Shown piece after piece: positions 1 to 64,000 of a DNA stretch of 64,000 nt. How positions within the stretch are numbered: the first letter of the stretch is position 1; the number at the start of each line of letters is the position of its first letter. The DNA lies in the NCBI RefSeq assembly GCF_003254745.1, contig NZ_QKXH01000008.1, positions 1 through 64,000 on the forward strand, given 5' to 3'. Made by a program: the position numbers and the translations under genes. The notes beneath the pieces are model-generated. The model saw nothing but the letters and a program-made list of their open reading frames with translations. It ran no database searches and had not been told where the DNA came from. Origin of the DNA: Flavobacterium aquariorum. GTDB lineage: Bacteria > Bacteroidota > Bacteroidia > Flavobacteriales > Flavobacteriaceae.

Positions 1-49
1 TAGGAACGTATCTTCTTTTTTTGTGCGCCAGTCTTTCGATTAGCGGGTG

Positions 50-79
50 CAAAAGTAGCTATTCTTTTTAAACCTGCAA
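50..79 (-). promoter_or_regulatory. Tandem leftward promoter, copy 1
   Basis: On the minus strand the -7 element TACTTTTG (50-57) is preceded by a -33 TTG (77-79) with a 19-bp spacer. This is the Bacteroidota housekeeping promoter form. It is the innermost of three tandem copies about 122 bp apart, all reading out of the window to the left. Each is followed by a GCACCC start and a downstream box ending in GTTCCT. Such stacked promoters are typical of rRNA operons, so one probably lies beyond position 1 (inference). Confidence 0.75.
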
Positions 80-173
80 GCAATTTTTGAAGTTTTTTTG
101 AAAATTTTTATTTCCAATTTTCTTCTCGATTTCTTACCAGTCTCTCAAGGAACGTTACGCGTTTTGCGGGGTG

Positions 174-204
174 CAAAAATAGCTTACGTTTTCGAATCTC
201 ACAA
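174..204 (-). promoter_or_regulatory. Tandem leftward promoter, copy 2
   Basis: The minus strand carries -7 TATTTTTG (174-181) and -33 TTG (202-204) with a 20-bp spacer. The flanks match copies 1 and 3: GCACCC after the -7 and the box AACGTTCCT downstream. Confidence 0.72.
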
Positions 205-294
205 GCTTTTTTAAATCTTTTTTTGAAAATAAATTTTCGTTTCGATTTCATAGGCTTGTCAGTATTTCTAGGAACGTCTGCGTCGTTGCGGGTG

Positions 295-324
295 CAAAAG
301 TAGCACGTTTATTCGTTTAAACAA
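295..324 (-). promoter_or_regulatory. Tandem leftward promoter, copy 3
   Basis: This is the outermost of the three tandem promoters. -7 TACTTTTG lies at 295-302 and -33 TTG at 322-324 with a 19-bp spacer (minus strand), followed by GCACCCGC and the shared box ACGTTCCTAG. Confidence 0.75.
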
Positions 325-644
325 TGACTTTTTACATTTATTTTACTTTATTTTTACATTTATTTTTTAACGCATTGATATATCGAAATTTACATATCAC
401 CTTTTTTATGGATTTAAAAATCTCAATAGGCCATTTCTGATAATTTAATCGGTTTTGTTGCTTTTTGGGTTGTTTTGAGGTTGGAGAGACTTGAATAAAA
501 CATAAAAAAAACGGGTTCCTGCGGATCTTTCCTTTTTCAAACCACATTTCCTATATATAAGGAGCGGATTTCTTTTTGCATTTTCGTTTCCTATATATAT
601 AAGGTGTGAATCTTTCACTTTCTATCTTATGAAAACCCATACTC
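325..644. other. Non-coding stretch with paired palindromes
   Basis: No supportable gene is present; a short leftward reading frame here has no recognisable features. Two near-identical AT palindromes occur, TCCTATATATAAGGA (549-563) and CCTATATATATAAGG (590-604), each preceded by TTT. They are 40 bp apart in direct orientation and could be protein-binding sites between the leftward promoters and the rightward thrS unit. Confidence 0.4.
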
Positions 645-722
645 TAGCCCCGATAGTAGCGGAAATCCTTATAAGCCGGGGTTCGGCTTATAAGATTGCA
701 GCGGATAGCAGGAAATAGCTCC
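645..722 (+). ncRNA. Conserved flavobacterial structured element (Flavo-1-like)
   Basis: The element runs from AGCCCCGATAG (646-656), through a strong 10-bp hairpin CTTATAAGCC/GGCTTATAAG (about 668-694), to GCGGATAGCAGGAAATAGCTCC (about 700-721). The flanks AGCCCC...GATAGnAGCGG and GCGGATAGC..GG match, from memory, a motif repeated in many flavobacterial genomes and resembling the Rfam Flavo-1 motif. The family name is a recollection, not a search result. It lies about 130 bp upstream of thrS. It may be a small RNA, a 3' end element or a leader. Confidence 0.5.
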
Positions 723-800
723 TGAGTATTCTGATTCATCTTTTACAACAACGTACATTTGGATTTTATATTTATATATAGAACAAACCTTATATACCTA

Positions 801-831
801 TTGTATGTGTTTTGCTAATACTTTATATTTG
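801..831 (+). promoter_or_regulatory. thrS operon promoter
   Basis: -33 TTG (801-803), a 20-bp spacer and -7 TATATTTG (824-831) form a canonical Bacteroidota promoter. Transcription would start near 838, leaving a leader of about 16 nt before the thrS ATG at 854. Confidence 0.75.
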
Positions 832-853
832 CAATCTTAAAATATAAAAAACA

Positions 854-2800
854 ATGATTAAGATTACTTTGCCCGACGGGTCAGTTAGAGAGTATGCTCC
901 AGGAGTAACTCCGATGGATGTTGCAAAAAGCATCAGTGAAGGATTTGCCAGAAATGTAATTTCGGCTTCTTTTAATGGTACAACTATTGAGACATCAACA
1001 CCACTGACGACCGACGGCAGTCTTACATTATATACTTGGAATGATGCTGATGGCAAGAAAGCTTTTTGGCATTCGACATCGCACGTTATGGCACAAGTTC
1101 TAGAAGAAATGTACCCTGGAGCAAAATTAACTCTGGGACCTGCTATTTCTAATGGCTTTTACTATGACGTTGACTTTGAAGATCAAAAAATAACAGAAGC
1201 TGATTTCAAGAAAATTGAAGACCGTGTTCTTGAGATTTCAAGAGAAAAGCACGAATTCAAAATGCGTCCTGTTACTAAAGCAGAAGCATTGGAGATGTAC
1301 AAAGACAATATTTACAAAACCGAACTGATTACGAATCTTGAAGATGGAACTATCACTTTTTGTGATCATTCAACTTTTACTGATTTATGTCGTGGTGGAC
1401 ATATTCCTAACACAGGAATCATCAAGGCAATGAAAGTAATGAGTGTTGCTGGAGCTTACTGGAGAGGTGATGAAAAAAACAAGCAATTAACTCGTGTTTA
1501 TGGAACTTCATTCCCGAAACAAAAAGACTTAACTGAATACCTAGAATTACTTGAAGAAGCAAAACGTCGCGACCACAGAAAACTAGGGAAAGAATTGGAA
1601 TTATTTGCTTTTTCTCAAAAAGTAGGACAAGGTTTGCCATTATGGCTACCAAAAGGAGCTGCTTTGAGAGATCGTTTGGAACAGTTTTTGAAAAAAGCAC
1701 AAAAGAAAGCAGGTTACGAGCAAGTTGTGACTCCACATATTGGTCAAAAAGAGTTATACGTAACTTCTGGACATTATGCCAAATACGGAGCTGACAGCTT
1801 TCAACCAATTAATACTCCTGCCGAAGGCGAAGAGTTTTTATTGAAACCTATGAACTGCCCTCATCACTGTGAAATCTACAATGTGAGACCTTGGTCATAC
1901 AAAGATTTACCAAAGCGTTATGCTGAATTTGGGACAGTTTACAGATATGAACAAAGTGGTGAATTACATGGTTTAACTCGTGTACGTGGGTTTACTCAGG
2001 ATGACGCCCATATCTTCTGTACTCCAGAGCAATTGGACGAAGAGTTTAAAAAAGTAATTGACTTAGTACTTTATGTATTTGGTTCATTAGGATTCGAAAA
2101 CTTTACTGCTCAAATTTCATTGAGAGACCAAGAAAACAGAGATAAATATATAGGTTCTGATGAGAATTGGGAAAAAGCGGAAAACGCAATCATCAATGCC
2201 GCTGCAGACAAAGGATTAAATACCGTTGTTGAATACGGAGAGGCCGCTTTTTACGGTCCAAAATTGGACTTTATGGTAAAGGATGCTTTAGGCAGACAAT
2301 GGCAACTGGGAACGATTCAGGTAGATTACAATTTACCGGAACGTTTTGAATTGACATACAAAGGATCTGACAATGAACCACATAGACCCGTTATGATTCA
2401 CAGAGCGCCTTTTGGATCTATGGAACGTTTTATTGCGATTTTATTAGAACACACAGCAGGAAATTTCCCGCTTTGGTTAATGCCTGAACAGGCAATTATA
2501 CTGTCTTTGAGTGAGAAATATGAAAATTATGCTAAAAAAGTTTTAAATCTGCTAGAAAATCACGAAATTCGCGCCCTAATTGACAACAGAAGCGAGACGA
2601 TAGGAAAGAAAATTAGAGATGCAGAAATGCAAAAAATCCCGTTTATGCTGATTGTTGGTGAGGAAGAAGAGAAAAACGGAACCATTTCTATTCGCCGTCA
2701 TGGTCAAGAAGGAAAAGGCAATATCAGCGTTACAATAGAAGAATTTGCTTCGATTGTTGACGAGGAAATCAAAAAAACATTAAAAGTATTTACAGTTTAA
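854..2800 (+). CDS. thrS: Threonine--tRNA ligase
   Basis: Cytoplasmic class II synthetase that charges tRNA-Thr. At 648 aa it has the usual full length. Visible in order are an N-terminal TGS domain (about 1-62), the editing/SAD domain with HSTSH (about 73-77) and the CRGGH motif, the catalytic core with the zinc-ligand segment [10 protein letters not shown] and class II motif 2 ([17 protein letters not shown]), motif 3 ([11 protein letters not shown]), and a C-terminal anticodon-binding domain. It is the first gene of thrS-infC-rpmI-rplT, the usual linkage of this synthetase with initiation factor 3. The ATG at 854 lies just behind a consensus promoter, and no Shine-Dalgarno is seen. Confidence 0.98.
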
Positions 2801-2816
2801 CTTAAATTATAAAGTC

Positions 2817-3374
2817 ATAGCAATAAGAAGCAACAGAGGTTACCAACCTCGCGTAGAAAAAAAGGATGCACACAGAATAAATAATTTTATTCGCGGTGTA
2901 CAAGAAGTAAGACTTGTGGGTGAAAACATAGAGCCTGGAGTTTTTAAACTTGCAGAAGCTTTAAGATTAGCTGACCAATTTGAATTGGATTTAGTTGAGA
3001 TTTCTCCAAACGCAGAGCCGCCAGTTTGTAAAATCATGGATTACAAGAAATTTGTTTACGAACAAAAGAAACGTGATAAGGCTCTAAAAGCGAAATCTAC
3101 TCAAGTAGTAGTAAAAGAAATACGTTTTGGTCCTCAAACGGATGAGCATGATTACGAATTTAAGAGAAAGAATGCTGAAAAATTCTTAAAAGAAGGAGCT
3201 AAATTAAAAGCTTTTGTATTCTTTAAAGGGCGTTCAATTATCTATAAAGACCAAGGGCAAATCTTACTATTGAGATTGGCTACTGACTTAGAAGAATTCG
3301 GAAAAGTTGAAGCAATGCCAATTCTTGAAGGAAAGAGAATGATTATGTTTATTGCTCCTAAGAAAAAGAAATAA
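2817..3374 (+). CDS. infC: Translation initiation factor IF-3 (AUA start proposed)
   Basis: IF-3 binds the 30S subunit, checks start codons and prevents subunit joining. The first ATG-type start in frame (2916) would drop about 33 conserved residues. Upstream and in frame the sequence reads [20 protein letters not shown], the conserved IF-3 N-terminus, directly after an ATA codon at 2817, 16 nt past the thrS stop. With that start the protein is 185 aa. Rare non-AUG starts (AUU in E. coli) are a known self-regulatory feature of infC, because IF-3 discriminates against them. The C-terminal domain ([14 protein letters not shown]...) is intact. The AUA choice is inferred from homology. Confidence 0.93.
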
Positions 3375-3461
3375 GTCTTAAAAATTAAGAGTCACGAACT
3401 GGCTTTTAAATTTTAGATCTAAATATAAGTAAGTAATAATAAATTAAAACACTAGGAAAAA

Positions 3462-3659
3462 ATGCCTAAAATGAAAACCAAATCTAGCGCCAAGAAACGT
3501 TTCAAAGTTACTGGTTCTGGAAAGATTAAAAGAAAGCATGCTTTTAAAAGTCACATCTTGACTAAAAAATCTAAAAAACGTAAATTAGCTTTGACTCACT
3601 CAGCGCTAGTTCACTCTACAGATATGAAAAGCATCAAACAACAATTAAGAATTATCTAA
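3462..3659 (+). CDS. rpmI: 50S ribosomal protein L35
   Basis: A 65-aa, very basic protein starting [20 protein letters not shown], the family signature of bL35. It sits between infC and rplT, 87 bp after infC, in the conserved infC-rpmI-rplT order. It is part of the large subunit. The ATG at 3462 is preceded by an A-rich stretch rather than a Shine-Dalgarno. Confidence 0.98.
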
Positions 3660-3839
3660 TAAGTCGAAAGAAAAAAGGCGCAAAGTTTTTAAAGTCAACA
3701 CTTGACTTTTGACATTTCACTTTCAAACATTTGACTAGAGATTTCTTTAGGTTAAAACAAATTTAATAACCTTGGAGTATGGCCAATAAGTTCCTTTGAT
3801 TCAATTCAGGACGCCTACTACAAAAAAAACAATAAAATT
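3660..3839 (+). promoter_or_regulatory. rpmI-rplT spacer, possible L20 leader
   Basis: This 180-nt spacer is long for a ribosomal-protein operon. It contains short self-complementary pieces (GTCAACACTTGAC at about 3697) and a GC-richer block (about 3772-3818) before the A-rich rplT start. L20 is known to repress its own operon in other bacteria by binding leader RNA that mimics 23S rRNA. Whether this spacer plays that part is inference. Confidence 0.3.
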
Positions 3840-4184
3840 ATGCCAAGATCGGTAAATTCAGTTGCAAAAAGAGCAAGAAGAAAAAAAATAATGAAGCAAG
3901 CCAAAGGTTTCTTTGGTAGACGTAAAAACGTTTGGACAGTTGCAAAAAACGCGGTAGAAAAAGCAATGTGCTATGCATACCGTGACAGAAAAGTGAATAA
4001 AAGAAATTTCCGTTCATTATGGATTCAACGTATTAACGCTGGAGCTAGATTGGAAGGAATGTCTTATTCTCAATTCATGGGTAAAGTAAAAGCTAACGGA
4101 ATCGAATTGAACCGTAAAGTTCTTGCTGATTTAGCGATGAATCACCCTGAAGCTTTCAAAGCAGTACTTAATAAAGTAAAATAA
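3840..4184 (+). CDS. rplT: 50S ribosomal protein L20
   Basis: A 114-aa basic protein with the bL20 signature from [20 protein letters not shown] through [17 protein letters not shown]20 binds 23S rRNA early in 50S assembly and is often the autogenous regulator of infC-rpmI-rplT. It is the last gene of the operon, followed by a strong terminator. Confidence 0.98.
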
Positions 4185-4220
4185 ACGTTATATAAACTCA
4201 ATTTAGAATTACTTACTTAT

Positions 4221-4254
4221 AAAAAAACCCAATCTTTCGATTGGGTTTTTTGTT
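4221..4254. terminator. Terminator after rplT (works on both strands)
   Basis: Stem AAACCCAATC / GATTGGGTTT (4225-4234 with 4239-4248), loop TTTC, with T-runs on both strands. It separates the convergent rplT and the leftward porin gene. Confidence 0.9.
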
Positions 4255-4272
4255 TTTATTGACTCGCAAAAA

Positions 4273-5475
4273 CTACAGAACCAATAAAGGAGCTATAAAT
4301 CCAAAGCCTAAAAGACCAGTCGTATAATCTTTGACTCCGAAAGCATTTTCGGCATAGGTTGTATACTCGTATCTTCTAGCTGTATAAGCCACATAAAATT
4401 TAATATTGAAATCCTTGAAAGGCATATACTGTATAGTTGGGATAAGACCATAACTAGTAGATAGTTTTGAGCTGCCATTCGGATCTGGATTATCTTTCCA
4501 AGAATGATTACTATTCATTACTGTCAAAAGTAAATTAATCTTAGGAGTAACCAAATATTCTGCTCTTACCCAGTTTTCTACATAAAGAGCGTTTTGCGCT
4601 GCATATTGGTATTTACTGCTAATTATACTTGAGACAATTCCCAAACGATCTAAACCTTCGTCATCATATTGAAAATCATAATACAAAACGAAGTTTTTTA
4701 CTTTAAACTTATTCCCGAGTGCAATATAGTTCATGTGAGCTCCTTGTGCTTCGTTGAAAAAACTATAACTATAAGTGGTTTCAAATTTACCATCAAAAAA
4801 ACTTCCTCTCCAATTAGCCACTAATGCCAATGGATATTCAGAAGGGGTTATGTTTGGTGGTGCAGAGTTACCGTATTGCTCTTCATAGGTTTTGGTTCTA
4901 GAATTTAATACTTGAAAAGAAATTGAGTTTTTACCATCGGCAAAATCATGGGATATTCCAGCTCCTACCAAAAAATTATCAGCATTTTCAATAATGTCAT
5001 TATAAGTTAAGATATCAATAGGATTAAAATCAAACTCAAAACCTCCCCAGTCGGCACATAATTTCCCAAAAGAAAACTTGGTACTTTTAGATAAATCAAT
5101 CCTCAAAAAAGCGAGATCGACTGATCGACTTATATTATCCAAATTCCCTGGAATGGGTTCTCTTGTATATCTATTACGAAATCTAAAATACACTTTATCG
5201 TAAATTTTTCCTTTCACTTCAAAACGAAGCTGGTTTACATTGAACTCAGATAACGTATGACTGCCATCCATAAAATTACTATTATAGGCCATACGGGAAT
5301 TAAAAATTACATCAACATCTCTTAACAAAGATTGTTTTGTAATTGGTATCAAAGATTTTAGCGAATCCGGGATGAAGCCCCCCCCTTCATTTGTTTGTTT
5401 ATCCATTTGGTCTACCTGACTAAATGTTATAATTGGCAAAAGTCCAATTATTAAAAAAATAAAATATTTTTTCAT
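4273..5475 (-). CDS. Porin-like outer-membrane beta-barrel
   Basis: A 400-aa protein with a signal peptide (MKKYFIFLIIGLLPIITFSQ, cleavage after S-Q) followed by alternating amphipathic strands rich in Tyr and Phe, and an aromatic/aliphatic C-terminus. The FSFGKLCADWGGFEFDFNPID segment resembles phosphate-selective porin (OprO/OprP) relatives that Bacteroidota pair with transporters. It starts 19 bp after the Dcu transporter, so it is probably the outer-membrane entry route for the amino acids or dicarboxylates that block handles. Substrate is inferred from context only. Confidence 0.7.
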   Translation of the reverse strand: MKKYFIFLIIGLLPIITFSQVDQMDKQTNEGGGFIPDSLKSLIPITKQSLLRDVDVIFNSRMAYNSNFMDGSHTLSEFNVNQLRFEVKGKIYDKVYFRFRNRYTREPIPGNLDNISRSVDLAFLRIDLSKSTKFSFGKLCADWGGFEFDFNPIDILTYNDIIENADNFLVGAGISHDFADGKNSISFQVLNSRTKTYEEQYGNSAPPNITPSEYPLALVANWRGSFFDGKFETTYSYSFFNEAQGAHMNYIALGNKFKVKNFVLYYDFQYDDEGLDRLGIVSSIISSKYQYAAQNALYVENWVRAEYLVTPKINLLLTVMNSNHSWKDNPDPNGSSKLSTSYGLIPTIQYMPFKDFNIKFYVAYTARRYEYTTYAENAFGVKDYTTGLLGFGFIAPLLVL

Positions 5476-5494
5476 AATTATTTAATTTTAAAAT

Positions 5495-6835
5495 TTACAA
5501 TAAAAATGATCCCAATAAAAATCCAACTGCGATTGCCACACCTATGGCAACCACTCCAGGAACATTAAAACTATGATTGACAACATAATTTCCTATTTTG
5601 GTACTTCCTGTTCTATCGAAATTTATAGCCGCCAATAATGTTGGATATCCCGGCAAAACAAAGTCACTATTTACAGCTGGAAATATAGCTATCAATGCTG
5701 ATGAAGGAAGCCCTAAAGCAATTCCTAATGGCATCATTGTTTTTGTAGTGGCAGCTTGACTAAACATCAGGACGCCCATAACAAAAACTGCAATCGCAAA
5801 AGTCCAAGGATATTCATTAACAATACCCCCCAAGGCTTGTTGAATTATATCGTTATTGGAATTCATAAAGGTAGAACTCATCCAAACCACTCCAAATACG
5901 GAAACTACAGCAGAAGCCATAGATGTAAATAGACTTGCTTTAGTAACATCTGAAGTACTTGTTTTAGTGATTAACATCATAGCAGCAGAAGCAGTATGTG
6001 TAATAACACTAATTATAGTTACCATAGATAAAGAACCATTAGCAGCAACTGCAAGCGTTTTGACGCCAGGCTCAAAACTAGGAACTAAATTTGGGAACGC
6101 TCCGGCAATTACAATCAGAACTATTGCAAACGTGAATATTAAAACTGAAGTCTTAGCTCCAGGTCTTAAACTTTTTTCTTCACCTTCAGTATCTACTTCC
6201 ATACTTTTTGCAAATTCGGGATCCTTCATTTTTTCAATAAAAATGGGATCATTATCCAGTTCTGCTCCTTTCTTGAAAACAGAAAAACAACCTACTAATA
6301 TACCAATAATACAGGCAGGAATACAAATCATCATAATATCTACCAATGCTCCGGGATAGCCCAATATCACAACCATTGCCGCCGTTGCAGCACTCATAGG
6401 ACTTCCAGTTAAGGCTAAATGAGAAGCAATAACCGAAATACTTAGCGGTCGTTCAGGGCGAATTCTTTTTTTAGCAGATACTTCCGAAATAATGGGTAAT
6501 AAGGAATACACTATATGAGCAGTTCCTGCAAATAGACATAAAAAGTAAACTGTAAAAGGTGCTATAAATGTGATATTTGATGGGTTGCTTCGAATAATTT
6601 TCTCAGCCAAACTCACAAGATAATCCAGCCCCCCAGACGCCTGCAAAGTTGCGGCTGTTGTTACAATAGCCATAATGATTAACATTACGTCTAATGGAGG
6701 ATCGGTAGGTTTCATTTTGAAAACAAAAAGAAAAATAAACAGTCCTACCATACCCATTACACCTAATCCAATTCCTTTCATTTGTGACCCTATAAGAATC
6801 ATTCCGATAAGAACAGCAAATTCAATCCAAATCAT
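5495..6835 (-). CDS. Anaerobic C4-dicarboxylate transporter, DcuA/DcuB family
   Basis: A 446-aa inner-membrane protein with about 10-12 hydrophobic segments. Family features include TDPPLDVMLIIMAIVTTAATL, GTAHIVYSLLPII and the SHLALTGSPMSAATAAMVV region of Dcu carriers. Dcu proteins exchange fumarate, malate or aspartate for succinate in fumarate respiration. It lies downstream of the asparaginase/aspartase genes, separated by a hairpin (6874-6915), so it may be read through at reduced level or have its own start. DcuA and DcuB cannot be told apart by eye. Confidence 0.9.
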   Translation of the reverse strand: MIWIEFAVLIGMILIGSQMKGIGLGVMGMVGLFIFLFVFKMKPTDPPLDVMLIIMAIVTTAATLQASGGLDYLVSLAEKIIRSNPSNITFIAPFTVYFLCLFAGTAHIVYSLLPIISEVSAKKRIRPERPLSISVIASHLALTGSPMSAATAAMVVILGYPGALVDIMMICIPACIIGILVGCFSVFKKGAELDNDPIFIEKMKDPEFAKSMEVDTEGEEKSLRPGAKTSVLIFTFAIVLIVIAGAFPNLVPSFEPGVKTLAVAANGSLSMVTIISVITHTASAAMMLITKTSTSDVTKASLFTSMASAVVSVFGVVWMSSTFMNSNNDIIQQALGGIVNEYPWTFAIAVFVMGVLMFSQAATTKTMMPLGIALGLPSSALIAIFPAVNSDFVLPGYPTLLAAINFDRTGSTKIGNYVVNHSFNVPGVVAIGVAIAVGFLLGSFLL

Positions 6836-6873
6836 ATAGTTGCATTTTAAGGTTATTACTATTATTCTAATTG

Positions 6874-6915
6874 AAACAAAAAAGTGAACCTTACAAAAGA
6901 TTCACTTTTTTGTTT
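6874..6915 (-). terminator. Hairpin between asparaginase and Dcu genes
   Basis: Fifteen-bp stem AAACAAAAAAGTGAA / TTCACTTTTTTGTTT (6874-6888 with 6901-6915) and a 12-nt loop. In the leftward direction it follows the asparaginase stop at once and ends in a T-rich arm, so it is a terminator or attenuator inside the block. Confidence 0.75.
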
Positions 6916-6916
6916 A

Positions 6917-7975
6917 CTAATAATCAAAGAAAAACTGTTGTATCTTTTCTCTGTCCGATGTAGTTGTCAAAGCCAGCATCAATAAAACTCTAGCCTTTTG
7001 CGGATTTAAATCATCCGCTACAACAAAGCCAAGCTCAGCATCTTTTACTTCATTGTCTAAAGTAATTCTACCTGATCCAGCTCTTCCAGAACGACATACC
7101 AAAATTCCCTTTTTAGCTGCTTCTGCCAATGCTTTACCTACCGGCTCACCAAAATTACCATTTCCCATTCCTGCATAAACGATACCTTTTACACCTGAAT
7201 TAATTATACCTGTTACAGATACAGGACTCGCATCGGCATAACCATAAACAATTTCAACTTGTGGCAATGATGTTAATTTAGTAACATCAAACTTTTTAGA
7301 AGGATTTCTTAGCGATTGATAATAGTAATTTACTTTACCATCGTAGATTAATCCAATAGGTCCAAAATTACGAGATTGAAAAGTTTCTAAATTTGTGGTA
7401 CTGGTTTTAGTCACATCTCTGCCATCATAAATTTTTTCATCCATAGCAACAATCACACCTTTTCCTTGGCTTTTTGGGCTTGCAGCAACCATTACAGCAT
7501 CCAATAAATTTCTATTTCCGTCCTGACTCATCGCTGTGGATGGTCGCATTGCTCCAACTAGAACAACTGGTTTATCGGACATCACTGTTAAATCCAAAAA
7601 ATAGGCAGTTTCCTCTTGAGTATCCGTACCATGTGTAACCACTACTGCCTCGGCCTCATTATTTTTAAAAATTTCATTTATCCTTTTTGATAATTTCAAC
7701 CAAGTCACCACATTCATATCCTGGCTACCAATTTGAGCAATTTGCTCTCCAGTTATTTTCCCATAATCATGAATTTGAGGCACTGCATTTAGCAAATCAT
7801 CAATAGGCACTTTCCCTGCTGTATAAGCAGCTTTAGTTGCTGATTCCCCTGAGCCAGCAATGGTCCCTCCTGTCGCCAAAATAATGATTCGAGGCGAAGT
7901 TTTGGGTGCTTTATTTTGTGCTTGCACTGGTAAACCAAAAACTGAAATCATAAATATTAAAACAATCTTTTTCAT
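6917..7975 (-). CDS. ansB: Secreted type II L-asparaginase
   Basis: A 352-aa protein that hydrolyses L-asparagine to aspartate and ammonia. An N-terminal signal peptide (MKKIVLIFMISVFGLPVQAQ) sends it to the periplasm. Both catalytic threonine motifs are present: ATGGTIAGSG near residue 34 and VVTHGTDTQEETAYFLD near residue 112. It lies 65 bp after the exported aspartase, so the two could act in series (asparagine to aspartate to fumarate) outside the inner membrane. A hairpin terminator follows. Confidence 0.95.
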   Translation of the reverse strand: MKKIVLIFMISVFGLPVQAQNKAPKTSPRIIILATGGTIAGSGESATKAAYTAGKVPIDDLLNAVPQIHDYGKITGEQIAQIGSQDMNVVTWLKLSKRINEIFKNNEAEAVVVTHGTDTQEETAYFLDLTVMSDKPVVLVGAMRPSTAMSQDGNRNLLDAVMVAASPKSQGKGVIVAMDEKIYDGRDVTKTSTTNLETFQSRNFGPIGLIYDGKVNYYYQSLRNPSKKFDVTKLTSLPQVEIVYGYADASPVSVTGIINSGVKGIVYAGMGNGNFGEPVGKALAEAAKKGILVCRSGRAGSGRITLDNEVKDAELGFVVADDLNPQKARVLLMLALTTTSDREKIQQFFFDY

Positions 7976-8040
7976 AATTTATCTAGTTAAAGTTAATTCA
8001 ATTAATTTTTGATTTTTATAATCTATAAAACTTCAAAGCA

Positions 8041-9495
8041 TTATTTCTGACCCGTCATTGTTGCCGGATCTAAAAGCTTTTTGATTTGATCTTCTGTCAA
8101 TAATTTCTTTTCACGGATAAGTTCAAGTATTCCTTTATTGGTTGAAAGTGCTTCTTTAGCCAATTCAGTAGTCTTTTCGTAACCCAAAACAGGGTTTAAA
8201 GCGGTAACTATACCTACACTTCGATCAATATAATGTTTCAATACTTCTTCATTTGCAGTAATTCCATCAATACAATTTTTTCTAAATAAAGGCATCGTTT
8301 TATAAAAAAGAGCTTGAGATTCCATAATAGAAATGGCAACTACTGGTTCGTAAGCATTCAATTGAAGAAGTCCATTTGAAGAAGCAAGTGTCACGGTCAA
8401 ATCATTACCAATCACTTTATAACAAATCTGATTCATGAGTTCCGGCATTACTGGATTCACTTTGCCAGGCATAATGGAAGAGCCTGGCTGAAGGGCAGGC
8501 AGGTTTATCTCAAACAGCCCTGTACGGGGTCCCATTGCCAGGATAATTAAATCACTGCTAATTTTTGACAATGCCACAGACAAACTTTTAAGTGCTGATG
8601 AATACATCACAAATCCTTGCATACTTGAAGTGGCTGCAATTAAATCCGGACTCAATACCATAGGCTTTCCTGTGATTTTTGCCAAATGTACTGCACATTT
8701 TTCAGCATATCCAGGAGTAGCAGTAATTCCCGTACCGATAGCTGTAGCTCCCATATTTTCTTCATACAAATAGGCCTCACTTTTGCGTAAACCCTCTATT
8801 TCAGCGTCCAATTGGTATCCAAAAGCATGAAACTCTTGACCTAAAGTCATTGGAACAGCATCCTGACCCTCGGTACGACCCATTTTTAGTATTTTATTAA
8901 ATTCATCCCCTTTTTTATGAAAAGCATCAGAAAGCAACTTTACTTCTTTCATTAATTTATCATTATGCAATAACAATGCAACATGAATGGTTGTTGGATA
9001 CACATCATTTGTTGATTGCCCCATATTCAAATCGTCATGAGGTTCTATAAATTTATACTCCCCTTTTTTATGTCCACTTAATTCAAGAGCGATATTTGCA
9101 AGTACTTCATTAGCATTCATATTGGCTGATGTACCTGCTCCCCCTTGATAAAGATCCACCAAAAACTGATCGTGGTATTTCCCATCAATTACTGCTTGAC
9201 AGGCTTTTTCAATTGCGTCAAGCCGGTCTTTTTTCATACGACCAACATCAGCGTTAGCCCTTGCAGCGGCCAATTTCACCATAGCATATGCCCTCACATA
9301 ATCTGGATAAAAATTAGTTTTTACACCACTTACCTGAAAATTTTCTAGTGCCCTGGCAGTTTGTACACCATAATAAGCATCAGCGGGAATTTGTTTTTCT
9401 CCAAGTAAATCTTTTTCTGTTCTAAACTGAGCAAACAACGAATAGCTAAATAGAACTAAAGACACTATCATCAAATTTTTTAATTCATTTTTCAT
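8041..9495 (-). CDS. aspA: Aspartate ammonia-lyase with signal peptide (exported aspartase)
   Basis: A 484-aa member of the aspartase/fumarase family, which converts aspartate to fumarate plus ammonia. The family signature GSSIMPGKVNPVMPE and the segments GGAGTSANMNANEV and MGQSTNDVYPT are present. Unusually it begins with a hydrophobic leader (about residues 8-22, then FAQ) before the normal aspartase start, as a Sec signal peptide would. Aspartases are normally cytosolic. A second aspartase without leader lies 27 bp upstream. Pairing with a secreted asparaginase supports a periplasmic role; location is inferred. Confidence 0.88.
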   Translation of the reverse strand: MKNELKNLMIVSLVLFSYSLFAQFRTEKDLLGEKQIPADAYYGVQTARALENFQVSGVKTNFYPDYVRAYAMVKLAAARANADVGRMKKDRLDAIEKACQAVIDGKYHDQFLVDLYQGGAGTSANMNANEVLANIALELSGHKKGEYKFIEPHDDLNMGQSTNDVYPTTIHVALLLHNDKLMKEVKLLSDAFHKKGDEFNKILKMGRTEGQDAVPMTLGQEFHAFGYQLDAEIEGLRKSEAYLYEENMGATAIGTGITATPGYAEKCAVHLAKITGKPMVLSPDLIAATSSMQGFVMYSSALKSLSVALSKISSDLIILAMGPRTGLFEINLPALQPGSSIMPGKVNPVMPELMNQICYKVIGNDLTVTLASSNGLLQLNAYEPVVAISIMESQALFYKTMPLFRKNCIDGITANEEVLKHYIDRSVGIVTALNPVLGYEKTTELAKEALSTNKGILELIREKKLLTEDQIKKLLDPATMTGQK

Positions 9496-9522
9496 TAGTT
9501 TAATATTATTGTTAAAATAAAA

Positions 9523-10932
9523 TCATGAAGTAATAAACCTAGGATTTATTAAGTTTTCTATTGAATAGATTTCATCCCATTTATCTTGAGTAATTAGTTT
9601 GCGCTCAACAACTGCAATTTGATGAACACTTTTTCCAGTTTTCAAAGCTTCTCCTGCAATGCTGGCACTTTCTTCGTATCCTAAAATTGGGTTCAACTGA
9701 GTTACAATTCCTATGCTATTCATCACCATATTATAACAATGCTGCTCATTTGCAGTAATACCAATGATACATTTATCAATTAATGTTTGAATAGCATTTG
9801 ACAAATAATCCAATGAGGTAAACATTGCAAAAGCAATTACTGGCTCCATAACATTTAATTGCAATTGCCCAGCTTCAGCCGCCATCGTTACAGTTAAATC
9901 TTGTCCTATAACATAAAAACAGGTTTGATTCACCACTTCAGGAATTACAGGATTTACTTTTCCCGGCATAATCGATGAACCAGGCTGACGAGGAGGCAGG
10001 TTAATTTCATTAAATCCTGTTCTTGGCCCTGAGCTCAACAGACGTAAATCATTACATATTTTTGAAATTTTAACCGCTGTTCTTTTCATTGTCCCCATTA
10101 TTTGAACATAAGCCCCAGTATCCACAGTTGCTTCGATCAAATCTGGCGACAATGTCAATGGAATTCCAACCTCTTTAGCCAAATAATTGACACAAATTTC
10201 CGGATAACCTTCCGGTGCATTTACTTTGGTTCCAATAGCTGTTGCCCCCATATTAATGTCTAACACTAAACTTTGGGCTTCTTTTAACCTTAAAACATCT
10301 TCACCTATTGTAGTTGCATAGGAATGGAATTCCTGTCCCAAAGTCATCGGCACCGCATCCTGTAACTGAGTTCTTCCCATTTTTAAAACTTCCTTGAACT
10401 CGCTACCTTTTGCAGCAAAAGCTTTTTCAAGATTTTCAACTGTTTTTATAAAATGATCCATCTTTAAATAAAGTGCTATTCTAAATGCTGATGGATATGC
10501 ATCATTAGTCGATTGAGAACAATTCACATGATTATTGGGATGCAAGAAGTTATATTCCCCTTTTTTATGCCCCAAATATTCTAAACCAATATTGGCAATA
10601 ACCTCATTGGCATTCATGTTTACAGAAGTTCCAGCGCCTCCCTGTATCAAATCGCTGACAAATTCTTGATCAAATTTTCCCGCGATTACTTGATCGCTTC
10701 CATAACAAATAGCTTCAGCAATTTTAGCATCTAAAGCACCACAATCTTTGTTGGCCATTGCAGCAGCTTTCTTTACATAACCCAATGCCTTTATGAACAA
10801 TGGCTCTCTGGAAATTGGAATTCCAGTGATATTAAAATTCTCTACTGCTCTGAAAGTTTGTATTCCATAATACAAGTGATCCGGAATTTCCAATTCTCCT
10901 AAAAAATCGTGTTCTTTTCTTGTTGTTTTCAT
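9523..10932 (-). CDS. aspA: Aspartate ammonia-lyase (cytoplasmic paralogue)
   Basis: A 469-aa aspartase with the complete signature GSSIMPGKVNPVIPE, GGAGTSVNMNANEV and SQSTNDAYPS. No signal peptide: it starts MKTTRKEHDFLGELEIPDHL. It deaminates aspartate to fumarate. It is the first gene of a leftward group with the exported aspartase (27-bp gap) and the asparaginase. Two adjacent, clearly diverged aspartases imply two compartments or two regulatory states. Confidence 0.93.
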   Translation of the reverse strand: MKTTRKEHDFLGELEIPDHLYYGIQTFRAVENFNITGIPISREPLFIKALGYVKKAAAMANKDCGALDAKIAEAICYGSDQVIAGKFDQEFVSDLIQGGAGTSVNMNANEVIANIGLEYLGHKKGEYNFLHPNNHVNCSQSTNDAYPSAFRIALYLKMDHFIKTVENLEKAFAAKGSEFKEVLKMGRTQLQDAVPMTLGQEFHSYATTIGEDVLRLKEAQSLVLDINMGATAIGTKVNAPEGYPEICVNYLAKEVGIPLTLSPDLIEATVDTGAYVQIMGTMKRTAVKISKICNDLRLLSSGPRTGFNEINLPPRQPGSSIMPGKVNPVIPEVVNQTCFYVIGQDLTVTMAAEAGQLQLNVMEPVIAFAMFTSLDYLSNAIQTLIDKCIIGITANEQHCYNMVMNSIGIVTQLNPILGYEESASIAGEALKTGKSVHQIAVVERKLITQDKWDEIYSIENLINPRFITS

Positions 10933-11094
10933 AATAATCTTAATAATTGTTTTTTTGACTTATTTGCGATATAAAAATAATTAAATTAACTTAAAAATAA
11001 CGCTTTAAAAGTTATTTTTTCTTTTTTTTTAAAATAAAAAAATATTTTAATTATCTAAATCCTGATGCAAATTTCATTAAATATAAAAACTGAT

Positions 11095-12774
11095 TCAATT
11101 CATCATAGAAACCAAAATTGGTCCCCAAGCCGTTAATAATATATTTCCCAAAGCATAAGGGATTGTATATCCTAAAACCGGAAATTTACTGGCCGAAGCA
11201 TCCTGTATCGCTTTCAGCCCAATAGTGGATGTTCCGGCTCCTGTTTGTGCTCCCAACAAAATTATTGGGTTCATTTTCAGAATATATTTTCCAAAAAAAA
11301 GTCCAATGATGTGCGGTACAATTGCTACAACAAAACCAGCTATAACAATGCTAAAACCCATTTCTTGAAGTCCAAAAATAAAACTAGGTCCTGCAGCCAT
11401 TCCTACCAAACCAATAAAAGTTGCCAATCCCACATTATCAAAAATCCATAGGGCAGGTTCTGGAATGCTACCAAATATTGGAGTTCGTGAATGCAACCAA
11501 CCAAAAACCAATCCCATTACCAAGGCTCCTCCACTAGTCGTTAAGGTTATTGAGATTCCTAAAATAGTTATGGAAAGCAATCCAAAAAGGCCTCCCAAAA
11601 CAATTCCCAACCCTAAAAAAACAATATCAGTAGCTGTGCTTAATCTATCTAAATAACCTATTTCTTTGGCTGCCTTTTCCATTAAAACCATTTTACCTGT
11701 AAGTTTCAAAACATCACCTCTAAGTAAAACCGTATTTAAATTAAATGGAATTTCCTGATACTCTCTAGTAATCTTATCCAACATCAACCCATTGCCGAAA
11801 CGATCACGAAGTTGTCTAATTGTTTTTCCCGAAATATCTTTGTTTGTGATTGTTATATCCATGTGTGCCAATGGAAATTTCAATAATTCTTCATCTAAGA
11901 CTTCTGGGCCAATATTAGATAGGCTGTTCAAAATAATACCGTGCTGTGCCATTATTACCAGTATATCGTCTTTATGAATAACGGTTTCTGGAGAAGGTTC
12001 TAATAATTCTTGATTATGTCTAATTCTTTGAATAATTAATCGAAGATCTTTATTTATTTCTTCAAACTCAGAAATAGTAATTCCAACCCATTTATCATTC
12101 GTAATTTGGTAAGCCCTTATTATCCATCGTTGATAGGCCGATTGAATGCCTGGTTCATGCTCAGTATCCCCAGTCAATGTTTGACTAAGTTTTTCACTCT
12201 CTTCAACTAAATTTATCCCTAATAATTTAGGCGCAATAGTTGTTAAAAAGAAAACAAAAGAAGTTGCTCCAATAAGATAAGTAAGGGAATAAGCAACAGG
12301 TATATGGTTAACTAATCGTGTTTTTTCTATTTCAGAAATTGGCAATTGATGAATGGCTTCAGAGGCTGTTCCAATAAGAGTTGATTCTGAAAATGCTCCA
12401 GCTAAAAGTCCTGCTGCTGTTCCCGTATCATAGCCCAAAAGTTTGGACATTCCATAAGCAATCAATAAACAAGAAACACAGATCACTACCGTTAACATCA
12501 ATTGAGGAAATGCATTTTTCTTTAAACCTTGAAAAAATTGGGGTCCGACTTTGTATCCTGTAGCAAAAAGAAAAAAATCAAAGAAAATAGTTTTGACAAT
12601 TGGAGGGATTTCTATGTTCAATTGGCCAATAAGCACTCCTGCGAACAAAGTCCCCAAAACTACCCCAATTTTAAAAGTACCAATTTTTATATGCCCTAAA
12701 GCAAAACCTAGAGATAGTGTTAAAAAAACAGCTAGCTCAGGATGATCTCGTAAAATACGTGCAAAACTTTCCAT
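11095..12774 (-). CDS. AspT-type aspartate/alanine antiporter family
   Basis: A 559-aa inner-membrane protein with two hydrophobic halves (about 1-185 and 385-559), each with an AspT/YidE duplication repeat, flanking a soluble centre with two TrkA-C-like (RCK_C) domains (about 215-375). The end carries GAQTGAGTSTIGLKAIQ. This architecture matches the aspartate:alanine exchanger family (TC 2.A.81). Next to aspartases and malic enzyme, aspartate uptake coupled to product export is plausible; the actual substrates cannot be read from sequence. The leftward -7 TATTTTTG at 12859-12866 could serve it. Confidence 0.85.
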   Translation of the reverse strand: MESFARILRDHPELAVFLTLSLGFALGHIKIGTFKIGVVLGTLFAGVLIGQLNIEIPPIVKTIFFDFFLFATGYKVGPQFFQGLKKNAFPQLMLTVVICVSCLLIAYGMSKLLGYDTGTAAGLLAGAFSESTLIGTASEAIHQLPISEIEKTRLVNHIPVAYSLTYLIGATSFVFFLTTIAPKLLGINLVEESEKLSQTLTGDTEHEPGIQSAYQRWIIRAYQITNDKWVGITISEFEEINKDLRLIIQRIRHNQELLEPSPETVIHKDDILVIMAQHGIILNSLSNIGPEVLDEELLKFPLAHMDITITNKDISGKTIRQLRDRFGNGLMLDKITREYQEIPFNLNTVLLRGDVLKLTGKMVLMEKAAKEIGYLDRLSTATDIVFLGLGIVLGGLFGLLSITILGISITLTTSGGALVMGLVFGWLHSRTPIFGSIPEPALWIFDNVGLATFIGLVGMAAGPSFIFGLQEMGFSIVIAGFVVAIVPHIIGLFFGKYILKMNPIILLGAQTGAGTSTIGLKAIQDASASKFPVLGYTIPYALGNILLTAWGPILVSMMN

Positions 12775-13030
12775 TAACTTCAGATTTAAGATCCATTAAC
12801 AAAATACACTCTATTTTAAAAACTGGGGCAAGCTTTTAAATTAACAATAAAGTTAATACAAAAATAAATACAACAAAAAAAATCAGACTTTTTTTGTTAT
12901 ACTTATATTAAATATAAGTAATATTATCAATTATATTCAATAATTAGCAACCACTCATAATAACTTAACAATCATAATATTTTTAATTCTTCATAATATA
13001 TTAGAAAAAAATATTCCAAAACTTATTAGA
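12775..13030. other. AT-rich spacer between antiporter and malic enzyme
   Basis: This spacer is very AT-rich, with no supportable coding region. A leftward -7-like TATTTTTG occurs at 12859-12866 without a convincing -33. No clear terminator for the malic enzyme gene is seen. Confidence 0.4.
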
Positions 13031-14647
13031 TTAATTGTATTTCGGAATGTACATTTTGCTTTTGATAAAATCACTAATCTTTTCGGGCCTTTCAACACCT
13101 GCCAAACCAGAATTAAAAATATCTTCGGCAATCTTTACAGCGACATTTACTGATACTCTCAAGATATCGGCAACATTGGGATAAATCAAACCTTTTTCAA
13201 AATCCGCCAGACATACTTGTTCTGCCACAGCTTCTGCGGCGGTCAATAATATATCATCTGTAACTCTCTTCGCTTCGGTAGCAAAAATAGCGAGTCCTAA
13301 AGCAGGAAAAATAAAGACATTATTTCCTTGACCTGGCGTAAAGATTTTACCTTGATACTCTACTGGAGCAAATGGACTTCCACTAGCAAAAATAGCTTTC
13401 CCTTTACTCCAATTATACGCCTGGTCGGCCGTACATTCAGAATGAGAAGTTGGGTTGGAATAAGGAAAAATTATAGGCCGTTCATTTACGGCACTCATAT
13501 TTTCGATTACTTGCTGATTAAATGCTCCTCCAACTGTACTAACACCTACAATGGCCGTAGGTTTAATTTTGAGGACTGCTTCGGCAAAATTCGTACATGG
13601 ATCTGAATCATGGGCAAATTCTAATTGATGTTCGACAAGATCTGTTCGACTTTTTACCAATAATCCATTCACATCAAACATCCAAATCTGATTTAAAGCT
13701 TGTTCTCTGGTCAAACCATCTCTTTGAAACTTTTTAACAAGCATATCAGCAATACCAAAAGCTGCCGCACCCGCACCTAAAAATAAAAAATGCTGATCAA
13801 TAAATCTTTTTTTCATCAAACGACTTATGGAAATAAATCCTGCAGTAGCGATAGCGGCCGTTCCTTGTATATCATCATTAAAGGTACAGACTTTCTCTTT
13901 GTAGGTATTTAAGATCTTAATTGCATCAACTCCGGGAAAATCTTCCCATTGTATGCAAATTTTAGGAAAAACTTCGTTCATAGCCTGAACAAAAGCGGCA
14001 ACAAAATCATCAAATTCTTTGCCTCTGATCCTTTTGCATTTTAAACCTGGATATAGTGGATCATTCAAAAACTCTTCATTATTGGTGCCAACATCCAATA
14101 CAATTGGTAGCGTATATTCTGGAGGAACTCCTCCGCAACTGGTATATAAAACTAATTTTCCGATTGGTATTCCTAAACCGAAAATACCCAAATCTCCCAA
14201 TCCTAATATACGTCCGCCATCTGTAACAACGGTAAATCGAACATCTTTTTCAGGCCAATTTCTCAGAATCTCTTTTATATGCTCTTTTTGATTAATTGAT
14301 AGATATAAACCTCTAGGTCTTCGCGTTACTTGTCCAAATTTTTGACAAGCTTCGCCAACTGTCGGAGTATATACCAGAGGTAGAAACTTAGCAGGATCAC
14401 TGATAATTGTTTTAAAAAACAAAGTTTCATTATTCTCCAACAACTGCATCAGGAAAATGTATTGATTTATGGGTTTTTCAAAATTTTCCAGTTGCTCTTG
14501 AATACGGATTATTTGCGTTTCAATGGTTTCAACTGCTTCTGGCAATAATCCTTGCAAACCAAATTTATCTCTTTCTTCCTGCGTAAAAGCTGATCCTTTA
14601 TTTAGTCGAGGATTCCGTAATATTGAATAACCAGTGCTATCGTCCAT
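13031..14647 (-). CDS. maeA: NAD-type malic enzyme
   Basis: A 538-aa enzyme that oxidatively decarboxylates malate to pyruvate. Family motifs are clear: the malic N-domain with PLVYTPTVGEACQKF, VVTDGGRILGLGDLG, the ICIQWEDF..NAFxIL-like region, TFNDDIQGTAAI, and the NAD-binding FLGAGAAAFGIADML. The length fits the large NAD-dependent class (E. coli MaeA 565 aa). In this block it would drain malate or fumarate carbon from aspartate breakdown to pyruvate. The ATG start is set by MDDSTGYSILRNPRLNKGSA. Confidence 0.95.
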   Translation of the reverse strand: MDDSTGYSILRNPRLNKGSAFTQEERDKFGLQGLLPEAVETIETQIIRIQEQLENFEKPINQYIFLMQLLENNETLFFKTIISDPAKFLPLVYTPTVGEACQKFGQVTRRPRGLYLSINQKEHIKEILRNWPEKDVRFTVVTDGGRILGLGDLGIFGLGIPIGKLVLYTSCGGVPPEYTLPIVLDVGTNNEEFLNDPLYPGLKCKRIRGKEFDDFVAAFVQAMNEVFPKICIQWEDFPGVDAIKILNTYKEKVCTFNDDIQGTAAIATAGFISISRLMKKRFIDQHFLFLGAGAAAFGIADMLVKKFQRDGLTREQALNQIWMFDVNGLLVKSRTDLVEHQLEFAHDSDPCTNFAEAVLKIKPTAIVGVSTVGGAFNQQVIENMSAVNERPIIFPYSNPTSHSECTADQAYNWSKGKAIFASGSPFAPVEYQGKIFTPGQGNNVFIFPALGLAIFATEAKRVTDDILLTAAEAVAEQVCLADFEKGLIYPNVADILRVSVNVAVKIAEDIFNSGLAGVERPEKISDFIKSKMYIPKYN

Positions 14648-14899
14648 TTTAATCAGTTTTAAAAATTATATGTTTTTTAAAATCAATAAAATATCTATTA
14701 TTACAATTAGAAATGAATATTCTTAAAATCATTTCGTTCAATAAAAGAAAACTTCAAAAAAATAATAGTACAAAAAGAGGATTCCTGCTTTTTGAATTTT
14801 ACAACATAAACTTACTAAAATATTCAATACCAAATCGTTAAATATTACTTTAAAATATTACCTTTTGATATTTATTTAAAAACTAACTAGATATAGCAA

Positions 14900-15670
14900 T
14901 TATTCGTCTCCAGAATGATGCTCGGGAGCTTTAGGTGTATCATGCTTTAGTGCTGTATTCAGGTAAAAGAACAATCGAATGGTATGATTCATATCGTATT
15001 GATAACCTGAATATTTTTCTTGATAGACATTCATATATCCAAAATCATAACTCAATTTTGGATTGATATTTTGCTTGATTCCAATAAACAATCTGTTTTG
15101 ATCAAATGTATTATAGACCACTTCTTTGCCGAAATGAATTAATAGCTCATCTGATAAAACCAATGAAGGTAACTTTTTATTACTGAATACTGGAATAGTG
15201 AAACTGGCCAAATAACGTATTCTATCCGTAAAACGAAGTTCGCCTGTGGGTTCGTCATTCGCCATTTTCTCTTGCCATCTTTGTTCGTTTCGCAATCTTT
15301 GCAATACACTTACTTTTCCAATTTTAGTAATTAATTGCGCTTGTTGGTAAATTCTGTTTTCATCTGCATAAGTTGACCATCCTTCTTTTGTTGGGGCCAA
15401 CCACATATGTGCATAACCTGCGGTTACCGAAACAGATGCATTGGGAATATAAGAAACACCACCCCGCAAAAAATAAAAATTATTGCTTTCAAAAAATCCG
15501 TTTTCACGAATATGGGCATCGGCAACAACTCCCCAGTGATCACTAAACTTTGTCACAGTGTTCAATGAAATCCAGGTTTGAAATTGTTGATTTACTTCTT
15601 TTTTTGTAGCCCCTTGACCGAAGATTAAAAGAGGAAACAATACAGCTAAGACTTTAGATAAATTTTTCAA
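14900..15670 (-). CDS. DUF2490-type outer-membrane barrel protein
   Basis: A 256-aa protein with a signal peptide (MKNLSKVLAVLFPLLIFGQ) and alternating aromatic strands typical of a small outer-membrane barrel. The opening QFQTWISLNTVTKFSDHWGV and the RLRNEQRWQE block fit DUF2490. Function is unknown. It is the most upstream member of the leftward block with malic enzyme and the aspartate genes, 252 bp before malic enzyme. Confidence 0.75.
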   Translation of the reverse strand: MKNLSKVLAVLFPLLIFGQGATKKEVNQQFQTWISLNTVTKFSDHWGVVADAHIRENGFFESNNFYFLRGGVSYIPNASVSVTAGYAHMWLAPTKEGWSTYADENRIYQQAQLITKIGKVSVLQRLRNEQRWQEKMANDEPTGELRFTDRIRYLASFTIPVFSNKKLPSLVLSDELLIHFGKEVVYNTFDQNRLFIGIKQNINPKLSYDFGYMNVYQEKYSGYQYDMNHTIRLFFYLNTALKHDTPKAPEHHSGDE

Positions 15671-16114
15671 AATAGCATACGTTTAAATCGAAAATAAGTT
15701 TATAATAAAATTAATTAAAATATCATTACTATTTTTTTTAAAAGTAAAATTACTTCCCCGCTTCCTATATTAACATGATATTTATCATCTGGACAGGAAA
15801 ATGAAACATTTATAAATAGAAAAAAACAAGACCTATAATAAATACTAAATAATTAGACAACCTTATTCCTTATATTAATGAAACCCGTATCGGGTGTCAT
15901 TAATATAAGAAGTTTACAGGGCACTACTATAATCATCAATGTCGATAAAAAATCGTAAATGTTCAAGTCGAATGGATTGATTATAATAAACAAAAAGGTA
16001 CAAATGAAGATGAAAATATTTTTAACCTGGAAGCCAATTGAAAACAACTCTTTGTGATTAGGAAGACTGATAATTCTTTTTACAATCTTTATATTTGGGC
16101 ATTAATCCAGATTC
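15671..16114. other. Intergenic region with long hairpin and divergent starts
   Basis: No supportable gene is present. A perfect 13-bp inverted repeat CTTATATTAATGA / TCATTAATATAAG (15869-15881, 15897-15909) encloses an inner ACCCG-TAT-CGGGT stem, making a long hairpin or two-fold operator. A rightward -7 TATATTTG (16090-16097) sits 18 nt before the endonuclease-like gene. Confidence 0.55.
15869..15909. repeat. 41-bp nearly perfect palindrome
   Basis: Thirteen paired bases on the outside, a one-base mismatch, then five paired bases around the loop TAT. There is no T-run on either side, so a terminator is unlikely; an operator or an RNA structure is possible. Confidence 0.6.
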
Positions 16115-16918
16115 ATGAACAAAGCATTTTTACTTTTCTTTTTACTTTTTTTCAATACTTTTTATTCCCAAACCAAACTCCTTTCCTGGAATCTGGAAAA
16201 CTTTGGTAAATCCAAATCAGACCAGGAGATTGCGTTTATTGCCAATACAATCGAAGACTATGATATAATCACTATTCAAGAAGTCGTGGCTGGAAACGGC
16301 GGAGCGAAAGCCGTGGTAAAACTTGCCGATGCACTCAACCGTAAAGGAAGTAAATGGGATTATCGAATAAGTGTCCCCACTTCAAGCAGTAACTATAAAA
16401 CAGAACGTTATGCTTTTATCTGGAAAACCAGTAGTCTAAAACTAAAAGGCAAACCCTGGCTGGAGCAAAAATATCATTTGGAAATAGATCGTGAGCCTTA
16501 TTATGCCACTTTTGAAATCAAAGGAAAAGATATTACCATTGCTACTTTTCATGCCATCACAAAAAACAAACAACCCGAAACTGAGATAAAATATTTCAAG
16601 CTTCTACCACAAGAATACCCTACTTTGAATCTACTGTTTGCAGGAGATTTTAATTGCCCCCAATCACATTCAGTCTTTAAGCCTTTAAAGAAAATGGGCT
16701 TCGCTCCTATTTTAGAAAATCAAAAAACATCACTAAAAACAAAACCTAAAGGAGGTAATTATCTGGCATCTGAATATGACAATATCTTTTATAAAACCAG
16801 TTCCATAAACTATATACAATCGGACGTGATTTTGTTTTATAAGAAATTCATTTCTTTAAAAGAGGCACGAAAAGTATCTGATCATCTTCCTATTTGGTTT
16901 GAATTTTCCTTGAATTGA
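16115..16918 (+). CDS. Secreted endonuclease/exonuclease/phosphatase-family protein
   Basis: A 267-aa protein with a signal peptide (MNKAFLLFFLLFFNTFYSQ) and the DNase I-like fold motifs: LLSWNLENFGK near residue 22 (Asn ligand), TIQEV near residue 54 (metal-binding Glu), ATFHAITK, FAGDFNCP (Asp/Asn), and SDHLPIW near the end (catalytic His). Activity is probably hydrolysis of nucleic acid or another phosphoester in the periplasm or outside; the substrate cannot be told. It stands alone between a -7 TATATTTG and a two-way terminator. Confidence 0.85.
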   Translation: MNKAFLLFFLLFFNTFYSQTKLLSWNLENFGKSKSDQEIAFIANTIEDYDIITIQEVVAGNGGAKAVVKLADALNRKGSKWDYRISVPTSSSNYKTERYAFIWKTSSLKLKGKPWLEQKYHLEIDREPYYATFEIKGKDITIATFHAITKNKQPETEIKYFKLLPQEYPTLNLLFAGDFNCPQSHSVFKPLKKMGFAPILENQKTSLKTKPKGGNYLASEYDNIFYKTSSINYIQSDVILFYKKFISLKEARKVSDHLPIWFEFSLN

Positions 16919-16924
16919 TTTCAA

Positions 16925-16967
16925 AAAAATCCAAATTTCAATAATTACAATTGGAATTTGGATTTTT
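16925..16967. terminator. Two-way terminator between convergent genes
   Basis: Fifteen-bp stem AAAAATCCAAATTTC / GGAATTTGGATTTTT (one G-T pair) with a 13-nt loop and T-runs on both strands. It serves the convergent genes ending at 16918 and 16988. Confidence 0.88.
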
Positions 16968-16987
16968 CAGTAACAGATTAATTCTTT

Positions 16988-18250
16988 CTATGTTTTCTGC
17001 TTTTTCTTTCTTGCAGCCGGAAACAATACATTGTTCAAAATTAATCGATAGCCAGGAGAATTGGGATGCAAATCCAGAACTGTTGCGGGATCACCCACTT
17101 GGTGTTGATAATCCTCTGGATCATGACCACCATAAAAAGTGAACATTCCTTTTCCTTTTTCACCGTGTATGTAACGTGCTTCACCATTCAGTTCACAAGT
17201 TCCCATAACCAGAACATTCGATTTTACCAATTCTGGATCAAATGAGGTCGTTTGTCCCATAAACCCTTTGATTAACTGCGTATGATTTTGACACAACATG
17301 CTTGGTATGAAATCCCATTTTGCCGAATATTCCATCAAAGTAAAATAATCCTTATCCATAGGAACCTTTCTTTTTAAGGTCATATCAATATCCGAAAACT
17401 CATATTGCTCAGGTCTTCGCTCCAAAGTGAAATTCTTAAAGGCAAAAGTATTATTAAAATTTAATTTGGACTGATAATTAGCTTCACTGGGATCGCCGTC
17501 AAACATGGATTCACAAATATCAACACCATCTGCCGCCAAAGCAATATCAAAACTATCCGTTGCAGAACACATTGCAAATAAAAACCCTCCTCCAATTACA
17601 AAATCGCGAATTTTTTTGGCAACTGCTCCTTTTTCTTGAGACACTTTTTCGTAACCCAATTTCTTCGCCAATGCCTCTGCCTCTCTCTTTTGATCTATAT
17701 ACCAAGGAATATTTTTATAAGCTGCATAAAACTTTCCATACTGCCCGGTATAATCCTCATGATGCAAGTGCAGCCAATCATAAAGCAATAATTGATCACT
17801 TAACACCTCTTCATCATAAATGGGTGTAAAAGGAATTTCCGCATAGGTTAACACTAAAGTCACGGCATCATCCCAAGGCTGTTTTCCTTTTGGGGTATAA
17901 ACAGCAATTTTGGGTGCTTTTTCCAATATAACAGCTTCCATATTCTGTGAAGGACTTGAAATCTCATTTAAAATTGACGTTTCTTCAGCATCCGAAATGA
18001 CTTCAAAACTCACACCTCGAATTTGGCATTCCTTTCTAATTTCTTCAGCATCTGGCAATAAAAAAGAACCACCACGGTAATTAAGCAACCAACTGGCCTT
18101 ATAGTTTTTGGCTAAACACCAATAGGTAATTCCATACGCTTTAAGATGGTTTTGCTGCGTAGTTTCGTCCATTGGCAACAAAATAAAGGAAGCCCTAGAA
18201 GAAATCGATACTAGAAAAATAAATATAAAAAGAATTCTTTTGCACATCAT
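16988..18250 (-). CDS. Conserved secreted Bacteroidota protein (often labelled asparagine synthetase B)
   Basis: A 420-aa protein with an N-terminal signal peptide (MMCKRILFIFIFLVSISSRA). The mid-region GGGFLFAMCSATDSFDIAL and the late GKGMFTFYGGHDPEDYQHQ suggest a class I glutamine-amidotransferase-like fold, with C in the nucleophile-elbow position. Similar proteins are, as I recall, named asparagine synthetase B, but the synthetase ATP-binding motifs are absent and the leader would place it outside the cytoplasm, so that label looks wrong. Real function unknown. Confidence 0.7.
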   Translation of the reverse strand: MMCKRILFIFIFLVSISSRASFILLPMDETTQQNHLKAYGITYWCLAKNYKASWLLNYRGGSFLLPDAEEIRKECQIRGVSFEVISDAEETSILNEISSPSQNMEAVILEKAPKIAVYTPKGKQPWDDAVTLVLTYAEIPFTPIYDEEVLSDQLLLYDWLHLHHEDYTGQYGKFYAAYKNIPWYIDQKREAEALAKKLGYEKVSQEKGAVAKKIRDFVIGGGFLFAMCSATDSFDIALAADGVDICESMFDGDPSEANYQSKLNFNNTFAFKNFTLERRPEQYEFSDIDMTLKRKVPMDKDYFTLMEYSAKWDFIPSMLCQNHTQLIKGFMGQTTSFDPELVKSNVLVMGTCELNGEARYIHGEKGKGMFTFYGGHDPEDYQHQVGDPATVLDLHPNSPGYRLILNNVLFPAARKKKQKT

Positions 18251-18345
18251 TGAAAACTATTTTAAAACAAAGATAATTGGAAGTAATTAAAGTACTCTTT
18301 TTATCTTTTATAATCATGCAAAAAAAACTTTTTAACATTCAGCTA

Positions 18346-19011
18346 CTAAATATCCAAAGACACTATGGCATTTTGAATGGCGTAAACGACCAGTCCTGCA
18401 ATGTTTTTGGATTCAGTTTTAAGCAACAAATTGTTTCTGTGACCTTCAACAGTTCTGGGACTGATGAATAGTTTTTCACCTATCTCGATGGTGCTTTTTT
18501 GTTTGCAAATAAGCTGCAATACTTCCAATTCACGGGAAGTTATAAAACCAGTATCAAAACTACACTTTGTTTTTTTATTCGCAATTAAATCATTTTGAAT
18601 GATGTTCATCACATATTCTGAATAATAAAATCCTTTTGAGGATACTTCATATATGGTAGCGAATAATTCCTGAGGAGTGGCATTTTTAACCAAATAGGAA
18701 ACAGCTCCCACATCAATCATATTGGCTATAAATGATTTTGAATCGTAACTCGTCAAGGCAATGATTTTTATATCCGAAAAATCTCTATGAATAATTTTAG
18801 TGGCTTCTATCCCATTAAGCAATGGCATTTTCAAATCCATAATCACAATATCGGGTTTGGGATTATTACCCTTAAGAAAATCAATTAATTCAACACCATC
18901 CGAAGCTTCAAAAATTACTTCAATATTTTCTTCCCTGGATAATAAAAAAGAAATTCCTTTTCTAAATAGAACCTCATCATCCACTAAAATTATTTTTATA
19001 GTTTCCTTCAT
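18346..19011 (-). CDS. LuxR/NarL-type response regulator
   Basis: A 221-aa protein with a receiver domain (about 5-120; acidic pair D11-D12, phosphoacceptor D59 in IVIMDLKMP, K near 109) and a C-terminal LuxR helix-turn-helix (about 150-215; TSRELEVLQLICKQKSTIEI, then SPRTVEGHRNNLLLK). It is the partner of the kinase immediately upstream (3 nt between the reading frames). The pair is probably autonomous, as no target gene is obvious next to it. Confidence 0.95.
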   Translation of the reverse strand: MKETIKIILVDDEVLFRKGISFLLSREENIEVIFEASDGVELIDFLKGNNPKPDIVIMDLKMPLLNGIEATKIIHRDFSDIKIIALTSYDSKSFIANMIDVGAVSYLVKNATPQELFATIYEVSSKGFYYSEYVMNIIQNDLIANKKTKCSFDTGFITSRELEVLQLICKQKSTIEIGEKLFISPRTVEGHRNNLLLKTESKNIAGLVVYAIQNAIVSLDI

Positions 19012-19014
19012 AAT

Positions 19015-19686
19015 TTAGAAATTAAAAATCACTGAAATTCCATTATTCATTTGCGATTCAATCGAGAGACTCCCCTCTAAAAAAGCTACCCTACTTACAA
19101 CATTTTTCATTCCAAGACCCTTATGATTTTCCAATTGATTCAATTCAAAACCGATTCCGTTATCTGAATACTTACATGTTCTTTTCCCATCAATTTCATC
19201 AAAAAAAACAGAAATTGACGTTGCTTTTCCATGCTGTATCGAATTAGCAAATAACTCTTGTAAAATTCTAAAAACATGTATGTGATTATCGTTCTCTTTG
19301 AAATCAAATTTTAAATTATTCTCATATTGAATATCAATAGCTACATCATTAATTAATTGGGCACATAATTCTTCAATTCCCGCATGAAGTCCAAATTTAT
19401 CCAATACCGGTGGAAGTAAACTGTGCGTCATTTTTTTGGAACTATTCAAAGCTTTTGACGTGTATTCAATAATGTTTTTGGTGATTTCTTCAATATCCTT
19501 TGGAGGTAAATTAGGAATCTTCAGAAGATGGCAATTCAACGAAATCACATTCAGTTTTGAACATATATTATCATGTAATTCCTGTGCAATTCGCTTTCTA
19601 TCCGATTCTAGCGTACGAATTACTGCTGATAATTGTTTGTTTTTTAGGAAAATATCTAAATTATCAAATTCTAATTTCTTTTCCAT
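19015..19686 (-). CDS. Small cytosolic histidine kinase (HisKA_3 type)
   Basis: A 223-aa kinase of the NarX/DesK class: phosphoacceptor H38 in DRKRIAQELHDN, a dimerisation helix, and a HATPase domain (about 125-223) with LQELFANSIQHGKA (N box) and DNGIGFE / KGLGMKNV (G boxes). No transmembrane segment or sensor domain is present; only about 20 residues precede the dimerisation helix. It must sense through a partner or a very short N-terminus. It lies just upstream of its NarL-type regulator. Confidence 0.93.
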   Translation of the reverse strand: MEKKLEFDNLDIFLKNKQLSAVIRTLESDRKRIAQELHDNICSKLNVISLNCHLLKIPNLPPKDIEEITKNIIEYTSKALNSSKKMTHSLLPPVLDKFGLHAGIEELCAQLINDVAIDIQYENNLKFDFKENDNHIHVFRILQELFANSIQHGKATSISVFFDEIDGKRTCKYSDNGIGFELNQLENHKGLGMKNVVSRVAFLEGSLSIESQMNNGISVIFNF

Positions 19687-20018
19687 ATTGTTTTTATTGT
19701 AAGTATAACTAACATTTCCTTATCGTATATATAATTTTGCATTATTTATCTCATTTTAAATCAATAAACATACACTTTGTCTAATTTTCGCAACTTTAGA
19801 CGACAAATATAATTACATTTGGCTATTTTCCTAATAAAATTAAATAAATTTTTATCAGCACAAACATAGTAAAAATTACTATTTTAGAAGAACAAAAAAA
19901 TTTAAATTACTGTAAACCAGTATAATAATAAGTAAATAAAAAATAAGTTCACAAAAAAAGGAGAATATCTTATCTTCATAAAATATTCTCCTTTTTTTCG
20001 AAATACTATTTTAAAATT
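19687..20018. other. AT-rich spacer before the kinase gene, with dnaB terminator
   Basis: No supportable gene. It holds the dnaB terminator (19953-19998) and the leftward upstream region of the kinase gene. A rightward TAATTTTG at 19731-19738 has no gene behind it. Confidence 0.4.
19953..19998. terminator. Terminator after dnaB
   Basis: Sixteen-bp stem AAAAAAAGGAGAATAT / ATATTCTCCTTTTTTT with a 14-nt loop. In the leftward direction it lies 20 nt past the dnaB stop and ends in seven T. Confidence 0.9.
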
Positions 20019-21566
20019 TTAAAAAGGAACATCACCGTCATCATCTTCATCATTATTAAAATTACTCCCGAAAGCCTCATTTGCCGATGGAAGATTTTTG
20101 GTTATAAATGAATTTTCATCATGATTCATGCTGGATGGCAAATCATCGTAACCACCGCTATAATCTTCTAAATTGTCAAATCGACCTAAATGACCAATAA
20201 ATTTCAAACGAACATTTTCTATACCACCATTTCTATGTTTGGCAATCATGATTTCTGCTTGACCAGCAGTTGGAGAGGCTTCTTCATCATCCCACTCATC
20301 AATTTTGTAATATTCAGGTCGGTATAAAAATGAAACGATATCAGCATCCTGCTCAATTGCTCCAGATTCACGAAGATCCGAAAGCAAGGGTCTTTTACTG
20401 GAACCACGTGTTTCAACAGCACGCGATAATTGCGAAAGTGCAATCACAGGAATATTCAACTCTTTCGCCAAAGCCTTTAAATTTCGGGAAATTGTGGAAA
20501 TTTCCTGCTCTCTGTTTCCTCCGCCTTTTCCATTTCCGCCAGCAGTCATCAGCTGCAAATAATCAATAATGATAATTTTTATACCATGTTGCGACACCAA
20601 ACGTCGTGCTTTTGCACGTAAATCAAAAATGGATAAAGAAGGTGTATCATCTATATAAAGTGGTGCTTTTTCTAAGTTCTTAACTTTGGTACTAAGCTGT
20701 TCCCACTCGTGTTTTTCTAATTTTCCGGTACGTAACTTCTCTGAAGACAAACCTGTTTCAGAAGAAATCAACCTAGTAATCAACTGTACGGATGCCATCT
20801 CCAACGAAAACAAAGCAACTGGATGTCCAAAATCGATAGCTATATTTCTAGCCATCGATAATACAAAAGCAGTTTTTCCCATTGCAGGTCTCGCCGCAAT
20901 AATAATTAAATCACTTGGCTGCCAACCCGAAGTTAGTTTGTCTAACTTATCAAAACCAGTAGCAACACCACTAAGTCCTTCTTGGCCTGCAATTTCTTCA
21001 ATACGCTTTTTTGCTTGCAAAACTAAACTCTGAGCCGTTTCGGAACTACGTTTGATATTTCCTTGTGTCACTTCATAAAGTTTAGATTCAGCTTTGTCCA
21101 ACAAATCAAATACATCAGTAGTTTCATCATACGAATCTTCAATAATTTCAGAGGAAATTCGAATTAAACTTCGTTGAATAAATTTTTGCAGAATAATTCT
21201 GGAATGAAATTCAATATGTGCCGATGAGGAAATCTTTTGTGTAAGCTGAATTAAATAAAAATCACCTCCTGCAAGATCTAATTTAGCAGTTTTTCGAAGT
21301 TGAGCCGAAACGGTCAGCAAATCGATCGGTTGTGTGTCATTAAATAATTGAACAATGGCCTCAAAAATATATTTGTGAGCATCTTTATAAAATGCATCAG
21401 CTTGCAGAATATCAATTACATCATCTACCCCTTTTTTATCAATCATCATTGCCCCAAGCACTGCTTCTTCTAAATCTAATGCTTGTGGTGGTAATTTTCC
21501 TTTTTCTAGGTTTATAATTGTTGTTTTGTCCACTTTAACCGGACTAATATTTTTGAAATTTTCCAT
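20019..21566 (-). CDS. dnaB: Replicative DNA helicase DnaB
   Basis: A 515-aa hexameric helicase that unwinds DNA ahead of the replication fork. The N-terminal DnaB domain (about 25-130, with PQALDLEEAVLGAMM) is followed by the RecA-like motor: Walker A in AARPAMGKTAFVLSMARN, Walker B in IIIIDYLQLM, and the RGSSKRPLLSDLRESGAIEQ switch. An acidic tail (DDEDDDGDVPF at the end) is typical of the family in this phylum. The -7-like TACTTTCG (21571-21578) with -33 TTG (21600-21602) would start transcription almost at the ATG, so the message may be leaderless. No intein is present. Confidence 0.97.
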   Translation of the reverse strand: MENFKNISPVKVDKTTIINLEKGKLPPQALDLEEAVLGAMMIDKKGVDDVIDILQADAFYKDAHKYIFEAIVQLFNDTQPIDLLTVSAQLRKTAKLDLAGGDFYLIQLTQKISSSAHIEFHSRIILQKFIQRSLIRISSEIIEDSYDETTDVFDLLDKAESKLYEVTQGNIKRSSETAQSLVLQAKKRIEEIAGQEGLSGVATGFDKLDKLTSGWQPSDLIIIAARPAMGKTAFVLSMARNIAIDFGHPVALFSLEMASVQLITRLISSETGLSSEKLRTGKLEKHEWEQLSTKVKNLEKAPLYIDDTPSLSIFDLRAKARRLVSQHGIKIIIIDYLQLMTAGGNGKGGGNREQEISTISRNLKALAKELNIPVIALSQLSRAVETRGSSKRPLLSDLRESGAIEQDADIVSFLYRPEYYKIDEWDDEEASPTAGQAEIMIAKHRNGGIENVRLKFIGHLGRFDNLEDYSGGYDDLPSSMNHDENSFITKNLPSANEAFGSNFNNDEDDDGDVPF

Positions 21567-21570
21567 GTAG

Positions 21571-21602
21571 CGAAAGTAACTAAAATTAAAAAAAAATCAC
21601 AA
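21571..21602 (-). promoter_or_regulatory. dnaB promoter, possibly leaderless
   Basis: Minus strand: -33 TTG (21600-21602), 21-bp spacer, -7 TACTTTCG (21571-21578, one mismatch to TAnnTTTG). The expected start of transcription is about 21565, at the dnaB ATG (21566). Confidence 0.5.
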
Positions 21603-21651
21603 TTGAGTTATTATAATTTATTGTTTATAAATACCTGTTTTTTGTTTATAA

Positions 21652-21686
21652 CCAAAAAAAAATCCGAAACTGTAAGGCTTCGGATT
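21652..21686 (-). terminator. Terminator after accA
   Basis: Stem AATCCGAA / TTCGGATT (21661-21668 with 21679-21686), loop of 10 nt; the leftward transcript ends in a run of T. It lies about 20 nt past the accA stop. Confidence 0.88.
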
Positions 21687-21706
21687 AAGGTCTTAAAAAT
21701 GGCGGT

Positions 21707-22660
21707 TTATTCTTTGAACTCTCCCATTTTACAGTATTTATCCATTCTCTGAGCGATTAATTCCTCTGTTGATAAGTCTTTCAATTCATTATATCCTTTT
21801 ATGATATATTGTTCAACTGTAGTAAAAGTAGTCGCTCTGTCATAATGAGCTCCACCTAATGGTTCTGGAATAATATCGTCAACTAATTTTTGTTTTTTCA
21901 TATCGGCAGAAGTCAATTTTAAGGCTTCGGCAGCTTGCTCTTTGAAATCCCAACTTTTCCATAAAATTGATGAACAAGATTCTGGCGAAATTACAGAATA
22001 CCATGTGTTTTCCAACATATAAACACGGTCTCCAACACCAATTCCCAATGCTCCACCTGATGCTCCTTCACCAACAATAATAGTTATAATTGGCACTTTT
22101 AAACGAACCATTTCAAAAATATTTCTTGCAATAGCTTCTCCTTGTCCGCGCTCTTCGGCTTCTAAACCTGGATAAGCCCCCGGAGTGTCAATTAAAGTAA
22201 CTACTGGGATATTAAACTTCTCAGCCATTTTCATCAAACGCAATGCTTTTCTATATCCTTCAGGATTTGCCATCCCAAAATTTCTATACTGACGCGTCTT
22301 GGTATTGAATCCTTTTTGTTGTCCAACGATCATAAAAGATTGACCTCCTATTTTTCCTAAACCACCAATCATGGCTTTATCATCTTTAAATCCTCTGTCC
22401 CCATGAAGTTCTAGAAAAGTATCTCCGCAAATCCCTCTGATATGGTCCAAAGTGTAAGGCCTGCTTGGATGTCTTGATAACTGCACACGTTGCCAAGCAG
22501 TTAAGTTTTTATAAATCTGTTTTTTGGTCTCCTCTAATTTTTTGTTGATTTGTTTGCAAGTATTTGTAACATCAACATCCGATTCTAAACCAATAACAAC
22601 ACATTTATCTAATTGTTCTGTAAGTTCTTTTATTGGAAGCTCAAAATCTAAATATTCCAT
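21707..22660 (-). CDS. accA: Acetyl-CoA carboxylase carboxyltransferase subunit alpha
   Basis: A 317-aa subunit of the complex that makes malonyl-CoA for fatty-acid synthesis. It has the E. coli-like length and the family features [48 protein letters not shown] and [23 protein letters not shown]. It is cytoplasmic and pairs with AccD, which is not in this window. A minus-strand -7 TATATTTG lies at 22710-22717. A terminator follows. Confidence 0.97.
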
Positions 22661-22788
22661 AGGATTTGTGCGTATTTATTATTGTTTTTAATTTTTCGAT
22701 TTGGAACTGCAAATATAAAATTTAATATCGTTATACACTTATTTTTTTATTCAAGTAGAAAAAATAGGTGTTACGGCAATTAAAAATC

Positions 22789-23676
22789 TTACAATTCATC
22801 TTCTTTTCTATAATGTTTTATAATACCGTTTAAGAGTACCGTAATCACAATTACAACAGCTCCAATATAAAACTCCGTACTCATTTTTTCTTTTCCGCCA
22901 ATGATAAAAAAAGCAAGCACTATGCCGTAAACAGGCTCTAAATTAGTCGTTAACATCACCGTATAGGGCGATAATTGTCGCATTACTTTTACCGAAGCCG
23001 TAAAGGCATAAGCGGTACAAATGGACGCTAAAATTAGAATCAAAATCCAATTTTTGGCAGACAACACAAAAAAGTCAGTATTGAAAGAACCTTGAAATAG
23101 AAAATAGATTGAAATAAAAATAAAACCGGCCAAAAATTCATAAAATGAAATCACCGAAGGGTCATGATCTGCGATTAACTTTCCATTTATTAAAGTAAAT
23201 AGTACTCCCAATATTATGGAGACCAATGCCAATAACATACCACTCCAATAATTAATCTCCACTTGCATGATTAATCCTAAACCCGCAATGATAATCAATC
23301 CAAAGAAAACCTCATACCAAAGTACTTTTCGTCCGTAGAACAAAGGCTCCAACAAGGAGGCAAAAAATGCACCCAATGAAAAAACAGATAAGGTTATGGA
23401 TACAGTTGAGACTTTTATCGCTCCAAAAAAGGTAATCCAATGCAGCGCTATCAAAAGACCAACAAATATGAATTTGACTAATGACTTGGGAGCAACTTTA
23501 AATGATTTCTTTTTGACAGCAAGAAAAACAGCAATAAAGATTGCCGCAAAAAACATTCTGTACCAAACCAAAAATTGAGACTGTATCGTAATTAATGCAC
23601 CCAAAATCGCTGTAAACCCCCAAATAAAAACAATTAAATGTAGATTAAGGTAACTTCTTAAATTATCGTTTCGCAT
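22789..23676 (-). CDS. EamA/DMT-family membrane transporter
   Basis: A 295-aa inner-membrane protein of about 10 hydrophobic helices arranged as two EamA repeats, the drug/metabolite transporter fold (second repeat from about residue 150). The substrate is not predictable. The start overlaps the end of the LptF/LptG-like gene by 14 nt, so the two are translationally linked. Confidence 0.9.
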   Translation of the reverse strand: MRNDNLRSYLNLHLIVFIWGFTAILGALITIQSQFLVWYRMFFAAIFIAVFLAVKKKSFKVAPKSLVKFIFVGLLIALHWITFFGAIKVSTVSITLSVFSLGAFFASLLEPLFYGRKVLWYEVFFGLIIIAGLGLIMQVEINYWSGMLLALVSIILGVLFTLINGKLIADHDPSVISFYEFLAGFIFISIYFLFQGSFNTDFFVLSAKNWILILILASICTAYAFTASVKVMRQLSPYTVMLTTNLEPVYGIVLAFFIIGGKEKMSTEFYIGAVVIVITVLLNGIIKHYRKEDEL

Positions 23677-24751
23677 TTCGTAATAAATAAACAGCTAATA
23701 TTCCAAAAACAATGTTGGGTAACCAAACGGCCAAAAGTGGTGAAAATGCAGATTTTTCGGCCAACACACCAAATATCTTATCAAAAAAGACAAATGAAAA
23801 CGCCACTGCTATTCCAATGGCCAAATTGACTCCCATTCCCCCTCTTCGCTTCATTGACGAAACAGAAACAGCAATAATAGTCAATATAAATGCCGAAACG
23901 GGAACGCTGAATTTTTTATACAAAACAACCAAATAAACATTGATATTGGATGAACCACGTTTTCTTTCCTTCTCGATAAAAGCTTTCAAATCCCCAAGAC
24001 TTAGAGTCTCGGCAATATAAACCACTGGTGCCAAATCCTCCAGATCAAAACTGAACTTCATCTTCTTTTCCGGTGCTTTTTCGATCACGTCCCCTTCTTT
24101 TCCAACGATTCTTTTGGTATAATCAAATAAAGAATAATTCTTTTCTTTAGGATTCCATTTGATTCTGCTAGCCGTTATTTTGTATTCTAATTTCTCTTTT
24201 TTAAATCGCTCCAATGAAAAATTGTAAGCCATTTGAGATTCATTATTAAAGCTATTTACATAGATAAACTCATTATCGCTTATCTGTCTGTAAACATCGG
24301 TATTATCACCCCGCATGAGCGCCTTCCCATCATTCCGCAGATAAGTGTACCGGAAATTATTGTAACCCTCACTTGATACGGGAATAACCCAAAACCCCAT
24401 GAGCAAAACGATAACAGATACTATGGAAGCCCCTATAATATAAGGTCTCATGAATCGAGTAAACGAAATTCCTGAGCTTAAAATAGCAATAATCTCTGTG
24501 TCATTTGCTAATTTTGAGGTAAACCAAATAACCGATATAAACAAAAATATCGGAAAGAGGTTATTCATAAAGTAAATCGTAAAATGATAGTAATAAATGG
24601 CGATTTTTAAAACCGGCACTTTATTCTCAATCATTTTATTGATTTTCTCGGATATATCAATAATCATCCCAATAGGAGCAAATAACAAAAGCATCACCGC
24701 AAAAGTGGCTAAATATCTTTTTAAAATATATTTGTCTATTATTGTTAGCAT
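23663..24751 (-). CDS. LptF/LptG-family permease of LPS export
   Basis: A 362-aa protein of the YjgP/YjgQ family: three N-terminal helices, a periplasmic jellyroll domain (about 130-265) and three C-terminal helices. The start MLTIIDKYILKRYLATFAVM is typical. It works with LptB and LptC to pull lipopolysaccharide from the inner membrane. Length is nearer LptG (360 aa in E. coli), but F and G cannot be separated safely. The end overlaps the EamA gene. Confidence 0.9.
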   Translation of the reverse strand: MLTIIDKYILKRYLATFAVMLLLFAPIGMIIDISEKINKMIENKVPVLKIAIYYYHFTIYFMNNLFPIFLFISVIWFTSKLANDTEIIAILSSGISFTRFMRPYIIGASIVSVIVLLMGFWVIPVSSEGYNNFRYTYLRNDGKALMRGDNTDVYRQISDNEFIYVNSFNNESQMAYNFSLERFKKEKLEYKITASRIKWNPKEKNYSLFDYTKRIVGKEGDVIEKAPEKKMKFSFDLEDLAPVVYIAETLSLGDLKAFIEKERKRGSSNINVYLVVLYKKFSVPVSAFILTIIAVSVSSMKRRGGMGVNLAIGIAVAFSFVFFDKIFGVLAEKSAFSPLLAVWLPNIVFGILAVYLLRNAKR

Positions 24752-24860
24752 AGTATAGGTTATTAGGTTTAAACGTTTAGAAGTTTAGAATTTGAAAGTT
24801 TAGAAACTAAATCTTCTAAGTCTCCCTAAGCCTTCTAAACTTATAAACCTTCTAAACTTT
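24752..24860. repeat. Spacer of repeated TTCTAAACTT / AAGTTTAGAA
   Basis: Between tgt and the LPS permease gene, AGTTTAGAA occurs three times (24778-24825) and is mirrored by TTCTAAACTT twice (24834-24860), giving a long imperfect hairpin. It may end tgt transcription or process the message. Confidence 0.5.
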
Positions 24861-25991
24861 TTAAAGTCGTTGGCTCATATTTTTCACCATCATTTCTTTC
24901 CATGGTTTAAAATCGCCCGCTAAGATATGTCTTCTGGCCTCACGAACCAACCACATATAGAAACCTAGATTATGTATCGTGGCAATTTGTTTCCCCAAAT
25001 ATTCATTTGCAGCAAACAAGTGACGCAAATAGGCTTTCGTATATTCAGTATCAACAAAAGTATAGCCCATTTCATCCAGTGGAGAAAAATCGGCTTCCCA
25101 TTTCTTATTCTTGATATTGATAGTTCCGTTAGCCGTAAACAACATTCCGTTTCTGGCATTACGCGTAGGCATCACACAGTCAAACATGTCAATTCCAAGA
25201 GCGATGTTCTCAAGAATATTGATTGGAGTTCCCACTCCCATCAAATAACGAGGTTTGTCTTCAGGTAGAATTTCGCAAACAACTTCAGTCATAGCGTACA
25301 TTTCTTCAGCAGGTTCACCTACCGAAAGTCCACCAATCGCATTTCCTTGCTGATTCGAATTGGCAATATATTCAGCCGATTGTCTTCTTAAATCTTTATA
25401 AGTACTTCCTTGTATGATTGGAAAAAAAGTTTGCTCATAACCATATTTAAAAGGCAATTTATCCAAATGATTGATACAACGATCCAACCAGCGGTGCGTC
25501 ATATGCATTGAGCGTTGTGCATAACGATAATCACAAGGATAAGGTGTACACTCATCAAAAGCCATAATAATATCGGCCCCAATGGTACGTTGAATTTCCA
25601 TCACATTCTCTGGTGTGAAAAAATGATATGAACCATCGATATGTGATTTGAATTTTACCCCTTCTTCCTTAATTTTGCGGTTTGCAGAAAGAGAATACAC
25701 TTGATATCCACCAGAGTCCGTCAAAATATTACGATCCCAATTCATGAATTTATGCAATCCTCCTGCTTTTTCAAGAATTTCGGTTTGCGGACGCAAATAC
25801 AAATGATAAGTATTTCCAAGAATAATATCTGGGTTTATTTCTTCCTTCAATTCCCGTTGATGCACCCCTTTTACTGATGCAACCGTCCCAACAGGCATAA
25901 AAATAGGCGTTTCAATAACACCGTGATCTGTAGTAATACTTCCCGCACGAGCTTTCGACTGCGGATCCGTTTTTAGTAAATCAAACTTCAT
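24861..25991 (-). CDS. tgt: tRNA-guanine(34) transglycosylase
   Basis: A 376-aa enzyme that swaps guanine-34 for preQ1 in GUN-anticodon tRNAs on the route to queuosine. Visible are LTDSGGYQVYSLS, FDECTPYP, GGLSVGE and the nucleophile region FDCVMPTRNARNG. Where most bacterial Tgt carry the zinc motif CxCxxC, this one has EMGYTFVDTEYTKAYLRHL with no cysteines, though the fourth-ligand His in TIHNLGFY remains. I recall this as a shared trait of Bacteroidota Tgt. The 5' region carries a TCCCGA-CCGT-TCGGGA hairpin (26004-26019). Confidence 0.95.
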   Translation of the reverse strand: MKFDLLKTDPQSKARAGSITTDHGVIETPIFMPVGTVASVKGVHQRELKEEINPDIILGNTYHLYLRPQTEILEKAGGLHKFMNWDRNILTDSGGYQVYSLSANRKIKEEGVKFKSHIDGSYHFFTPENVMEIQRTIGADIIMAFDECTPYPCDYRYAQRSMHMTHRWLDRCINHLDKLPFKYGYEQTFFPIIQGSTYKDLRRQSAEYIANSNQQGNAIGGLSVGEPAEEMYAMTEVVCEILPEDKPRYLMGVGTPINILENIALGIDMFDCVMPTRNARNGMLFTANGTINIKNKKWEADFSPLDEMGYTFVDTEYTKAYLRHLFAANEYLGKQIATIHNLGFYMWLVREARRHILAGDFKPWKEMMVKNMSQRL

Positions 25992-26622
25992 ATTTGCGTT
26001 TTTCTCCCGACCGTTCGGGACGGCAAAGATAGGTTAATTTGAAAATTAGATAATTACTTCAATTGAAAAATTAAAAATGTTTTATGAATTCAAGTTTAGT
26101 ATGCTTTCGAGATTGAATCATTCGCTGTCGCTTTACTTCCATTACAATGCTAAAAAGAGTGCCGAAACTATCTCTCACAAATTAAACTTCAAGCAGAAAA
26201 AAACTAAACATTATAAAAAACCAAAGTATTAAACATCAATAAATCAGAGCTTATAAATCCATTTTATTTTTAAATAAAATACTACTAACCAAATACTTAA
26301 TTAAAAATAAATCCTTCATTTACACTTACCTCAAAAAGATATTTTGCTACCTTTGAGATACATCTATTCAGTCCCATTTTGGTTCAATCATCACAAATAA
26401 CACTAATAAAAAACCAATAAACAGTTTACTGAATATAGCACATAAATCAGAATGCTTTTTTAACAATTAAGCTCTTTGTCTTTTCGCAAAAACCTACTTT
26501 TTTATTAAATAAAGCAAAACCGATTTACGTTTAAAATTGACATATACAACCATTCTATTTCCAAAATCTGAGAATAGAAATGATGATAACAATATCTTAT
26601 TCACCCTAAAATTAGTTTTAAC
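25992..26622. other. Long AT-rich intergenic region
   Basis: It holds the tgt upstream region (hairpin TCCCGA/TCGGGA near 26004-26019; leftward -7 TATCTTTG at 26024-26031). A rightward -7-like TACCTTTG lies at 26348-26355. A 51-codon frame (26077-26232) has basic composition but no recognisable family and is not called as a gene. The rest, up to the operon start at 26623, shows no clear signal. Confidence 0.45.
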
Positions 26623-27363
26623 ATGAAAAAGATACTACTTCTATTATTTTTTCATTTATCAATCATTGCTTCGTCGCAAGAAGCAAAAGATATTATAAGA
26701 AAAGCAGACGAAAAAGCCAAGGGAAAAACGTCAATTGCTACGATTACCATTCAAACAATTCGCCCGAGTTGGACACGGGAAATGACCGTAAAAGCATGGA
26801 CAAAAGGCAATGATTTAAGTTTTATATTGGTTTTGGCCCCAGCCAAAGAAAAAGGAGTCGTATTCCTGAAACGAAAAAAAGAAGTATGGAATTGGATTCC
26901 CTCTATAGAACGAAACATCAAAATGCCCCCTTCGATGATGAGTCAGAGTTGGATGGGAACCGATTTTACCAATGATGATTTGGTCAAGGAAGCCTCAATT
27001 CTGGAAGACTATAACCATTCCTTTTTACAAGATGTCATTATAGACGCAAGGAACTGTTATAAAATTCAACTTCTGCCCAAACCAAAATCAGCTGTGGTTT
27101 GGGGAAAAGTAATCATGGATATTGACAAAAAAGATTTCATGATGCTCCATGTCGAATATTATGATGAAGACGGCGTGCTGATCAACACTATGCATTGCTC
27201 TGATATAAAACTATTGGGCGACCGATTATTGCCCGGAAAAATGGAAATGGTTCCTGCTAACAAAAAAGGAAACAAAACGGTGTTGATTTACAATTCTTTG
27301 ATATTTGACACTCCTTTGGACGATTCCTTTTTTAACACCCAAAACATAACTAAGGCAAAATGA
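26623..27363 (+). CDS. LolA-like outer-membrane lipoprotein-sorting protein
   Basis: A 246-aa protein with a signal peptide (MKKILLLLFFHLSIIASSQ). The body matches the lipoprotein-sorting (LolA/LolB-like) fold family: an early KADEKAKGKTS segment, WTREMTVKAW, FLKRKKEVWNWIPSIERNIK and SWMGTDFTNDDL, which is characteristic of the stand-alone members next to MacB-type exporters. A periplasmic carrier of a lipid or lipoprotein is likely. Its stop overlaps the next permease start (ATGA), making it the first gene of a five-gene operon. Confidence 0.88.
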   Translation: MKKILLLLFFHLSIIASSQEAKDIIRKADEKAKGKTSIATITIQTIRPSWTREMTVKAWTKGNDLSFILVLAPAKEKGVVFLKRKKEVWNWIPSIERNIKMPPSMMSQSWMGTDFTNDDLVKEASILEDYNHSFLQDVIIDARNCYKIQLLPKPKSAVVWGKVIMDIDKKDFMMLHVEYYDEDGVLINTMHCSDIKLLGDRLLPGKMEMVPANKKGNKTVLIYNSLIFDTPLDDSFFNTQNITKAK

Positions 27364-28574
27364 TACTCAAATTAATTTGGAGGAACCTTTGGCGCAACAG
27401 CCGACGAACATTGATCACAATGGCTTCGATAGCATTTGCGGTCTTGTTTGCGGTTTTAATGAAATCATTTCAAAATGGTGTTTTTAATAATTTAATCAAA
27501 AACGTAGTTGGTTATTACTCCGGATACATTCAAATTCACCAAAAGGGGTATTGGGACGAACAGGTTTTGGATAACAGTTTTGAACTACAAAACGCATTAA
27601 TCTTACAACTTCAACAAAACACTCAAATAAAGAAAATTGCTCCTCGCCTGGAAACTTTTGTTTTGGTTTCTAAAGGAAACAGTACCAAAGGATGCCTTCT
27701 TGTAGGAACCGATGCTGTGAAAGAAAACAATTTAACCCAATTAAAAAAGAAAATAATCAAGGGTAGCTATTTTGAAAATAATGAAGAAAATGTGCTCCTT
27801 GCAGAAGGTTTAGCCAAACGATTGGGTGCAAATACCAATGACACCATTGTGCTTTTTGGCCAAGGATTTCATGGTGCAATGGCCGCTGGAAAATACAAAA
27901 TAAAAGGTATCGTACATCTTGCATCACCGTCGATGAATGACACTTTTGTGTATTTGCCATTAACAGCCACCCAATATTTCTTGAGCGCCGAAAACAGACT
28001 TACTTCAATCTCATTTGGAATTGACGCCCCAGAGAATACCAATGCTATTGTACAAAATTTAAAAACTCAAATCGGAAATAAATACGAGATAATGCCTTGG
28101 CAGGAAATGATGCCAGAAATAGCCAATCACATTAAAGCTGACGGGTTTTCATTTTACATTTTTTCGGGAATACTATACATCATCATCGGTTTCGGACTGT
28201 TTGGAACAGTTTTAATGATGACCGCCGAACGCAAATACGAGTTCGGTATGCTCATTGCCATTGGTATGAAAAAATCCGAATTAGAATTGATTTTATTCGG
28301 AGAAACAATTCTCATCACTTTGTTTGGAGTGCTTTTGGGCTTTGTGTTGAGTTTACCGTTAGTCATTTATTTAAAAGAAAAACCAATCCGTTTTGGCGGG
28401 GAAATAGCCAAAGTCTATGAGCAATTTGGTTTTGAAGCCCTCTTCCCTACTGCTGTTGACAAAAACATCTTCATCAACCAATCCCTAATTGTTTTGGCAA
28501 TGGCGGTGATTATTGGCTTGTATCCGCTGTGGCACGTAAACAGCTTGAATCCAGTAGAAGCGATGAAAAAATAA
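27360..28574 (+). CDS. ABC transporter permease, FtsX/MacB type (first)
   Basis: A 404-aa permease with an N-terminal helix (about 18-40), a large periplasmic MacB_PCD-like domain (about 45-265) and three C-terminal FtsX helices (about 270-400), as in LolC/LolE. Starts by 4-nt overlap with the LolA-like gene. It forms a heterodimer candidate with the next gene. FtsX-type permeases transmit force to the periplasm rather than moving substrate through the membrane. Confidence 0.92.
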   Translation: MILKLIWRNLWRNSRRTLITMASIAFAVLFAVLMKSFQNGVFNNLIKNVVGYYSGYIQIHQKGYWDEQVLDNSFELQNALILQLQQNTQIKKIAPRLETFVLVSKGNSTKGCLLVGTDAVKENNLTQLKKKIIKGSYFENNEENVLLAEGLAKRLGANTNDTIVLFGQGFHGAMAAGKYKIKGIVHLASPSMNDTFVYLPLTATQYFLSAENRLTSISFGIDAPENTNAIVQNLKTQIGNKYEIMPWQEMMPEIANHIKADGFSFYIFSGILYIIIGFGLFGTVLMMTAERKYEFGMLIAIGMKKSELELILFGETILITLFGVLLGFVLSLPLVIYLKEKPIRFGGEIAKVYEQFGFEALFPTAVDKNIFINQSLIVLAMAVIIGLYPLWHVNSLNPVEAMKK

Positions 28575-28588
28575 AAAAAGAAACCATT

Positions 28589-29800
28589 ATGTTGACAAAA
28601 ATCGCCAGCAGAAACATTTGGAGAAGCAAAAAAAGAAGCCTCATTATTATCACAGCAGTAAGCATTGGTTTATGGGCAGGTATTTTTATGATGGCTTTTT
28701 ACAATGGCATGATTGAACAACGGGTAAATAGTGCAATCACAAGCGAATTATCACACATACAATTGCACAATCGCGAATTCAGAAAAGAGTACGAAATAAA
28801 ATATCATTTGCCGAAGGGTAAAAAGATGCTTGAAGTTATACGCAAAGACAATAAAGTAAAAGCCGCTTCAGCCCGCATAATCATCAAAGGAATGATTGCT
28901 TCCCCTTCTGGCAGTAGTGGTATCACAATTAATGGTGTAATCCCGGAACTCGAACAACAACTTACGAATCTCAAGGGAAAAATCATTAAAGGAAGTTATT
29001 TTGATCCCAAAAAAAACAATGAAATTATCTTAAGTGAGAAGCTTCGAAAAAAACTCAACCTCAACCTCAACAAAAAAAACATTCTAACTTTTCAGGATAA
29101 AAATGGCAATTTGGCATCGGCAGCTTTTAGAATTAAAGCAATTTATAAAACCATCAACACACCATATGATGACAGTAATGTTTTTGTCAAAATCAATGAC
29201 ATCGATTCGCTGGCGGGGATACCCAATGAAGTGAATGAAATTGCCGTACTGCTTCAATCCAGTAAATCATTGAATGAAACCCAAAACGAATTGAAACAAG
29301 AATTTCCCGGTACCGAAATTATGAGCTGGATGGAAATCGCGCCTGAACTAAGATTAACGGTTTCTGTGGGTGACCAAATGGTGTTCATCTTTATGGGAAT
29401 TATACTGTTGGCATTGGCTTTTGGAATTGTCAACACCATGATGATGGCGGTATTGGAAAGAACTCGGGAAATTGGAATGCTACTTGCCTTGGGCATGAAT
29501 AAATTCAAAATATTCATGATGATTCTTCTGGAAACTTTTTTCCTGATCTTGGCTGGTTGCCCAATAGGAATACTACTTGGTTTTCTCTCTATTGCCATAA
29601 GCCAGCGGACGGGAATCGATTTCAGTAATTTTTCGGAGGTGTATTCCAGTTTTGGGTACAGTTCCATCATTTATCCCAGCTTAACAGTAAGACAGTTTGA
29701 AATCATTATGTTTTTAGTTGTGATAACAGCAATATTCTCGGCTTTATTACCCGCAAGAAGAGCATTACAATTGAATCCGGCGGAATCTTTAAAAAAATAA
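28589..29800 (+). CDS. ABC transporter permease, FtsX/MacB type (second)
   Basis: A 403-aa paralogue of the preceding permease, with the same architecture: N-terminal helix, periplasmic domain, three C-terminal helices including IVNTMMMAVLERTREIGMLL, the family hallmark. An in-frame start further upstream (28529) would overlap the preceding gene; MLTKIASRNIWRSKKRSLII at 28589 aligns with the sister permease start (MILKLIWRNLWRNSRRTLIT), so it is chosen. Gap of 14 nt. Confidence 0.92.
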   Translation: MLTKIASRNIWRSKKRSLIIITAVSIGLWAGIFMMAFYNGMIEQRVNSAITSELSHIQLHNREFRKEYEIKYHLPKGKKMLEVIRKDNKVKAASARIIIKGMIASPSGSSGITINGVIPELEQQLTNLKGKIIKGSYFDPKKNNEIILSEKLRKKLNLNLNKKNILTFQDKNGNLASAAFRIKAIYKTINTPYDDSNVFVKINDIDSLAGIPNEVNEIAVLLQSSKSLNETQNELKQEFPGTEIMSWMEIAPELRLTVSVGDQMVFIFMGIILLALAFGIVNTMMMAVLERTREIGMLLALGMNKFKIFMMILLETFFLILAGCPIGILLGFLSIAISQRTGIDFSNFSEVYSSFGYSSIIYPSLTVRQFEIIMFLVVITAIFSALLPARRALQLNPAESLKK

Positions 29801-29805
29801 TCGCT

Positions 29806-30525
29806 ATGCAAAAAACAGTTATCGATGCGCACAACTTATCGAAGATATACGACGAAAAAACCATTCCGGTATATGCTTTAAACAAAGTGCACCTCCACAT
29901 TTCGCGAGGAGAATTTACCGCTATTAAAGGACCTTCGGGTTCCGGAAAAACGACTTTACTGAACATGATTGGAGGATTGGACATTCCTTCGGAGGGTTTT
30001 GTTGAAATCAACGGAACCAATATTACAAAACTCAAAGGCAATGAATTAATTGACTTTCGATTGAACAATATTGGTTTTGTTTTTCAATCCTACAATTTAA
30101 TTCCGGTGCTTACCACCAAAGAGAATATTGAATTTATTATGCTTTTGCAAAAGCGTTCCAAAAAAGAAACGGATCAACGTGTTTCCGAATTACTCAAACA
30201 AATAGGACTAGAAGATAAAATCAATAAAAGACCACGAGAATTATCCGGCGGGCAACAACAGCGAGTTGCTGTGGCAAGGGCTTTGGCACCAAAACCTCAA
30301 TTTATTTTAGCCGATGAACCCACGGCAAATCTCGATTCTGTTTCGGCAGAAAATTTACTGGACATGATGCTCCAACTCAATCAGGAAGAAAACATGACTT
30401 TTGTATTCTCTACGCATGACCAAAGAGTCATCAATAGAGCCCGAAGGGTCATCACTCTTGAGGACGGAAAAATTGTTGCAGATACTGCTCCCACAACCAT
30501 AATACACGAACAACTGTTGGAATAA
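29806..30525 (+). CDS. ABC transporter ATP-binding protein, LolD/MacB type
   Basis: A 239-aa ATPase with Walker A GPSGSGKTTLLN, Q-loop FVFQSYNLIPVLT, signature LSGGQQQRVAVARAL, Walker B FILADEPTANLD and H-loop STHD. Five nt after the second permease. It would power the FtsX-type dimer. LolD and MacB ATPase domains are nearly indistinguishable by motif. Confidence 0.95.
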   Translation: MQKTVIDAHNLSKIYDEKTIPVYALNKVHLHISRGEFTAIKGPSGSGKTTLLNMIGGLDIPSEGFVEINGTNITKLKGNELIDFRLNNIGFVFQSYNLIPVLTTKENIEFIMLLQKRSKKETDQRVSELLKQIGLEDKINKRPRELSGGQQQRVAVARALAPKPQFILADEPTANLDSVSAENLLDMMLQLNQEENMTFVFSTHDQRVINRARRVITLEDGKIVADTAPTTIIHEQLLE

Positions 30526-30536
30526 AATACGCTATT

Positions 30537-31706
30537 GTGAAATTTCACATCTACATCTTACTCGGCATTCTATATTTCCCCTATATGACAGCCACGGCTC
30601 AAACTGAGGGTACAAAAACACCGTTGATAGAACTCAAAGGGTATATAAAAGACATGCAAAGCACTTATTTTATCCAAAAAATCGATTCGAATGCATCGGC
30701 AAATTTAATCCACAATCGATTAAACTTTAAAGTCAACATGACTCCAAAATTTACCGGTCGATTGGAAATTCGGACTCGGATTTTTTATGGGGAATTAATC
30801 AAACAAACGCCTGAATTTGGCAAATCAATTGATCAGGAAAATGGCTTATTTGATCTTTCTTTTTTATGGATTGATGAAAAATCGATTGTGGCTCAATCTG
30901 TAATCGACAGAATGCTACTTGAGTATTCCAACGAAAAATGGGATATCATAATTGGGCGACAACGCATTAATTGGGGCATCACAAATGTTTGGAATGCCAA
31001 TGATATTTTCAATGCTTATAACTTCCTGGAGTTTGATTATGAAGAACGTCCCGGTAGTGATGCCGTAAGTATCCAACGCAACTTAAGCAATAATGCTTCT
31101 ATCGAATTCGCCTATAAATTCGAAAAAAACAAAGACACTCCCACCACTGCTTTTTTATACAAATACAACAAATGGAATTATGATTTTCAATTCTTGGGAG
31201 GATTATACCAGACGGATTATGTTGTAGGTGGTGGTTGGGCTGGCAACGTCAAAAAAGCGGGTTTCAAGGGAGAGATGAGTTATTTTCATCCCAAAAAAAA
31301 TGCTGTAGACTCTGCAAACACTTTCAATTTATCGTTAATGTCTGACCTCACTTTTCCGGACAATTGGTATGTTTCTGTGGCTACCTTATACAACAGCAAT
31401 CCTTCGAATGTTCTCTTGACCAATGGGTCGCTTTATAGCCCGAACATTTCGGCAAAATCTCTTTTCCCTTTTCGCTATAATTTTTATTTCACTATTGTAA
31501 AAACAATATCCCCTATTAGTACTTTTAATTTTTCTTTTATTTATTCTCCAGAAAAAAACACGCTAATACTTGTCCCTACCTATTCGTGGAATGTCGCCAA
31601 CAATTTTGATATCGATTTCATTTTACAATCCTTTTTCCAAGATCAGTCCAATTCATACAGTAACTTAGTAAATGCTTTTTATATAAGAGGTCGCTGGAGT
31701 TTTTAA
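30537..31706 (+). CDS. Outer-membrane barrel partner of the LolA/FtsX operon
   Basis: A 389-aa protein starting at GTG (30537) with a signal peptide ending ATAQ. Long alternating strands with many Tyr, Phe and Trp residues and a C-terminal RGRWSF (aromatic last residue, as barrel assembly needs) indicate an outer-membrane beta-barrel. WDIIIGRQRINWG is typical of porin-like families such as DUF1302 relatives. Eleven nt after the ATPase gene, so it is part of the operon and could be the outer-membrane end of the pathway. Confidence 0.75.
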   Translation: MKFHIYILLGILYFPYMTATAQTEGTKTPLIELKGYIKDMQSTYFIQKIDSNASANLIHNRLNFKVNMTPKFTGRLEIRTRIFYGELIKQTPEFGKSIDQENGLFDLSFLWIDEKSIVAQSVIDRMLLEYSNEKWDIIIGRQRINWGITNVWNANDIFNAYNFLEFDYEERPGSDAVSIQRNLSNNASIEFAYKFEKNKDTPTTAFLYKYNKWNYDFQFLGGLYQTDYVVGGGWAGNVKKAGFKGEMSYFHPKKNAVDSANTFNLSLMSDLTFPDNWYVSVATLYNSNPSNVLLTNGSLYSPNISAKSLFPFRYNFYFTIVKTISPISTFNFSFIYSPEKNTLILVPTYSWNVANNFDIDFILQSFFQDQSNSYSNLVNAFYIRGRWSF

Positions 31707-31733
31707 AAACGAAACCAAAGTAAAAATGGTTCG

Positions 31734-31750
31734 TGTAACAAAAGTTACTG
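31734..31750. promoter_or_regulatory. GTAAC-N4-GTTAC dyad, copy 1
   Basis: Reads TGTAACAAAAGTTACTG. The same 17 bases recur at 35542-35558, in front of the rhodanese genes. A perfect 5-bp dyad with 4-bp spacer fits a Crp/Fnr-type dimer site. Here no gene start lies close, so this copy may be a leftover or may act on the element to its right. Confidence 0.45.
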
Positions 31751-31806
31751 CACACCGCTTTTTTAAGAATACCATCTGGGTTTAACCCATTGGGTGCAAT
31801 AATTTC

Positions 31807-31945
31807 AAACACATAGAAACATAGATTTTGTAAGCTCAAAAAAGAGGTGTTTCACTTATTTGAAACACACATAGTGCGCTATGTGGAAGAAATATATTTC
31901 TTTTTGGCATTCTTTTTTTAACAAAGTCTATGTTTCTGTGTGTTT
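31807..31945. repeat. MITE-like element with 25-bp terminal inverted repeats
   Basis: The ends AAACACATAGAAACATAGAT (31807 on) and ATGTTTCTGTGTGTTT (to 31945) are inverted copies over 25 bp with two mismatches. Inside are two more hairpins: GTGTTTCA/TGAAACAC (31847-31868) and CACATAG-TGCG-CTATGTG (31868-31885). There is no coding capacity. Elements with the ACACATAGAAACATAGATT core are, as I recall, common between flavobacterial genes. Confidence 0.65.
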
Positions 31946-32056
31946 AATAAAAATTTCATGAATTACACCCAACAAGTTGGTTTTCATTTGTATTTAAAAA
32001 ATTATTTCCAAAAACCGTACCTTTCAAATTCTTTTAAACCAAAAAACCATACTATC

Positions 32057-32497
32057 ATGAAATTAAAATTAGCCCTGTTCTTTGTTCCAAGCTTACTTTT
32101 GTTAAGTTGCAATTCTAAAGTAAATGAATCGCAAGCCATTAAAAACCTCCTCGAAAAAGAATCATCCAGTTGGAGATCGGGCGATAGTAAAGCACATGCT
32201 GCCTGCTGGCACATACAGCCTTATAGCAAAATTTTAATTTCAACTGCTGATGGTAAAACTTTTGAAGTACCTCCGACAGCTATGATAAAACCAATTGTGA
32301 ATGCCAGTGGCGGTAGTTCTATGAACTCCAATTACAAAATGAGCATTCACGATGATAATGCCTGGGTTAGTCATGATGAAGTATCGATTTCCAAAGACGG
32401 CAAAAAAACCTTTTCGCATGAGATTCGGTTATTAGAAAAAGTAAATGGCGATTGGAAACTTGTAGGACAATCTATTCACGCCTATAAAACCGAGTAA
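32057..32497 (+). CDS. Small lipoprotein with SnoaL/DUF4440-like domain
   Basis: A 146-aa lipoprotein: MKLKLALFFVPSLLLLSC gives a signal peptide with lipobox LLSC (Cys18). An in-frame start upstream (31940) would add 39 residues lying inside the repeat element and is rejected. The body begins NESQAIKNLLEKESSSWRSG and ends WKLVGQSIHAYK, as in NTF2-like (SnoaL/DUF4440) proteins. Function unknown. A weak hairpin follows (AATACCTTA / TAAGGTATT, 32522-32561). Confidence 0.7.
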   Translation: MKLKLALFFVPSLLLLSCNSKVNESQAIKNLLEKESSSWRSGDSKAHAACWHIQPYSKILISTADGKTFEVPPTAMIKPIVNASGGSSMNSNYKMSIHDDNAWVSHDEVSISKDGKKTFSHEIRLLEKVNGDWKLVGQSIHAYKTE

Positions 32498-32854
32498 AAA
32501 ATTTGCAAACAAAAGACATTCAATACCTTAGTATATAAAAATCTATGTAACATAAGGTATTATCCAGCCATAATCTCTGATTATCTTTATAAATTAGGCA
32601 TTAACACCAATAATATTGGTACTTAGAACCAACAATGCTGGTAATAAAAACCAACAATACAGGTAATAAAAACCAACAATACTGGCTATTACAACCAATA
32701 ATAGAGGTAATTAAAACCAATAATACTGGTAATAAAAACCAACAATACTGGCTCTTACAACCAATAATAGAGGTATTTATCACCAATATTATTAGTCATT
32801 AACACCATTTTATTGATAAAAATAATTATTTTTATAGAATAAAACATACAAAAA
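32498..32854. other. Non-coding region dominated by the 22-bp repeat array
   Basis: After a weak hairpin (32522-32561), the array at 32606-32818 fills most of the space up to the HTH gene start at 32855. A leftward reading frame across the array merely translates the repeat and is not a gene. Confidence 0.6.
32606..32818. repeat. Ten dyad repeats at exact 22-bp spacing (iteron or operator array)
   Basis: Units of the form ACCAAyAATAnTGGT begin at 32606, 32628, 32650, 32672, 32694, 32716, 32738, 32760, 32782 and 32804: ten in a row, every step exactly 22 bp. The first unit is a near-perfect palindrome (ACCAATAATATTGGT) and the last has decayed. Units alternate between a few variants. Spacers are A/T-rich (about 7 bp). 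The array ends 36 bp before an HTH gene. Even spacing of about two helical turns suggests a protein binding along one face. Confidence 0.85.
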
Positions 32855-33217
32855 ATGATAAACAGCAGTAAGAAATACAAGAAAGATCTAGGCGAACGGT
32901 ACCCTTTGATTGGTAATTTTATTCATTACCACATCATTCACAACAAAATTAAAAAAGCCGAGGTCGCTCGGGAGTTGGGCATCATCCCTACGGGATTGAA
33001 TGATTATTTTAAGAGAGATTCCCTGCAATTTGCAATTTTATGGAAACTTAGCATGGTATTGAAACACAATTTTATTGCCCAATTGGGAGAGTATTTGCCC
33101 TACCGTTTTGAGACCATTAGAGAAAAGGCGCTACTGGAACAACTGGCCGAGAAAGAAGCCATCATACAAAAAATGGAAATCCAATTGGAGACAATGAAGG
33201 AAATGATCCGGAAGTAA
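32855..33217 (+). CDS. Small helix-turn-helix protein with coiled-coil tail
   Basis: A 120-aa protein. Residues about 30-75 (KIKKAEVARELGIIPTGLND, then YFKRDSLQFAILWKLS) look like a Cro/C1-type helix-turn-helix; residues about 88-120 are a charged helix rich in E, K, Q and L, probably a dimerising coiled coil. No close family is recognised. The ten-unit dyad array directly upstream is an obvious candidate target, which would make it self-regulated. Downstream lies the first cassette-like gene. Confidence 0.65.
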   Translation: MINSSKKYKKDLGERYPLIGNFIHYHIIHNKIKKAEVARELGIIPTGLNDYFKRDSLQFAILWKLSMVLKHNFIAQLGEYLPYRFETIREKALLEQLAEKEAIIQKMEIQLETMKEMIRK

Positions 33218-33392
33218 TAAACAGTATTGGAATTGACTTGATATCAATTCTATTTGAAAAATAAACGGTATGTTTGTCAGACAAAGCTACCCAAATTTGG
33301 GTGAGTATTTATGACGAAGTCACACATATAGACTAGTTAGCGGTAATACGTCAAGATTGCGTGCACAAATAATCGTACAGAAAACAAAAAAA

Positions 33393-34691
33393 ATGAAAAG
33401 ACTTTCGACAATCTTATTGCTTATACTATTATCAATTAGTGCTTTTGGTCAAACAAGGAAAGACAACTTACCTTATAAACTGGACGAGTATTTTACAGCA
33501 TTGACAGTATTTAAAAACTTTAACGGTAACGTAATGGTATCAAAAGACGGGCAACTGCTTCTGGACAAAACTTATAACATCGAAGGTGAGACAGATAGTT
33601 TAAAGATTACTAAAGACAGCAAGTTTATCATTGCTTCTGTTTCAAAAATTTTTATCAAATTCAGTATTTTGAGGCTTGTTGAGTTAAAAAAAATCCAACT
33701 CACAGATAACTTAACTAATCTAATACCAGACTTCCCAAACGGGGAAAAAATAACTATCGACGATTTGATCCATCATCAATCGGGTTTACCTAGAGAACTT
33801 TCAACAAAAGATTCGTATGACAGCTTATCGCTTTCAAAAATTGTTGAATTAGCAAAATTGGAAAAGCTCCAATTTGAACCAGGTTCACAAACGCTGTATT
33901 CCAATGTTGGCTATTTCCTTTTGCATTATATTATTGACAAGAGTTCAAGTAACGGATATTTAGCTTTTATACAAAATGAAATTTTCAACAAAATGAAGTT
34001 GAACAATACATTAGAGTTCAATTCCACTAAGTCAGTCCCAAAATTTGCTATAGGATTTGACAATGAAAACGGGAAATTAATCCCAACCTCTATAAATAAA
34101 ATAAAAAAAGCTGAAACTGGGAATTATCTTTCCACCATTGGAGATTTGTATAGTTTCAGCCAGCAGATATTATTAGGCAAAGCATTAAAAAAATCCCTAG
34201 CAATTGAAATGTTCGGACATGATAGTATTCTAAATCAGTCCGGCGGAAGGTCGGGTTACAGATCCTATTTTTATAAGGATTTAAAAACAGATGTGACATT
34301 TATCTTTCTTTCAAATTACACAGACATTCCGTTTCAAGAAGTGACTACAGATGTTATAAATCTTCTTGATAACAAAAGTTATGAAGTTCCTCATAAAATA
34401 AATCGAGTAGAGATTCAACTTTCAACAGAGATACTAAAAAAATATACGGGTAAATTTGCGTTGGAAGCTGACTTAACACAGACTTTTTCTATTGAATTAA
34501 TAAGCAACACATTATTTCAAGTTGATGTTAATGGAGACAAATACCAATTGCACCCTGATAGCGAAAATACTTTTTTTGAAAGTCCAATTACAAAGGATGG
34601 TTTTATTTTTACGCTTAACAAACAAACAAACCAATATGACTTAACAATAGTTTCTGGAGGTATAAATCTTAAAATGAAACGACAAGGATAG
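33393..34691 (+). CDS. Serine hydrolase (class C beta-lactamase/PBP fold)
   Basis: A 432-aa protein with a signal peptide (MKRLSTILLLILLSISAFGQ). The active-site SxxK motif is SVSK in FIIASVSKIFIKFS (about residues 79-82), and the YxN motif is YSN in LYSNVGYFLLHYI. It belongs to the penicillin-binding/esterase/class C superfamily; antibiotic hydrolysis cannot be claimed. A TTG start at 33357 in frame is less likely because it would disturb the leader. It sits alone inside a cassette-like unit. Confidence 0.85.
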   Translation: MKRLSTILLLILLSISAFGQTRKDNLPYKLDEYFTALTVFKNFNGNVMVSKDGQLLLDKTYNIEGETDSLKITKDSKFIIASVSKIFIKFSILRLVELKKIQLTDNLTNLIPDFPNGEKITIDDLIHHQSGLPRELSTKDSYDSLSLSKIVELAKLEKLQFEPGSQTLYSNVGYFLLHYIIDKSSSNGYLAFIQNEIFNKMKLNNTLEFNSTKSVPKFAIGFDNENGKLIPTSINKIKKAETGNYLSTIGDLYSFSQQILLGKALKKSLAIEMFGHDSILNQSGGRSGYRSYFYKDLKTDVTFIFLSNYTDIPFQEVTTDVINLLDNKSYEVPHKINRVEIQLSTEILKKYTGKFALEADLTQTFSIELISNTLFQVDVNGDKYQLHPDSENTFFESPITKDGFIFTLNKQTNQYDLTIVSGGINLKMKRQG

Positions 34692-34709
34692 AAAGCACTA
34701 CCGCTAACA

Positions 34710-34823
34710 GCGGCTAAGGGAGATTGCTGGTTTTCGGTAACATGAAATTTTATTTTCACGAAGAATGTTTTATCGTGGCAGAGAAAACTCAGTCCGCTTG
34801 AATCGCAGCCTCGCTTAAGCCGC
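34710..34823 (+). repeat. attC-like imperfect hairpin
   Basis: Inverted pieces GCGGCTAAGGGAGATTGC (34710-34727) and GCAGCCTCGCTTAAGCCGC (34805-34823) pair with bulges, framed by CTAAC on the left and CGTTGG on the right. It is clearly richer in GC than its neighbours. This is the layout of an integron recombination site but is not a strict consensus match. Confidence 0.45.
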
Positions 34824-34951
34824 GAAACGTTGGCAGCAACCGTGTGAAACGACTATACAACCGTTGCAAGAGTAACAATTAGACACCGGATGACTGCCCT
34901 CACTGCAATTAAAATATGACAGAGGAACAAATTTTTTAATAAAATAAATAT

Positions 34952-35308
34952 ATGCTGACAAACGTAAATCCAAAAATGCCAATGCGGAACAAGACCGCAA
35001 CAAAAGATTTCTACATAAACAAGTTAGGATTTCGGAACGTTGGAAGTTCTGACTATGACGGTTATTTGATGGTTGAAAAAGACAACATAGAAATCCACTT
35101 TTTTGAGTTTAAAGAACTTGGCTCGAAAGAAAACTATTCAGGAGTTTACATCCGAACCAATAACATTGACAGTTTATATCAATCATTGTTGGACAATAAA
35201 ATAAGCATACACCCGAATGGTACATTAGAGACAAAAGCATGGGGACAAAGGGAATTTTCCTTACTGGACCCGGATAACAATCTACTGACTTTCGGACAGA
35301 GTATATAA
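34952..35308 (+). CDS. VOC-family (glyoxalase/bleomycin-resistance fold) protein
   Basis: A 118-aa one-domain VOC protein: the first beta-alpha unit has ATKDFYINKLGFRNVGSSDY, metal-ligand-type residues occur in IEIHFFEFKELG, and the last strand reads REFSLLDPDNNLLTFGQ (Glu/Asp-rich, as in bleomycin-binding relatives). Substrate unknown. It is the gene of a second cassette-like unit following CGTTGGCAGC; such single-gene VOC cassettes are common in integron arrays. Confidence 0.85.
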   Translation: MLTNVNPKMPMRNKTATKDFYINKLGFRNVGSSDYDGYLMVEKDNIEIHFFEFKELGSKENYSGVYIRTNNIDSLYQSLLDNKISIHPNGTLETKAWGQREFSLLDPDNNLLTFGQSI

Positions 35309-35621
35309 TCACTATTGACCGAGCACTACGCAACGCAGCAGCCAACAGCTGCAACGGGTTTGGGCAATTGGCTTAATGGGAAGCTGGTTTGGTGTTTGGA
35401 AGAAAGGCGGTCGACTTTATCCGTGAATACCTTTAGGACTTCAGTACACTTGTTGTATAAATTCGGGATTATCTTCATTTACCATTGATTAAAACCTTGA
35501 CAAGTAGTACACACTCAAAACAGTAGCAACAAAAAAATCTATGTAACAAAAGTTACTGAACATACTTAATTTCTGTTGTAATTTTGCGTTATAAAAACAA
35601 TACACTTTAAAGCAAACACTT
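35309..35621. other. Cassette remnant and rhodanese promoter region
   Basis: Begins with a GC-rich stretch (CGCAACGCAGCAGCCAACAG, 35329 on) that resembles the left arm of a second attC-like site but lacks a matching right arm. Then come a GTAAC-N4-GTTAC dyad (35543-35556) and a -7 TAATTTTG (35579-35586) for the rhodanese pair. Confidence 0.45.
35542..35586 (+). promoter_or_regulatory. Rhodanese promoter with GTAAC-N4-GTTAC operator
   Basis: The dyad GTAACAAAAGTTAC (35543-35556) ends 22 bp before the -7 element TAATTTTG (35579-35586), in the -33 region, where no good TTG is present. That arrangement suits an activator, perhaps of the Crp/Fnr family, standing in for a weak -33. Gene start at 35622. 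Confidence 0.55.
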
Positions 35622-35900
35622 ATGACTTTAGAAAATATAATCAAAGAAAAAAAAGGCACAATTGTAGATGTAAGAACGCGAGAGGAATTTAGCGGCGGAC
35701 ATGTTACCGGTTCGATTAATATCCCATTGAATGAAATTCAAGAACGATTTGAAGAAATACAAAACCTAAAATCTCCGTTGATTCTTTGTTGCGCCTCCGG
35801 AAACCGAAGCGGACAAGCACAGCACTATCTTTCTCAAAAAGGAATCGACTGCTACAATGGCGGTTCTTGGTTGGATGTCAATTATTATCAATCCAAATAA
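35622..35900 (+). CDS. Single-domain rhodanese (first)
   Basis: A 92-aa sulfurtransferase: substrate-binding VDVRTREEFSGGHVTGSINI at about 15-34 and the active-site loop CCASGNRSGQA at about 56-66 with the catalytic Cys. No signal peptide, so cytoplasmic. Eight nt before a second rhodanese and behind a dedicated operator. Such pairs handle sulfane sulfur or cyanide, or feed sulfur-carrier pathways; the exact partner is not visible. Confidence 0.92.
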   Translation: MTLENIIKEKKGTIVDVRTREEFSGGHVTGSINIPLNEIQERFEEIQNLKSPLILCCASGNRSGQAQHYLSQKGIDCYNGGSWLDVNYYQSK

Positions 35901-35908
35901 TAAACAAA

Positions 35909-36223
35909 ATGCTAAATAAAATAAAACAAATATTTGGCTTCGGATCTACTGTAGATTATGCAGCACTTGTAAAACAAGGCGCCATTATTCTGGATGTACG
36001 AAGCAAGGTGGAATATGCCAGCGGACATATAGAAGGTTCCAAAAATATCCCTGTAGATATTTTGAAAAATAGTTTGTCTCAATTGAAAGACAAAAACAAA
36101 CCCATTATCACTTGTTGTGCCTCGGGAATGAGGAGCGCAAGGGCAAAAAACATCCTCAAAACACATGGATATACAGATGTCCATAATGGTGATGGATGGA
36201 GAAATCTTCAAAGTAAAATTTAA
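35909..36223 (+). CDS. Single-domain rhodanese (second)
   Basis: A 104-aa rhodanese starting MLNKIKQIFGFGSTVDYAAL at 35909; an earlier in-frame start would overlap the first rhodanese out of frame and is rejected. ILDVRSKVEYASGHIEGSKN and the active-site loop CCASGMRSARA are intact. Co-transcribed with the first. The short basic-hydrophobic start could associate with a membrane or partner. Confidence 0.92.
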   Translation: MLNKIKQIFGFGSTVDYAALVKQGAIILDVRSKVEYASGHIEGSKNIPVDILKNSLSQLKDKNKPIITCCASGMRSARAKNILKTHGYTDVHNGDGWRNLQSKI

Positions 36224-36263
36224 GAAAATTTCTTCTTTATACTAAACATCTAAATTTTACGGT

Positions 36264-36380
36264 TTGCGTGAGGGATAATAGCTAGCTACCAAAGTAGCGC
36301 GGATAGCCCGACAGCATAAGAAAAAGGGGCAACTAAGCGGTAACTATTAGTCAGCCCCTTTTTCTTATGGTGGCACGCCC
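36264..36380 (+). ncRNA. Structured element with GCGTG...CACGC closing stem
   Basis: Closing pair GCGTG (36266-36270) with CACGC (36374-36378); GCGGATAGCCCGACAG near 36299; and a long hairpin CATAAGAAAAAGGGGC / GCCCCTTTTTCTTATG (about 36315-36369). The GAGGGAT...GCGGATAGCCC core is of the same type as the 645-722 element and recurs, as I recall, in flavobacterial genomes. The long inner hairpin has a T-run, so it may also end the rhodanese message. Confidence 0.5.
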
Positions 36381-36491
36381 AGATGAAGTCAGATTGCAGA
36401 TTTTAGACTTGACCTCTTCGACTTCACGCGAGGTAATATTTTAAATTATTGTTGAAATTGCCTTTATCATCGAAATTGCCACTGAAATCAT

Positions 36492-36521
36492 TTGTCTTAC
36501 GGCAAAAAAAAATTACTTTTG
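36492..36521 (+). promoter_or_regulatory. Transketolase promoter
   Basis: -33 TTG (36492-36494), 19-bp spacer, -7 TACTTTTG (36514-36521), 25 bp before the ATG at 36547. Confidence 0.75.
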
Positions 36522-36546
36522 CAGCAGTTTAACTTTTACACACAAA

Positions 36547-37401
36547 ATGAAGCCTAACACACAACAATTAAACGATTTAACTATCCAAGTAAGAAGAGAC
36601 ATTCTTCGTATGGTTCACGCTGTTAATTCAGGTCACCCAGGAGGGTCTCTTGGCTGTACCGAATTTTTAGTGGCCTTGTACCAAAACCTTATGGATCGCA
36701 AAAAAGGATTTGACATGGACGGAATTGGAGAAGACTTATTCTTCCTTTCAAACGGACATATTTCACCTGTATTTTACAGCGTTTTGGCAAGAAGCGGTTA
36801 TTTCCCAATAAAGGAATTGGCTACATTCAGATTACTAAACTCTCGTTTGCAAGGACACCCAACAACACATGAAGGATTACCTGGTATTCGTATGGCTTCT
36901 GGTTCATTAGGACAAGGATTATCTGTAGGAATTGGTGCTGCACAGGCTAAAAAGCTAAACGGTGACAACCACATTATTTACACGCTACACGGTGACGGTG
37001 AGTTACAGGAAGGTCAAAACTGGGAAGCAATTATGTATGCATCTGCCAAAAAAGTGGATAATCTTATTGCAACTATCGACCTTAACGGAAAACAAATTGA
37101 TGGTACTACTGACGAAGTTTTATGTATGGGAAGTATCCGTGCAAAATTTGAAGCTTTTGATTGGGACGTTCTTGAAATAACAGAAGGAAATAATCTTGAG
37201 GCTATTATTGCTGGCATGACAGATGCAAAATCTAGAACAGGAAAAGGAAAACCAGTTTGCGTATTATTACATACTGAAATGGGTAATGGTGTAGATTTTA
37301 TGATGAACACTCACGCATGGCACGGAAAAGCGCCTAATGATGCTCAACTAGAAAATGCTTTAGCTCAAAACTACAATAGAGGCGGCGAACAAGACTATTA
37401 A
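36547..37401 (+). CDS. Transketolase, N-terminal subunit
   Basis: A 284-aa thiamine-diphosphate-binding half of transketolase: AVNSGHPGGSLGCTEFLVAL, then the TPP/metal motif HGDGELQEGQNWEA...VDNLIATIDLNGKQ (GDG...NN type). It transfers two-carbon units in the pentose phosphate pathway. The enzyme is split here into two genes, as in many Bacteroidota and archaea. The C-terminal half follows 64 bp downstream, past small CAGTATTCAG repeats. Confidence 0.95.
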   Translation: MKPNTQQLNDLTIQVRRDILRMVHAVNSGHPGGSLGCTEFLVALYQNLMDRKKGFDMDGIGEDLFFLSNGHISPVFYSVLARSGYFPIKELATFRLLNSRLQGHPTTHEGLPGIRMASGSLGQGLSVGIGAAQAKKLNGDNHIIYTLHGDGELQEGQNWEAIMYASAKKVDNLIATIDLNGKQIDGTTDEVLCMGSIRAKFEAFDWDVLEITEGNNLEAIIAGMTDAKSRTGKGKPVCVLLHTEMGNGVDFMMNTHAWHGKAPNDAQLENALAQNYNRGGEQDY

Positions 37402-37465
37402 TTAGTTTGCAGTATTCAGATTTCAGTATTCAGTAATGAATGCATTCAACTTTTTAAATTAAGAA

Positions 37466-38419
37466 ATGAAAAAATATACAAATACAGGAAGTAAAGATAC
37501 TCGTTCGGGTTTTGGAGCGGGAATGACTGAATTGGGTCAAAAGAATGAAAACGTAGTGGCTCTTTGTGCAGATTTAATTGGATCATTAAAATTTGATGAT
37601 TTTAAGAAAAATCACCCAGAGCGTTTTTTCCAAATTGGAATTGCCGAAGCAAACATGATCGGAATTGCAGCAGGATTAACTATTGGAGGGAAAATTCCTT
37701 TCACAGGAACTTTTGCTAACTTTTCTACCGGAAGAGTTTATGACCAAATTCGTCAATCAGTTGCTTATTCAGACAAAAATGTTAAAATTTGTGCTTCTCA
37801 CGCAGGATTGACTCTTGGAGAAGATGGAGCTACACACCAAATCTTGGAAGACATTGGATTAATGAAAATGTTACCTGGAATGACTGTAATCAACACTTGT
37901 GATTACAACCAAACAAAAGCGGCTACATTAGCTCTTGCCGACCACCATGGTCCAGCTTACTTGCGTTTTGGTCGTCCAGTTGTGCCTAATTTCATGCCAG
38001 CTGACGAACCTTTCGTAATTGGAAAAGCGATTCTTTTAAGCGAAGGTACTGACGTAACGATTGTTGCTACAGGACATTTGGTTTGGGAAGCTTTAATCGC
38101 TGCTGAAGCTTTGGAAGCAAAAGGAATCTCTGCCGAAGTAATCAATATCCACACCATTAAACCTTTGGACGAAGAAGCGATTCTAAAATCATTGGCAAAA
38201 ACCAAATGTATCGTTACTGCCGAAGAACATAACATCCTTGGAGGTCTTGGAGAAAGCGTTTCTAGAGTACTCGCATTAAACCATCCAGCTCCACAAGAGT
38301 TTGTTGCTGTTAATGATAGCTTTGGAGAGTCTGGAACACCTGAACAATTAATGGAGAAATACAAATTGAACAATCAAGCGATTGTTGAAGCTGTAGAAAG
38401 AGTGATCAAAAGAAAATAA
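37466..38419 (+). CDS. Transketolase, C-terminal subunit
   Basis: A 317-aa partner with the pyrimidine-binding domain (VALCADLIGSLKFDDF; FFQIGIAEANMIGIAAGLT, containing the catalytic Glu) and the C-terminal transketolase domain (IVATGHLVWEALIAAEALEA). It forms the active site together with the N-terminal subunit. Starts with ATG at 37466 and is followed by a strong terminator. Confidence 0.95.
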   Translation: MKKYTNTGSKDTRSGFGAGMTELGQKNENVVALCADLIGSLKFDDFKKNHPERFFQIGIAEANMIGIAAGLTIGGKIPFTGTFANFSTGRVYDQIRQSVAYSDKNVKICASHAGLTLGEDGATHQILEDIGLMKMLPGMTVINTCDYNQTKAATLALADHHGPAYLRFGRPVVPNFMPADEPFVIGKAILLSEGTDVTIVATGHLVWEALIAAEALEAKGISAEVINIHTIKPLDEEAILKSLAKTKCIVTAEEHNILGGLGESVSRVLALNHPAPQEFVAVNDSFGESGTPEQLMEKYKLNNQAIVEAVERVIKRK

Positions 38420-38436
38420 TCTTCCAACTTTAAATA

Positions 38437-38479
38437 AAAAATCCCATCTCGTTGTAAAAAATGAGATGGGATTTTTTTT
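38437..38479 (+). terminator. Terminator after transketolase
   Basis: Stem ATCCCATCTC / GAGATGGGAT (38441-38450 with 38463-38472), 12-nt loop, eight T behind. Confidence 0.92.
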
Positions 38480-38503
38480 ATGTTGCTATTTAAAATTGAC
38501 AAA

Positions 38504-38534
38504 CAGAAAAAAGCCCCGTTTGAAGCGGGGCTTT
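38504..38534 (-). terminator. Terminator after the FKBP lipoprotein gene
   Basis: Stem AAAGCCCCG / CGGGGCTTT (38510-38518 with 38526-38534), loop of 7, with a T-run in the leftward direction, 12 nt past the stop at 38546. Confidence 0.9.
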
Positions 38535-38545
38535 ATTTATTATTT

Positions 38546-39661
38546 TTAACTTTGATACGGTGGAAAACATGTCGGATCAAGATGTCTTCTCAATCTTCCT
38601 GGATCCGTAAAATCTGAAGCCTGAGGGGTACGCATATTTGTAGGGGATTCATCTAAAAGAGGATATTTAAGTGGTCCTGTAAATTTTCTAGGAATTCCAT
38701 AAGTTTCATTAATATCTGGTGTCGAAGGGTCGTCTACAGAAGCTCCATTATATGGATAATACTTTCCATTTGCATCTTTAATTTCTCCCCTTGTTGCATA
38801 ATTATCGCCATCATCATCAAAATCCAAGAAATCTGGAGTCCCATCGCTATCTGTATCATCTAAATTTGTAGAAACTCCATCTTGCAATTCACTTTTTACC
38901 CACATATAACCATCTCCATCACGATCTTCTTGAAAAGAAGGAATTCCATCTGAATCATAATCAGTGCGTTGTATTGCAAATAATTTTACACTAAAAACCA
39001 AAGGGGAATAGGCAGGTATACCTTCTTGCGCCTTACTATAATATCCCAAACCTGAAGGAAGAAACATTACACCAGCACCAAAATCATTATAAGATACCGT
39101 TCCATTTGCATTTGATGTAGATGTTCCATATTTTAATTGTGGAAAAAATTCTTTCCAACCTCTTATCGTACTATACAATTCAAATATAGCATTTGGAGAC
39201 TTCACTTCCTGAAATAATGTTGAAGTAATTGTAGTTGTAGTTGTTCCCGATACTGTTTCTCTTGCCAAATAGTTACCTTTATAAGCAGTAAATACACCAT
39301 CCACATTACAAGGAGACTCATTAACTCCCTGTCGTAAAACTAAATAATACATCTTATACACAATACCATTTAGCTCCACATTTCTACTTTTTAAAGGATA
39401 TACCTTTTGATCCCAAATTGATGTTGGATGGTCTGCATCTAAAGTTGCAATTGTAACATCCTGATCATTTAAAGCTCCTGGATTATTTACAACAGTGATA
39501 TAATTTGCTTTTAAATAGTCTTCTATAATAGCAATATCTATGGGATATTGCTCAGCATAAGGCTTTGGAGGAGCTATAGGTTCTGAACTATCTTTTGAAC
39601 ATGAACTTATTGTAATGATAGTGGCTATTAATAAAATAAAATAAAACTTAATTTTGCTCAT
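38546..39661 (-). CDS. FKBP-type peptidyl-prolyl isomerase lipoprotein with calcium-type repeats
   Basis: A 371-aa lipoprotein; MSKIKFYFILLIATIITISSC gives a leader and lipobox ISSC. The FKBP core is seen at VNGIVYKMYYLVLR-like and FGAGVMFLPSGLGYYSKAQ segments with IPAYSPLVFSVKLFAIQ. The C-terminal third carries Asp-rich DxDxDG repeats (DYDSDGIPSFQEDRDGDGY; DDTDSDGTPDFLDFDDDGD), a thrombospondin type 3-like calcium site. It is probably an envelope foldase; gliding-motility FKBPs are related, but a gld name is not justified. Start at 39661 avoids eight spurious residues. Divergent -7 TATATTTG at 39683-39690. Confidence 0.85.
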   Translation of the reverse strand: MSKIKFYFILLIATIITISSCSKDSSEPIAPPKPYAEQYPIDIAIIEDYLKANYITVVNNPGALNDQDVTIATLDADHPTSIWDQKVYPLKSRNVELNGIVYKMYYLVLRQGVNESPCNVDGVFTAYKGNYLARETVSGTTTTTITSTLFQEVKSPNAIFELYSTIRGWKEFFPQLKYGTSTSNANGTVSYNDFGAGVMFLPSGLGYYSKAQEGIPAYSPLVFSVKLFAIQRTDYDSDGIPSFQEDRDGDGYMWVKSELQDGVSTNLDDTDSDGTPDFLDFDDDGDNYATRGEIKDANGKYYPYNGASVDDPSTPDINETYGIPRKFTGPLKYPLLDESPTNMRTPQASDFTDPGRLRRHLDPTCFPPYQS

Positions 39662-39682
39662 TATTAGATGTAGTTTAAGTCG

Positions 39683-39709
39683 CAAATATACATTAATGAT
39701 TTACTTTTG
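39683..39709. promoter_or_regulatory. Divergent promoters between FKBP and S4 genes
   Basis: Leftward -7 TATATTTG (39683-39690, minus) and rightward -7 TACTTTTG (39702-39709, plus) lie back to back, 22 and 32 bp from their respective start codons. Confidence 0.6.
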
Positions 39710-39740
39710 TAAAGTATTTAACTTCGATTTTAGAAATTTC

Positions 39741-40130
39741 ATGAGAATAGACAAGTATTTATGGTGCATTCGGTATTACAAGACCAGAAATATGGTAACC
39801 GAAGCCTGCAAAAAAAATCACATTACCGTAAATGGTATTGTTGCCAAGCCATCGAAAGAGGTTTTCCCAACAGATAAAATTACTTTTAGAAAAGATCAAA
39901 TCACACAAATAATCACCGTTCTTGACATACCTGATAATCGTGTAGGTGCCAAACTCGTTGATATCTATCGAAAAAATGAAACACCCGCCGAAGCTTATGC
40001 TCACTTAGAATTATTAAAACTTTCAAAAGAGCATTACAGAAAAACCGGAGCTGGAAGACCCACCAAAAAAGACCGAAGAGACATTGATGAATTTGGGAAT
40101 GAAATAAAAGATGAAGACGAAATAGACTAA
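39741..40130 (+). CDS. S4-domain RNA-binding protein (HslR/Hsp15 type)
   Basis: A 129-aa protein starting MRIDKYLWCIRYYKTRNMVT, the N-terminal S4 domain (about 1-65) typical of Hsp15, which rescues stalled 50S subunits with nascent chains. The tail has YRKTGAGRPTKKDRRDIDEF, the basic then acidic end usual in flavobacterial members. An upstream in-frame start (39654) would add 29 residues over the promoter and is rejected. Confidence 0.88.
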   Translation: MRIDKYLWCIRYYKTRNMVTEACKKNHITVNGIVAKPSKEVFPTDKITFRKDQITQIITVLDIPDNRVGAKLVDIYRKNETPAEAYAHLELLKLSKEHYRKTGAGRPTKKDRRDIDEFGNEIKDEDEID

Positions 40131-40222
40131 AATATTCTATTTCCCTTTTCAGTATTGAAACCAGATTAAATGACCTAAAATTCGTCTAACTTTTTTATCT
40201 TTGAAAAAAACAACAATACGCC

Positions 40223-40723
40223 ATGAGCAAAAATATTATTCTTACAAATCAACAAATCGAGCACACCACAAAAAGAATAGCTTACCAAATCTATGAAACT
40301 TTTGTAGAGGAAGAAGAAATTGTGATTGCCGGAATTACAACAAATGGTTTTATTTTTGCCGAAAAGATTGCCCAAGTATTGACAACAATTTCACCTATCA
40401 AAATTTCGCTTTGCGAAGTTAATGTCAGTAAGCAAAATCCAGAATCCCCCATAACTACTTCCTTAACAAAGGAGCAATACAGCAATAAAGGATTAGTACT
40501 TGTAGATGATGTATTGAGTTCTGGAACTACTTTAATATATGCGGTTAGACACTTTCTTGATGTTCCTTTAAAAAAGTTTAAAACCGTTGTTCTTGTTGAT
40601 AGAAATCATAAAAAATTCCCGATTAAAGCCGATTTTAAAGGTATATCACTTTCTACTTCCCTATTAGAACACGTAGATGTTGTTTTTGACAATAATGGCG
40701 ATAGTTATGCCAGTTTAAGCTAA
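40223..40723 (+). CDS. Phosphoribosyltransferase-family protein (PyrR-like)
   Basis: A 166-aa type I PRTase: PRPP loop LVLVDDVLSSGTTLIYA (about 93-109), flexible loop region before it. The size and N-terminus (LTNQQIEHTTKRIAYQIYE) resemble PyrR, but neither uracil PRTase activity nor attenuation can be read from sequence. -7 TATCTTTG at 40196-40203. It converges with aroK and overlaps it by 9 nt. Confidence 0.8.
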   Translation: MSKNIILTNQQIEHTTKRIAYQIYETFVEEEEIVIAGITTNGFIFAEKIAQVLTTISPIKISLCEVNVSKQNPESPITTSLTKEQYSNKGLVLVDDVLSSGTTLIYAVRHFLDVPLKKFKTVVLVDRNHKKFPIKADFKGISLSTSLLEHVDVVFDNNGDSYASLS

Positions 40724-41233
40724 TAGATTTAAAATATCATTTACCGTTTCCTCGATTGATTTATCATCAACATTCACTTTATATTGTGCATGGTTGTAAT
40801 AAAAGCTTCTGTCAAAAAGATGCTTGGCTATAAACTCTTTCATTTCCTCTTCGCTTTTATCCGCAATGAGCGGCCTTTTACTCTTATTAGACACCAATCT
40901 ATTAAATAATGTATCTATCGAGGCTTTTAAATAAATAGAAGCCACACCATCTCCTATTAGCAATTCATGATTATTGGCGTAACAAGGTGTTCCTCCTCCT
41001 AAACCGATGATATTTTCATCTGGATTATTTAACAATTCCAAAAAATAAGTATGCTCTAATTTTCTGAAATGAATTTCACCATGGTTCTCAAAAATCTGTT
41101 TTATGGACATTTTTTCTTTTTTTTCGATATATTCATCGAGATCAACATAGGGAACAGAGATCATTCCAGAAAGTTTTTGAGCAATCGTAGACTTACCACA
41201 ACCCATATACCCTAATAATATAATTTTTTTCAT
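40715..41233 (-). CDS. aroK: Shikimate kinase
   Basis: A 172-aa P-loop kinase that phosphorylates shikimate for aromatic amino-acid synthesis. Walker A GYMGCGKSTIA (about 7-17), shikimate-binding DLDEYIEKKEKMSIKQIF and FRKLEHTYFLEL, IGLGGGTPC and the lid SKRPL are all present. Tail-to-tail overlap of 9 nt with the PRTase gene. Confidence 0.95.
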   Translation of the reverse strand: MKKIILLGYMGCGKSTIAQKLSGMISVPYVDLDEYIEKKEKMSIKQIFENHGEIHFRKLEHTYFLELLNNPDENIIGLGGGTPCYANNHELLIGDGVASIYLKASIDTLFNRLVSNKSKRPLIADKSEEEMKEFIAKHLFDRSFYYNHAQYKVNVDDKSIEETVNDILNLLA

Positions 41234-41304
41234 TTGAATAAGACCTTACATATTAAGGCGTTAAGAGTTTTTAATTAAAAAAGACAAATTTATAATAATT
41301 TTAC

Positions 41305-41336
41305 TTGGAAACTTCGAAAAAAAGTCCCTATATTTG
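41305..41336 (+). promoter_or_regulatory. tRNA-Lys operon promoter
   Basis: -33 TTG (41305-41307), 21-bp spacer, -7 TATATTTG (41329-41336), then GCACCCGC exactly as after the three leftward promoters at the window start. 24 bp before the first tRNA. Confidence 0.75.
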
Positions 41337-41359
41337 CACCCGCATTCAAGAAACGAAAT

Positions 41360-41432
41360 GACTCGATAGCTCAGTTGGTAGAGCACATCACTTTTAATGA
41401 TGGGGTCCTGGGTTCGAGCCCCAGTCGGGTCA
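41360..41432 (+). tRNA. tRNA-Lys(TTT), copy 1
   Basis: 73-nt cloverleaf: acceptor GACTCGA/TCGGGTC with discriminator A, D-loop AGCTCAGTTGGTAGAGC, anticodon loop CTTTTAA (TTT), T-loop GGTTCGAGCC. CCA is not encoded. Confidence 0.97.
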
Positions 41433-41470
41433 CAAATTATGTGATCAAAACATAAGTTTCTTGAAGCAAT

Positions 41471-41543
41471 GACTCGATAGCTCAGTTGGTAGAGCACATC
41501 ACTTTTAATGATGGGGTCCTGGGTTCGAGCCCCAGTCGGGTCA
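41471..41543 (+). tRNA. tRNA-Lys(TTT), copy 2
   Basis: Identical to copy 1 over all 73 nt, 38 nt downstream; probably the same transcript. Confidence 0.97.
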
Positions 41544-41544
41544 C

Positions 41545-41583
41545 AAAAGGTCGAGTAATTTATTACTTGACCTTTTATTTTTT
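41545..41583 (+). terminator. Terminator after the tRNA-Lys pair
   Basis: Fourteen-bp stem AAAAGGTCGAGTAA / TTACTTGACCTTTT (one G-T pair; 41545-41558 with 41563-41576) and loop TTTA, then ATTTTTT. It stands only 2 nt before tRNA-Leu, which has no obvious promoter of its own. Confidence 0.85.
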
Positions 41584-41585
41584 AA

Positions 41586-41668
41586 GGCCACGTGGAGAAA
41601 CGGTAGACTTGCCATCTTGAGGGGGTGGTGCTCGTAAGGGCGTGTGGGTTCAAATCCCACCGTGGTCA
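41586..41668 (+). tRNA. tRNA-Leu(GAG), integration site of the island
   Basis: 83-nt class II tRNA: acceptor GGCCACG/CGTGGTC with discriminator A, anticodon stem CCATC/GGTGG with loop TTGAGGG (anticodon GAG), long variable arm TGCTCGTAAGGGCG, T-loop GGTTCAAATCC. Its last 13 nt are part of the 16-bp repeat that bounds the island. Confidence 0.95.
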
Positions 41669-41671
41669 CTT
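41656..41671 (+). repeat. attL, 16-bp core repeat
   Basis: CCCACCGTGGTCACTT; the first 13 nt are the tRNA-Leu 3' end, which the insertion leaves intact. Matches 58523-58538 exactly. Confidence 0.9.
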
Positions 41672-41703
41672 TAATTGCCTGTTTACAGGACTTAACAGAT
41701 GTT

Positions 41704-41722
41704 TTACTTAACATCTACTTAA
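41704..41722 (+). repeat. Left integrase arm-type site (19 bp)
   Basis: TTACTTAACATCTACTTAA, 33 bp inside attL, identical and in the same orientation as 58387-58405 inside attR. Internally it repeats ACTTAA. Placement and copy number fit arm-binding sites of the island integrase. Confidence 0.7.
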
Positions 41723-41731
41723 TCAATATTA

Positions 41732-41762
41732 AAACGCTCTATATTTTAGAGTGTTTTTTTTT
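41732..41762 (+). terminator. Hairpin with T-run inside the left end
   Basis: AACGCTCTA / TAGAGTGTT with a T-run behind; it could end tRNA-Leu read-through into the island. Confidence 0.65.
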
Positions 41763-41830
41763 ACCGCAACTCAACAATTCTCAAGCTAATTTAAATAAAA
41801 AAAGGCGAACCGCAACGGCTCACCTTTTAA

Positions 41831-42913
41831 CTACAACTTCAAATAATAATCTACTAAATCAAATCCATCCCCAAAATTAGTTTGCTCTATCAACTTGCTA
41901 ACTGTTATTTTAAAACCAACTTTGTTTAACTCAGTCGCCCTCTCAAACCAAACTGAATATTCGCCTTTATCAGGAAACAACACAACTTCTCTCTTCTTTA
42001 ATGGTTTCAAGAGTTCAAACTTCAAGTTTTGCTTACTCCCTGTGGCAATCCAAATAAAATCTGGCAATAAAATACTCATTATGATTGCGGTCTTTTCACT
42101 TTCAACGATAGCAATTGTTTTCTCATAGTCTTCATTAATCAGATGTAAACCAAACAAAGATTGACTAAGCTTAAATTCAGAGTCTTTAAATGCTTTATGT
42201 AGCCAATTAATATGATTATATGGCTTTTTAATCCTCTTACCCGTAGATTCATCATAAAGCATAATCTTACACGCATGAATTTTATTCTTTTCATCAATTT
42301 GCCAAAATCCAGTTGAGTTTTTCCAAAAATGACCTACCCCTGTTATAAAATACTTTTGAATCACTTCAAAAACCTCATGTTGTGAAAAATGCCTTTTTAG
42401 AAATGTAGTTAAATTATCGATGTGAGGTTTTTCAAAATACATTTCATTCAACAACTCCAGACTATGAAAGCTTGGAACTAAATCAGGTGGTTTATCTCTT
42501 TTAATAACGGTATTCACCAAAACCAATTCATCATTATTTAAATATTTACTTTGATTTCCTAAATAAAAAATGGTGCTGTTTTTTAAAAACCATTCAGACA
42601 CCCAACAACCGTTTTCTTGTTGCTCCAATATTTGTGACTTTGGAATTATAAATTTAAAGCCGTTTATATCTGTCAATTGAACTACTTTATCTGACATGTT
42701 CTTCAAGCACAAAAAAGGAATCAAAAAGTACTTTCTCGCTTTTGGTGGTGCTTTGTGATAACCGCAATTCGTTTCACGGTCACACCTACCAAAATTATCA
42801 ACTAAATAATTATCCGTTTCAGTATCGATGTATAATACAAAACTTTTTTTATTGCAGTTTGGACAAATGAATTTTTTACTGGTTTTATCGAGTGTATATT
42901 TATAGTTTTCCAT
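41831..42913 (-). CDS. Zinc-finger/Toprim-like protein of mobile elements (DUF6371-like)
   Basis: A 360-aa protein. The N-terminus has a zinc-ribbon set (CPNC near residue 17 and CDRETNCGYH near 44), as in DNA primases; the C-terminal third has a Toprim-like segment IAIVESEKTAIIMS and VLFPDKGEYSVW. This fits DUF6371-type proteins of Bacteroidota elements and suggests a primase or nucleic-acid role. ATG at 42913 is chosen; a GTG 27 nt upstream (42940) is also open. It is downstream of the P4-type helicase. Confidence 0.75.
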   Translation of the reverse strand: MENYKYTLDKTSKKFICPNCNKKSFVLYIDTETDNYLVDNFGRCDRETNCGYHKAPPKARKYFLIPFLCLKNMSDKVVQLTDINGFKFIIPKSQILEQQENGCWVSEWFLKNSTIFYLGNQSKYLNNDELVLVNTVIKRDKPPDLVPSFHSLELLNEMYFEKPHIDNLTTFLKRHFSQHEVFEVIQKYFITGVGHFWKNSTGFWQIDEKNKIHACKIMLYDESTGKRIKKPYNHINWLHKAFKDSEFKLSQSLFGLHLINEDYEKTIAIVESEKTAIIMSILLPDFIWIATGSKQNLKFELLKPLKKREVVLFPDKGEYSVWFERATELNKVGFKITVSKLIEQTNFGDGFDLVDYYLKL

Positions 42914-43018
42914 AAAATAAATGTTTTGTTTTGGGTTCACATTTTACACGTTTTACACTTAAATTTTTGAAGTGGTGCAAACAGTGTAAAATATGTACGT
43001 CAAAAACAATCTTTTTTT

Positions 43019-44605
43019 TTAGTTATAATTAGTGATATAAGCTACATTACCGACATTGATACGATTGACATGTATTTTATAATGCTTCAATCGTTGAATA
43101 AATTTTGTTTTACCAACTGGCTTATAGCCATCTTCAAGACAAAAACTTTTGTATTCTGGGTACAACTGAGAAATTAAAATGTAGTCGGTAGTTGAGGTTT
43201 TATATTCAAATTCCGTAATAAACAACTGAACACTATCACTTTGCTTTTCATAATCTGTTCGAGCATTATCAATAGCTTCACATTTGCTAAATTTCTTTTG
43301 CTCCAAAACCCTATCCAAACCATCTAAAACCCAGTTAAACACTCCCGACAATTCGTTTTTGATTATTCTATTGGCTAATCCTTTATCCTGTTTGTCTTCT
43401 GCTATTGTCACATCAAAACCGATAATTAAAAAACGTCTGAAATATGCATTTGTATGCTCAACGTCTTTTGGAAGTTCATTACAATTGAAAATTAGCTTTG
43501 CATAGTCACTTAATATAAACGGCTCTCCATAGGGCAAACGAGCTTCTATAGGTTCACCAGATGCCATTTGTTTAAATATATCTGTTTCAAGTTTGCCGTT
43601 AATCTCACTTGCATAGTTCACAAGTTTATTACCAATTTTGGCACGAAAATAACCGTTGTCATTAGTTAGATTTTGAAGTGAGAAGTTACTCACGTTTTTA
43701 CTTCCAAGTAATGCGTTGAGTATTTCGAAAAATACGCTTTTACCATTCGCTCCCGTACCGTAAAGAATTAGCATCTTTTCAAGTTTCAAAACGCTTGACT
43801 TAATAAAAATGTAACCACAATACTCAGCAAACACTTTCTGTTTATCCTTATCAGGCAACACTTCATCTAAATACTTTTGAAACTGAGGAGCAGTCGCCTC
43901 ATGGTAATACTCAAATGGTAATTGGTGAGTTACAAAATCTTTTCTTTCAAAGTCTCGCAATGCTCTCTTCGCTCCTTGAATTTCAAAAGTTCCGTTAACT
44001 AAATTAATTAGAACACTATCTGGTTTTTCTTTTGGAGAAGACAAATAAGCATCCGACATAAATTGTTTATGCAACTCATCTTTAAACGTATGAATCTTTC
44101 CTTTGAACTTTTCAACTCCCATTTTTAAGGCCACTCGACCTAAAAAAAACTGAAAACGTTCTTTATCTATTTCAGACCAATAACAACCGTTATACAAAAA
44201 AACATTACCGTTCTTTTTACAAAGTCCCCATTGATTCAATTCAGCAATTTTGAGAAGTTGCTCGATACAAATTATTAAATAATGGTTCTTGGTTGGTTGA
44301 AAATTCGACAGCCTGTTTTTCATCTCTTCAAATTCAACGCTTTGAGTATTTGTCAATGTCTCGCCATTTGAAATTTTTGTTTGAAATGAGATGTACTGCT
44401 TACTTTCTGGAAAGGCCAACACTTTAAAATCTATTGGACAAATACTTTCCAAAAGTTCACTTAAAATATCATCTGTATTTATTTGGTTCATTTCAGTAGT
44501 ATTTTTTAATTCTTCAATATTATTTGAAACAAGTTTCTTAAAGTCTTCTCTACCTTGAACAATCGACAATGATTTTTCGGTTCCATTGGTGTTTTCTATA
44601 CTCAT
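43019..44605 (-). CDS. P4-type primase-helicase (D5/DUF5906 family)
   Basis: A 528-aa replication protein. The helicase half has Walker A GTGANGKSVFFE (283-294), a D5 N-terminal-like region before it (LPFEYYHEATAP...QKVFAEYCGY), and LIFNCNELP and FRRFLIIGF as in superfamily 3 helicases of phage P4 and related satellites. It implies autonomous or excised replication of the island. It starts 4 nt after the HTH gene upstream (leftward reading), so they form one operon with the Toprim-like gene. Confidence 0.88.
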   Translation of the reverse strand: MSIENTNGTEKSLSIVQGREDFKKLVSNNIEELKNTTEMNQINTDDILSELLESICPIDFKVLAFPESKQYISFQTKISNGETLTNTQSVEFEEMKNRLSNFQPTKNHYLIICIEQLLKIAELNQWGLCKKNGNVFLYNGCYWSEIDKERFQFFLGRVALKMGVEKFKGKIHTFKDELHKQFMSDAYLSSPKEKPDSVLINLVNGTFEIQGAKRALRDFERKDFVTHQLPFEYYHEATAPQFQKYLDEVLPDKDKQKVFAEYCGYIFIKSSVLKLEKMLILYGTGANGKSVFFEILNALLGSKNVSNFSLQNLTNDNGYFRAKIGNKLVNYASEINGKLETDIFKQMASGEPIEARLPYGEPFILSDYAKLIFNCNELPKDVEHTNAYFRRFLIIGFDVTIAEDKQDKGLANRIIKNELSGVFNWVLDGLDRVLEQKKFSKCEAIDNARTDYEKQSDSVQLFITEFEYKTSTTDYILISQLYPEYKSFCLEDGYKPVGKTKFIQRLKHYKIHVNRINVGNVAYITNYN

Positions 44606-44609
44606 AATA

Positions 44610-44876
44610 CTAGTGATTAATTGGTGTAACTGACTCTAAAACCTCTGACTTTTTATACAAAACCCTATTGCCTATTCCGTAGGATTTTAATCTACCTGAC
44701 TTTGTATGCTTGTGTAAAGTCGACAAATTGCAATGCAAGAGCGCACATGCTTCTTTTCTACCTATTAATTCGTTTGTTACATGCTGAGGTTCGGCCAATG
44801 GTTTTTGCAATAATGGTTTTAGAGCTTCTGCTAATTGCTCAATCGTAATGCCGTTTAGTAAAATTTGTGCTGTCAT
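44610..44876 (-). CDS. Excisionase-type HTH protein
   Basis: An 88-aa protein with a MerR/excisionase-like winged HTH in the second half: LIGRKEACALLHCNLSTLHK, then KSGRLKSYGIGNRVLYKKSEV (HTH_17 pattern). The N-terminal half is a short helix. It is the first gene of the leftward replication operon and probably serves as a directionality or replication-control factor. Confidence 0.88.
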   Translation of the reverse strand: MTAQILLNGITIEQLAEALKPLLQKPLAEPQHVTNELIGRKEACALLHCNLSTLHKHTKSGRLKSYGIGNRVLYKKSEVLESVTPINH

Positions 44877-45171
44877 AGTATTTTCTTTTTAAATGCTCTG
44901 CAAAGGTTTATTAGGGATTTTTTAGGGTTTCCCTAATTCGCACACCCAAAACTTAACCACTTGATTTTATTGACAATAGGTGCAATAATTTATTTTGCAT
45001 TTATTCTATACTTAGTTGAAAATTGAACTCAACTAAGACCCTATAAAAAATAAAAACAGTTTTTTTTACTCAAAGGGCAACTTTTTTAAAAGTTTCACAT
45101 ATTTATATATGACAGCAGACATAACCCAAGAGATTAGCAACCTCTCTTGACCTTATTATATCCAAATTAGA
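44877..45171. other. Divergent control region of the replication genes
   Basis: 295 bp between the leftward HTH-primase operon and the rightward Rep-like gene. It contains TTAGGGATTTTTTAGGGTTT (direct AGGG steps, about 44910), T-tracts, and an AGAGATTAGC..CTCTCTTG stem near 45128. A position between replication genes makes it a candidate origin; no iterons are evident. Confidence 0.35.
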
Positions 45172-45744
45172 ATGAAAGAAAAGTTTAATGAATTAATCAA
45201 CAATGCAAATAGTAAAAGATACAAGACCTATTATAAGCTTAACCAACTACCGCAAATAACAGGACTATCAATAAGAATGTTGAAATACAAAATGATTAAA
45301 ATCAAAGAAAAATATGCAGGAGTAACTAGTTTATTAGATAAAGATGGTAAGCAATGGAAAATACATTACTCAATCGTTAACGAGTTTATGCCAATCAACA
45401 AACGAAAAACTTATACTGAGAACAACTATGATTGGCAAACTTTCGTGAGTTGGAATCCTTTTGAAAACTATGACAAGGAATACCATCAAGAACTGATTTA
45501 CCAGATAAAAAGTGAAATGCCAGACAACTATATTAAGTACACTATAGAACTGGACGGAAGAGGATTCAACCATGTTCACTTTATCACAGATAGTCGATTA
45601 CTCGAAGCGAAAGCAATAGTTGAAAATGTGATTTATAAGTACTTTTCCTGGAACGAAATCTCTTTTGAAGCCACAAGCATAACGAACAAATATAATAGCG
45701 TAAACTACGCTAATAAAGCCCCAATAATAACAGAAATAATATAA
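45172..45744 (+). CDS. Putative HUH-type replication/nicking protein
   Basis: A 190-aa protein without a family I can name firmly. The first 75 residues include an HTH-like stretch (LNQLPQITGLSIRMLKYKMI). The second half shows the order expected of a rolling-circle Rep: an aromatic strand (YDWQTFVSW, 86-94), a hydrophobic-H-x-H motif in FNHVHFITD (HVH 134-136), and YANK (179-182), a YxxK nucleophile motif. It is therefore a HUH endonuclease candidate (inference). It reads away from the primase operon. Confidence 0.5.
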   Translation: MKEKFNELINNANSKRYKTYYKLNQLPQITGLSIRMLKYKMIKIKEKYAGVTSLLDKDGKQWKIHYSIVNEFMPINKRKTYTENNYDWQTFVSWNPFENYDKEYHQELIYQIKSEMPDNYIKYTIELDGRGFNHVHFITDSRLLEAKAIVENVIYKYFSWNEISFEATSITNKYNSVNYANKAPIITEII

Positions 45745-45751
45745 TATTACA

Positions 45752-45955
45752 ATGAAAGAATATGAAATAACAAATTTTAATTTCAGTCCACACTTACGAG
45801 AATTACTGAAAAACTATTGTGAACTACAATATGAAGAAAATTCAATAACCGATGATTGGCACTTGTGGCAAGAATACCAATTATTACTAAAAGACAATAA
45901 ATTGAATCTGCTTTTTGAAGCGGAATGTTTCCTAAATAAATTGAAAGATGAATAG
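45752..45955 (+). CDS. Hypothetical small acidic protein
   Basis: A 67-aa protein 7 nt after the Rep-like gene, with charged, Leu/Trp-rich helices (LRELLKNYCELQYEEN; DDWHLWQEYQLLLK). No family recognised. Its stop overlaps the next small gene, supporting a real operon. Confidence 0.55.
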   Translation: MKEYEITNFNFSPHLRELLKNYCELQYEENSITDDWHLWQEYQLLLKDNKLNLLFEAECFLNKLKDE

Positions 45956-46103
45956 TATTGACGATAAAATACGACTTAAACAGATGGAAATTAGTATTGA
46001 AGAAAATCCAGAACGGAAAGCTGAATTACACATCCAATTGACCAAGCTCCAATTTCAGAAAGAAATCGCTGTTATCAGAAAAAAAATAGAACAGTTGGGA
46101 TAG
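45948..46103 (+). CDS. Hypothetical 51-aa helical protein
   Basis: Begins inside the end of the previous gene (GATGAATAG overlap). It encodes a single amphipathic, probably coiled-coil helix (MNSIDDKIRLKQMEISIEEN, later LTKLQFQKEIAVIRKKIEQL). Small overlapping genes after Rep genes are common in element backbones; function unknown. Confidence 0.5.
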   Translation: MNSIDDKIRLKQMEISIEENPERKAELHIQLTKLQFQKEIAVIRKKIEQLG

Positions 46104-46466
46104 CCCTCCCCGTCCTCCCTGCTCATAGGATTATGATTATCACTCGTTACCTCCCTCAGAATAACCAAAAAAACATTGTTTTAATGGGGTAGTCGATGAG
46201 GTTCGGAAAATTTTTTTTCTGGAATTCCCCCCTCCCTTTTTGTACCTATATGCTCCTGTATTTACTCCAACGTTTTATTTAAAAAAGCCACTATTTACTA
46301 TCAATAGTGGCTTTTTTATTGATGATGCTCGTGAATCGTTTTAATTAATTAGAAATAATATTTTCAATGTATATAAAATGATATTTTGAATTAGTTATAA
46401 AACTATAATTTAAAATACTATAAACAGTAAAAATTTTTACCTTTAGAGCTAAAATCACAAAGAAAT
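46104..46466. other. Spacer between replication and cargo modules
   Basis: No gene. Contains pyrimidine-rich CCCTCCCCGTCCTCCC (46103 on) and CCCCCCTCCC (about 46228), strong for this AT-rich DNA; a terminator (46281-46317); and the upstream region of the methyltransferase gene with a -7-like TACCTTTA near 46438. The base composition break may mark a cargo insertion boundary. Confidence 0.45.
46281..46317. terminator. Terminator between Rep-like and methyltransferase genes
   Basis: Perfect 14-bp stem AAAAAAGCCACTAT / ATAGTGGCTTTTTT with a 9-nt loop; T-runs both ways. Confidence 0.9.
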
Positions 46467-49400
46467 ATGCACATCGATAATCTCATCCACAATTTTAGCT
46501 CAAAAATTTTAACTCAATATTTAAGAAGCAAAATACCAACGTTTAAACCAGATGATGAAGATTTAAGTCATTTGTTTGAAGATGAGGTTTTTGAAAAATA
46601 CGAATCAATTGAGAAAATTGGTGAGGCTAATCTTAATGGTGATGACCTACTTGTAATATTGTCTAAAACTACTGACTCTTTAACAGAAAAGTCTGGAAAG
46701 AAAAATCAATACGAAATAGCAAAAAAAATATTAAAAGAAGAGAGTAAGGATGCCTCTATTTTTGTATTTTATGATGATGAAGGCAACTTTAGATTCAGTT
46801 TGGTAAATACAAACTATTTAGGTAAGAAGCGAAATTATTCAGACTTTAAACGGTACACATATTTTGTAGATAAAAACAAATCAAACAAAACTTTTATAAA
46901 ACAAGTTGGAGAATGTAGTTTCAACTCACTTGATGAAATTATAAAAGCTTTTAGTGTTGAGCCATTAAATAAACTATTTTATCAAGAAGTATCTAAAGCA
47001 TTTTATGAATTAATTGGTGGTAAAATCAGCATCGCTAGTAAGAAATATGATTTTACTGCTGTTTTAGAATTACCATCAACTCCATTAGCAAATCGAAAAA
47101 TTTATCAAGAGTTTTCGGTAAGGTTAATCGGTAGAATGATATTTTGTTGGTTTTTGAAGAATAAAAAATCCCCAAATAAACTACCTCTTATACCTGAAAA
47201 TTGGTTGCAATCAGACACGGTTCAACTTTTAAGTAATGGTGGATTTAACTATTATCATGATTATTTAGAAAAGTTGTTTTTTCTTATTCTTAATAAAAAG
47301 CAAGATGAAAGAACAATTTATGATTTACCTGATGGCCACGACATCATTCCATTTTTAAATGGCGGATTGTTTGAACCTCATGTCGATGATTTTTTTCCTA
47401 GAGACAGTAACGGTATTCATAAAGTTGCTCATAATCTAAGAATACCTAATGAATGGTTTTTTAAGTTCTTTCAAGTTTTAGAACAATTTAATTTTACTAT
47501 TGATGAGAACAGTCTTAACGATGCTGAGGTAAGTATTGACCCAGAAATGTTAGGAACTATTTTTGAAAATCTTTTGGCAGAAATAGACCCAGATACCGAA
47601 AAAAGTGCCCGAAAATCAACGGGAAGTTTTTATACACCTAGAGAAATTGTTGATTATATGGTGGAACAATCTATCAATCAATATTTGAAGACAAAAACGT
47701 CAATAGTTGATGAGGTTGCTTTACAAGACCTATACAAAGAAGGTGGTATTAATGAATTTGATGAAGAACAAACGATTGAAATTTTAGAAGCACTTAATAT
47801 CGTTAAAATCTTAGACCCTGCCTGTGGTTCGGGAGCATTCCCGATGGGAGCATTACATAAAATCATAACTATTTTACATAAACTTGACCCTGATGCAATT
47901 TGGTGGAAGGAAAAGCAAATTAAAAATATCCCTAATGCATTGGCTAGAAAGTATATGCAAGAACATTTGGATTCTAAAAGCCCAGATTACATCAGAAAAT
48001 TGGGAGTAATACAAAACTCTATCTATGGTGTGGATTTACAACCGATAGCTACTGAAATTTCTAAACTGCGAAGTTTTTTATCTTTAGTTATTGACGAAAG
48101 TATCTATGATAATGCAGAAAACAGAGGGATTGAGCCTTTACCAAACCTTGAATTTAAATTTGTAACAGCGAATACACTAATTGGGCTACCTGAAGACGGT
48201 GGACAGCAAGGAATGTTTGATAAATTTGAAGAGCTTCAACTATTAGAACAATTGAGAGGAGATTACCTACAAAGTTCAGGTAAAAAGAAGTCGGATATTA
48301 AAGAACGTTTCTCTAGAGTGCAAAAAAAAGCATTTAGTTCTCAAAATAATTTGTTTGCCGACCACGAAAGTAGAAGTTTTAAATTAATGAGTTGGAATCC
48401 ATTTGGAGATGAAGCATCAACATGGTTTGACCCTCAATGGATGTTTGGAATAGAAAAATTTGACATTGTTATTGGTAATCCTCCTTATGTTTATACTAGA
48501 GATGTAAATTTTGGGAGTGGTTTTAAGGATTATGTTAATAAGGAATATTTTTCAAGAATTGCATTGCCTGAAAAATCTAAGTCTCGACAAGCAGGAAAAA
48601 TTAACTTATTCGCTATTTTTTTACTTTTAGGTAAAAAATTAATTAGTAATACAGGGACACTTACATATATAATCCCAAATAATATTTTAAGAGGTACTGT
48701 TTATGATGTTATTAGATTTGATATATTAAATAAAAATAACATTATCTCGATTGTTGACTTAGGAGCTGGAATTTTTAATAAAGTAACTGCTTCTACGATT
48801 GTCTTTCAAATTGGAAACAAAGCAGTGGGAAGTGACATGGCCAATGTAATTACGGATGTGAAATCTCTTGTAAACGGAGATTATCATGAAAAGAAAATTC
48901 ATCAAAGTGTATTTTTGAATAACACAAGTTACACGTTTAACATAATGTTAGATGAGGAGCAAACAAATTTATCTAATAAGATTAGTAATTCAAAAAATGA
49001 TTTTGGCAATTATTGTATTGATATTATAGAAGGAATTGTAGCTCATAAACATTTAATTTTTGAGACAAGAGAAGAGAATTCTTTCGATTTAATCGAAGGA
49101 AAGGACATTAAAAGATTTAATATAAGAGAATGTTCGAATTTTATAGTTTGGAATAAAAAAGAAATTCATCGTACTAGACCAGAATATCTTTGGGAAGAAG
49201 AAAAAAAGATTGTTATGCAAAGAATAAGTGGTGGGAAAATGCCTCTTGTAGCTGCAATTGACTTAATGAAAAGAAAATCATTTGCTTCAACTAATAATAT
49301 AGTTCTTAAAAAAGAATATCGAGAGTATTATGAATTTATAACTTGTTTGTTAAATTCAAAATTAATTAACTGGTTTTATGCTAATAACTTTTCAAATAAT

Positions 49401-49661
49401 TCTGATTTAACTGTAAATATTTCAAAAACATTTCTAGAGACCTTACCGATAAAATTAATAGAAGTATCTAAGTTAAATATTTTTAAAGAATTGTATTCTA
49501 ATTTAGAAAAAAAGTATGGCACTGATGAATTTAAAATTGAATACAACAAGCTAAACTTATTCGTTTATAAGTTATATGATTTAAATCACGATGAAGTTCT
49601 ATTAATAGATTCTACACTAGAATTAAGCAAAGATGAATATGAAAGCATTATAATTGAGTAA
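46467..49661 (+). CDS. Large DNA adenine methyltransferase (Eco57I/PglX-like)
   Basis: A 1064-aa protein. The central methyltransferase has GSFYTPREIVDYM (386-398), SAM-binding motif I DPACGSGAF (450-458) and catalytic NPPY (671-674), the N6-adenine class. The long N-terminal part (1-380) has no clear nuclease motif to my eye, and the C-terminal 350 residues look like a target-recognition region, as in type IIG and PglX enzymes. Its TAA/TGA region overlaps the start of the PLD-helicase (shared base 49661), so the two form one restriction-like unit. Confidence 0.85.
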   Translation: MHIDNLIHNFSSKILTQYLRSKIPTFKPDDEDLSHLFEDEVFEKYESIEKIGEANLNGDDLLVILSKTTDSLTEKSGKKNQYEIAKKILKEESKDASIFVFYDDEGNFRFSLVNTNYLGKKRNYSDFKRYTYFVDKNKSNKTFIKQVGECSFNSLDEIIKAFSVEPLNKLFYQEVSKAFYELIGGKISIASKKYDFTAVLELPSTPLANRKIYQEFSVRLIGRMIFCWFLKNKKSPNKLPLIPENWLQSDTVQLLSNGGFNYYHDYLEKLFFLILNKKQDERTIYDLPDGHDIIPFLNGGLFEPHVDDFFPRDSNGIHKVAHNLRIPNEWFFKFFQVLEQFNFTIDENSLNDAEVSIDPEMLGTIFENLLAEIDPDTEKSARKSTGSFYTPREIVDYMVEQSINQYLKTKTSIVDEVALQDLYKEGGINEFDEEQTIEILEALNIVKILDPACGSGAFPMGALHKIITILHKLDPDAIWWKEKQIKNIPNALARKYMQEHLDSKSPDYIRKLGVIQNSIYGVDLQPIATEISKLRSFLSLVIDESIYDNAENRGIEPLPNLEFKFVTANTLIGLPEDGGQQGMFDKFEELQLLEQLRGDYLQSSGKKKSDIKERFSRVQKKAFSSQNNLFADHESRSFKLMSWNPFGDEASTWFDPQWMFGIEKFDIVIGNPPYVYTRDVNFGSGFKDYVNKEYFSRIALPEKSKSRQAGKINLFAIFLLLGKKLISNTGTLTYIIPNNILRGTVYDVIRFDILNKNNIISIVDLGAGIFNKVTASTIVFQIGNKAVGSDMANVITDVKSLVNGDYHEKKIHQSVFLNNTSYTFNIMLDEEQTNLSNKISNSKNDFGNYCIDIIEGIVAHKHLIFETREENSFDLIEGKDIKRFNIRECSNFIVWNKKEIHRTRPEYLWEEEKKIVMQRISGGKMPLVAAIDLMKRKSFASTNNIVLKKEYREYYEFITCLLNSKLINWFYANNFSNNSDLTVNISKTFLETLPIKLIEVSKLNIFKELYSNLEKKYGTDEFKIEYNKLNLFVYKLYDLNHDEVLLIDSTLELSKDEYESIIIE

Positions 49662-52600
49662 TGAGTAATAATTTTATAACAAACAACGGAGATAATGCTA
49701 CACTAAAAAAACGATTAGAAACCTTAATATCTGCAAGTAAAGAATTAAAGTTTTTAGTTGGTTTTTTTTATTTTTCAGGATGGCAAGAAATATATCAGAA
49801 ACTAGAGTCTAATCCAGATGTAACGATAAAAATACTAGTTGGTTTACAAGTCGATAAATACTTGTCTAACATTGTTGAGGTAGGTGTAAAAGATGATAGT
49901 TTAAGCCAAGAAGAGTATTTTACCCAGTTCATGAAATCGATGGGTTATGCTATTAACAATGCAGACATGGATAATGAGGCTTTTTATAATCAAATTGCTT
50001 TTTTCATTCAGTTGTTAGAAGACGGACGTTTGATAATTCGTAAGACTCTAAATCCTAATCATGCTAAATTATACTTGTTTAAACTAAATGAATCTCAAAT
50101 TTTAAAACAAGGTTTTATTACAGGAAGTAGTAATTTAACTAAAGCAGGTTTGCAAGGCCAAGAAGAATTTAATGTTGAGATTAAAGATTATGGTTTTGAA
50201 AGTGCCGAAAAGTATTTTGATGATTTATGGCTACTATCAATACCAATTACCGAAGCTCATAATGGTTCTCAAATTATCATAGATTTTTTAAAAAACAAGA
50301 GTCAAGCTTCGCTTATAACTCCATACGAGGCCTATGCACTTATCCTAAAAACCTACCTAGAACTGCAAGAAGCAAAGAAAATAAATAGTGCCGTAGACCG
50401 ACTTTTAGAGAGTAATGGATTCGAAAAATATCAATATCAACTAGATGCTGTTAACCAAGCGTTGAGTATTATTGAAACTTATAATGGTGTAATAATAGCC
50501 GATGTGGTAGGATTGGGTAAAAGTATTATTGCGTCATTGATTGCCAATCAAATAGGTAAAAGAGGACTTATACTTTGTCCTCCAGGTTTAATTGGAAGCA
50601 AAAAAGAAGGCACTGGATGGTGGGAGTATAAAAATAAATTCAAGCTTCATAATTGGGATATCGCAAGTTCTGGTAATTTAGAAAATGAAGCGGAAAGCAT
50701 ATTAAATAATAGCCTTGATTATGAGGTAATTATTGTAGACGAAGCTCATAAATTTAGAAACCAAGATACATCAGCTTACGAAGCTTTGTTAGATGTTTGT
50801 AGAGGAAAAAAAGTGATACTTCTTACTGCTACTCCGTTTAATAATTCTCCTGCAGATATATTTTCATTACTAAAATTATTTATAATACCTGGTCAATCTG
50901 GTATAACATTAGAACAAGATTTAGAAGGCAGGTTTAACGCTTATAACTATCGTTTTAAACGCTTATCTAATATAATTAAGTATCATCAGTCTTTAAATCC
51001 AGAAAAGCTTAGAAAAGCTGAAAATGATTATACTAAGTTATTTGGATTTGAGCCTCCAATTGATATTCATATTGTAAGACAAAATGTTAGTGCGATGGCT
51101 AATGATATTAAAAACATCATTACTCCAGTTGTATTGAGACGAAACAGATTGGATTTAAAGACAGATTTTGAATATAAAAATGAAATTCAAAACCTATCAA
51201 CAGTTAAAGACCCAGAAGAACAATTTTTTGCATTATCTAAAGAGCAATCAGATTTTTACAATAGAATTATCACCGATTATTTTAGTGAAGAAGGTAATTT
51301 TAGCGGAGCTATATACAAACCTTTTGAATATGAGAATAAGCTAAAAGACGAAGATAAATTAAGTGAGGATGACAACCGAGCACTTCAACAACAAAGGAAT
51401 TTATATGACTTTATGAGAAGATTATTGGTGAAACGATTTGAGAGTTCGTTTGGTGCTTTCGAAAAAAGTATTGAGCGATTTTTAAGAACGCATAAAATGG
51501 TACTTTCTTTCATTGAGCATTCCGATAGGTACGTCATGGATAGAAAAGTTATTGAATACATTTATGATGATGAAGATGGTGCTGACGATTTTACGTTTGA
51601 AGCAATTAAGGATGCATTAGAAAAATTTGAAAAAAATGCTGAATTCAAGAAGAAACCTAAACATACCAAAATCTACGAGGTTGATAAGTTTGAATTTAGA
51701 GATAAGTTTTTAACCGACATTAAAAATGATATTAAATTATTTGAAAGAATCAATGATGAGGTTAAAGGATTGCAGTTAGTCCAAAATGACCCAAAACGAA
51801 AAGCTGTATTAGAAACTATCAAAAATGTCATTAAAAATGAGCATTCACCACGAAGGAAAGTGATACTGTTTACAGAATATACCGATACAGTTAGACATTT
51901 GAAAACTTTGTTTGAGAAGGAATTAGGTGGTAGAGCTATGTTTTGTGATGGTAGTATCACTAAGAATTTTGCACTGGAGTTGAATGCAAATTTTGATGCG
52001 AAATATAAAAACAAAGTTGATGATTTTGATGTTCTAATAACAAGTGATAAACTTTCTGAGGGGTACAACTTAAATAGAGCAGGCTTAATTATTAATTATG
52101 ATATTCCTTGGAATCCTACAAGAGTTATTCAACGTGTTGGAAGGATAAATAGAATGAGTGCGAAGGTATTTGATGAATTACATATTTACAATTTCTTTCC
52201 AACTGAACAAGGTGCAGATATTGTAAAAAGTCGAGAAATAGCACAACAAAAAATGTTTTTGATTCATAGTGCATTAGGTGAAGATTCTAAAATGTTTGAT
52301 GCAGATGAAAAACCAACAGCAAGTGGACTGTTTGTAAAAATGAGTCAGAATCCAGAAGAACATGAGGAATTAAGTATAAATACAATAATCAGAAATGATT
52401 ATAATGAAGTGCTTAATAACCATCCAGAAGTAATTGAAAAAATTAAAAAATTACCAAACAGAACAAAAACTGCAAAGTTGTATACTGAAAATAATACCGT
52501 TGTGCTTCGAAAAAAAGGAATGGCTTTATTTTCAATTGTTCACCAATTTGACCAAGAAAAGCTTGAAGGGAAACCAACCGAAAAAACTTTCGAAGAATTA

Positions 52601-53032
52601 TTACAACATGTTAAGTGTACGTTTGAAGAAGAACGACAATCCTTAACGCATAAATTCTGGAGGTCTTATGAAGAAATTAAAGAGTTTAAACCTAAATATA
52701 GCACTGGTAAATCTGAGGCAACTTTAGAGGTTAAGGCGAATACTTCTTTAAAATCATTACTAAAAGTTAAACAAGATAATTTAGACCAAAACCTAATTTC
52801 ATTTATTGATACTCTTTTGAAAGATATTAAAAAATACAAAACACTTTCAAAATTCACTCTTAGAAGATTGATTTTAGGTGAAGGAAAGAACAGTTATGAT
52901 GAGCTAGTAATTAATATAATTGAATTAAAACGTAAACTTGGAGCCGACTATCTTGATGTTATATTAGCTAAAAGTAGTCATATTGAAAATGATGTTATTA
53001 TAGCAGTTAGTAACATCAATGAATCAGTATAA
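49661..53032 (+). CDS. PLD-nuclease/SF2 helicase fusion
   Basis: A 1123-aa protein. N-terminal phospholipase D-type nuclease: NHAKLYLFK (HxK at 134-136) and GSSNLT (155-160), as in PLD nucleases that dimerise to give two HKD sites. Then a superfamily 2, SNF2-like motor: QYQLDAV (Q motif region), Walker A ADVVGLGKSI (280-289), VDEAHKFRN, LLTATPFNNSP, and motif VI RVIQRVGRINRM. Coupled by overlap to the methyltransferase. Together they look like modification plus translocating restriction, without HsdS/HsdR or BREX/DISARM core genes nearby. Confidence 0.85.
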   Translation: MSNNFITNNGDNATLKKRLETLISASKELKFLVGFFYFSGWQEIYQKLESNPDVTIKILVGLQVDKYLSNIVEVGVKDDSLSQEEYFTQFMKSMGYAINNADMDNEAFYNQIAFFIQLLEDGRLIIRKTLNPNHAKLYLFKLNESQILKQGFITGSSNLTKAGLQGQEEFNVEIKDYGFESAEKYFDDLWLLSIPITEAHNGSQIIIDFLKNKSQASLITPYEAYALILKTYLELQEAKKINSAVDRLLESNGFEKYQYQLDAVNQALSIIETYNGVIIADVVGLGKSIIASLIANQIGKRGLILCPPGLIGSKKEGTGWWEYKNKFKLHNWDIASSGNLENEAESILNNSLDYEVIIVDEAHKFRNQDTSAYEALLDVCRGKKVILLTATPFNNSPADIFSLLKLFIIPGQSGITLEQDLEGRFNAYNYRFKRLSNIIKYHQSLNPEKLRKAENDYTKLFGFEPPIDIHIVRQNVSAMANDIKNIITPVVLRRNRLDLKTDFEYKNEIQNLSTVKDPEEQFFALSKEQSDFYNRIITDYFSEEGNFSGAIYKPFEYENKLKDEDKLSEDDNRALQQQRNLYDFMRRLLVKRFESSFGAFEKSIERFLRTHKMVLSFIEHSDRYVMDRKVIEYIYDDEDGADDFTFEAIKDALEKFEKNAEFKKKPKHTKIYEVDKFEFRDKFLTDIKNDIKLFERINDEVKGLQLVQNDPKRKAVLETIKNVIKNEHSPRRKVILFTEYTDTVRHLKTLFEKELGGRAMFCDGSITKNFALELNANFDAKYKNKVDDFDVLITSDKLSEGYNLNRAGLIINYDIPWNPTRVIQRVGRINRMSAKVFDELHIYNFFPTEQGADIVKSREIAQQKMFLIHSALGEDSKMFDADEKPTASGLFVKMSQNPEEHEELSINTIIRNDYNEVLNNHPEVIEKIKKLPNRTKTAKLYTENNTVVLRKKGMALFSIVHQFDQEKLEGKPTEKTFEELLQHVKCTFEEERQSLTHKFWRSYEEIKEFKPKYSTGKSEATLEVKANTSLKSLLKVKQDNLDQNLISFIDTLLKDIKKYKTLSKFTLRRLILGEGKNSYDELVINIIELKRKLGADYLDVILAKSSHIENDVIIAVSNINESV

Positions 53033-53258
53033 ATTAAAATCCAATAAATAAGTAAAATCCAGATTGTCTTCTATATAGGAATAACAAAAAGTTTCACTTC
53101 TAACAATAGTGAAACTTTTTATTTTGGCTAAACCCTTGCTAATAAAGGGCTAACAGTCTTTTGACGAATTTTACAATCAAAAAAGTTTCACTTTTGATTA
53201 ATTTTAGTTGTTTTTGAAACTTTTAATATTATCTTTACAGTAATAAATAATTACAGTC
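53033..53258. repeat. Cluster of AAAAAGTTTCAC repeats before the recombinase operon
   Basis: AAAAAGTTTCACTT occurs at about 53088 and again at about 53188 in direct orientation, with the inverted copy GTGAAACTTTTT at about 53110. The first direct/inverted pair forms a terminator-like hairpin after the helicase gene (53088-53122); the second copy lies about 70 bp before the recombinase ATG. Spacing and reuse suggest binding or recombination sites for the adjacent recombinase. Confidence 0.6.
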
Positions 53259-53822
53259 ATGAGCCTTAAAAATTCAATTACTACTAGCGACTATCTAAAT
53301 TTTGATTCAACATTGAACAAAGCAATGAAAATCATCAAAACTGAAAAAAACTATAAATTAGGATTTTTAGTAGTTTTTGGCATAAATGCAGGATTGAGAA
53401 TTTCTGACATTCTGAAATTGAAATTTGAAGATTTAGAAAACGATTCAATTTCTTTAGTAGAATCTAAGACCAATAAGAAGCGAGTAATTAGATTAAACGA
53501 TAACATCAAGAACGCTTACGAAGTTCTTAAAACAAGAACAGATGAAAGAAGTGGCTATATTTTTACTTCAAACCAATCAACAGTAATAACGGTACAATAT
53601 GTAAACCGTAAACTAAAAGAAATGTTTGCTACTAAAAACGTTGCAATTAGCAGTCACTCACTCAGAAAGACGTTTGGTCGCCAAGTTTGGGCTAATAATG
53701 GAGAAAGTGATAAAGCCCTTTTATACCTTAGTGAATTATTCAATCACTCATCACAAGCGATAACAAAAAGGTACTTAGGAATTAGACAAGAGGAATTGGA
53801 TGATATATACATGAGTTTATAA
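53259..53822 (+). CDS. Catalytic-core-only tyrosine recombinase
   Basis: A 187-aa protein consisting only of the catalytic domain: R47 in NAGLRISDIL, K near 70, H133-R136 in SHSLRKTF, H163 in FNHSSQ, and nucleophile Y172 in KRYLG. The DNA-binding N-terminal domain of normal integrases is missing. All catalytic residues are kept, so it may be active, for instance on the nearby GTTTCAC repeats. The FRG gene begins 1 nt after its stop, so the two are translationally coupled. Confidence 0.88.
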   Translation: MSLKNSITTSDYLNFDSTLNKAMKIIKTEKNYKLGFLVVFGINAGLRISDILKLKFEDLENDSISLVESKTNKKRVIRLNDNIKNAYEVLKTRTDERSGYIFTSNQSTVITVQYVNRKLKEMFATKNVAISSHSLRKTFGRQVWANNGESDKALLYLSELFNHSSQAITKRYLGIRQEELDDIYMSL

Positions 53823-53823
53823 T

Positions 53824-54735
53824 ATGAAATTAAATATGATACCAGAACTAATCGCTAAATATCAAAATTCAAAAATAACTTCAATCAATGACTTGAAGCC
53901 AATAATAAGTGAAATACAAAATTTAAGAATTTACTTTGATATTATGGAAAATTATCGAGGTCATAGTTTAGAAAGTTATCAATTAAATTCTGGTTTAGCT
54001 AGATATAACAAAACACCTTCAGAATTAAGTAAAATAGAAAATGATATTTATAATAAATTTTATAAGTTAATAAAAACTAAAAAGGATTACATAAGAGAAC
54101 CTTTCACTCAAGATTATGAAGGTTATGAATTAAAAAATAAGTGGTATTCATTGTTTCAAGCACAACATATTGGTTTATTAACAAGATTAATGGATTGGTC
54201 AATAGACTGGAGAGTAGCATTAATGTTTGCCGTTGAAAATGAAAACTATTTTAAAAAAAATGGTACTTTAACTATTTTTTTAGTCCCTGGAGATTTGCTT
54301 TATCATGATAGAAAAATAAAGGAAGTGTCTTCGAAAACAGACCCTTTTACCAATTCAATTGACATGATGATAAATACACCTGTATATATGTTGGATGATA
54401 AATTTGATTATATTGGAGAAAAAAGAATTGGCAGACAAAATGGACGGTTTTGGGTTCAAAGCATTGAAAAAAGTGTTATTCCACTAAATGAGCAAGAGGA
54501 ATATAAACCTCTACTTCTTAACTTAATTATTGATGGCGAATCAAAAGAAAAAATAAAAGCTGAACTTGAAACTATGGGTTACAAAATAGATTGGCATTAT
54601 TACAGAAAAGATGAGGATGTAGATGATGAAATCAAATTAATTAATAAAGTACATTTATCAAAAAATTGGCTTTATACTTTATTATATCGAATACTAATGT
54701 TAAAAAAATATATAAAATGGCAGAAAAAAAAATAA
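53824..54735 (+). CDS. FRG-domain protein
   Basis: A 303-aa cytoplasmic protein. The FRG domain is seen in its named motif as YRGHS (44-48, Tyr for Phe) and in QAQHIGLLTRLMDWS (112-126) with ALMFAVEN (132-139), which match the family QH.G..TRLLDW...AL.FA pattern. FRG proteins are of unproven biochemistry and frequent in mobile and defence loci. It directly follows a recombinase gene and overlaps a channel-like gene by 19 nt. Sensor or effector activity is inference. Confidence 0.85.
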   Translation: MKLNMIPELIAKYQNSKITSINDLKPIISEIQNLRIYFDIMENYRGHSLESYQLNSGLARYNKTPSELSKIENDIYNKFYKLIKTKKDYIREPFTQDYEGYELKNKWYSLFQAQHIGLLTRLMDWSIDWRVALMFAVENENYFKKNGTLTIFLVPGDLLYHDRKIKEVSSKTDPFTNSIDMMINTPVYMLDDKFDYIGEKRIGRQNGRFWVQSIEKSVIPLNEQEEYKPLLLNLIIDGESKEKIKAELETMGYKIDWHYYRKDEDVDDEIKLINKVHLSKNWLYTLLYRILMLKKYIKWQKKK

Positions 54736-55496
54736 CTACATATTATTTAGCTCTTATAACTTTTTTAGATATACTTTTTAAAGGTCAACCGAAAGCAAGA
54801 CTAAAAAAAAAATTAATTCCAGCATATAAAAACAATAGTTTAAATATTATGCGAATATGGAAGAATAAAAAATATAATGATTTTGGTACTGAAAGATTCA
54901 TTAGGTTATTTCTAGCCATATCTCAATTTATATTTCCAGGATTACTAGTGAGACATGTCTCTGGCAAATATGGATTACTCAGTAGAAAATTATACGTTGA
55001 ATTATATGTAATAATAAAAATACTAATACCCATTCTGATTTTCAAACTAGATTTAACTTCAAATGCCTTTATGACAGCTATCATATTTTATCTAATGATA
55101 GAAACAGTTCTTTATTTGGCAACTCTTATTTATTTATCGAATGAATTTGCAGAACCAGTTTCATATAGGCGTTCTTTAACTTTCTTATTCTTAAATTTCA
55201 TTGAAATTGTACTCTATTTTGCCGTAATATATTCTTACTTCAATAATCATTATTCAAATTTTTTAAACAAAAAATTTGTGACACATACGGACGCAATTTA
55301 TTTTAGTTTTGTAACATCATCAACCTTGGGATATGGTGATTATTTTCCTACCAGTATCCTTGCTAAAAGATTTATTATATTTCAAATTATTCTATTTTTT
55401 ATTTTTGTCGGATTATTTTTGAATTTCTTCGCTTCTCGGATTCAGAACCCCACATATTACAATGCGGGACTATCCAAAAATAAAAAGCAACAATAA
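54717..55496 (+). CDS. Membrane protein with potassium-channel pore
   Basis: A 259-aa protein. Hydrophobic segments at about 61-79, 94-110, 117-140, 153-175 and 219-241; the pore loop just before the last one has the K+-channel filter SSTLGYGDYFP (TLGYGD 203-208). The first 60 residues are basic and soluble. No RCK or cyclic-nucleotide domain is visible. The ATG at 54717 lies within the FRG gene (19-nt overlap), so translation is coupled. In a defence setting a gated channel would depolarise the cell (inference). Confidence 0.82.
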   Translation: MAEKKITTYYLALITFLDILFKGQPKARLKKKLIPAYKNNSLNIMRIWKNKKYNDFGTERFIRLFLAISQFIFPGLLVRHVSGKYGLLSRKLYVELYVIIKILIPILIFKLDLTSNAFMTAIIFYLMIETVLYLATLIYLSNEFAEPVSYRRSLTFLFLNFIEIVLYFAVIYSYFNNHYSNFLNKKFVTHTDAIYFSFVTSSTLGYGDYFPTSILAKRFIIFQIILFFIFVGLFLNFFASRIQNPTYYNAGLSKNKKQQ

Positions 55497-55642
55497 TTAA
55501 TGTCTTGTGGATGTAGTATTTAATTTTTCAGATACAATTGGGTTACAAATATATGAGGCAAACACTACAAACCTCAATTGAATGAGTCACTGTTTTTCAT
55601 TCAAGTACTTTTAGTACATAGGTATATTAAAAAATTAATAAA

Positions 55643-56254
55643 ATGAAAACTCAAGTATCTATCAAACAAATAATTATTGATTTTATTTATATCGGTAAGC
55701 AATTAAAAGAACTTTTCACAAACAGAGAAGATTACAAACCCATCATTGAATTTTTATTGGCCAAAGATTATCTAAATGAAGATTTAAATATTCCTTATCC
55801 TAAACTAAAAGATGTTGAATCGGCTACTGGACTAAAGCCCTATACCTTAAGGAAAATTTTATTAAAAATGCATTCTGAAATTTTCACTTATGAACGCAAA
55901 TTAAACTTAAGTTTCAAAAAAGTTATTTATCATTTTTACATTAGATACTTTGATTATAGATGCCAATTTACAGTTGATTATTTAACCCATTTACCAAGAA
56001 TTGGTGACAGCATAAGTGTACCCTTTGTTAGTGCTTTGATACCAATTAATTATTTCTATGTTGAAGATATAGAACACGAACTTGAAAACAACACTCAAAT
56101 AATTATTATAACCTTGTGCGTTGGTAAATATAATGAATACTACAGCTACATGAAAGATAGAGCTTTAGAATTAAGAGAAATTAGCTTCAGAGAGAGTTAT
56201 GAATTAAGTGAAGATAAAATTAAAGAAATCATTTATTCAAAACATCATCGATAA
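55643..56254 (+). CDS. Hypothetical protein, island cargo
   Basis: A 203-aa protein with no recognised family. Charged helical N-terminus; residues about 55-80 (LKDVESATGLKPYTLRKILL) could be a helix-turn-helix; the rest is mixed with aromatic strands. It has its own 146-bp upstream region and converges on the 56260 gene with only 5 bp between stops. A regulator of the island is possible but unproven. Confidence 0.5.
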   Translation: MKTQVSIKQIIIDFIYIGKQLKELFTNREDYKPIIEFLLAKDYLNEDLNIPYPKLKDVESATGLKPYTLRKILLKMHSEIFTYERKLNLSFKKVIYHFYIRYFDYRCQFTVDYLTHLPRIGDSISVPFVSALIPINYFYVEDIEHELENNTQIIIITLCVGKYNEYYSYMKDRALELREISFRESYELSEDKIKEIIYSKHHR

Positions 56255-56259
56255 ATCAT

Positions 56260-57036
56260 TTATTTTTTCTTCAAATCAAACCCGATGTTTATAAGTTGGT
56301 CATCTACAATTTCTACATTTTTTTCAGAATTCAGAGGATTGTGCCTACTGTCTGTATCTTTACTCAATATAGAATTAAGCAATGGCTGTACTGAAACAAC
56401 TTTAGCTCCAATGATTCTACTCAAAACTTTAGCCATACTATTTCTAGAAGTATTAAATGGTTTTTTGTTTTTTAAGAGTTCAATAATACCGAGCCTTTCC
56501 AAATAAATCACCTTCATAGCAATAGAAATACTACCAGTTTCTACGATTTCTTCCTCATCGCCCTCCTCTTCTAATTTTTTTTCTTCCTCAATCTCTTTAT
56601 CAGTTTTAACTTTCAAATAAGTATTTTGAGCATAATCATAGTAATATCCTATTTGGAGTCTTTTTTTAGCATTTTCTATGTTTATTAAATCTTCTATTTC
56701 GTTTATGAAATCCTTTGTTATATCTAATGCTTCTTCAAGGTATTCGTAATCAAAAGCACTCGAAAAAGACAATTCAAATTCCTCTAAATAATTTTCAAAA
56801 TCTTCGTTTAATAGCACATCTCCAAAAATAACATCAATATCTTCTTGCTCATATTCTTTTGACTCTGATAATTTATTCTTTAATCTTTCCATGTAAAAAA
56901 TAAAAAAATCTCTTTTTAATTGATACAATAAATATTCATCTAAATTATTTGTCAATTCATATATTTTTCGAATTCTTGAAAAAGAAGACACGCTATTAAT
57001 ATTCTCATAAAACAATTTCAACTCGGTATCCGTCAT
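56260..57036 (-). CDS. Hypothetical element protein next to integrase
   Basis: A 258-aa, strongly acidic protein (EEEKKLEEEGDEEEIVETGS in the middle). The last 90 residues (KVIYLERLGIIELL; SRNSMAKVLSRIIGAKVVSV) resemble a C-terminal domain common beside integrases in Bacteroidota elements (RteC-type context), which suggests a link to excision or integration control. It lies 41 bp downstream of the integrase gene in the same direction. Confidence 0.55.
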   Translation of the reverse strand: MTDTELKLFYENINSVSSFSRIRKIYELTNNLDEYLLYQLKRDFFIFYMERLKNKLSESKEYEQEDIDVIFGDVLLNEDFENYLEEFELSFSSAFDYEYLEEALDITKDFINEIEDLINIENAKKRLQIGYYYDYAQNTYLKVKTDKEIEEEKKLEEEGDEEEIVETGSISIAMKVIYLERLGIIELLKNKKPFNTSRNSMAKVLSRIIGAKVVSVQPLLNSILSKDTDSRHNPLNSEKNVEIVDDQLINIGFDLKKK

Positions 57037-57077
57037 AAATTTTGATTGTTAATTTTTATAATGAAGGTAAAAACAAT

Positions 57078-58337
57078 TTACTTATCCGCTAATCTACTAA
57101 AATATTCTAACATTTGATGTGCATTATCATAGGTGGTTTTTCCTATATAAGATAAGAACATACGCTCAGTACTATGTGCCGTAATATTCATTAAAATAGG
57201 AGTCGGAATCCTTCCGTAAAAATTGGTTGCAAAAGAACGTCTGCAGATATGGCTACTAATAGCTTCATGTTTTGGAGAAACTTTAATCACACTAGGTTCT
57301 CCCTGCGTTTCTTTCTTTCTCCACTTTGTTGGAGTGTTCAACTCTGCTTCTTTACATACATCTTTAATATACTCATTGAAACGAGAAAGAGAAATCTTAT
57401 AAGGCATTCCGCTTTCTATTATTTCGATTGCTTTTGGTAGCAATGGAATAGCGACTAATTTTCCAGTTTTTTGTTGTTTTAATTCAATGATTTTAGCACC
57501 AGAAATTTCTTTTATATTGTTTTCAGTAATACTTAACAAGTCACCAGCACGTTGACCAATTAAACATCCCAACAACAACCATTTTCTAGCATTTATCAAC
57601 GCTTCTCTAGTAAGCACAGCCTTTTTAATAGATTCCTGCTCCATTTCACTTAAAACTATAATATCCTGAGGCTCTCTACTTTCAGATACGCCCTTGAAAT
57701 TCTTAACTTGTGTTGAGGTTTCAATATCATTCTTAAAAGCATCTCGGCACACTGTTCTAAAATTAGCAATATTCTTTCCAACATAATTAGTAGAATAACC
57801 TTTGCCAAACATCCACATTTTATATTTTTCAAGAAATTGCAAATTTACTTCTTTGACCAAAATACTTTTACCCTTCAAAGCCTCAACTTCATATTTTAAA
57901 ATTGTATTCTTGAAAAGTTTTAAATTCTGAATACGTCCCTTACTCAATCCAAGCTCTTTCTTTTGATTTTGCTTGAAAGGTGCTTCATCGATATACTTTT
58001 GTATGTAGTTAGTCAAAACATCCAATTCAACAACAGGCGTTTTTTTGTTAAACACGTCAATTTGAAGTTGTAGCCACTCACCAGTAAATTCAATTCCAGC
58101 ACTTACACCGTCATTGTATCTGTCATTTATGAATATAGAAAGCTTATCCAGTTTGGACTTCAAGTTTTTAAGTGCATCAGTTTTCTGAACTGGTTGTGAT
58201 AAAGTTTCGCTCCAATATTTTGAATCAATGACATGACCTGACTTTCTCCATAATACATTTTTTCTGTCAATGGAATAACGAATATAAATCTGAGAATTTT
58301 CACTTTTACTTTGCAGTAGATATTTTAAAGTAGCCAT
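57078..58337 (-). CDS. int: Tyrosine integrase of the island
   Basis: A 419-aa site-specific recombinase. An N-terminal arm-binding domain (about 1-95, as in phage_int_SAM_5/Arm_DNA-bind proteins of Bacteroidota), core-binding domain (about 105-210) and catalytic domain with R263 (GQRAGDLLS), K290, H363-R366 (HICR), H388 and nucleophile Y397 (YIGK). It lies 185 bp from attR and transcribes inward, with arm-type repeats at both element ends. Confidence 0.95.
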   Translation of the reverse strand: MATLKYLLQSKSENSQIYIRYSIDRKNVLWRKSGHVIDSKYWSETLSQPVQKTDALKNLKSKLDKLSIFINDRYNDGVSAGIEFTGEWLQLQIDVFNKKTPVVELDVLTNYIQKYIDEAPFKQNQKKELGLSKGRIQNLKLFKNTILKYEVEALKGKSILVKEVNLQFLEKYKMWMFGKGYSTNYVGKNIANFRTVCRDAFKNDIETSTQVKNFKGVSESREPQDIIVLSEMEQESIKKAVLTREALINARKWLLLGCLIGQRAGDLLSITENNIKEISGAKIIELKQQKTGKLVAIPLLPKAIEIIESGMPYKISLSRFNEYIKDVCKEAELNTPTKWRKKETQGEPSVIKVSPKHEAISSHICRRSFATNFYGRIPTPILMNITAHSTERMFLSYIGKTTYDNAHQMLEYFSRLADK

Positions 58338-58386
58338 AATTTCACATTACTAGTTTGATTCAGCAAATATAGCTATAAATTCAAAT

Positions 58387-58405
58387 TTACTTAACATCTA
58401 CTTAA
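58387..58405 (+). repeat. Right integrase arm-type site (19 bp)
   Basis: TTACTTAACATCTACTTAA, identical to 41704-41722, between the integrase start and attR (118 bp inside it). Confidence 0.7.
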
Positions 58406-58491
58406 CCAAACCGATATTTAATTACTTTTTAATACGCTTAGATACGCAAATAAACACAATAAACCCAATAAAAATAGGGTATTAGAAAATA

Positions 58492-60051
58492 TTAAAAAAT
58501 AAAGAAACTGATGGACTTTGTCCCCACCGTGGTCACTTGATGGGACAAAGAAGAAATATCCTTCTTGGTCCCGTTTTTATTTGGGTCTAGTTCGTTGTTA
58601 ATTATATAAACAATCTTCACAACTTCATTTATCCTAGCGGTTCGAAACTCATTTTCCTGAATTGTAAAATTTTCGGGGAAAATCGAACCAATCAAATCTC
58701 TAGATTTCATTAAATCTTCGGTATTCCAGCATTTGTCAAGCTTTAGGAGGTTTTTGATGCCAACTTTAAGTAAATCATTTAAATCTATCTGATTTTCATT
58801 TAAAGCAGACAATTTTAAATCCAATCTATTTATTTTAACATCATAATCCTCTTTCATTTCAATATAATCTTTTACCCCTAATTGTTGAGAAGCCAAAAGA
58901 TCCCTAATGTATGAAAGTCGCTTCTCGTATTCTTTAAGCTCTGAAATTACTCTTTGTTTTTCCTCTTGACTTTCTTTTGTGTTTTCTTTGAAACACTCAT
59001 TCATTATTCGAACATAGAGTTTTACAAATTCAACTTTAGGAATATAGATATTCAAATTCTCCAAAAAAATATTATTTGCCGTTATTGAACTTATACGATA
59101 AGTACAACCCTTACGGCAGTGGTAATAAGAGTAGTAATTGTTTCTCCCTTTAGAAATACTAGCAGTTAACATATTCTCGCATTTAGGACACTTAAAAAAG
59201 CCTCTCAAAGGAAATGGTTCGTTGGTCACTACTTTTGTTCTAAAGTTCTTTCTTCGACCATCAAGAACATCCTGCACAAGATAAAAGAGTGTTTGTGGTA
59301 CTAATGGTTCGTGTGTGCCAATAACAAAACGCTTTTCTTCATCTTTATACTTTGGAATTAAAATCTTTCCGCAATAAAGCGGATTACGAATCAATCTCCA
59401 AAAATTATTCTTACTTGCTTTGAGTCCTTTTTTCTTGGCTTGAAGATAGACTTGTTCCGTATTAAAAACACCTTTGGATATTTCATGGAAAGCCCATTTG
59501 ATAATACTTGCCTCTGGTTCATCAAAAGCAATATACTTTTTACCATCCTCAGTTATTTTATTTACATAACCAGAAGGAGCCAGCCCCATATATCGACCTT
59601 CTTTCCTTGCTCTTCTCATGCCATGAAAAGTATTTAAGGCTCTTCTATCATTCTCAACTTCGGGAGCTGCAAGATAAAATGCCAGCATCATTTTATTCTC
59701 AGGAATGGCAAGATCCAAAGGCTGTTCTATTGCCTGTGGCTCTACCCCTAACTTTCTTAATATGCTTATCATCTGATACGCATCACCAGCATTTCTGCTA
59801 AATCGATCCCATTTGGTAAAAAGTACTAAATCAGACTTGTTTTTCAACTTTTTCAAATTAATCAATAGTTTTTTCCATTGTGGTCTATTGAATGTCTTTG
59901 CTGAATGATCTTCGTAAATAATATCCCTTATCTCAATTGCATGTATCTCACAGTACTTTACGAGCATTTCTTCTTGATTTCTTTGGGAATATCCCCTGTC
60001 CGCCTGTTCGTCTGTACTTACTCTCACATATAGGTCTGCTATCTTTCTCAT
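58492..60051 (-). CDS. Large serine recombinase
   Basis: A 519-aa site-specific recombinase: resolvase domain with catalytic S12 in YVRVSTDEQ and DRFSRNAGD, recombinase domain (about 155-265), zinc ribbon CPKCENML...CRKGC (about 291-320) and a coiled-coil segment (about 365-425). It belongs to a second mobile unit right of the island. The last 14 or so residues (HQVTTVGTKSISFFIF) are encoded by the attR repeat and the island DNA beyond it, so insertion of the island changed its C-terminus. Confidence 0.9.
   Translation of the reverse strand: MRKIADLYVRVSTDEQADRGYSQRNQEEMLVKYCEIHAIEIRDIIYEDHSAKTFNRPQWKKLLINLKKLKNKSDLVLFTKWDRFSRNAGDAYQMISILRKLGVEPQAIEQPLDLAIPENKMMLAFYLAAPEVENDRRALNTFHGMRRARKEGRYMGLAPSGYVNKITEDGKKYIAFDEPEASIIKWAFHEISKGVFNTEQVYLQAKKKGLKASKNNFWRLIRNPLYCGKILIPKYKDEEKRFVIGTHEPLVPQTLFYLVQDVLDGRRKNFRTKVVTNEPFPLRGFFKCPKCENMLTASISKGRNNYYSYYHCRKGCTYRISSITANNIFLENLNIYIPKVEFVKLYVRIMNECFKENTKESQEEKQRVISELKEYEKRLSYIRDLLASQQLGVKDYIEMKEDYDVKINRLDLKLSALNENQIDLNDLLKVGIKNLLKLDKCWNTEDLMKSRDLIGSIFPENFTIQENEFRTARINEVVKIVYIINNELDPNKNGTKKDISSLSHQVTTVGTKSISFFIF
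58523..58538 (+). repeat. attR, 16-bp core repeat
   Basis: CCCACCGTGGTCACTT, an orphan copy of the tRNA-Leu 3' end. It also lies inside the last codons of the serine recombinase gene. Confidence 0.9.
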
Positions 60052-60235
60052 CTTTTTGATTTAAATAGTTGGAAATTGTTAGGTTTGCTAGTTTTCTTAA
60101 AAACTCCAAGATTAATCCTGCTTGGTCAAGTGTTACATCTACATTCTCTTTTTTTAGCATTTTTACAGCTTGCTCCGCTGTTAATTTTCCTCTTTCATTC
60201 TCATCATCATTTCTCATTTGTAAAGTCCCCTCCAT
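59948..60235 (-). CDS. Conserved small protein overlapping the serine recombinase
   Basis: A 95-aa frame whose first 60 residues (GKLTAEQAVKMLKKENVDVT, then GLILEFLRKLANLTISNYL) are a helical unit I recall as conserved just upstream of Bacteroidota serine recombinases. The last 35 residues overlap the recombinase start in another frame (104 nt) and are of doubtful meaning. It is likely coupled to recombinase translation. Confidence 0.6.
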   Translation of the reverse strand: MEGTLQMRNDDENERGKLTAEQAVKMLKKENVDVTLDQAGLILEFLRKLANLTISNYLNQKDEKDSRPICESKYRRTGGQGIFPKKSRRNARKVL

Positions 60236-60236
60236 T

Positions 60237-60263
60237 AAAAAAAGACCATCACTGGTCTTTTTT
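60237..60263 (-). terminator. Terminator after the HEPN operon
   Basis: Stem AAAAAAGACCA / TGGTCTTTTTT, loop TCAC; leftward T-run. It separates the 60349-61580 operon from the small protein/recombinase pair. Confidence 0.88.
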
Positions 60264-60348
60264 GTTCAACAATCATCTATCGCTATAAAGATAAGATCTT
60301 GATTTGTAACGATCATAAGCAAAATATATCTATGATAGCTGTGGATTG

Positions 60349-60705
60349 TTATTGCTTGGAAATATTTTCGTCTTCATTTTCACAACCTGCAGGAAACAAT
60401 ATGCTGATTTCATTTAAAAGTTCAAATTCATCAATTGGAAATAACTGCAAGGCAATCCCCAAAATAAGCCCGACATCTATCGACCTGTTTTCTATTGTAA
60501 TGGGAAGTTCAGCACTATCATGATCCAGAGCTACAATACATAACCTCATCAGGTTTCTTATTACTGAGGCAAGCTCATAATAATCATATACTTTAATTTC
60601 AGCAGTGTGCATCCTGTTTTTATTGTCAACTGGTCTCAAAGTGCTGAGACAACTGACCGTTAATCTTTTAATAGTCTCTAATTTGTTAATTTCATTTGTT
60701 TCCAT
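60349..60705 (-). CDS. Hypothetical partner of the HEPN protein
   Basis: A 118-aa protein, 5 nt after the HEPN-domain gene in the same direction. It begins with helices around TIKRLTVSCLSTLRPVDNKN and has VIRNLMRLCIVALDH. No family recognised. Tight pairing with a HEPN protein suggests a small partner or antitoxin-like role, but this is unproven. Confidence 0.55.
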   Translation of the reverse strand: METNEINKLETIKRLTVSCLSTLRPVDNKNRMHTAEIKVYDYYELASVIRNLMRLCIVALDHDSAELPITIENRSIDVGLILGIALQLFPIDEFELLNEISILFPAGCENEDENISKQ

Positions 60706-60710
60706 GACCT

Positions 60711-61580
60711 TTATTTATTTACATTGGTTTGACCTTCTACACTCTCTATTTGCTCTGCTTTCCCAAGTTCTTTCCGCATGAGTTCATCCGCCTGATTTTT
60801 AAATTTACAGCATCTTTCTTCCAGTAGCTCATAGTACAAATAATCAACATCATTAGCTTTACTAAAACGCAGGGTATTTGGCTGTTGTTTAAGTAGCTTA
60901 AACAAGGATTGATCTTGCTTGGTTTTGTGAGGAAAAAAATCTGTTGTCATTGTGGTGAAATACGCGCAAAGATTAAATAAATGCTCTAATGAAAAATAAT
61001 TGGGGGTGTATCCCATAAAAACACGAATCAAAGCCAAACAAGTTTGTTCCACTATTTGATGAAGACCACACATTTTTACTTCAACTGAGGAACTAATATC
61101 ATCATCATTATAAACCCAGTTCCAAATGGTGGAAATAGTATTCTTCCTATTTGCTACATAAAGCGAGGTGGATTTTGGATTTCTTTTTGGAATTCCATCA
61201 ATAATCAGATATGGAGGTTTGTTTGCATCTTGAAATAATAAGTCGGCGTTTTGCATAATGTTCCAAAAAAAGTACTTCTGGTCGTCGCACAATTTTTTAA
61301 GACTCTGCATTTGATGTATAAGCAGTGTAGTAGTTATACGTCCTTGCGTTTTTATTTTTATTTTATCACAAATATCATTGGTCGCATTTTCTATGGTTTC
61401 TTCTGCAAGAACTAAGAGATACAAATGAATATACTCCTCTTGTTTAACAGATTCCTGAAAAGGAGTATAGAAAAGCTGGGTTTGCCTCTTTTCTCCAAAA
61501 CAGTAAATCCCGTTAGTACTGATGCTTCCAATAATAACTTTACTAATTATTTGTAATTCTTTGTTGTCAATTGCTTTCAT
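60711..61580 (-). CDS. HEPN-domain protein with NTase-like N-terminus
   Basis: A 289-aa protein. The C-terminal half has the HEPN pattern CGLHQIVEQTCLALIRVFMG...NYFSLEHLFNLC (about 168-200), as in the HEPN domains that accompany nucleotidyltransferases; the N-terminal 130 residues may be a degenerate nucleotidyltransferase fold (GSISTNGIYCFG, then YIHLYLLVLAEE). The classical RNase Rx4-6H motif is not obvious. Followed by a small partner gene. Divergent from an XRE regulator. Confidence 0.65.
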   Translation of the reverse strand: MKAIDNKELQIISKVIIGSISTNGIYCFGEKRQTQLFYTPFQESVKQEEYIHLYLLVLAEETIENATNDICDKIKIKTQGRITTTLLIHQMQSLKKLCDDQKYFFWNIMQNADLLFQDANKPPYLIIDGIPKRNPKSTSLYVANRKNTISTIWNWVYNDDDISSSVEVKMCGLHQIVEQTCLALIRVFMGYTPNYFSLEHLFNLCAYFTTMTTDFFPHKTKQDQSLFKLLKQQPNTLRFSKANDVDYLYYELLEERCCKFKNQADELMRKELGKAEQIESVEGQTNVNK

Positions 61581-61751
61581 AATTTTGCTTATTTAATTAA
61601 TACTTCTCTGAAAAATTGTATTTTTGTTTAATACACAGCAAGTAAGCAATAGATTGTACCGTACCGAACTATTCGAAATTGTAACCCACAAAAGCAAGCT
61701 TGTTTTTTACCAAAGCCTTTTTTTTAAACGAATTTTAAATATCTTTGAGCT

Positions 61752-62162
61752 ATGGACACAGCAACAAAACCAAAACATATTGGCAGAAATATCAGCCGAA
61801 TTAGAGAGCTTAGAGGAATGAAACAAGAAGCCCTTGCTACTGCAATTGGAGTAAGCCAGCAATCCGTTTCTAACATTGAGGGAAGCGAAACAGTTGACGA
61901 AGAAAAACTACAGGCAATTGCTGAAGTTTTAGGAGTTACTGCTGATGGCATAAAAAATTATAGTGACGAAGCTGTATTTAATATTATTGGGAATACTGTA
62001 AATAATCATGACAATGCATCTTTTTTTCAATACCAGCCAACATTCAATCCTTTAGATAAATTGGTTGATGCTTATGAAGAAAACAAAAAACTATACGAAC
62101 GATTAGTTCAAGCCGAGAAAGAAAAAGTCGAATATTTGGAAAAATTACTAAAAGGAAAATAA
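61752..62162 (+). CDS. XRE-family regulator with coiled-coil tail
   Basis: A 136-aa protein: HTH_3 domain at about 10-66 (IGRNISRIRELRGMKQEALA, then GVSQQSVSNIE) and a C-terminal coiled coil (ENKKLYERLVQAEKEKVEYL). The -7 TATCTTTG (61740-61747) ends 5 nt before the ATG, so the message may be leaderless. It is divergent from the HEPN operon and probably controls it or itself. Confidence 0.9.
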   Translation: MDTATKPKHIGRNISRIRELRGMKQEALATAIGVSQQSVSNIEGSETVDEEKLQAIAEVLGVTADGIKNYSDEAVFNIIGNTVNNHDNASFFQYQPTFNPLDKLVDAYEENKKLYERLVQAEKEKVEYLEKLLKGK

Positions 62163-62177
62163 CCTTTATATAAATAA

Positions 62178-62217
62178 TAAAAGATAATGATATACCCAGT
62201 ATACCATTATCTTTTAT
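62178..62217 (+). terminator. Terminator after the XRE gene
   Basis: Stem AAAAGATAATG / CATTATCTTTT with inner GTATAC-type pairing; T-rich on both strands. Confidence 0.8.
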
Positions 62218-62366
62218 TTATCTTTTATTATTTATAATACGAGTTAGTTATTCAATTCATTAAAGTTTATGCATTCACTACACATTAAATAAACTACAAA
62301 TTATTTATGTATCTATGTGATTTATATTTTTTAAATTCACTTAAAAGAGAATCTGAACTTTAAGAA

Positions 62367-63500
62367 ATGGAGAAACGTAAAATTTATGACCGTAATTTTA
62401 AAGTAAAAGCAATCCAATTGGGTTCCGAAAGAGGTGTGAGAAAAGCTTCCAGAGAACTTGATATAGCGCCTTCACTTATAACTATATGGCGACAGGAGCT
62501 GCTTAAATATGGCACTGCGAGTTTTTGCGGAATTGGAAAGTCGAGATTAACCCCTGAAGAAAAAATATTTTCCAAACAAAAAATAAAACTTAAAAGAGAG
62601 CTTAAACAATCAGAACTTAAAATTGAAATTTTTAAAAATGGGAGTAAATATGTTTCTCAAGGGAAACTAATGACTTATCATTTTATTGAAAATAATGTAG
62701 AAAAATATACACTTGGAAAAATATGCAAAGTTTTTGGAGTAAATAGAAACGCATATATTAAATGGAAAAAGCAAGTAATTTCCCCAACACAACGTCGAAC
62801 AAATTTATTAAAAGAAGAAATAACTTCCATATTCTTTGAATACAAAGAAATATATGGCAGTGCAAGAATTGCTGCAGAATTACAAAGTCGAGGCTTTACG
62901 ACAAAACAACGACAAGTTGCTAAGTATATGAAAGAACTAGGTCTCGTTAGCAAGATAAGAAGAAATTATAAAATCAAAACTGTTTCACGTTATAATCGTT
63001 GTGCTTTTCCTAATATTTTAAATCAACAATTTACGGTTGAAGAACCTTCTAAAGCTTGGGTCTCAGGGATAACTCGCATCCAAACGAAGAAAAGAGTTTT
63101 ATTTTTAACCATTATTATGGATTTATTTGACAGGAAAATCATCGGGTGGAGCCTAAGCAATGGATTAACCGTTAAAGAAACTACAATACCAGCTTGGGAA
63201 ATGGCTGTTCAAAATCGTAAAACAAAAACAGGTTTAATATTTCATTCTGATAGAGGAATTCAGTATTCTAACAATATGCTTTCCAGTAAAATAGACTCTT
63301 ATAAGTTTATTAGACGAAGTATGAATCGAAAAGGAAATCATTCTGACAATTCTATCTGTGAAAGCTTTTTTACTTCCCTTAAATCTGAACTAGTCGATTT
63401 AAATATACTTCTTCCTAAAGAACAAATGGAACAAAAAATATTTGAATATCTTGGAAATCTACATTAAAAAGACATTCTACTATAGATTATCAAACTTCAG
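62367..63500 (+). pseudogene. Decayed IS3-family transposase (orfA and orfB in one frame)
   Basis: Open from 62367 to 63467 (366 aa). HTH_Tnp region 1-60, second HTH about 115-135, rve domain from about 225. D295 (HSDRG) and E332 (ESFF) are kept, but the first catalytic Asp is Gly: WVSGITRI (G234) where the family has W..DIT. The usual C-terminal KRHSTIDYQT is found in another frame at about 63464-63490, so a frameshift cut the end. OrfA and OrfB are joined without a frameshift. Probably inactive. Confidence 0.85.
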
Positions 63501-63503
63501 ACT

Positions 63504-64000
63504 ATGAAAAATTACGAGCCTTCTTTCAAAGAGAATGTAGTTAAATTAAGTTATGAGCGAGGCAAGGGGCAAATTGCAAGTTTTGCAAGAGAATTGGGAA
63601 TAGCTCCAGATTTCTTGTACAAATGGCGACAAGACTTTGAAAAATTTGGAACAGGGAGTTTTTGCGGATCTGGTCACGTAAAATTAACTCCTGAGCAGGC
63701 TGTAATTTTTAACCTTGAAAAGAAAATTAAAGATTCAAAAATTACGCTGGAAATTTTAAAAAAAGGAACCAAATATGTTTCGCAAGGAAAAATAATGACT
63801 AAACAATTCATTGAGAACAATAAATCTGAATTTTCGATTCAAAAAATATGTGCCGTATTAGAAGTATCGGAAACTACATATTATAGAAGAAAAAAACAAG
63901 AGCTTACAGATACAGAATCTCGAATGATTTTATTAAAACAAGAAATTACATCCATATTTTATGAATTTAAGCAAAGATATGGATGCACCAAAATTACAAA
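63504..64000 (+). CDS. IS3-family transposase, partial at window edge
   Basis: An open frame from ATG 63504 to the window end (165 aa seen). MKNYEPSFKENVVKLSYERG and GSFCGSGHVKLTPEQA parallel the first transposase; again orfA (to about residue 95) continues in frame into orfB through KYVSQGKIMTKQFIE. The DDE part lies outside the window. It begins inside the shifted C-terminal region of the first copy, so two elements abut head to tail. Confidence 0.85.
   Translation, partial: MKNYEPSFKENVVKLSYERGKGQIASFARELGIAPDFLYKWRQDFEKFGTGSFCGSGHVKLTPEQAVIFNLEKKIKDSKITLEILKKGTKYVSQGKIMTKQFIENNKSEFSIQKICAVLEVSETTYYRRKKQELTDTESRMILLKQEITSIFYEFKQRYGCTKIT

Follow-up and report, generated by a model that had tools for sequence, protein, structure and literature searches.

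A small helix-turn-helix (HTH) gene of Flavobacterium aquariorum is preceded by an array of ten units that follow one another at exactly 22 bp, and comparison over about 90 paired loci points to the helical phase of the DNA, and not its sequence, as the conserved feature of this presumably regulatory array. By comparative computation we found a pitch that is kept while the sequence of the units changes, an association of the arrays with gene families, among close relatives, HTH residues that covary with the sequence of the array and, behind the HTH gene, an attI-like site followed by a block of cassettes. With moderate confidence, we read the array as an operator to which the HTH protein would bind cooperatively on one face of the DNA, at the protein's own promoter and ahead of a variable gene block.

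The array and its position

The window, by which we mean the whole stretch of DNA analysed, comprises 64,000 nt of Flavobacterium aquariorum (assembly GCF_003254745.1, contig NZ_QKXH01000008.1, positions 1 to 64,000 of the forward strand), and the locus sits in a contig of 276 kb. The array occupies positions 32606-32818 of the forward strand. The trinucleotide ACC recurs at 32606, 32628 and so on up to 32804, giving ten starts exactly 22 bp apart, whereas the longest ACC run at any other pitch from 15 to 30 is 1. None of 2000 dinucleotide shuffles of the 296-bp region produced a run of ten starts, the best shuffle reaching three (maximum over pitches 15-30). The array is also detected by TRF (period 22, 9.5 copies) and by autocorrelation at lag 22 (z=9.8), and its reality is confirmed.

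The initial annotation had described ten dyads at an exact 22-bp pitch. The ten starts and the pitch stand, but the dyads number nine: units 1 to 9 are recognisable as such (ACC-N9-GGT, GGC or AGT) and unit 10 (ACCATTTTATTGATA) has kept the left half alone. The literal consensus ACCAAyAATAnTGGT is matched in full by a minority of the units, and the array as a whole is dyad-symmetric in a folded-unit test (p=0.003).

Between the end of the last unit at 32818 and the ATG of the HTH gene at 32855 lie 36 bp (32819-32854, forward strand) that form the leader and probable promoter region of this gene. The motif TAnnTTTG, the -7 promoter element of Flavobacterium, was not seen as a perfect match in the window leader; among the 93 homologous loci, 28 have it no further than 80 bp from the HTH start, and among 93 control windows 8 do. 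The other side of the array holds a small lipoprotein-like ORF (31940-32497) with no family match above the cut-off, at the position taken in other loci by a gene for a protein of about 165 aa.

The 120-aa HTH protein

The gene downstream of the array (32855-33217, forward strand) encodes a 120-aa protein of the XRE/Cro HTH type with a predicted C-terminal coiled coil. Its AlphaFold model, computed for the protein without DNA and of moderate confidence (pLDDT 75.8, pTM 0.43), displays an HTH bundle with helices at residues 19-29, 34-41, 45-53, 55-68 and 73-78, the third of which is the predicted recognition helix, and a long C-terminal helix spanning residues 88-119. The description of a Cro-like HTH/coiled-coil gene starting 36 bp behind the array thus agrees with both the coordinates and the predicted structure. 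Folds of the XRE/Cro type align with the model, mostly over residues 12-84, with a best VIA-align Z of 8.1 over 78 residues, while the best Foldseek E-value was 0.29. VIA-align rows outside the XRE regulators (e.g. HppE) have the common HTH bundle alone in common with the model, and sequence searches of Pfam and PDB returned weak HTH matches only. We consider the protein a predicted XRE/Cro-type HTH regulator, an assignment made at the level of the fold.

Members of this family occur six to seven times in the window's genome (seven at E<=1e-8), and at least one match at E<=1e-8 was obtained in 44 of 398 Flavobacterium genomes. The named matches belong to Flavobacterium, Kaistella, Chryseobacterium and MAGs of Flavobacteriales or Bacteroidetes. 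A search of viral contigs, covering one scan of eight possible, gave no lead. Two of the HTH paralogues are accompanied by tandem repeats of another kind, with 7-bp units GCAGAAG and AGATTGC (L024, near 10355-10420; L023, upstream of the HTH gene).

Conservation of the pitch and turnover of the sequence

The 93 homologous loci (18 found first, 60 fetched later and 15 named) take in 77 of the 100 listed family places, the other 23 being left out. Two loci, L070 and L124, have identical upstreams, leaving 92 distinct upstreams, and the 93 loci encode 89 distinct proteins. In 75 loci, the strongest autocorrelation lag upstream of the HTH gene reaches z>=5, and in 74 of these it falls at 21, 22, 42, 43 or 44 bp; at z>=4, the corresponding figures are 81 and 80. 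By comparison, of 420 upstream regions taken before other genes in these loci, 3 reached z>=5, never at these lags, and 22 reached z>=4, two of them at these lags. The 19 HTH loci in which no helical-lag array was found at z>=5 include two with truncated genes (L065 and L066).

The unit sequences differ strongly between HTH subfamilies. Dyad symmetry of the folded units is significant (p<=0.05) in 28 of 60 arrays and not in the other 32; it is therefore frequent without being universal, and the binding of one dimer per dyad is not a general rule. The nearest orthologous locus, in genome G030, displays the turnover at short range: its array is 83.2% identical to that of the window over 214 columns, without a single gap column; the corresponding identities are 94.8% for the HTH gene and 92.5% for the 5' flank. 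Selection acting on phase and not on the exact sequence would give substitutions without gaps, as in this array.

The proposal of the initial annotation that spacing rather than sequence is selected is well supported by these comparisons, relatives having held the pitch over differing units and, in G030, over many substitutions free of any indel. The pairing of array and gene likewise recurs outside the window, upstream of the HTH gene in the 74 loci with helical lags. An ordinary minisatellite is an unlikely origin, considering that the pitch is conserved through sequence turnover and that the 420 control upstreams are devoid of such lags at z>=5. The pattern was not found described in the literature covered on Flavobacterium repeats with HTH genes and on operator and partition arrays; most subscription journals fell outside this scope, so that the absence weighs little.

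Covariation of HTH residues with the array

Covariation of protein and array was examined in 58 of the 93 loci, those with arrays below z=5 or with proteins more than 90% identical being left out. Over all pairs of the 58 proteins, protein and array distances correlate at 0.395, without any prominence of the recognition helix. As the distance measure is probably saturated for unrelated arrays, the analysis was narrowed to the 196 pairs with at least 45% protein identity, a choice made after the all-pairs result was known. Among these close pairs, the highest partial correlations after removal of overall divergence are those of T46 (0.53), N49 (0.38), L12 (0.34) and D50 (0.32). The HTH columns 28-53 rank above columns 56-120 (p=1.6e-4), column 46 stayed within the top 3 in all 200 subsamples, and in 200 trials with shuffled array labels the best column reached at most 0.30, against 0.53 in the real data. 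The mean over the recognition helix columns 44-53 taken alone gave p=0.07 at the 45% threshold and was weaker at higher ones.

The HTH protein thus probably reads the array, perhaps through its predicted recognition helix; the covariation is good but indirect evidence of reading, drawn from close relatives. T46, N49 and D50 are the predicted specificity residues. As array sequence and reader appear to change together, these loci provide a natural series on the coevolution of an HTH and its operator.

A proposed same-face operator and known regulators

The operator model, whose inferred parts are the binding of dimers, their cooperativity, autoregulation and a possible influence on the expression of cassettes, would work as follows. 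One HTH dimer would dock on each dyad of about 15 bp by way of the recognition helix, and with a spacing of 21-22 bp, or two helical turns, all dimers would lie on the same side of the DNA. They could then be joined through their C-terminal coiled coils into one cooperative nucleoprotein stretch of about 200 bp ending at the promoter of the gene, with the outcome that HTH expression would be steeply self-limiting. The array would moreover fix the transcriptional state at the start of an exchangeable block of genes, which in the window would extend from the attI-like site onward.

Such a system would resemble the Cro/CI-type (XRE) repressors, such as the repressors of phages 434 and P22 and the C proteins of restriction-modification systems, in the predicted XRE-type HTH fold and in the presence of dyad sites upstream of the protein's own gene. 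Known Cro/CI-type systems have two to a few operators. The present array differs from them by its ten sites at a fixed two-turn pitch, by the predicted coiled-coil C-terminus of the protein, by a pitch conserved while the sequence turns over and by the existence of several paralogues per genome.

A cooperative autoregulatory operator was among the functions suggested by the initial annotation, which was made without knowledge of the paralogues, the 165-aa family or the attI/cassette block, and it is still the best account in that the array abuts the gene and residues of the predicted helix covary with it. It is nonetheless incomplete, considering that arrays also occur as orphans and at 165-aa genes devoid of an HTH ORF. 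This is the step of the model most at risk: where the HTH gene is missing, an array must have a different reader or serve a different purpose.

The 165-aa family and its arrays

In 46 of the 93 HTH loci, a match to the gene of about 165 aa, cut by a contig end in some cases, is found on the same strand ahead of the array, which separates it from the HTH gene. The window's own locus has no such gene, and neither do about half of the HTH loci. The 165-aa protein gave no Pfam or NCBIfam family above the cut-off, and its AF2 model is unusable. The family is present in 48 of 398 Flavobacterium genomes, 34 of which are common with the 44 HTH-bearing genomes against about 5 expected (p=4e-29), and in 21 of 296 sampled Bacteroidota genomes, three of these being Flavobacterium.

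The arrays follow the 165-aa genes closely. Among 80 distinct genes, the 3' flank reached z>=5 in 72, and 68 of these did so at a helical lag. Such arrays were found in none of 37 upstream flanks of the same genes and in 2 of 250 control 3' flanks, the latter reaching z>=5 at any lag in 27 cases; these control genes were drawn from HTH loci only. Half of the 165-aa genes (40 of 80) have no HTH ORF within 1600 bp, as judged by an HTH ORF search, and 34 of these 40 still carry an array, namely 18 of 19 Flavobacterium genes and 16 of 21 from elsewhere. The idea that the array is tied only to the HTH gene was rejected on this count. A protein family without Pfam match is thereby linked to helical-pitch arrays across a phylum.

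These observations give some weight to another explanation, which we nevertheless hold to be rather unlikely: the array would belong to a different and perhaps older element, made of the 165-aa family and its 3' array, with the HTH protein as a later reader acquired in some Flavobacteriales. The array would then act as a scaffold, anchoring or bridging DNA or marking a site of gene exchange, without need of the HTH protein. The 3' location of the arrays, their persistence beside genes devoid of HTH partners, the spread of the family in Bacteroidota and its co-occurrence with the HTH genes all speak for it. It is weakened by the absence of the 165-aa gene from the window locus and from about half of the HTH loci, and by residues that show no covariation with the array above shuffles. 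The sole exception, and a marginal one, is the C-terminal tail at the 60% threshold alone (0.27 against a 95% level of 0.26). The 165-aa protein was accordingly rejected as a sequence-specific reader, and the unusable AF2 model lends this explanation no structural help.

The two accounts can be joined in a wider scheme that we put forward tentatively, as a possibility somewhat short of probable. A so far undescribed Bacteroidota element would consist of the 165-aa protein, an array in which nothing but the two-turn pitch is conserved and, in Flavobacteriales, a coevolving HTH reader. The array would nucleate a one-faced filament controlling (silencing, insulating or marking) an adjacent exchangeable block of accessory and defence genes, in Flavobacterium possibly an attI/cassette platform served in trans by a Xer-like integrase.

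Orphan arrays

Arrays of the window-type unit also exist elsewhere in the window's genome, behind a thrE-like gene, in the interval separating bglX from a glucoamylase-like gene, and within an ABC operon of nitrate type. Orphan arrays of this type were recorded as L181, L182 and L183 (C39:62.2 kb, C45:196.8 kb and C39:373 kb), all intergenic and next to unrelated genes. Pairs of window-type dyads were found in 10 of 398 genomes, against one match in total for a reversed-pattern control; 7 of the 10 contain the HTH family and 3 have no match to it at E<=1e-8. At two places, the nitrate-type ABC operon and the glucoamylase/bglX interval, the orphan arrays are orthologous in G000 and G030. In G005, G051 and G031 (L185, L188 and L197), an array with an HTH-type leader lies behind a phytase-like gene and no HTH reading frame is found there.

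Dispersed palindromic units accompanied by a RAYT-type transposase are the mark of REP/BIME sequences. The intergenic position of the orphan arrays behind unrelated genes, in which dispersal is directly seen, together with the dyad symmetry of 28 of 60 arrays, would fit REP/BIME-like repeats, selfish or arising as a by-product, that settled by chance near the genes studied here. We regard this as very improbable in view of a pitch kept at two or four helical turns over unrelated sequences and GC contents, of the covariation between array sequence and HTH residues in close pairs, and of the strong association of the arrays with two gene families, which other genes of the same loci do not share.

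That a genome can carry the same unit type at several places, two of which are orthologous in G000 and G030, would also suit a centromere- or anchor-like site. The HTH protein would load on arrays at several chromosomal places and bridge or position DNA, in the manner of ParR/parC (R1, pSK41) or omega/parS (pSM19035). The proteins omega and ParR are centromere-binding proteins of the ribbon-helix-helix type. Both systems have in common with the present one a tandem array of sites at a promoter and a small DNA-binding protein, and according to PMC5016525 their arrays sit at the promoters of the respective genes or overlap them, the affinity of omega depends on the number of sites and ParR represses the par promoter. 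They work with a ParA or ParM partner on plasmids, whereas here the model is an all-helical HTH of XRE type and none of those features was found. Searches of 72,556 plasmid records and 50,697 phage records matched neither the HTH nor the 165-aa protein, and no partition NTPase appears among 25 of 50 Pfam families listed, with 77 first downstream genes considered. A centromere-like function accordingly seems improbable to us.

The initial annotation had mentioned a partition-like site and iterons as further options, and both may serve as works-like analogies. The first is favoured by the several places and the promoter position and weakened by the predicted XRE fold and the lack of a partition NTPase among those families. 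An iteron origin has a Rep initiator beside its iterons on an autonomous replicon; the Pfam search with the 120-aa protein gave no Rep match.

The attI-like site and the cassette block

Behind the HTH gene, the window locus continues with an attI-like site located about 120 bp after the stop codon and then with cassettes. The site (33268-33338, forward strand) consists of an imperfect hairpin followed by TATAGACTAGTTAGCGG, with a crossover-type core GTTAGCGG at 33336. Cassette 1 (33337-34828, forward strand) carries a gene for a PF00144 serine hydrolase of beta-lactamase-like fold, and its R'' TACCGCTAAC at 34699-34708 is the exact inverse complement of the core at 33336. Cassette 2, bounded by GTTGGCAGC at 34829, extends on the same strand to the attC core at 35351-35379 and contains a glyoxalase-family gene (34952-35308); its R'' GCAGCCAAC at 35338 has one mismatch. 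The R''/R' complementarity that closes cassettes is thus present in the window. The orthologous locus of G030 holds other genes in the cassette stretch.

The same organisation is found at part of the homologous loci. A search for the R'' 10-mer over the first 14 HTH loci gave nine exact matches, one with one mismatch and four loci with none. Over all 93 loci, 21 raw matches were obtained, three of which had no AGTT[A/G] core and were left out, so that an R'' partner with an AGTT core is present in 18 of 93; a looser test matches 26 of 579 control windows. Of the 93 loci, 27 show an attI-like motif no more than 200 bp from the HTH stop; among control windows the count is 13 of 270. TAnnTTTG or TAnnTTAG was counted, without control windows, within 110 bp of the HTH stop in 39 of 93 loci, and a promoter for downstream cassettes behind the HTH gene is at this stage a lead only. 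That integron-type cassettes in Flavobacterium should be headed by an HTH gene gives these loci an interest of their own.

The succession of an attI-like site, cassettes with R''/R' complementarity and attC-like sites is common to the window and to integrons (In0, CALIN). PMC8618304 and PMC2426708 already place Bacteroidota (Bacteroidetes/Chlorobi) among the phyla with integrons, and the IntegronFinder 2.0 article gives, for Bacteroidetes, In0 alone from earlier work and one complete integron, in Salinibacter (PMC9024848). No title about Flavobacterium was found in the integron literature covered on Flavobacterium and Bacteroidota, most subscription journals being outside this scope. Unlike integrons, the window's genome has no integron integrase above the family cut-off, the best match being split around model positions 179-238, which correspond to the IntI insert. 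The recombinase of the genus is a 347-aa Xer-like integrase without this insert, found in 200 of 396 Flavobacterium genomes. It stands beside the attI-like site elsewhere in the genus and not at the window locus, where the HTH gene takes the position held elsewhere by the integrase gene. The window's genome contains a copy, L198, on the minus strand of contig C32 (C32:233-1273), and an attI-like hairpin follows it immediately on the 3' side.

At the 30 best-matching integrase genes of the 200 positive genomes, which are not a random draw, an attI-like motif is present in every 3' flank, starting 89-93 nt after the stop in 29 cases and at 47 nt in one, and an exact R'' partner was found at 13 of the 30. 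The loose motif also matches 35 of 240 other windows of integrase loci, so it is the fixed position after the integrase stop that carries weight. The 347-aa Xer-like integrase and its attI-like hairpin apparently form a widespread cassette system of Flavobacterium.

A further possibility is that the array itself takes part in cassette recombination as an accessory region of attI, where binding would shape the DNA for cassette insertion. The enrichment of the motif behind HTH stops would accord with such a role, as would the order of array, HTH gene, integrase and attI-like site in two genomes (L135 and L154), where the integrase gene comes immediately after the HTH gene, and the one best-matching integrase locus with a helical-pitch array (z>=5) directly upstream. 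The other 29 of these 30 loci have no array directly upstream. A full R'/R'' pair of cassette type was found in one of 20 Flavobacterium 165-aa loci without HTH gene, with an attI-like stretch recognised by eye in L200 and L212, and at the window locus about 0.5 kb, including a gene, separate the array from attI. We consequently think a role as attI accessory region most unlikely and retain the operator reading.

The genes carried behind the HTH gene are varied. Defence genes were considered as a general cargo and rejected, the first downstream genes being mixed and including housekeeping functions. With 20 control proteins scanned by PADLOC, we claim no enrichment of defence genes. Behind HTH paralogue G000c of the window's genome, a Pycsar-like set (L021:10457-12732) comprises two PycC-type cyclases, one of them weak, and a PycTM-type effector; no R'' partner was found at this paralogue. 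Clusters of attC-like cores were also noticed near the starts of contigs C34, C40 and C47 of the window's genome, which suggests longer cassette arrays broken in assembly.
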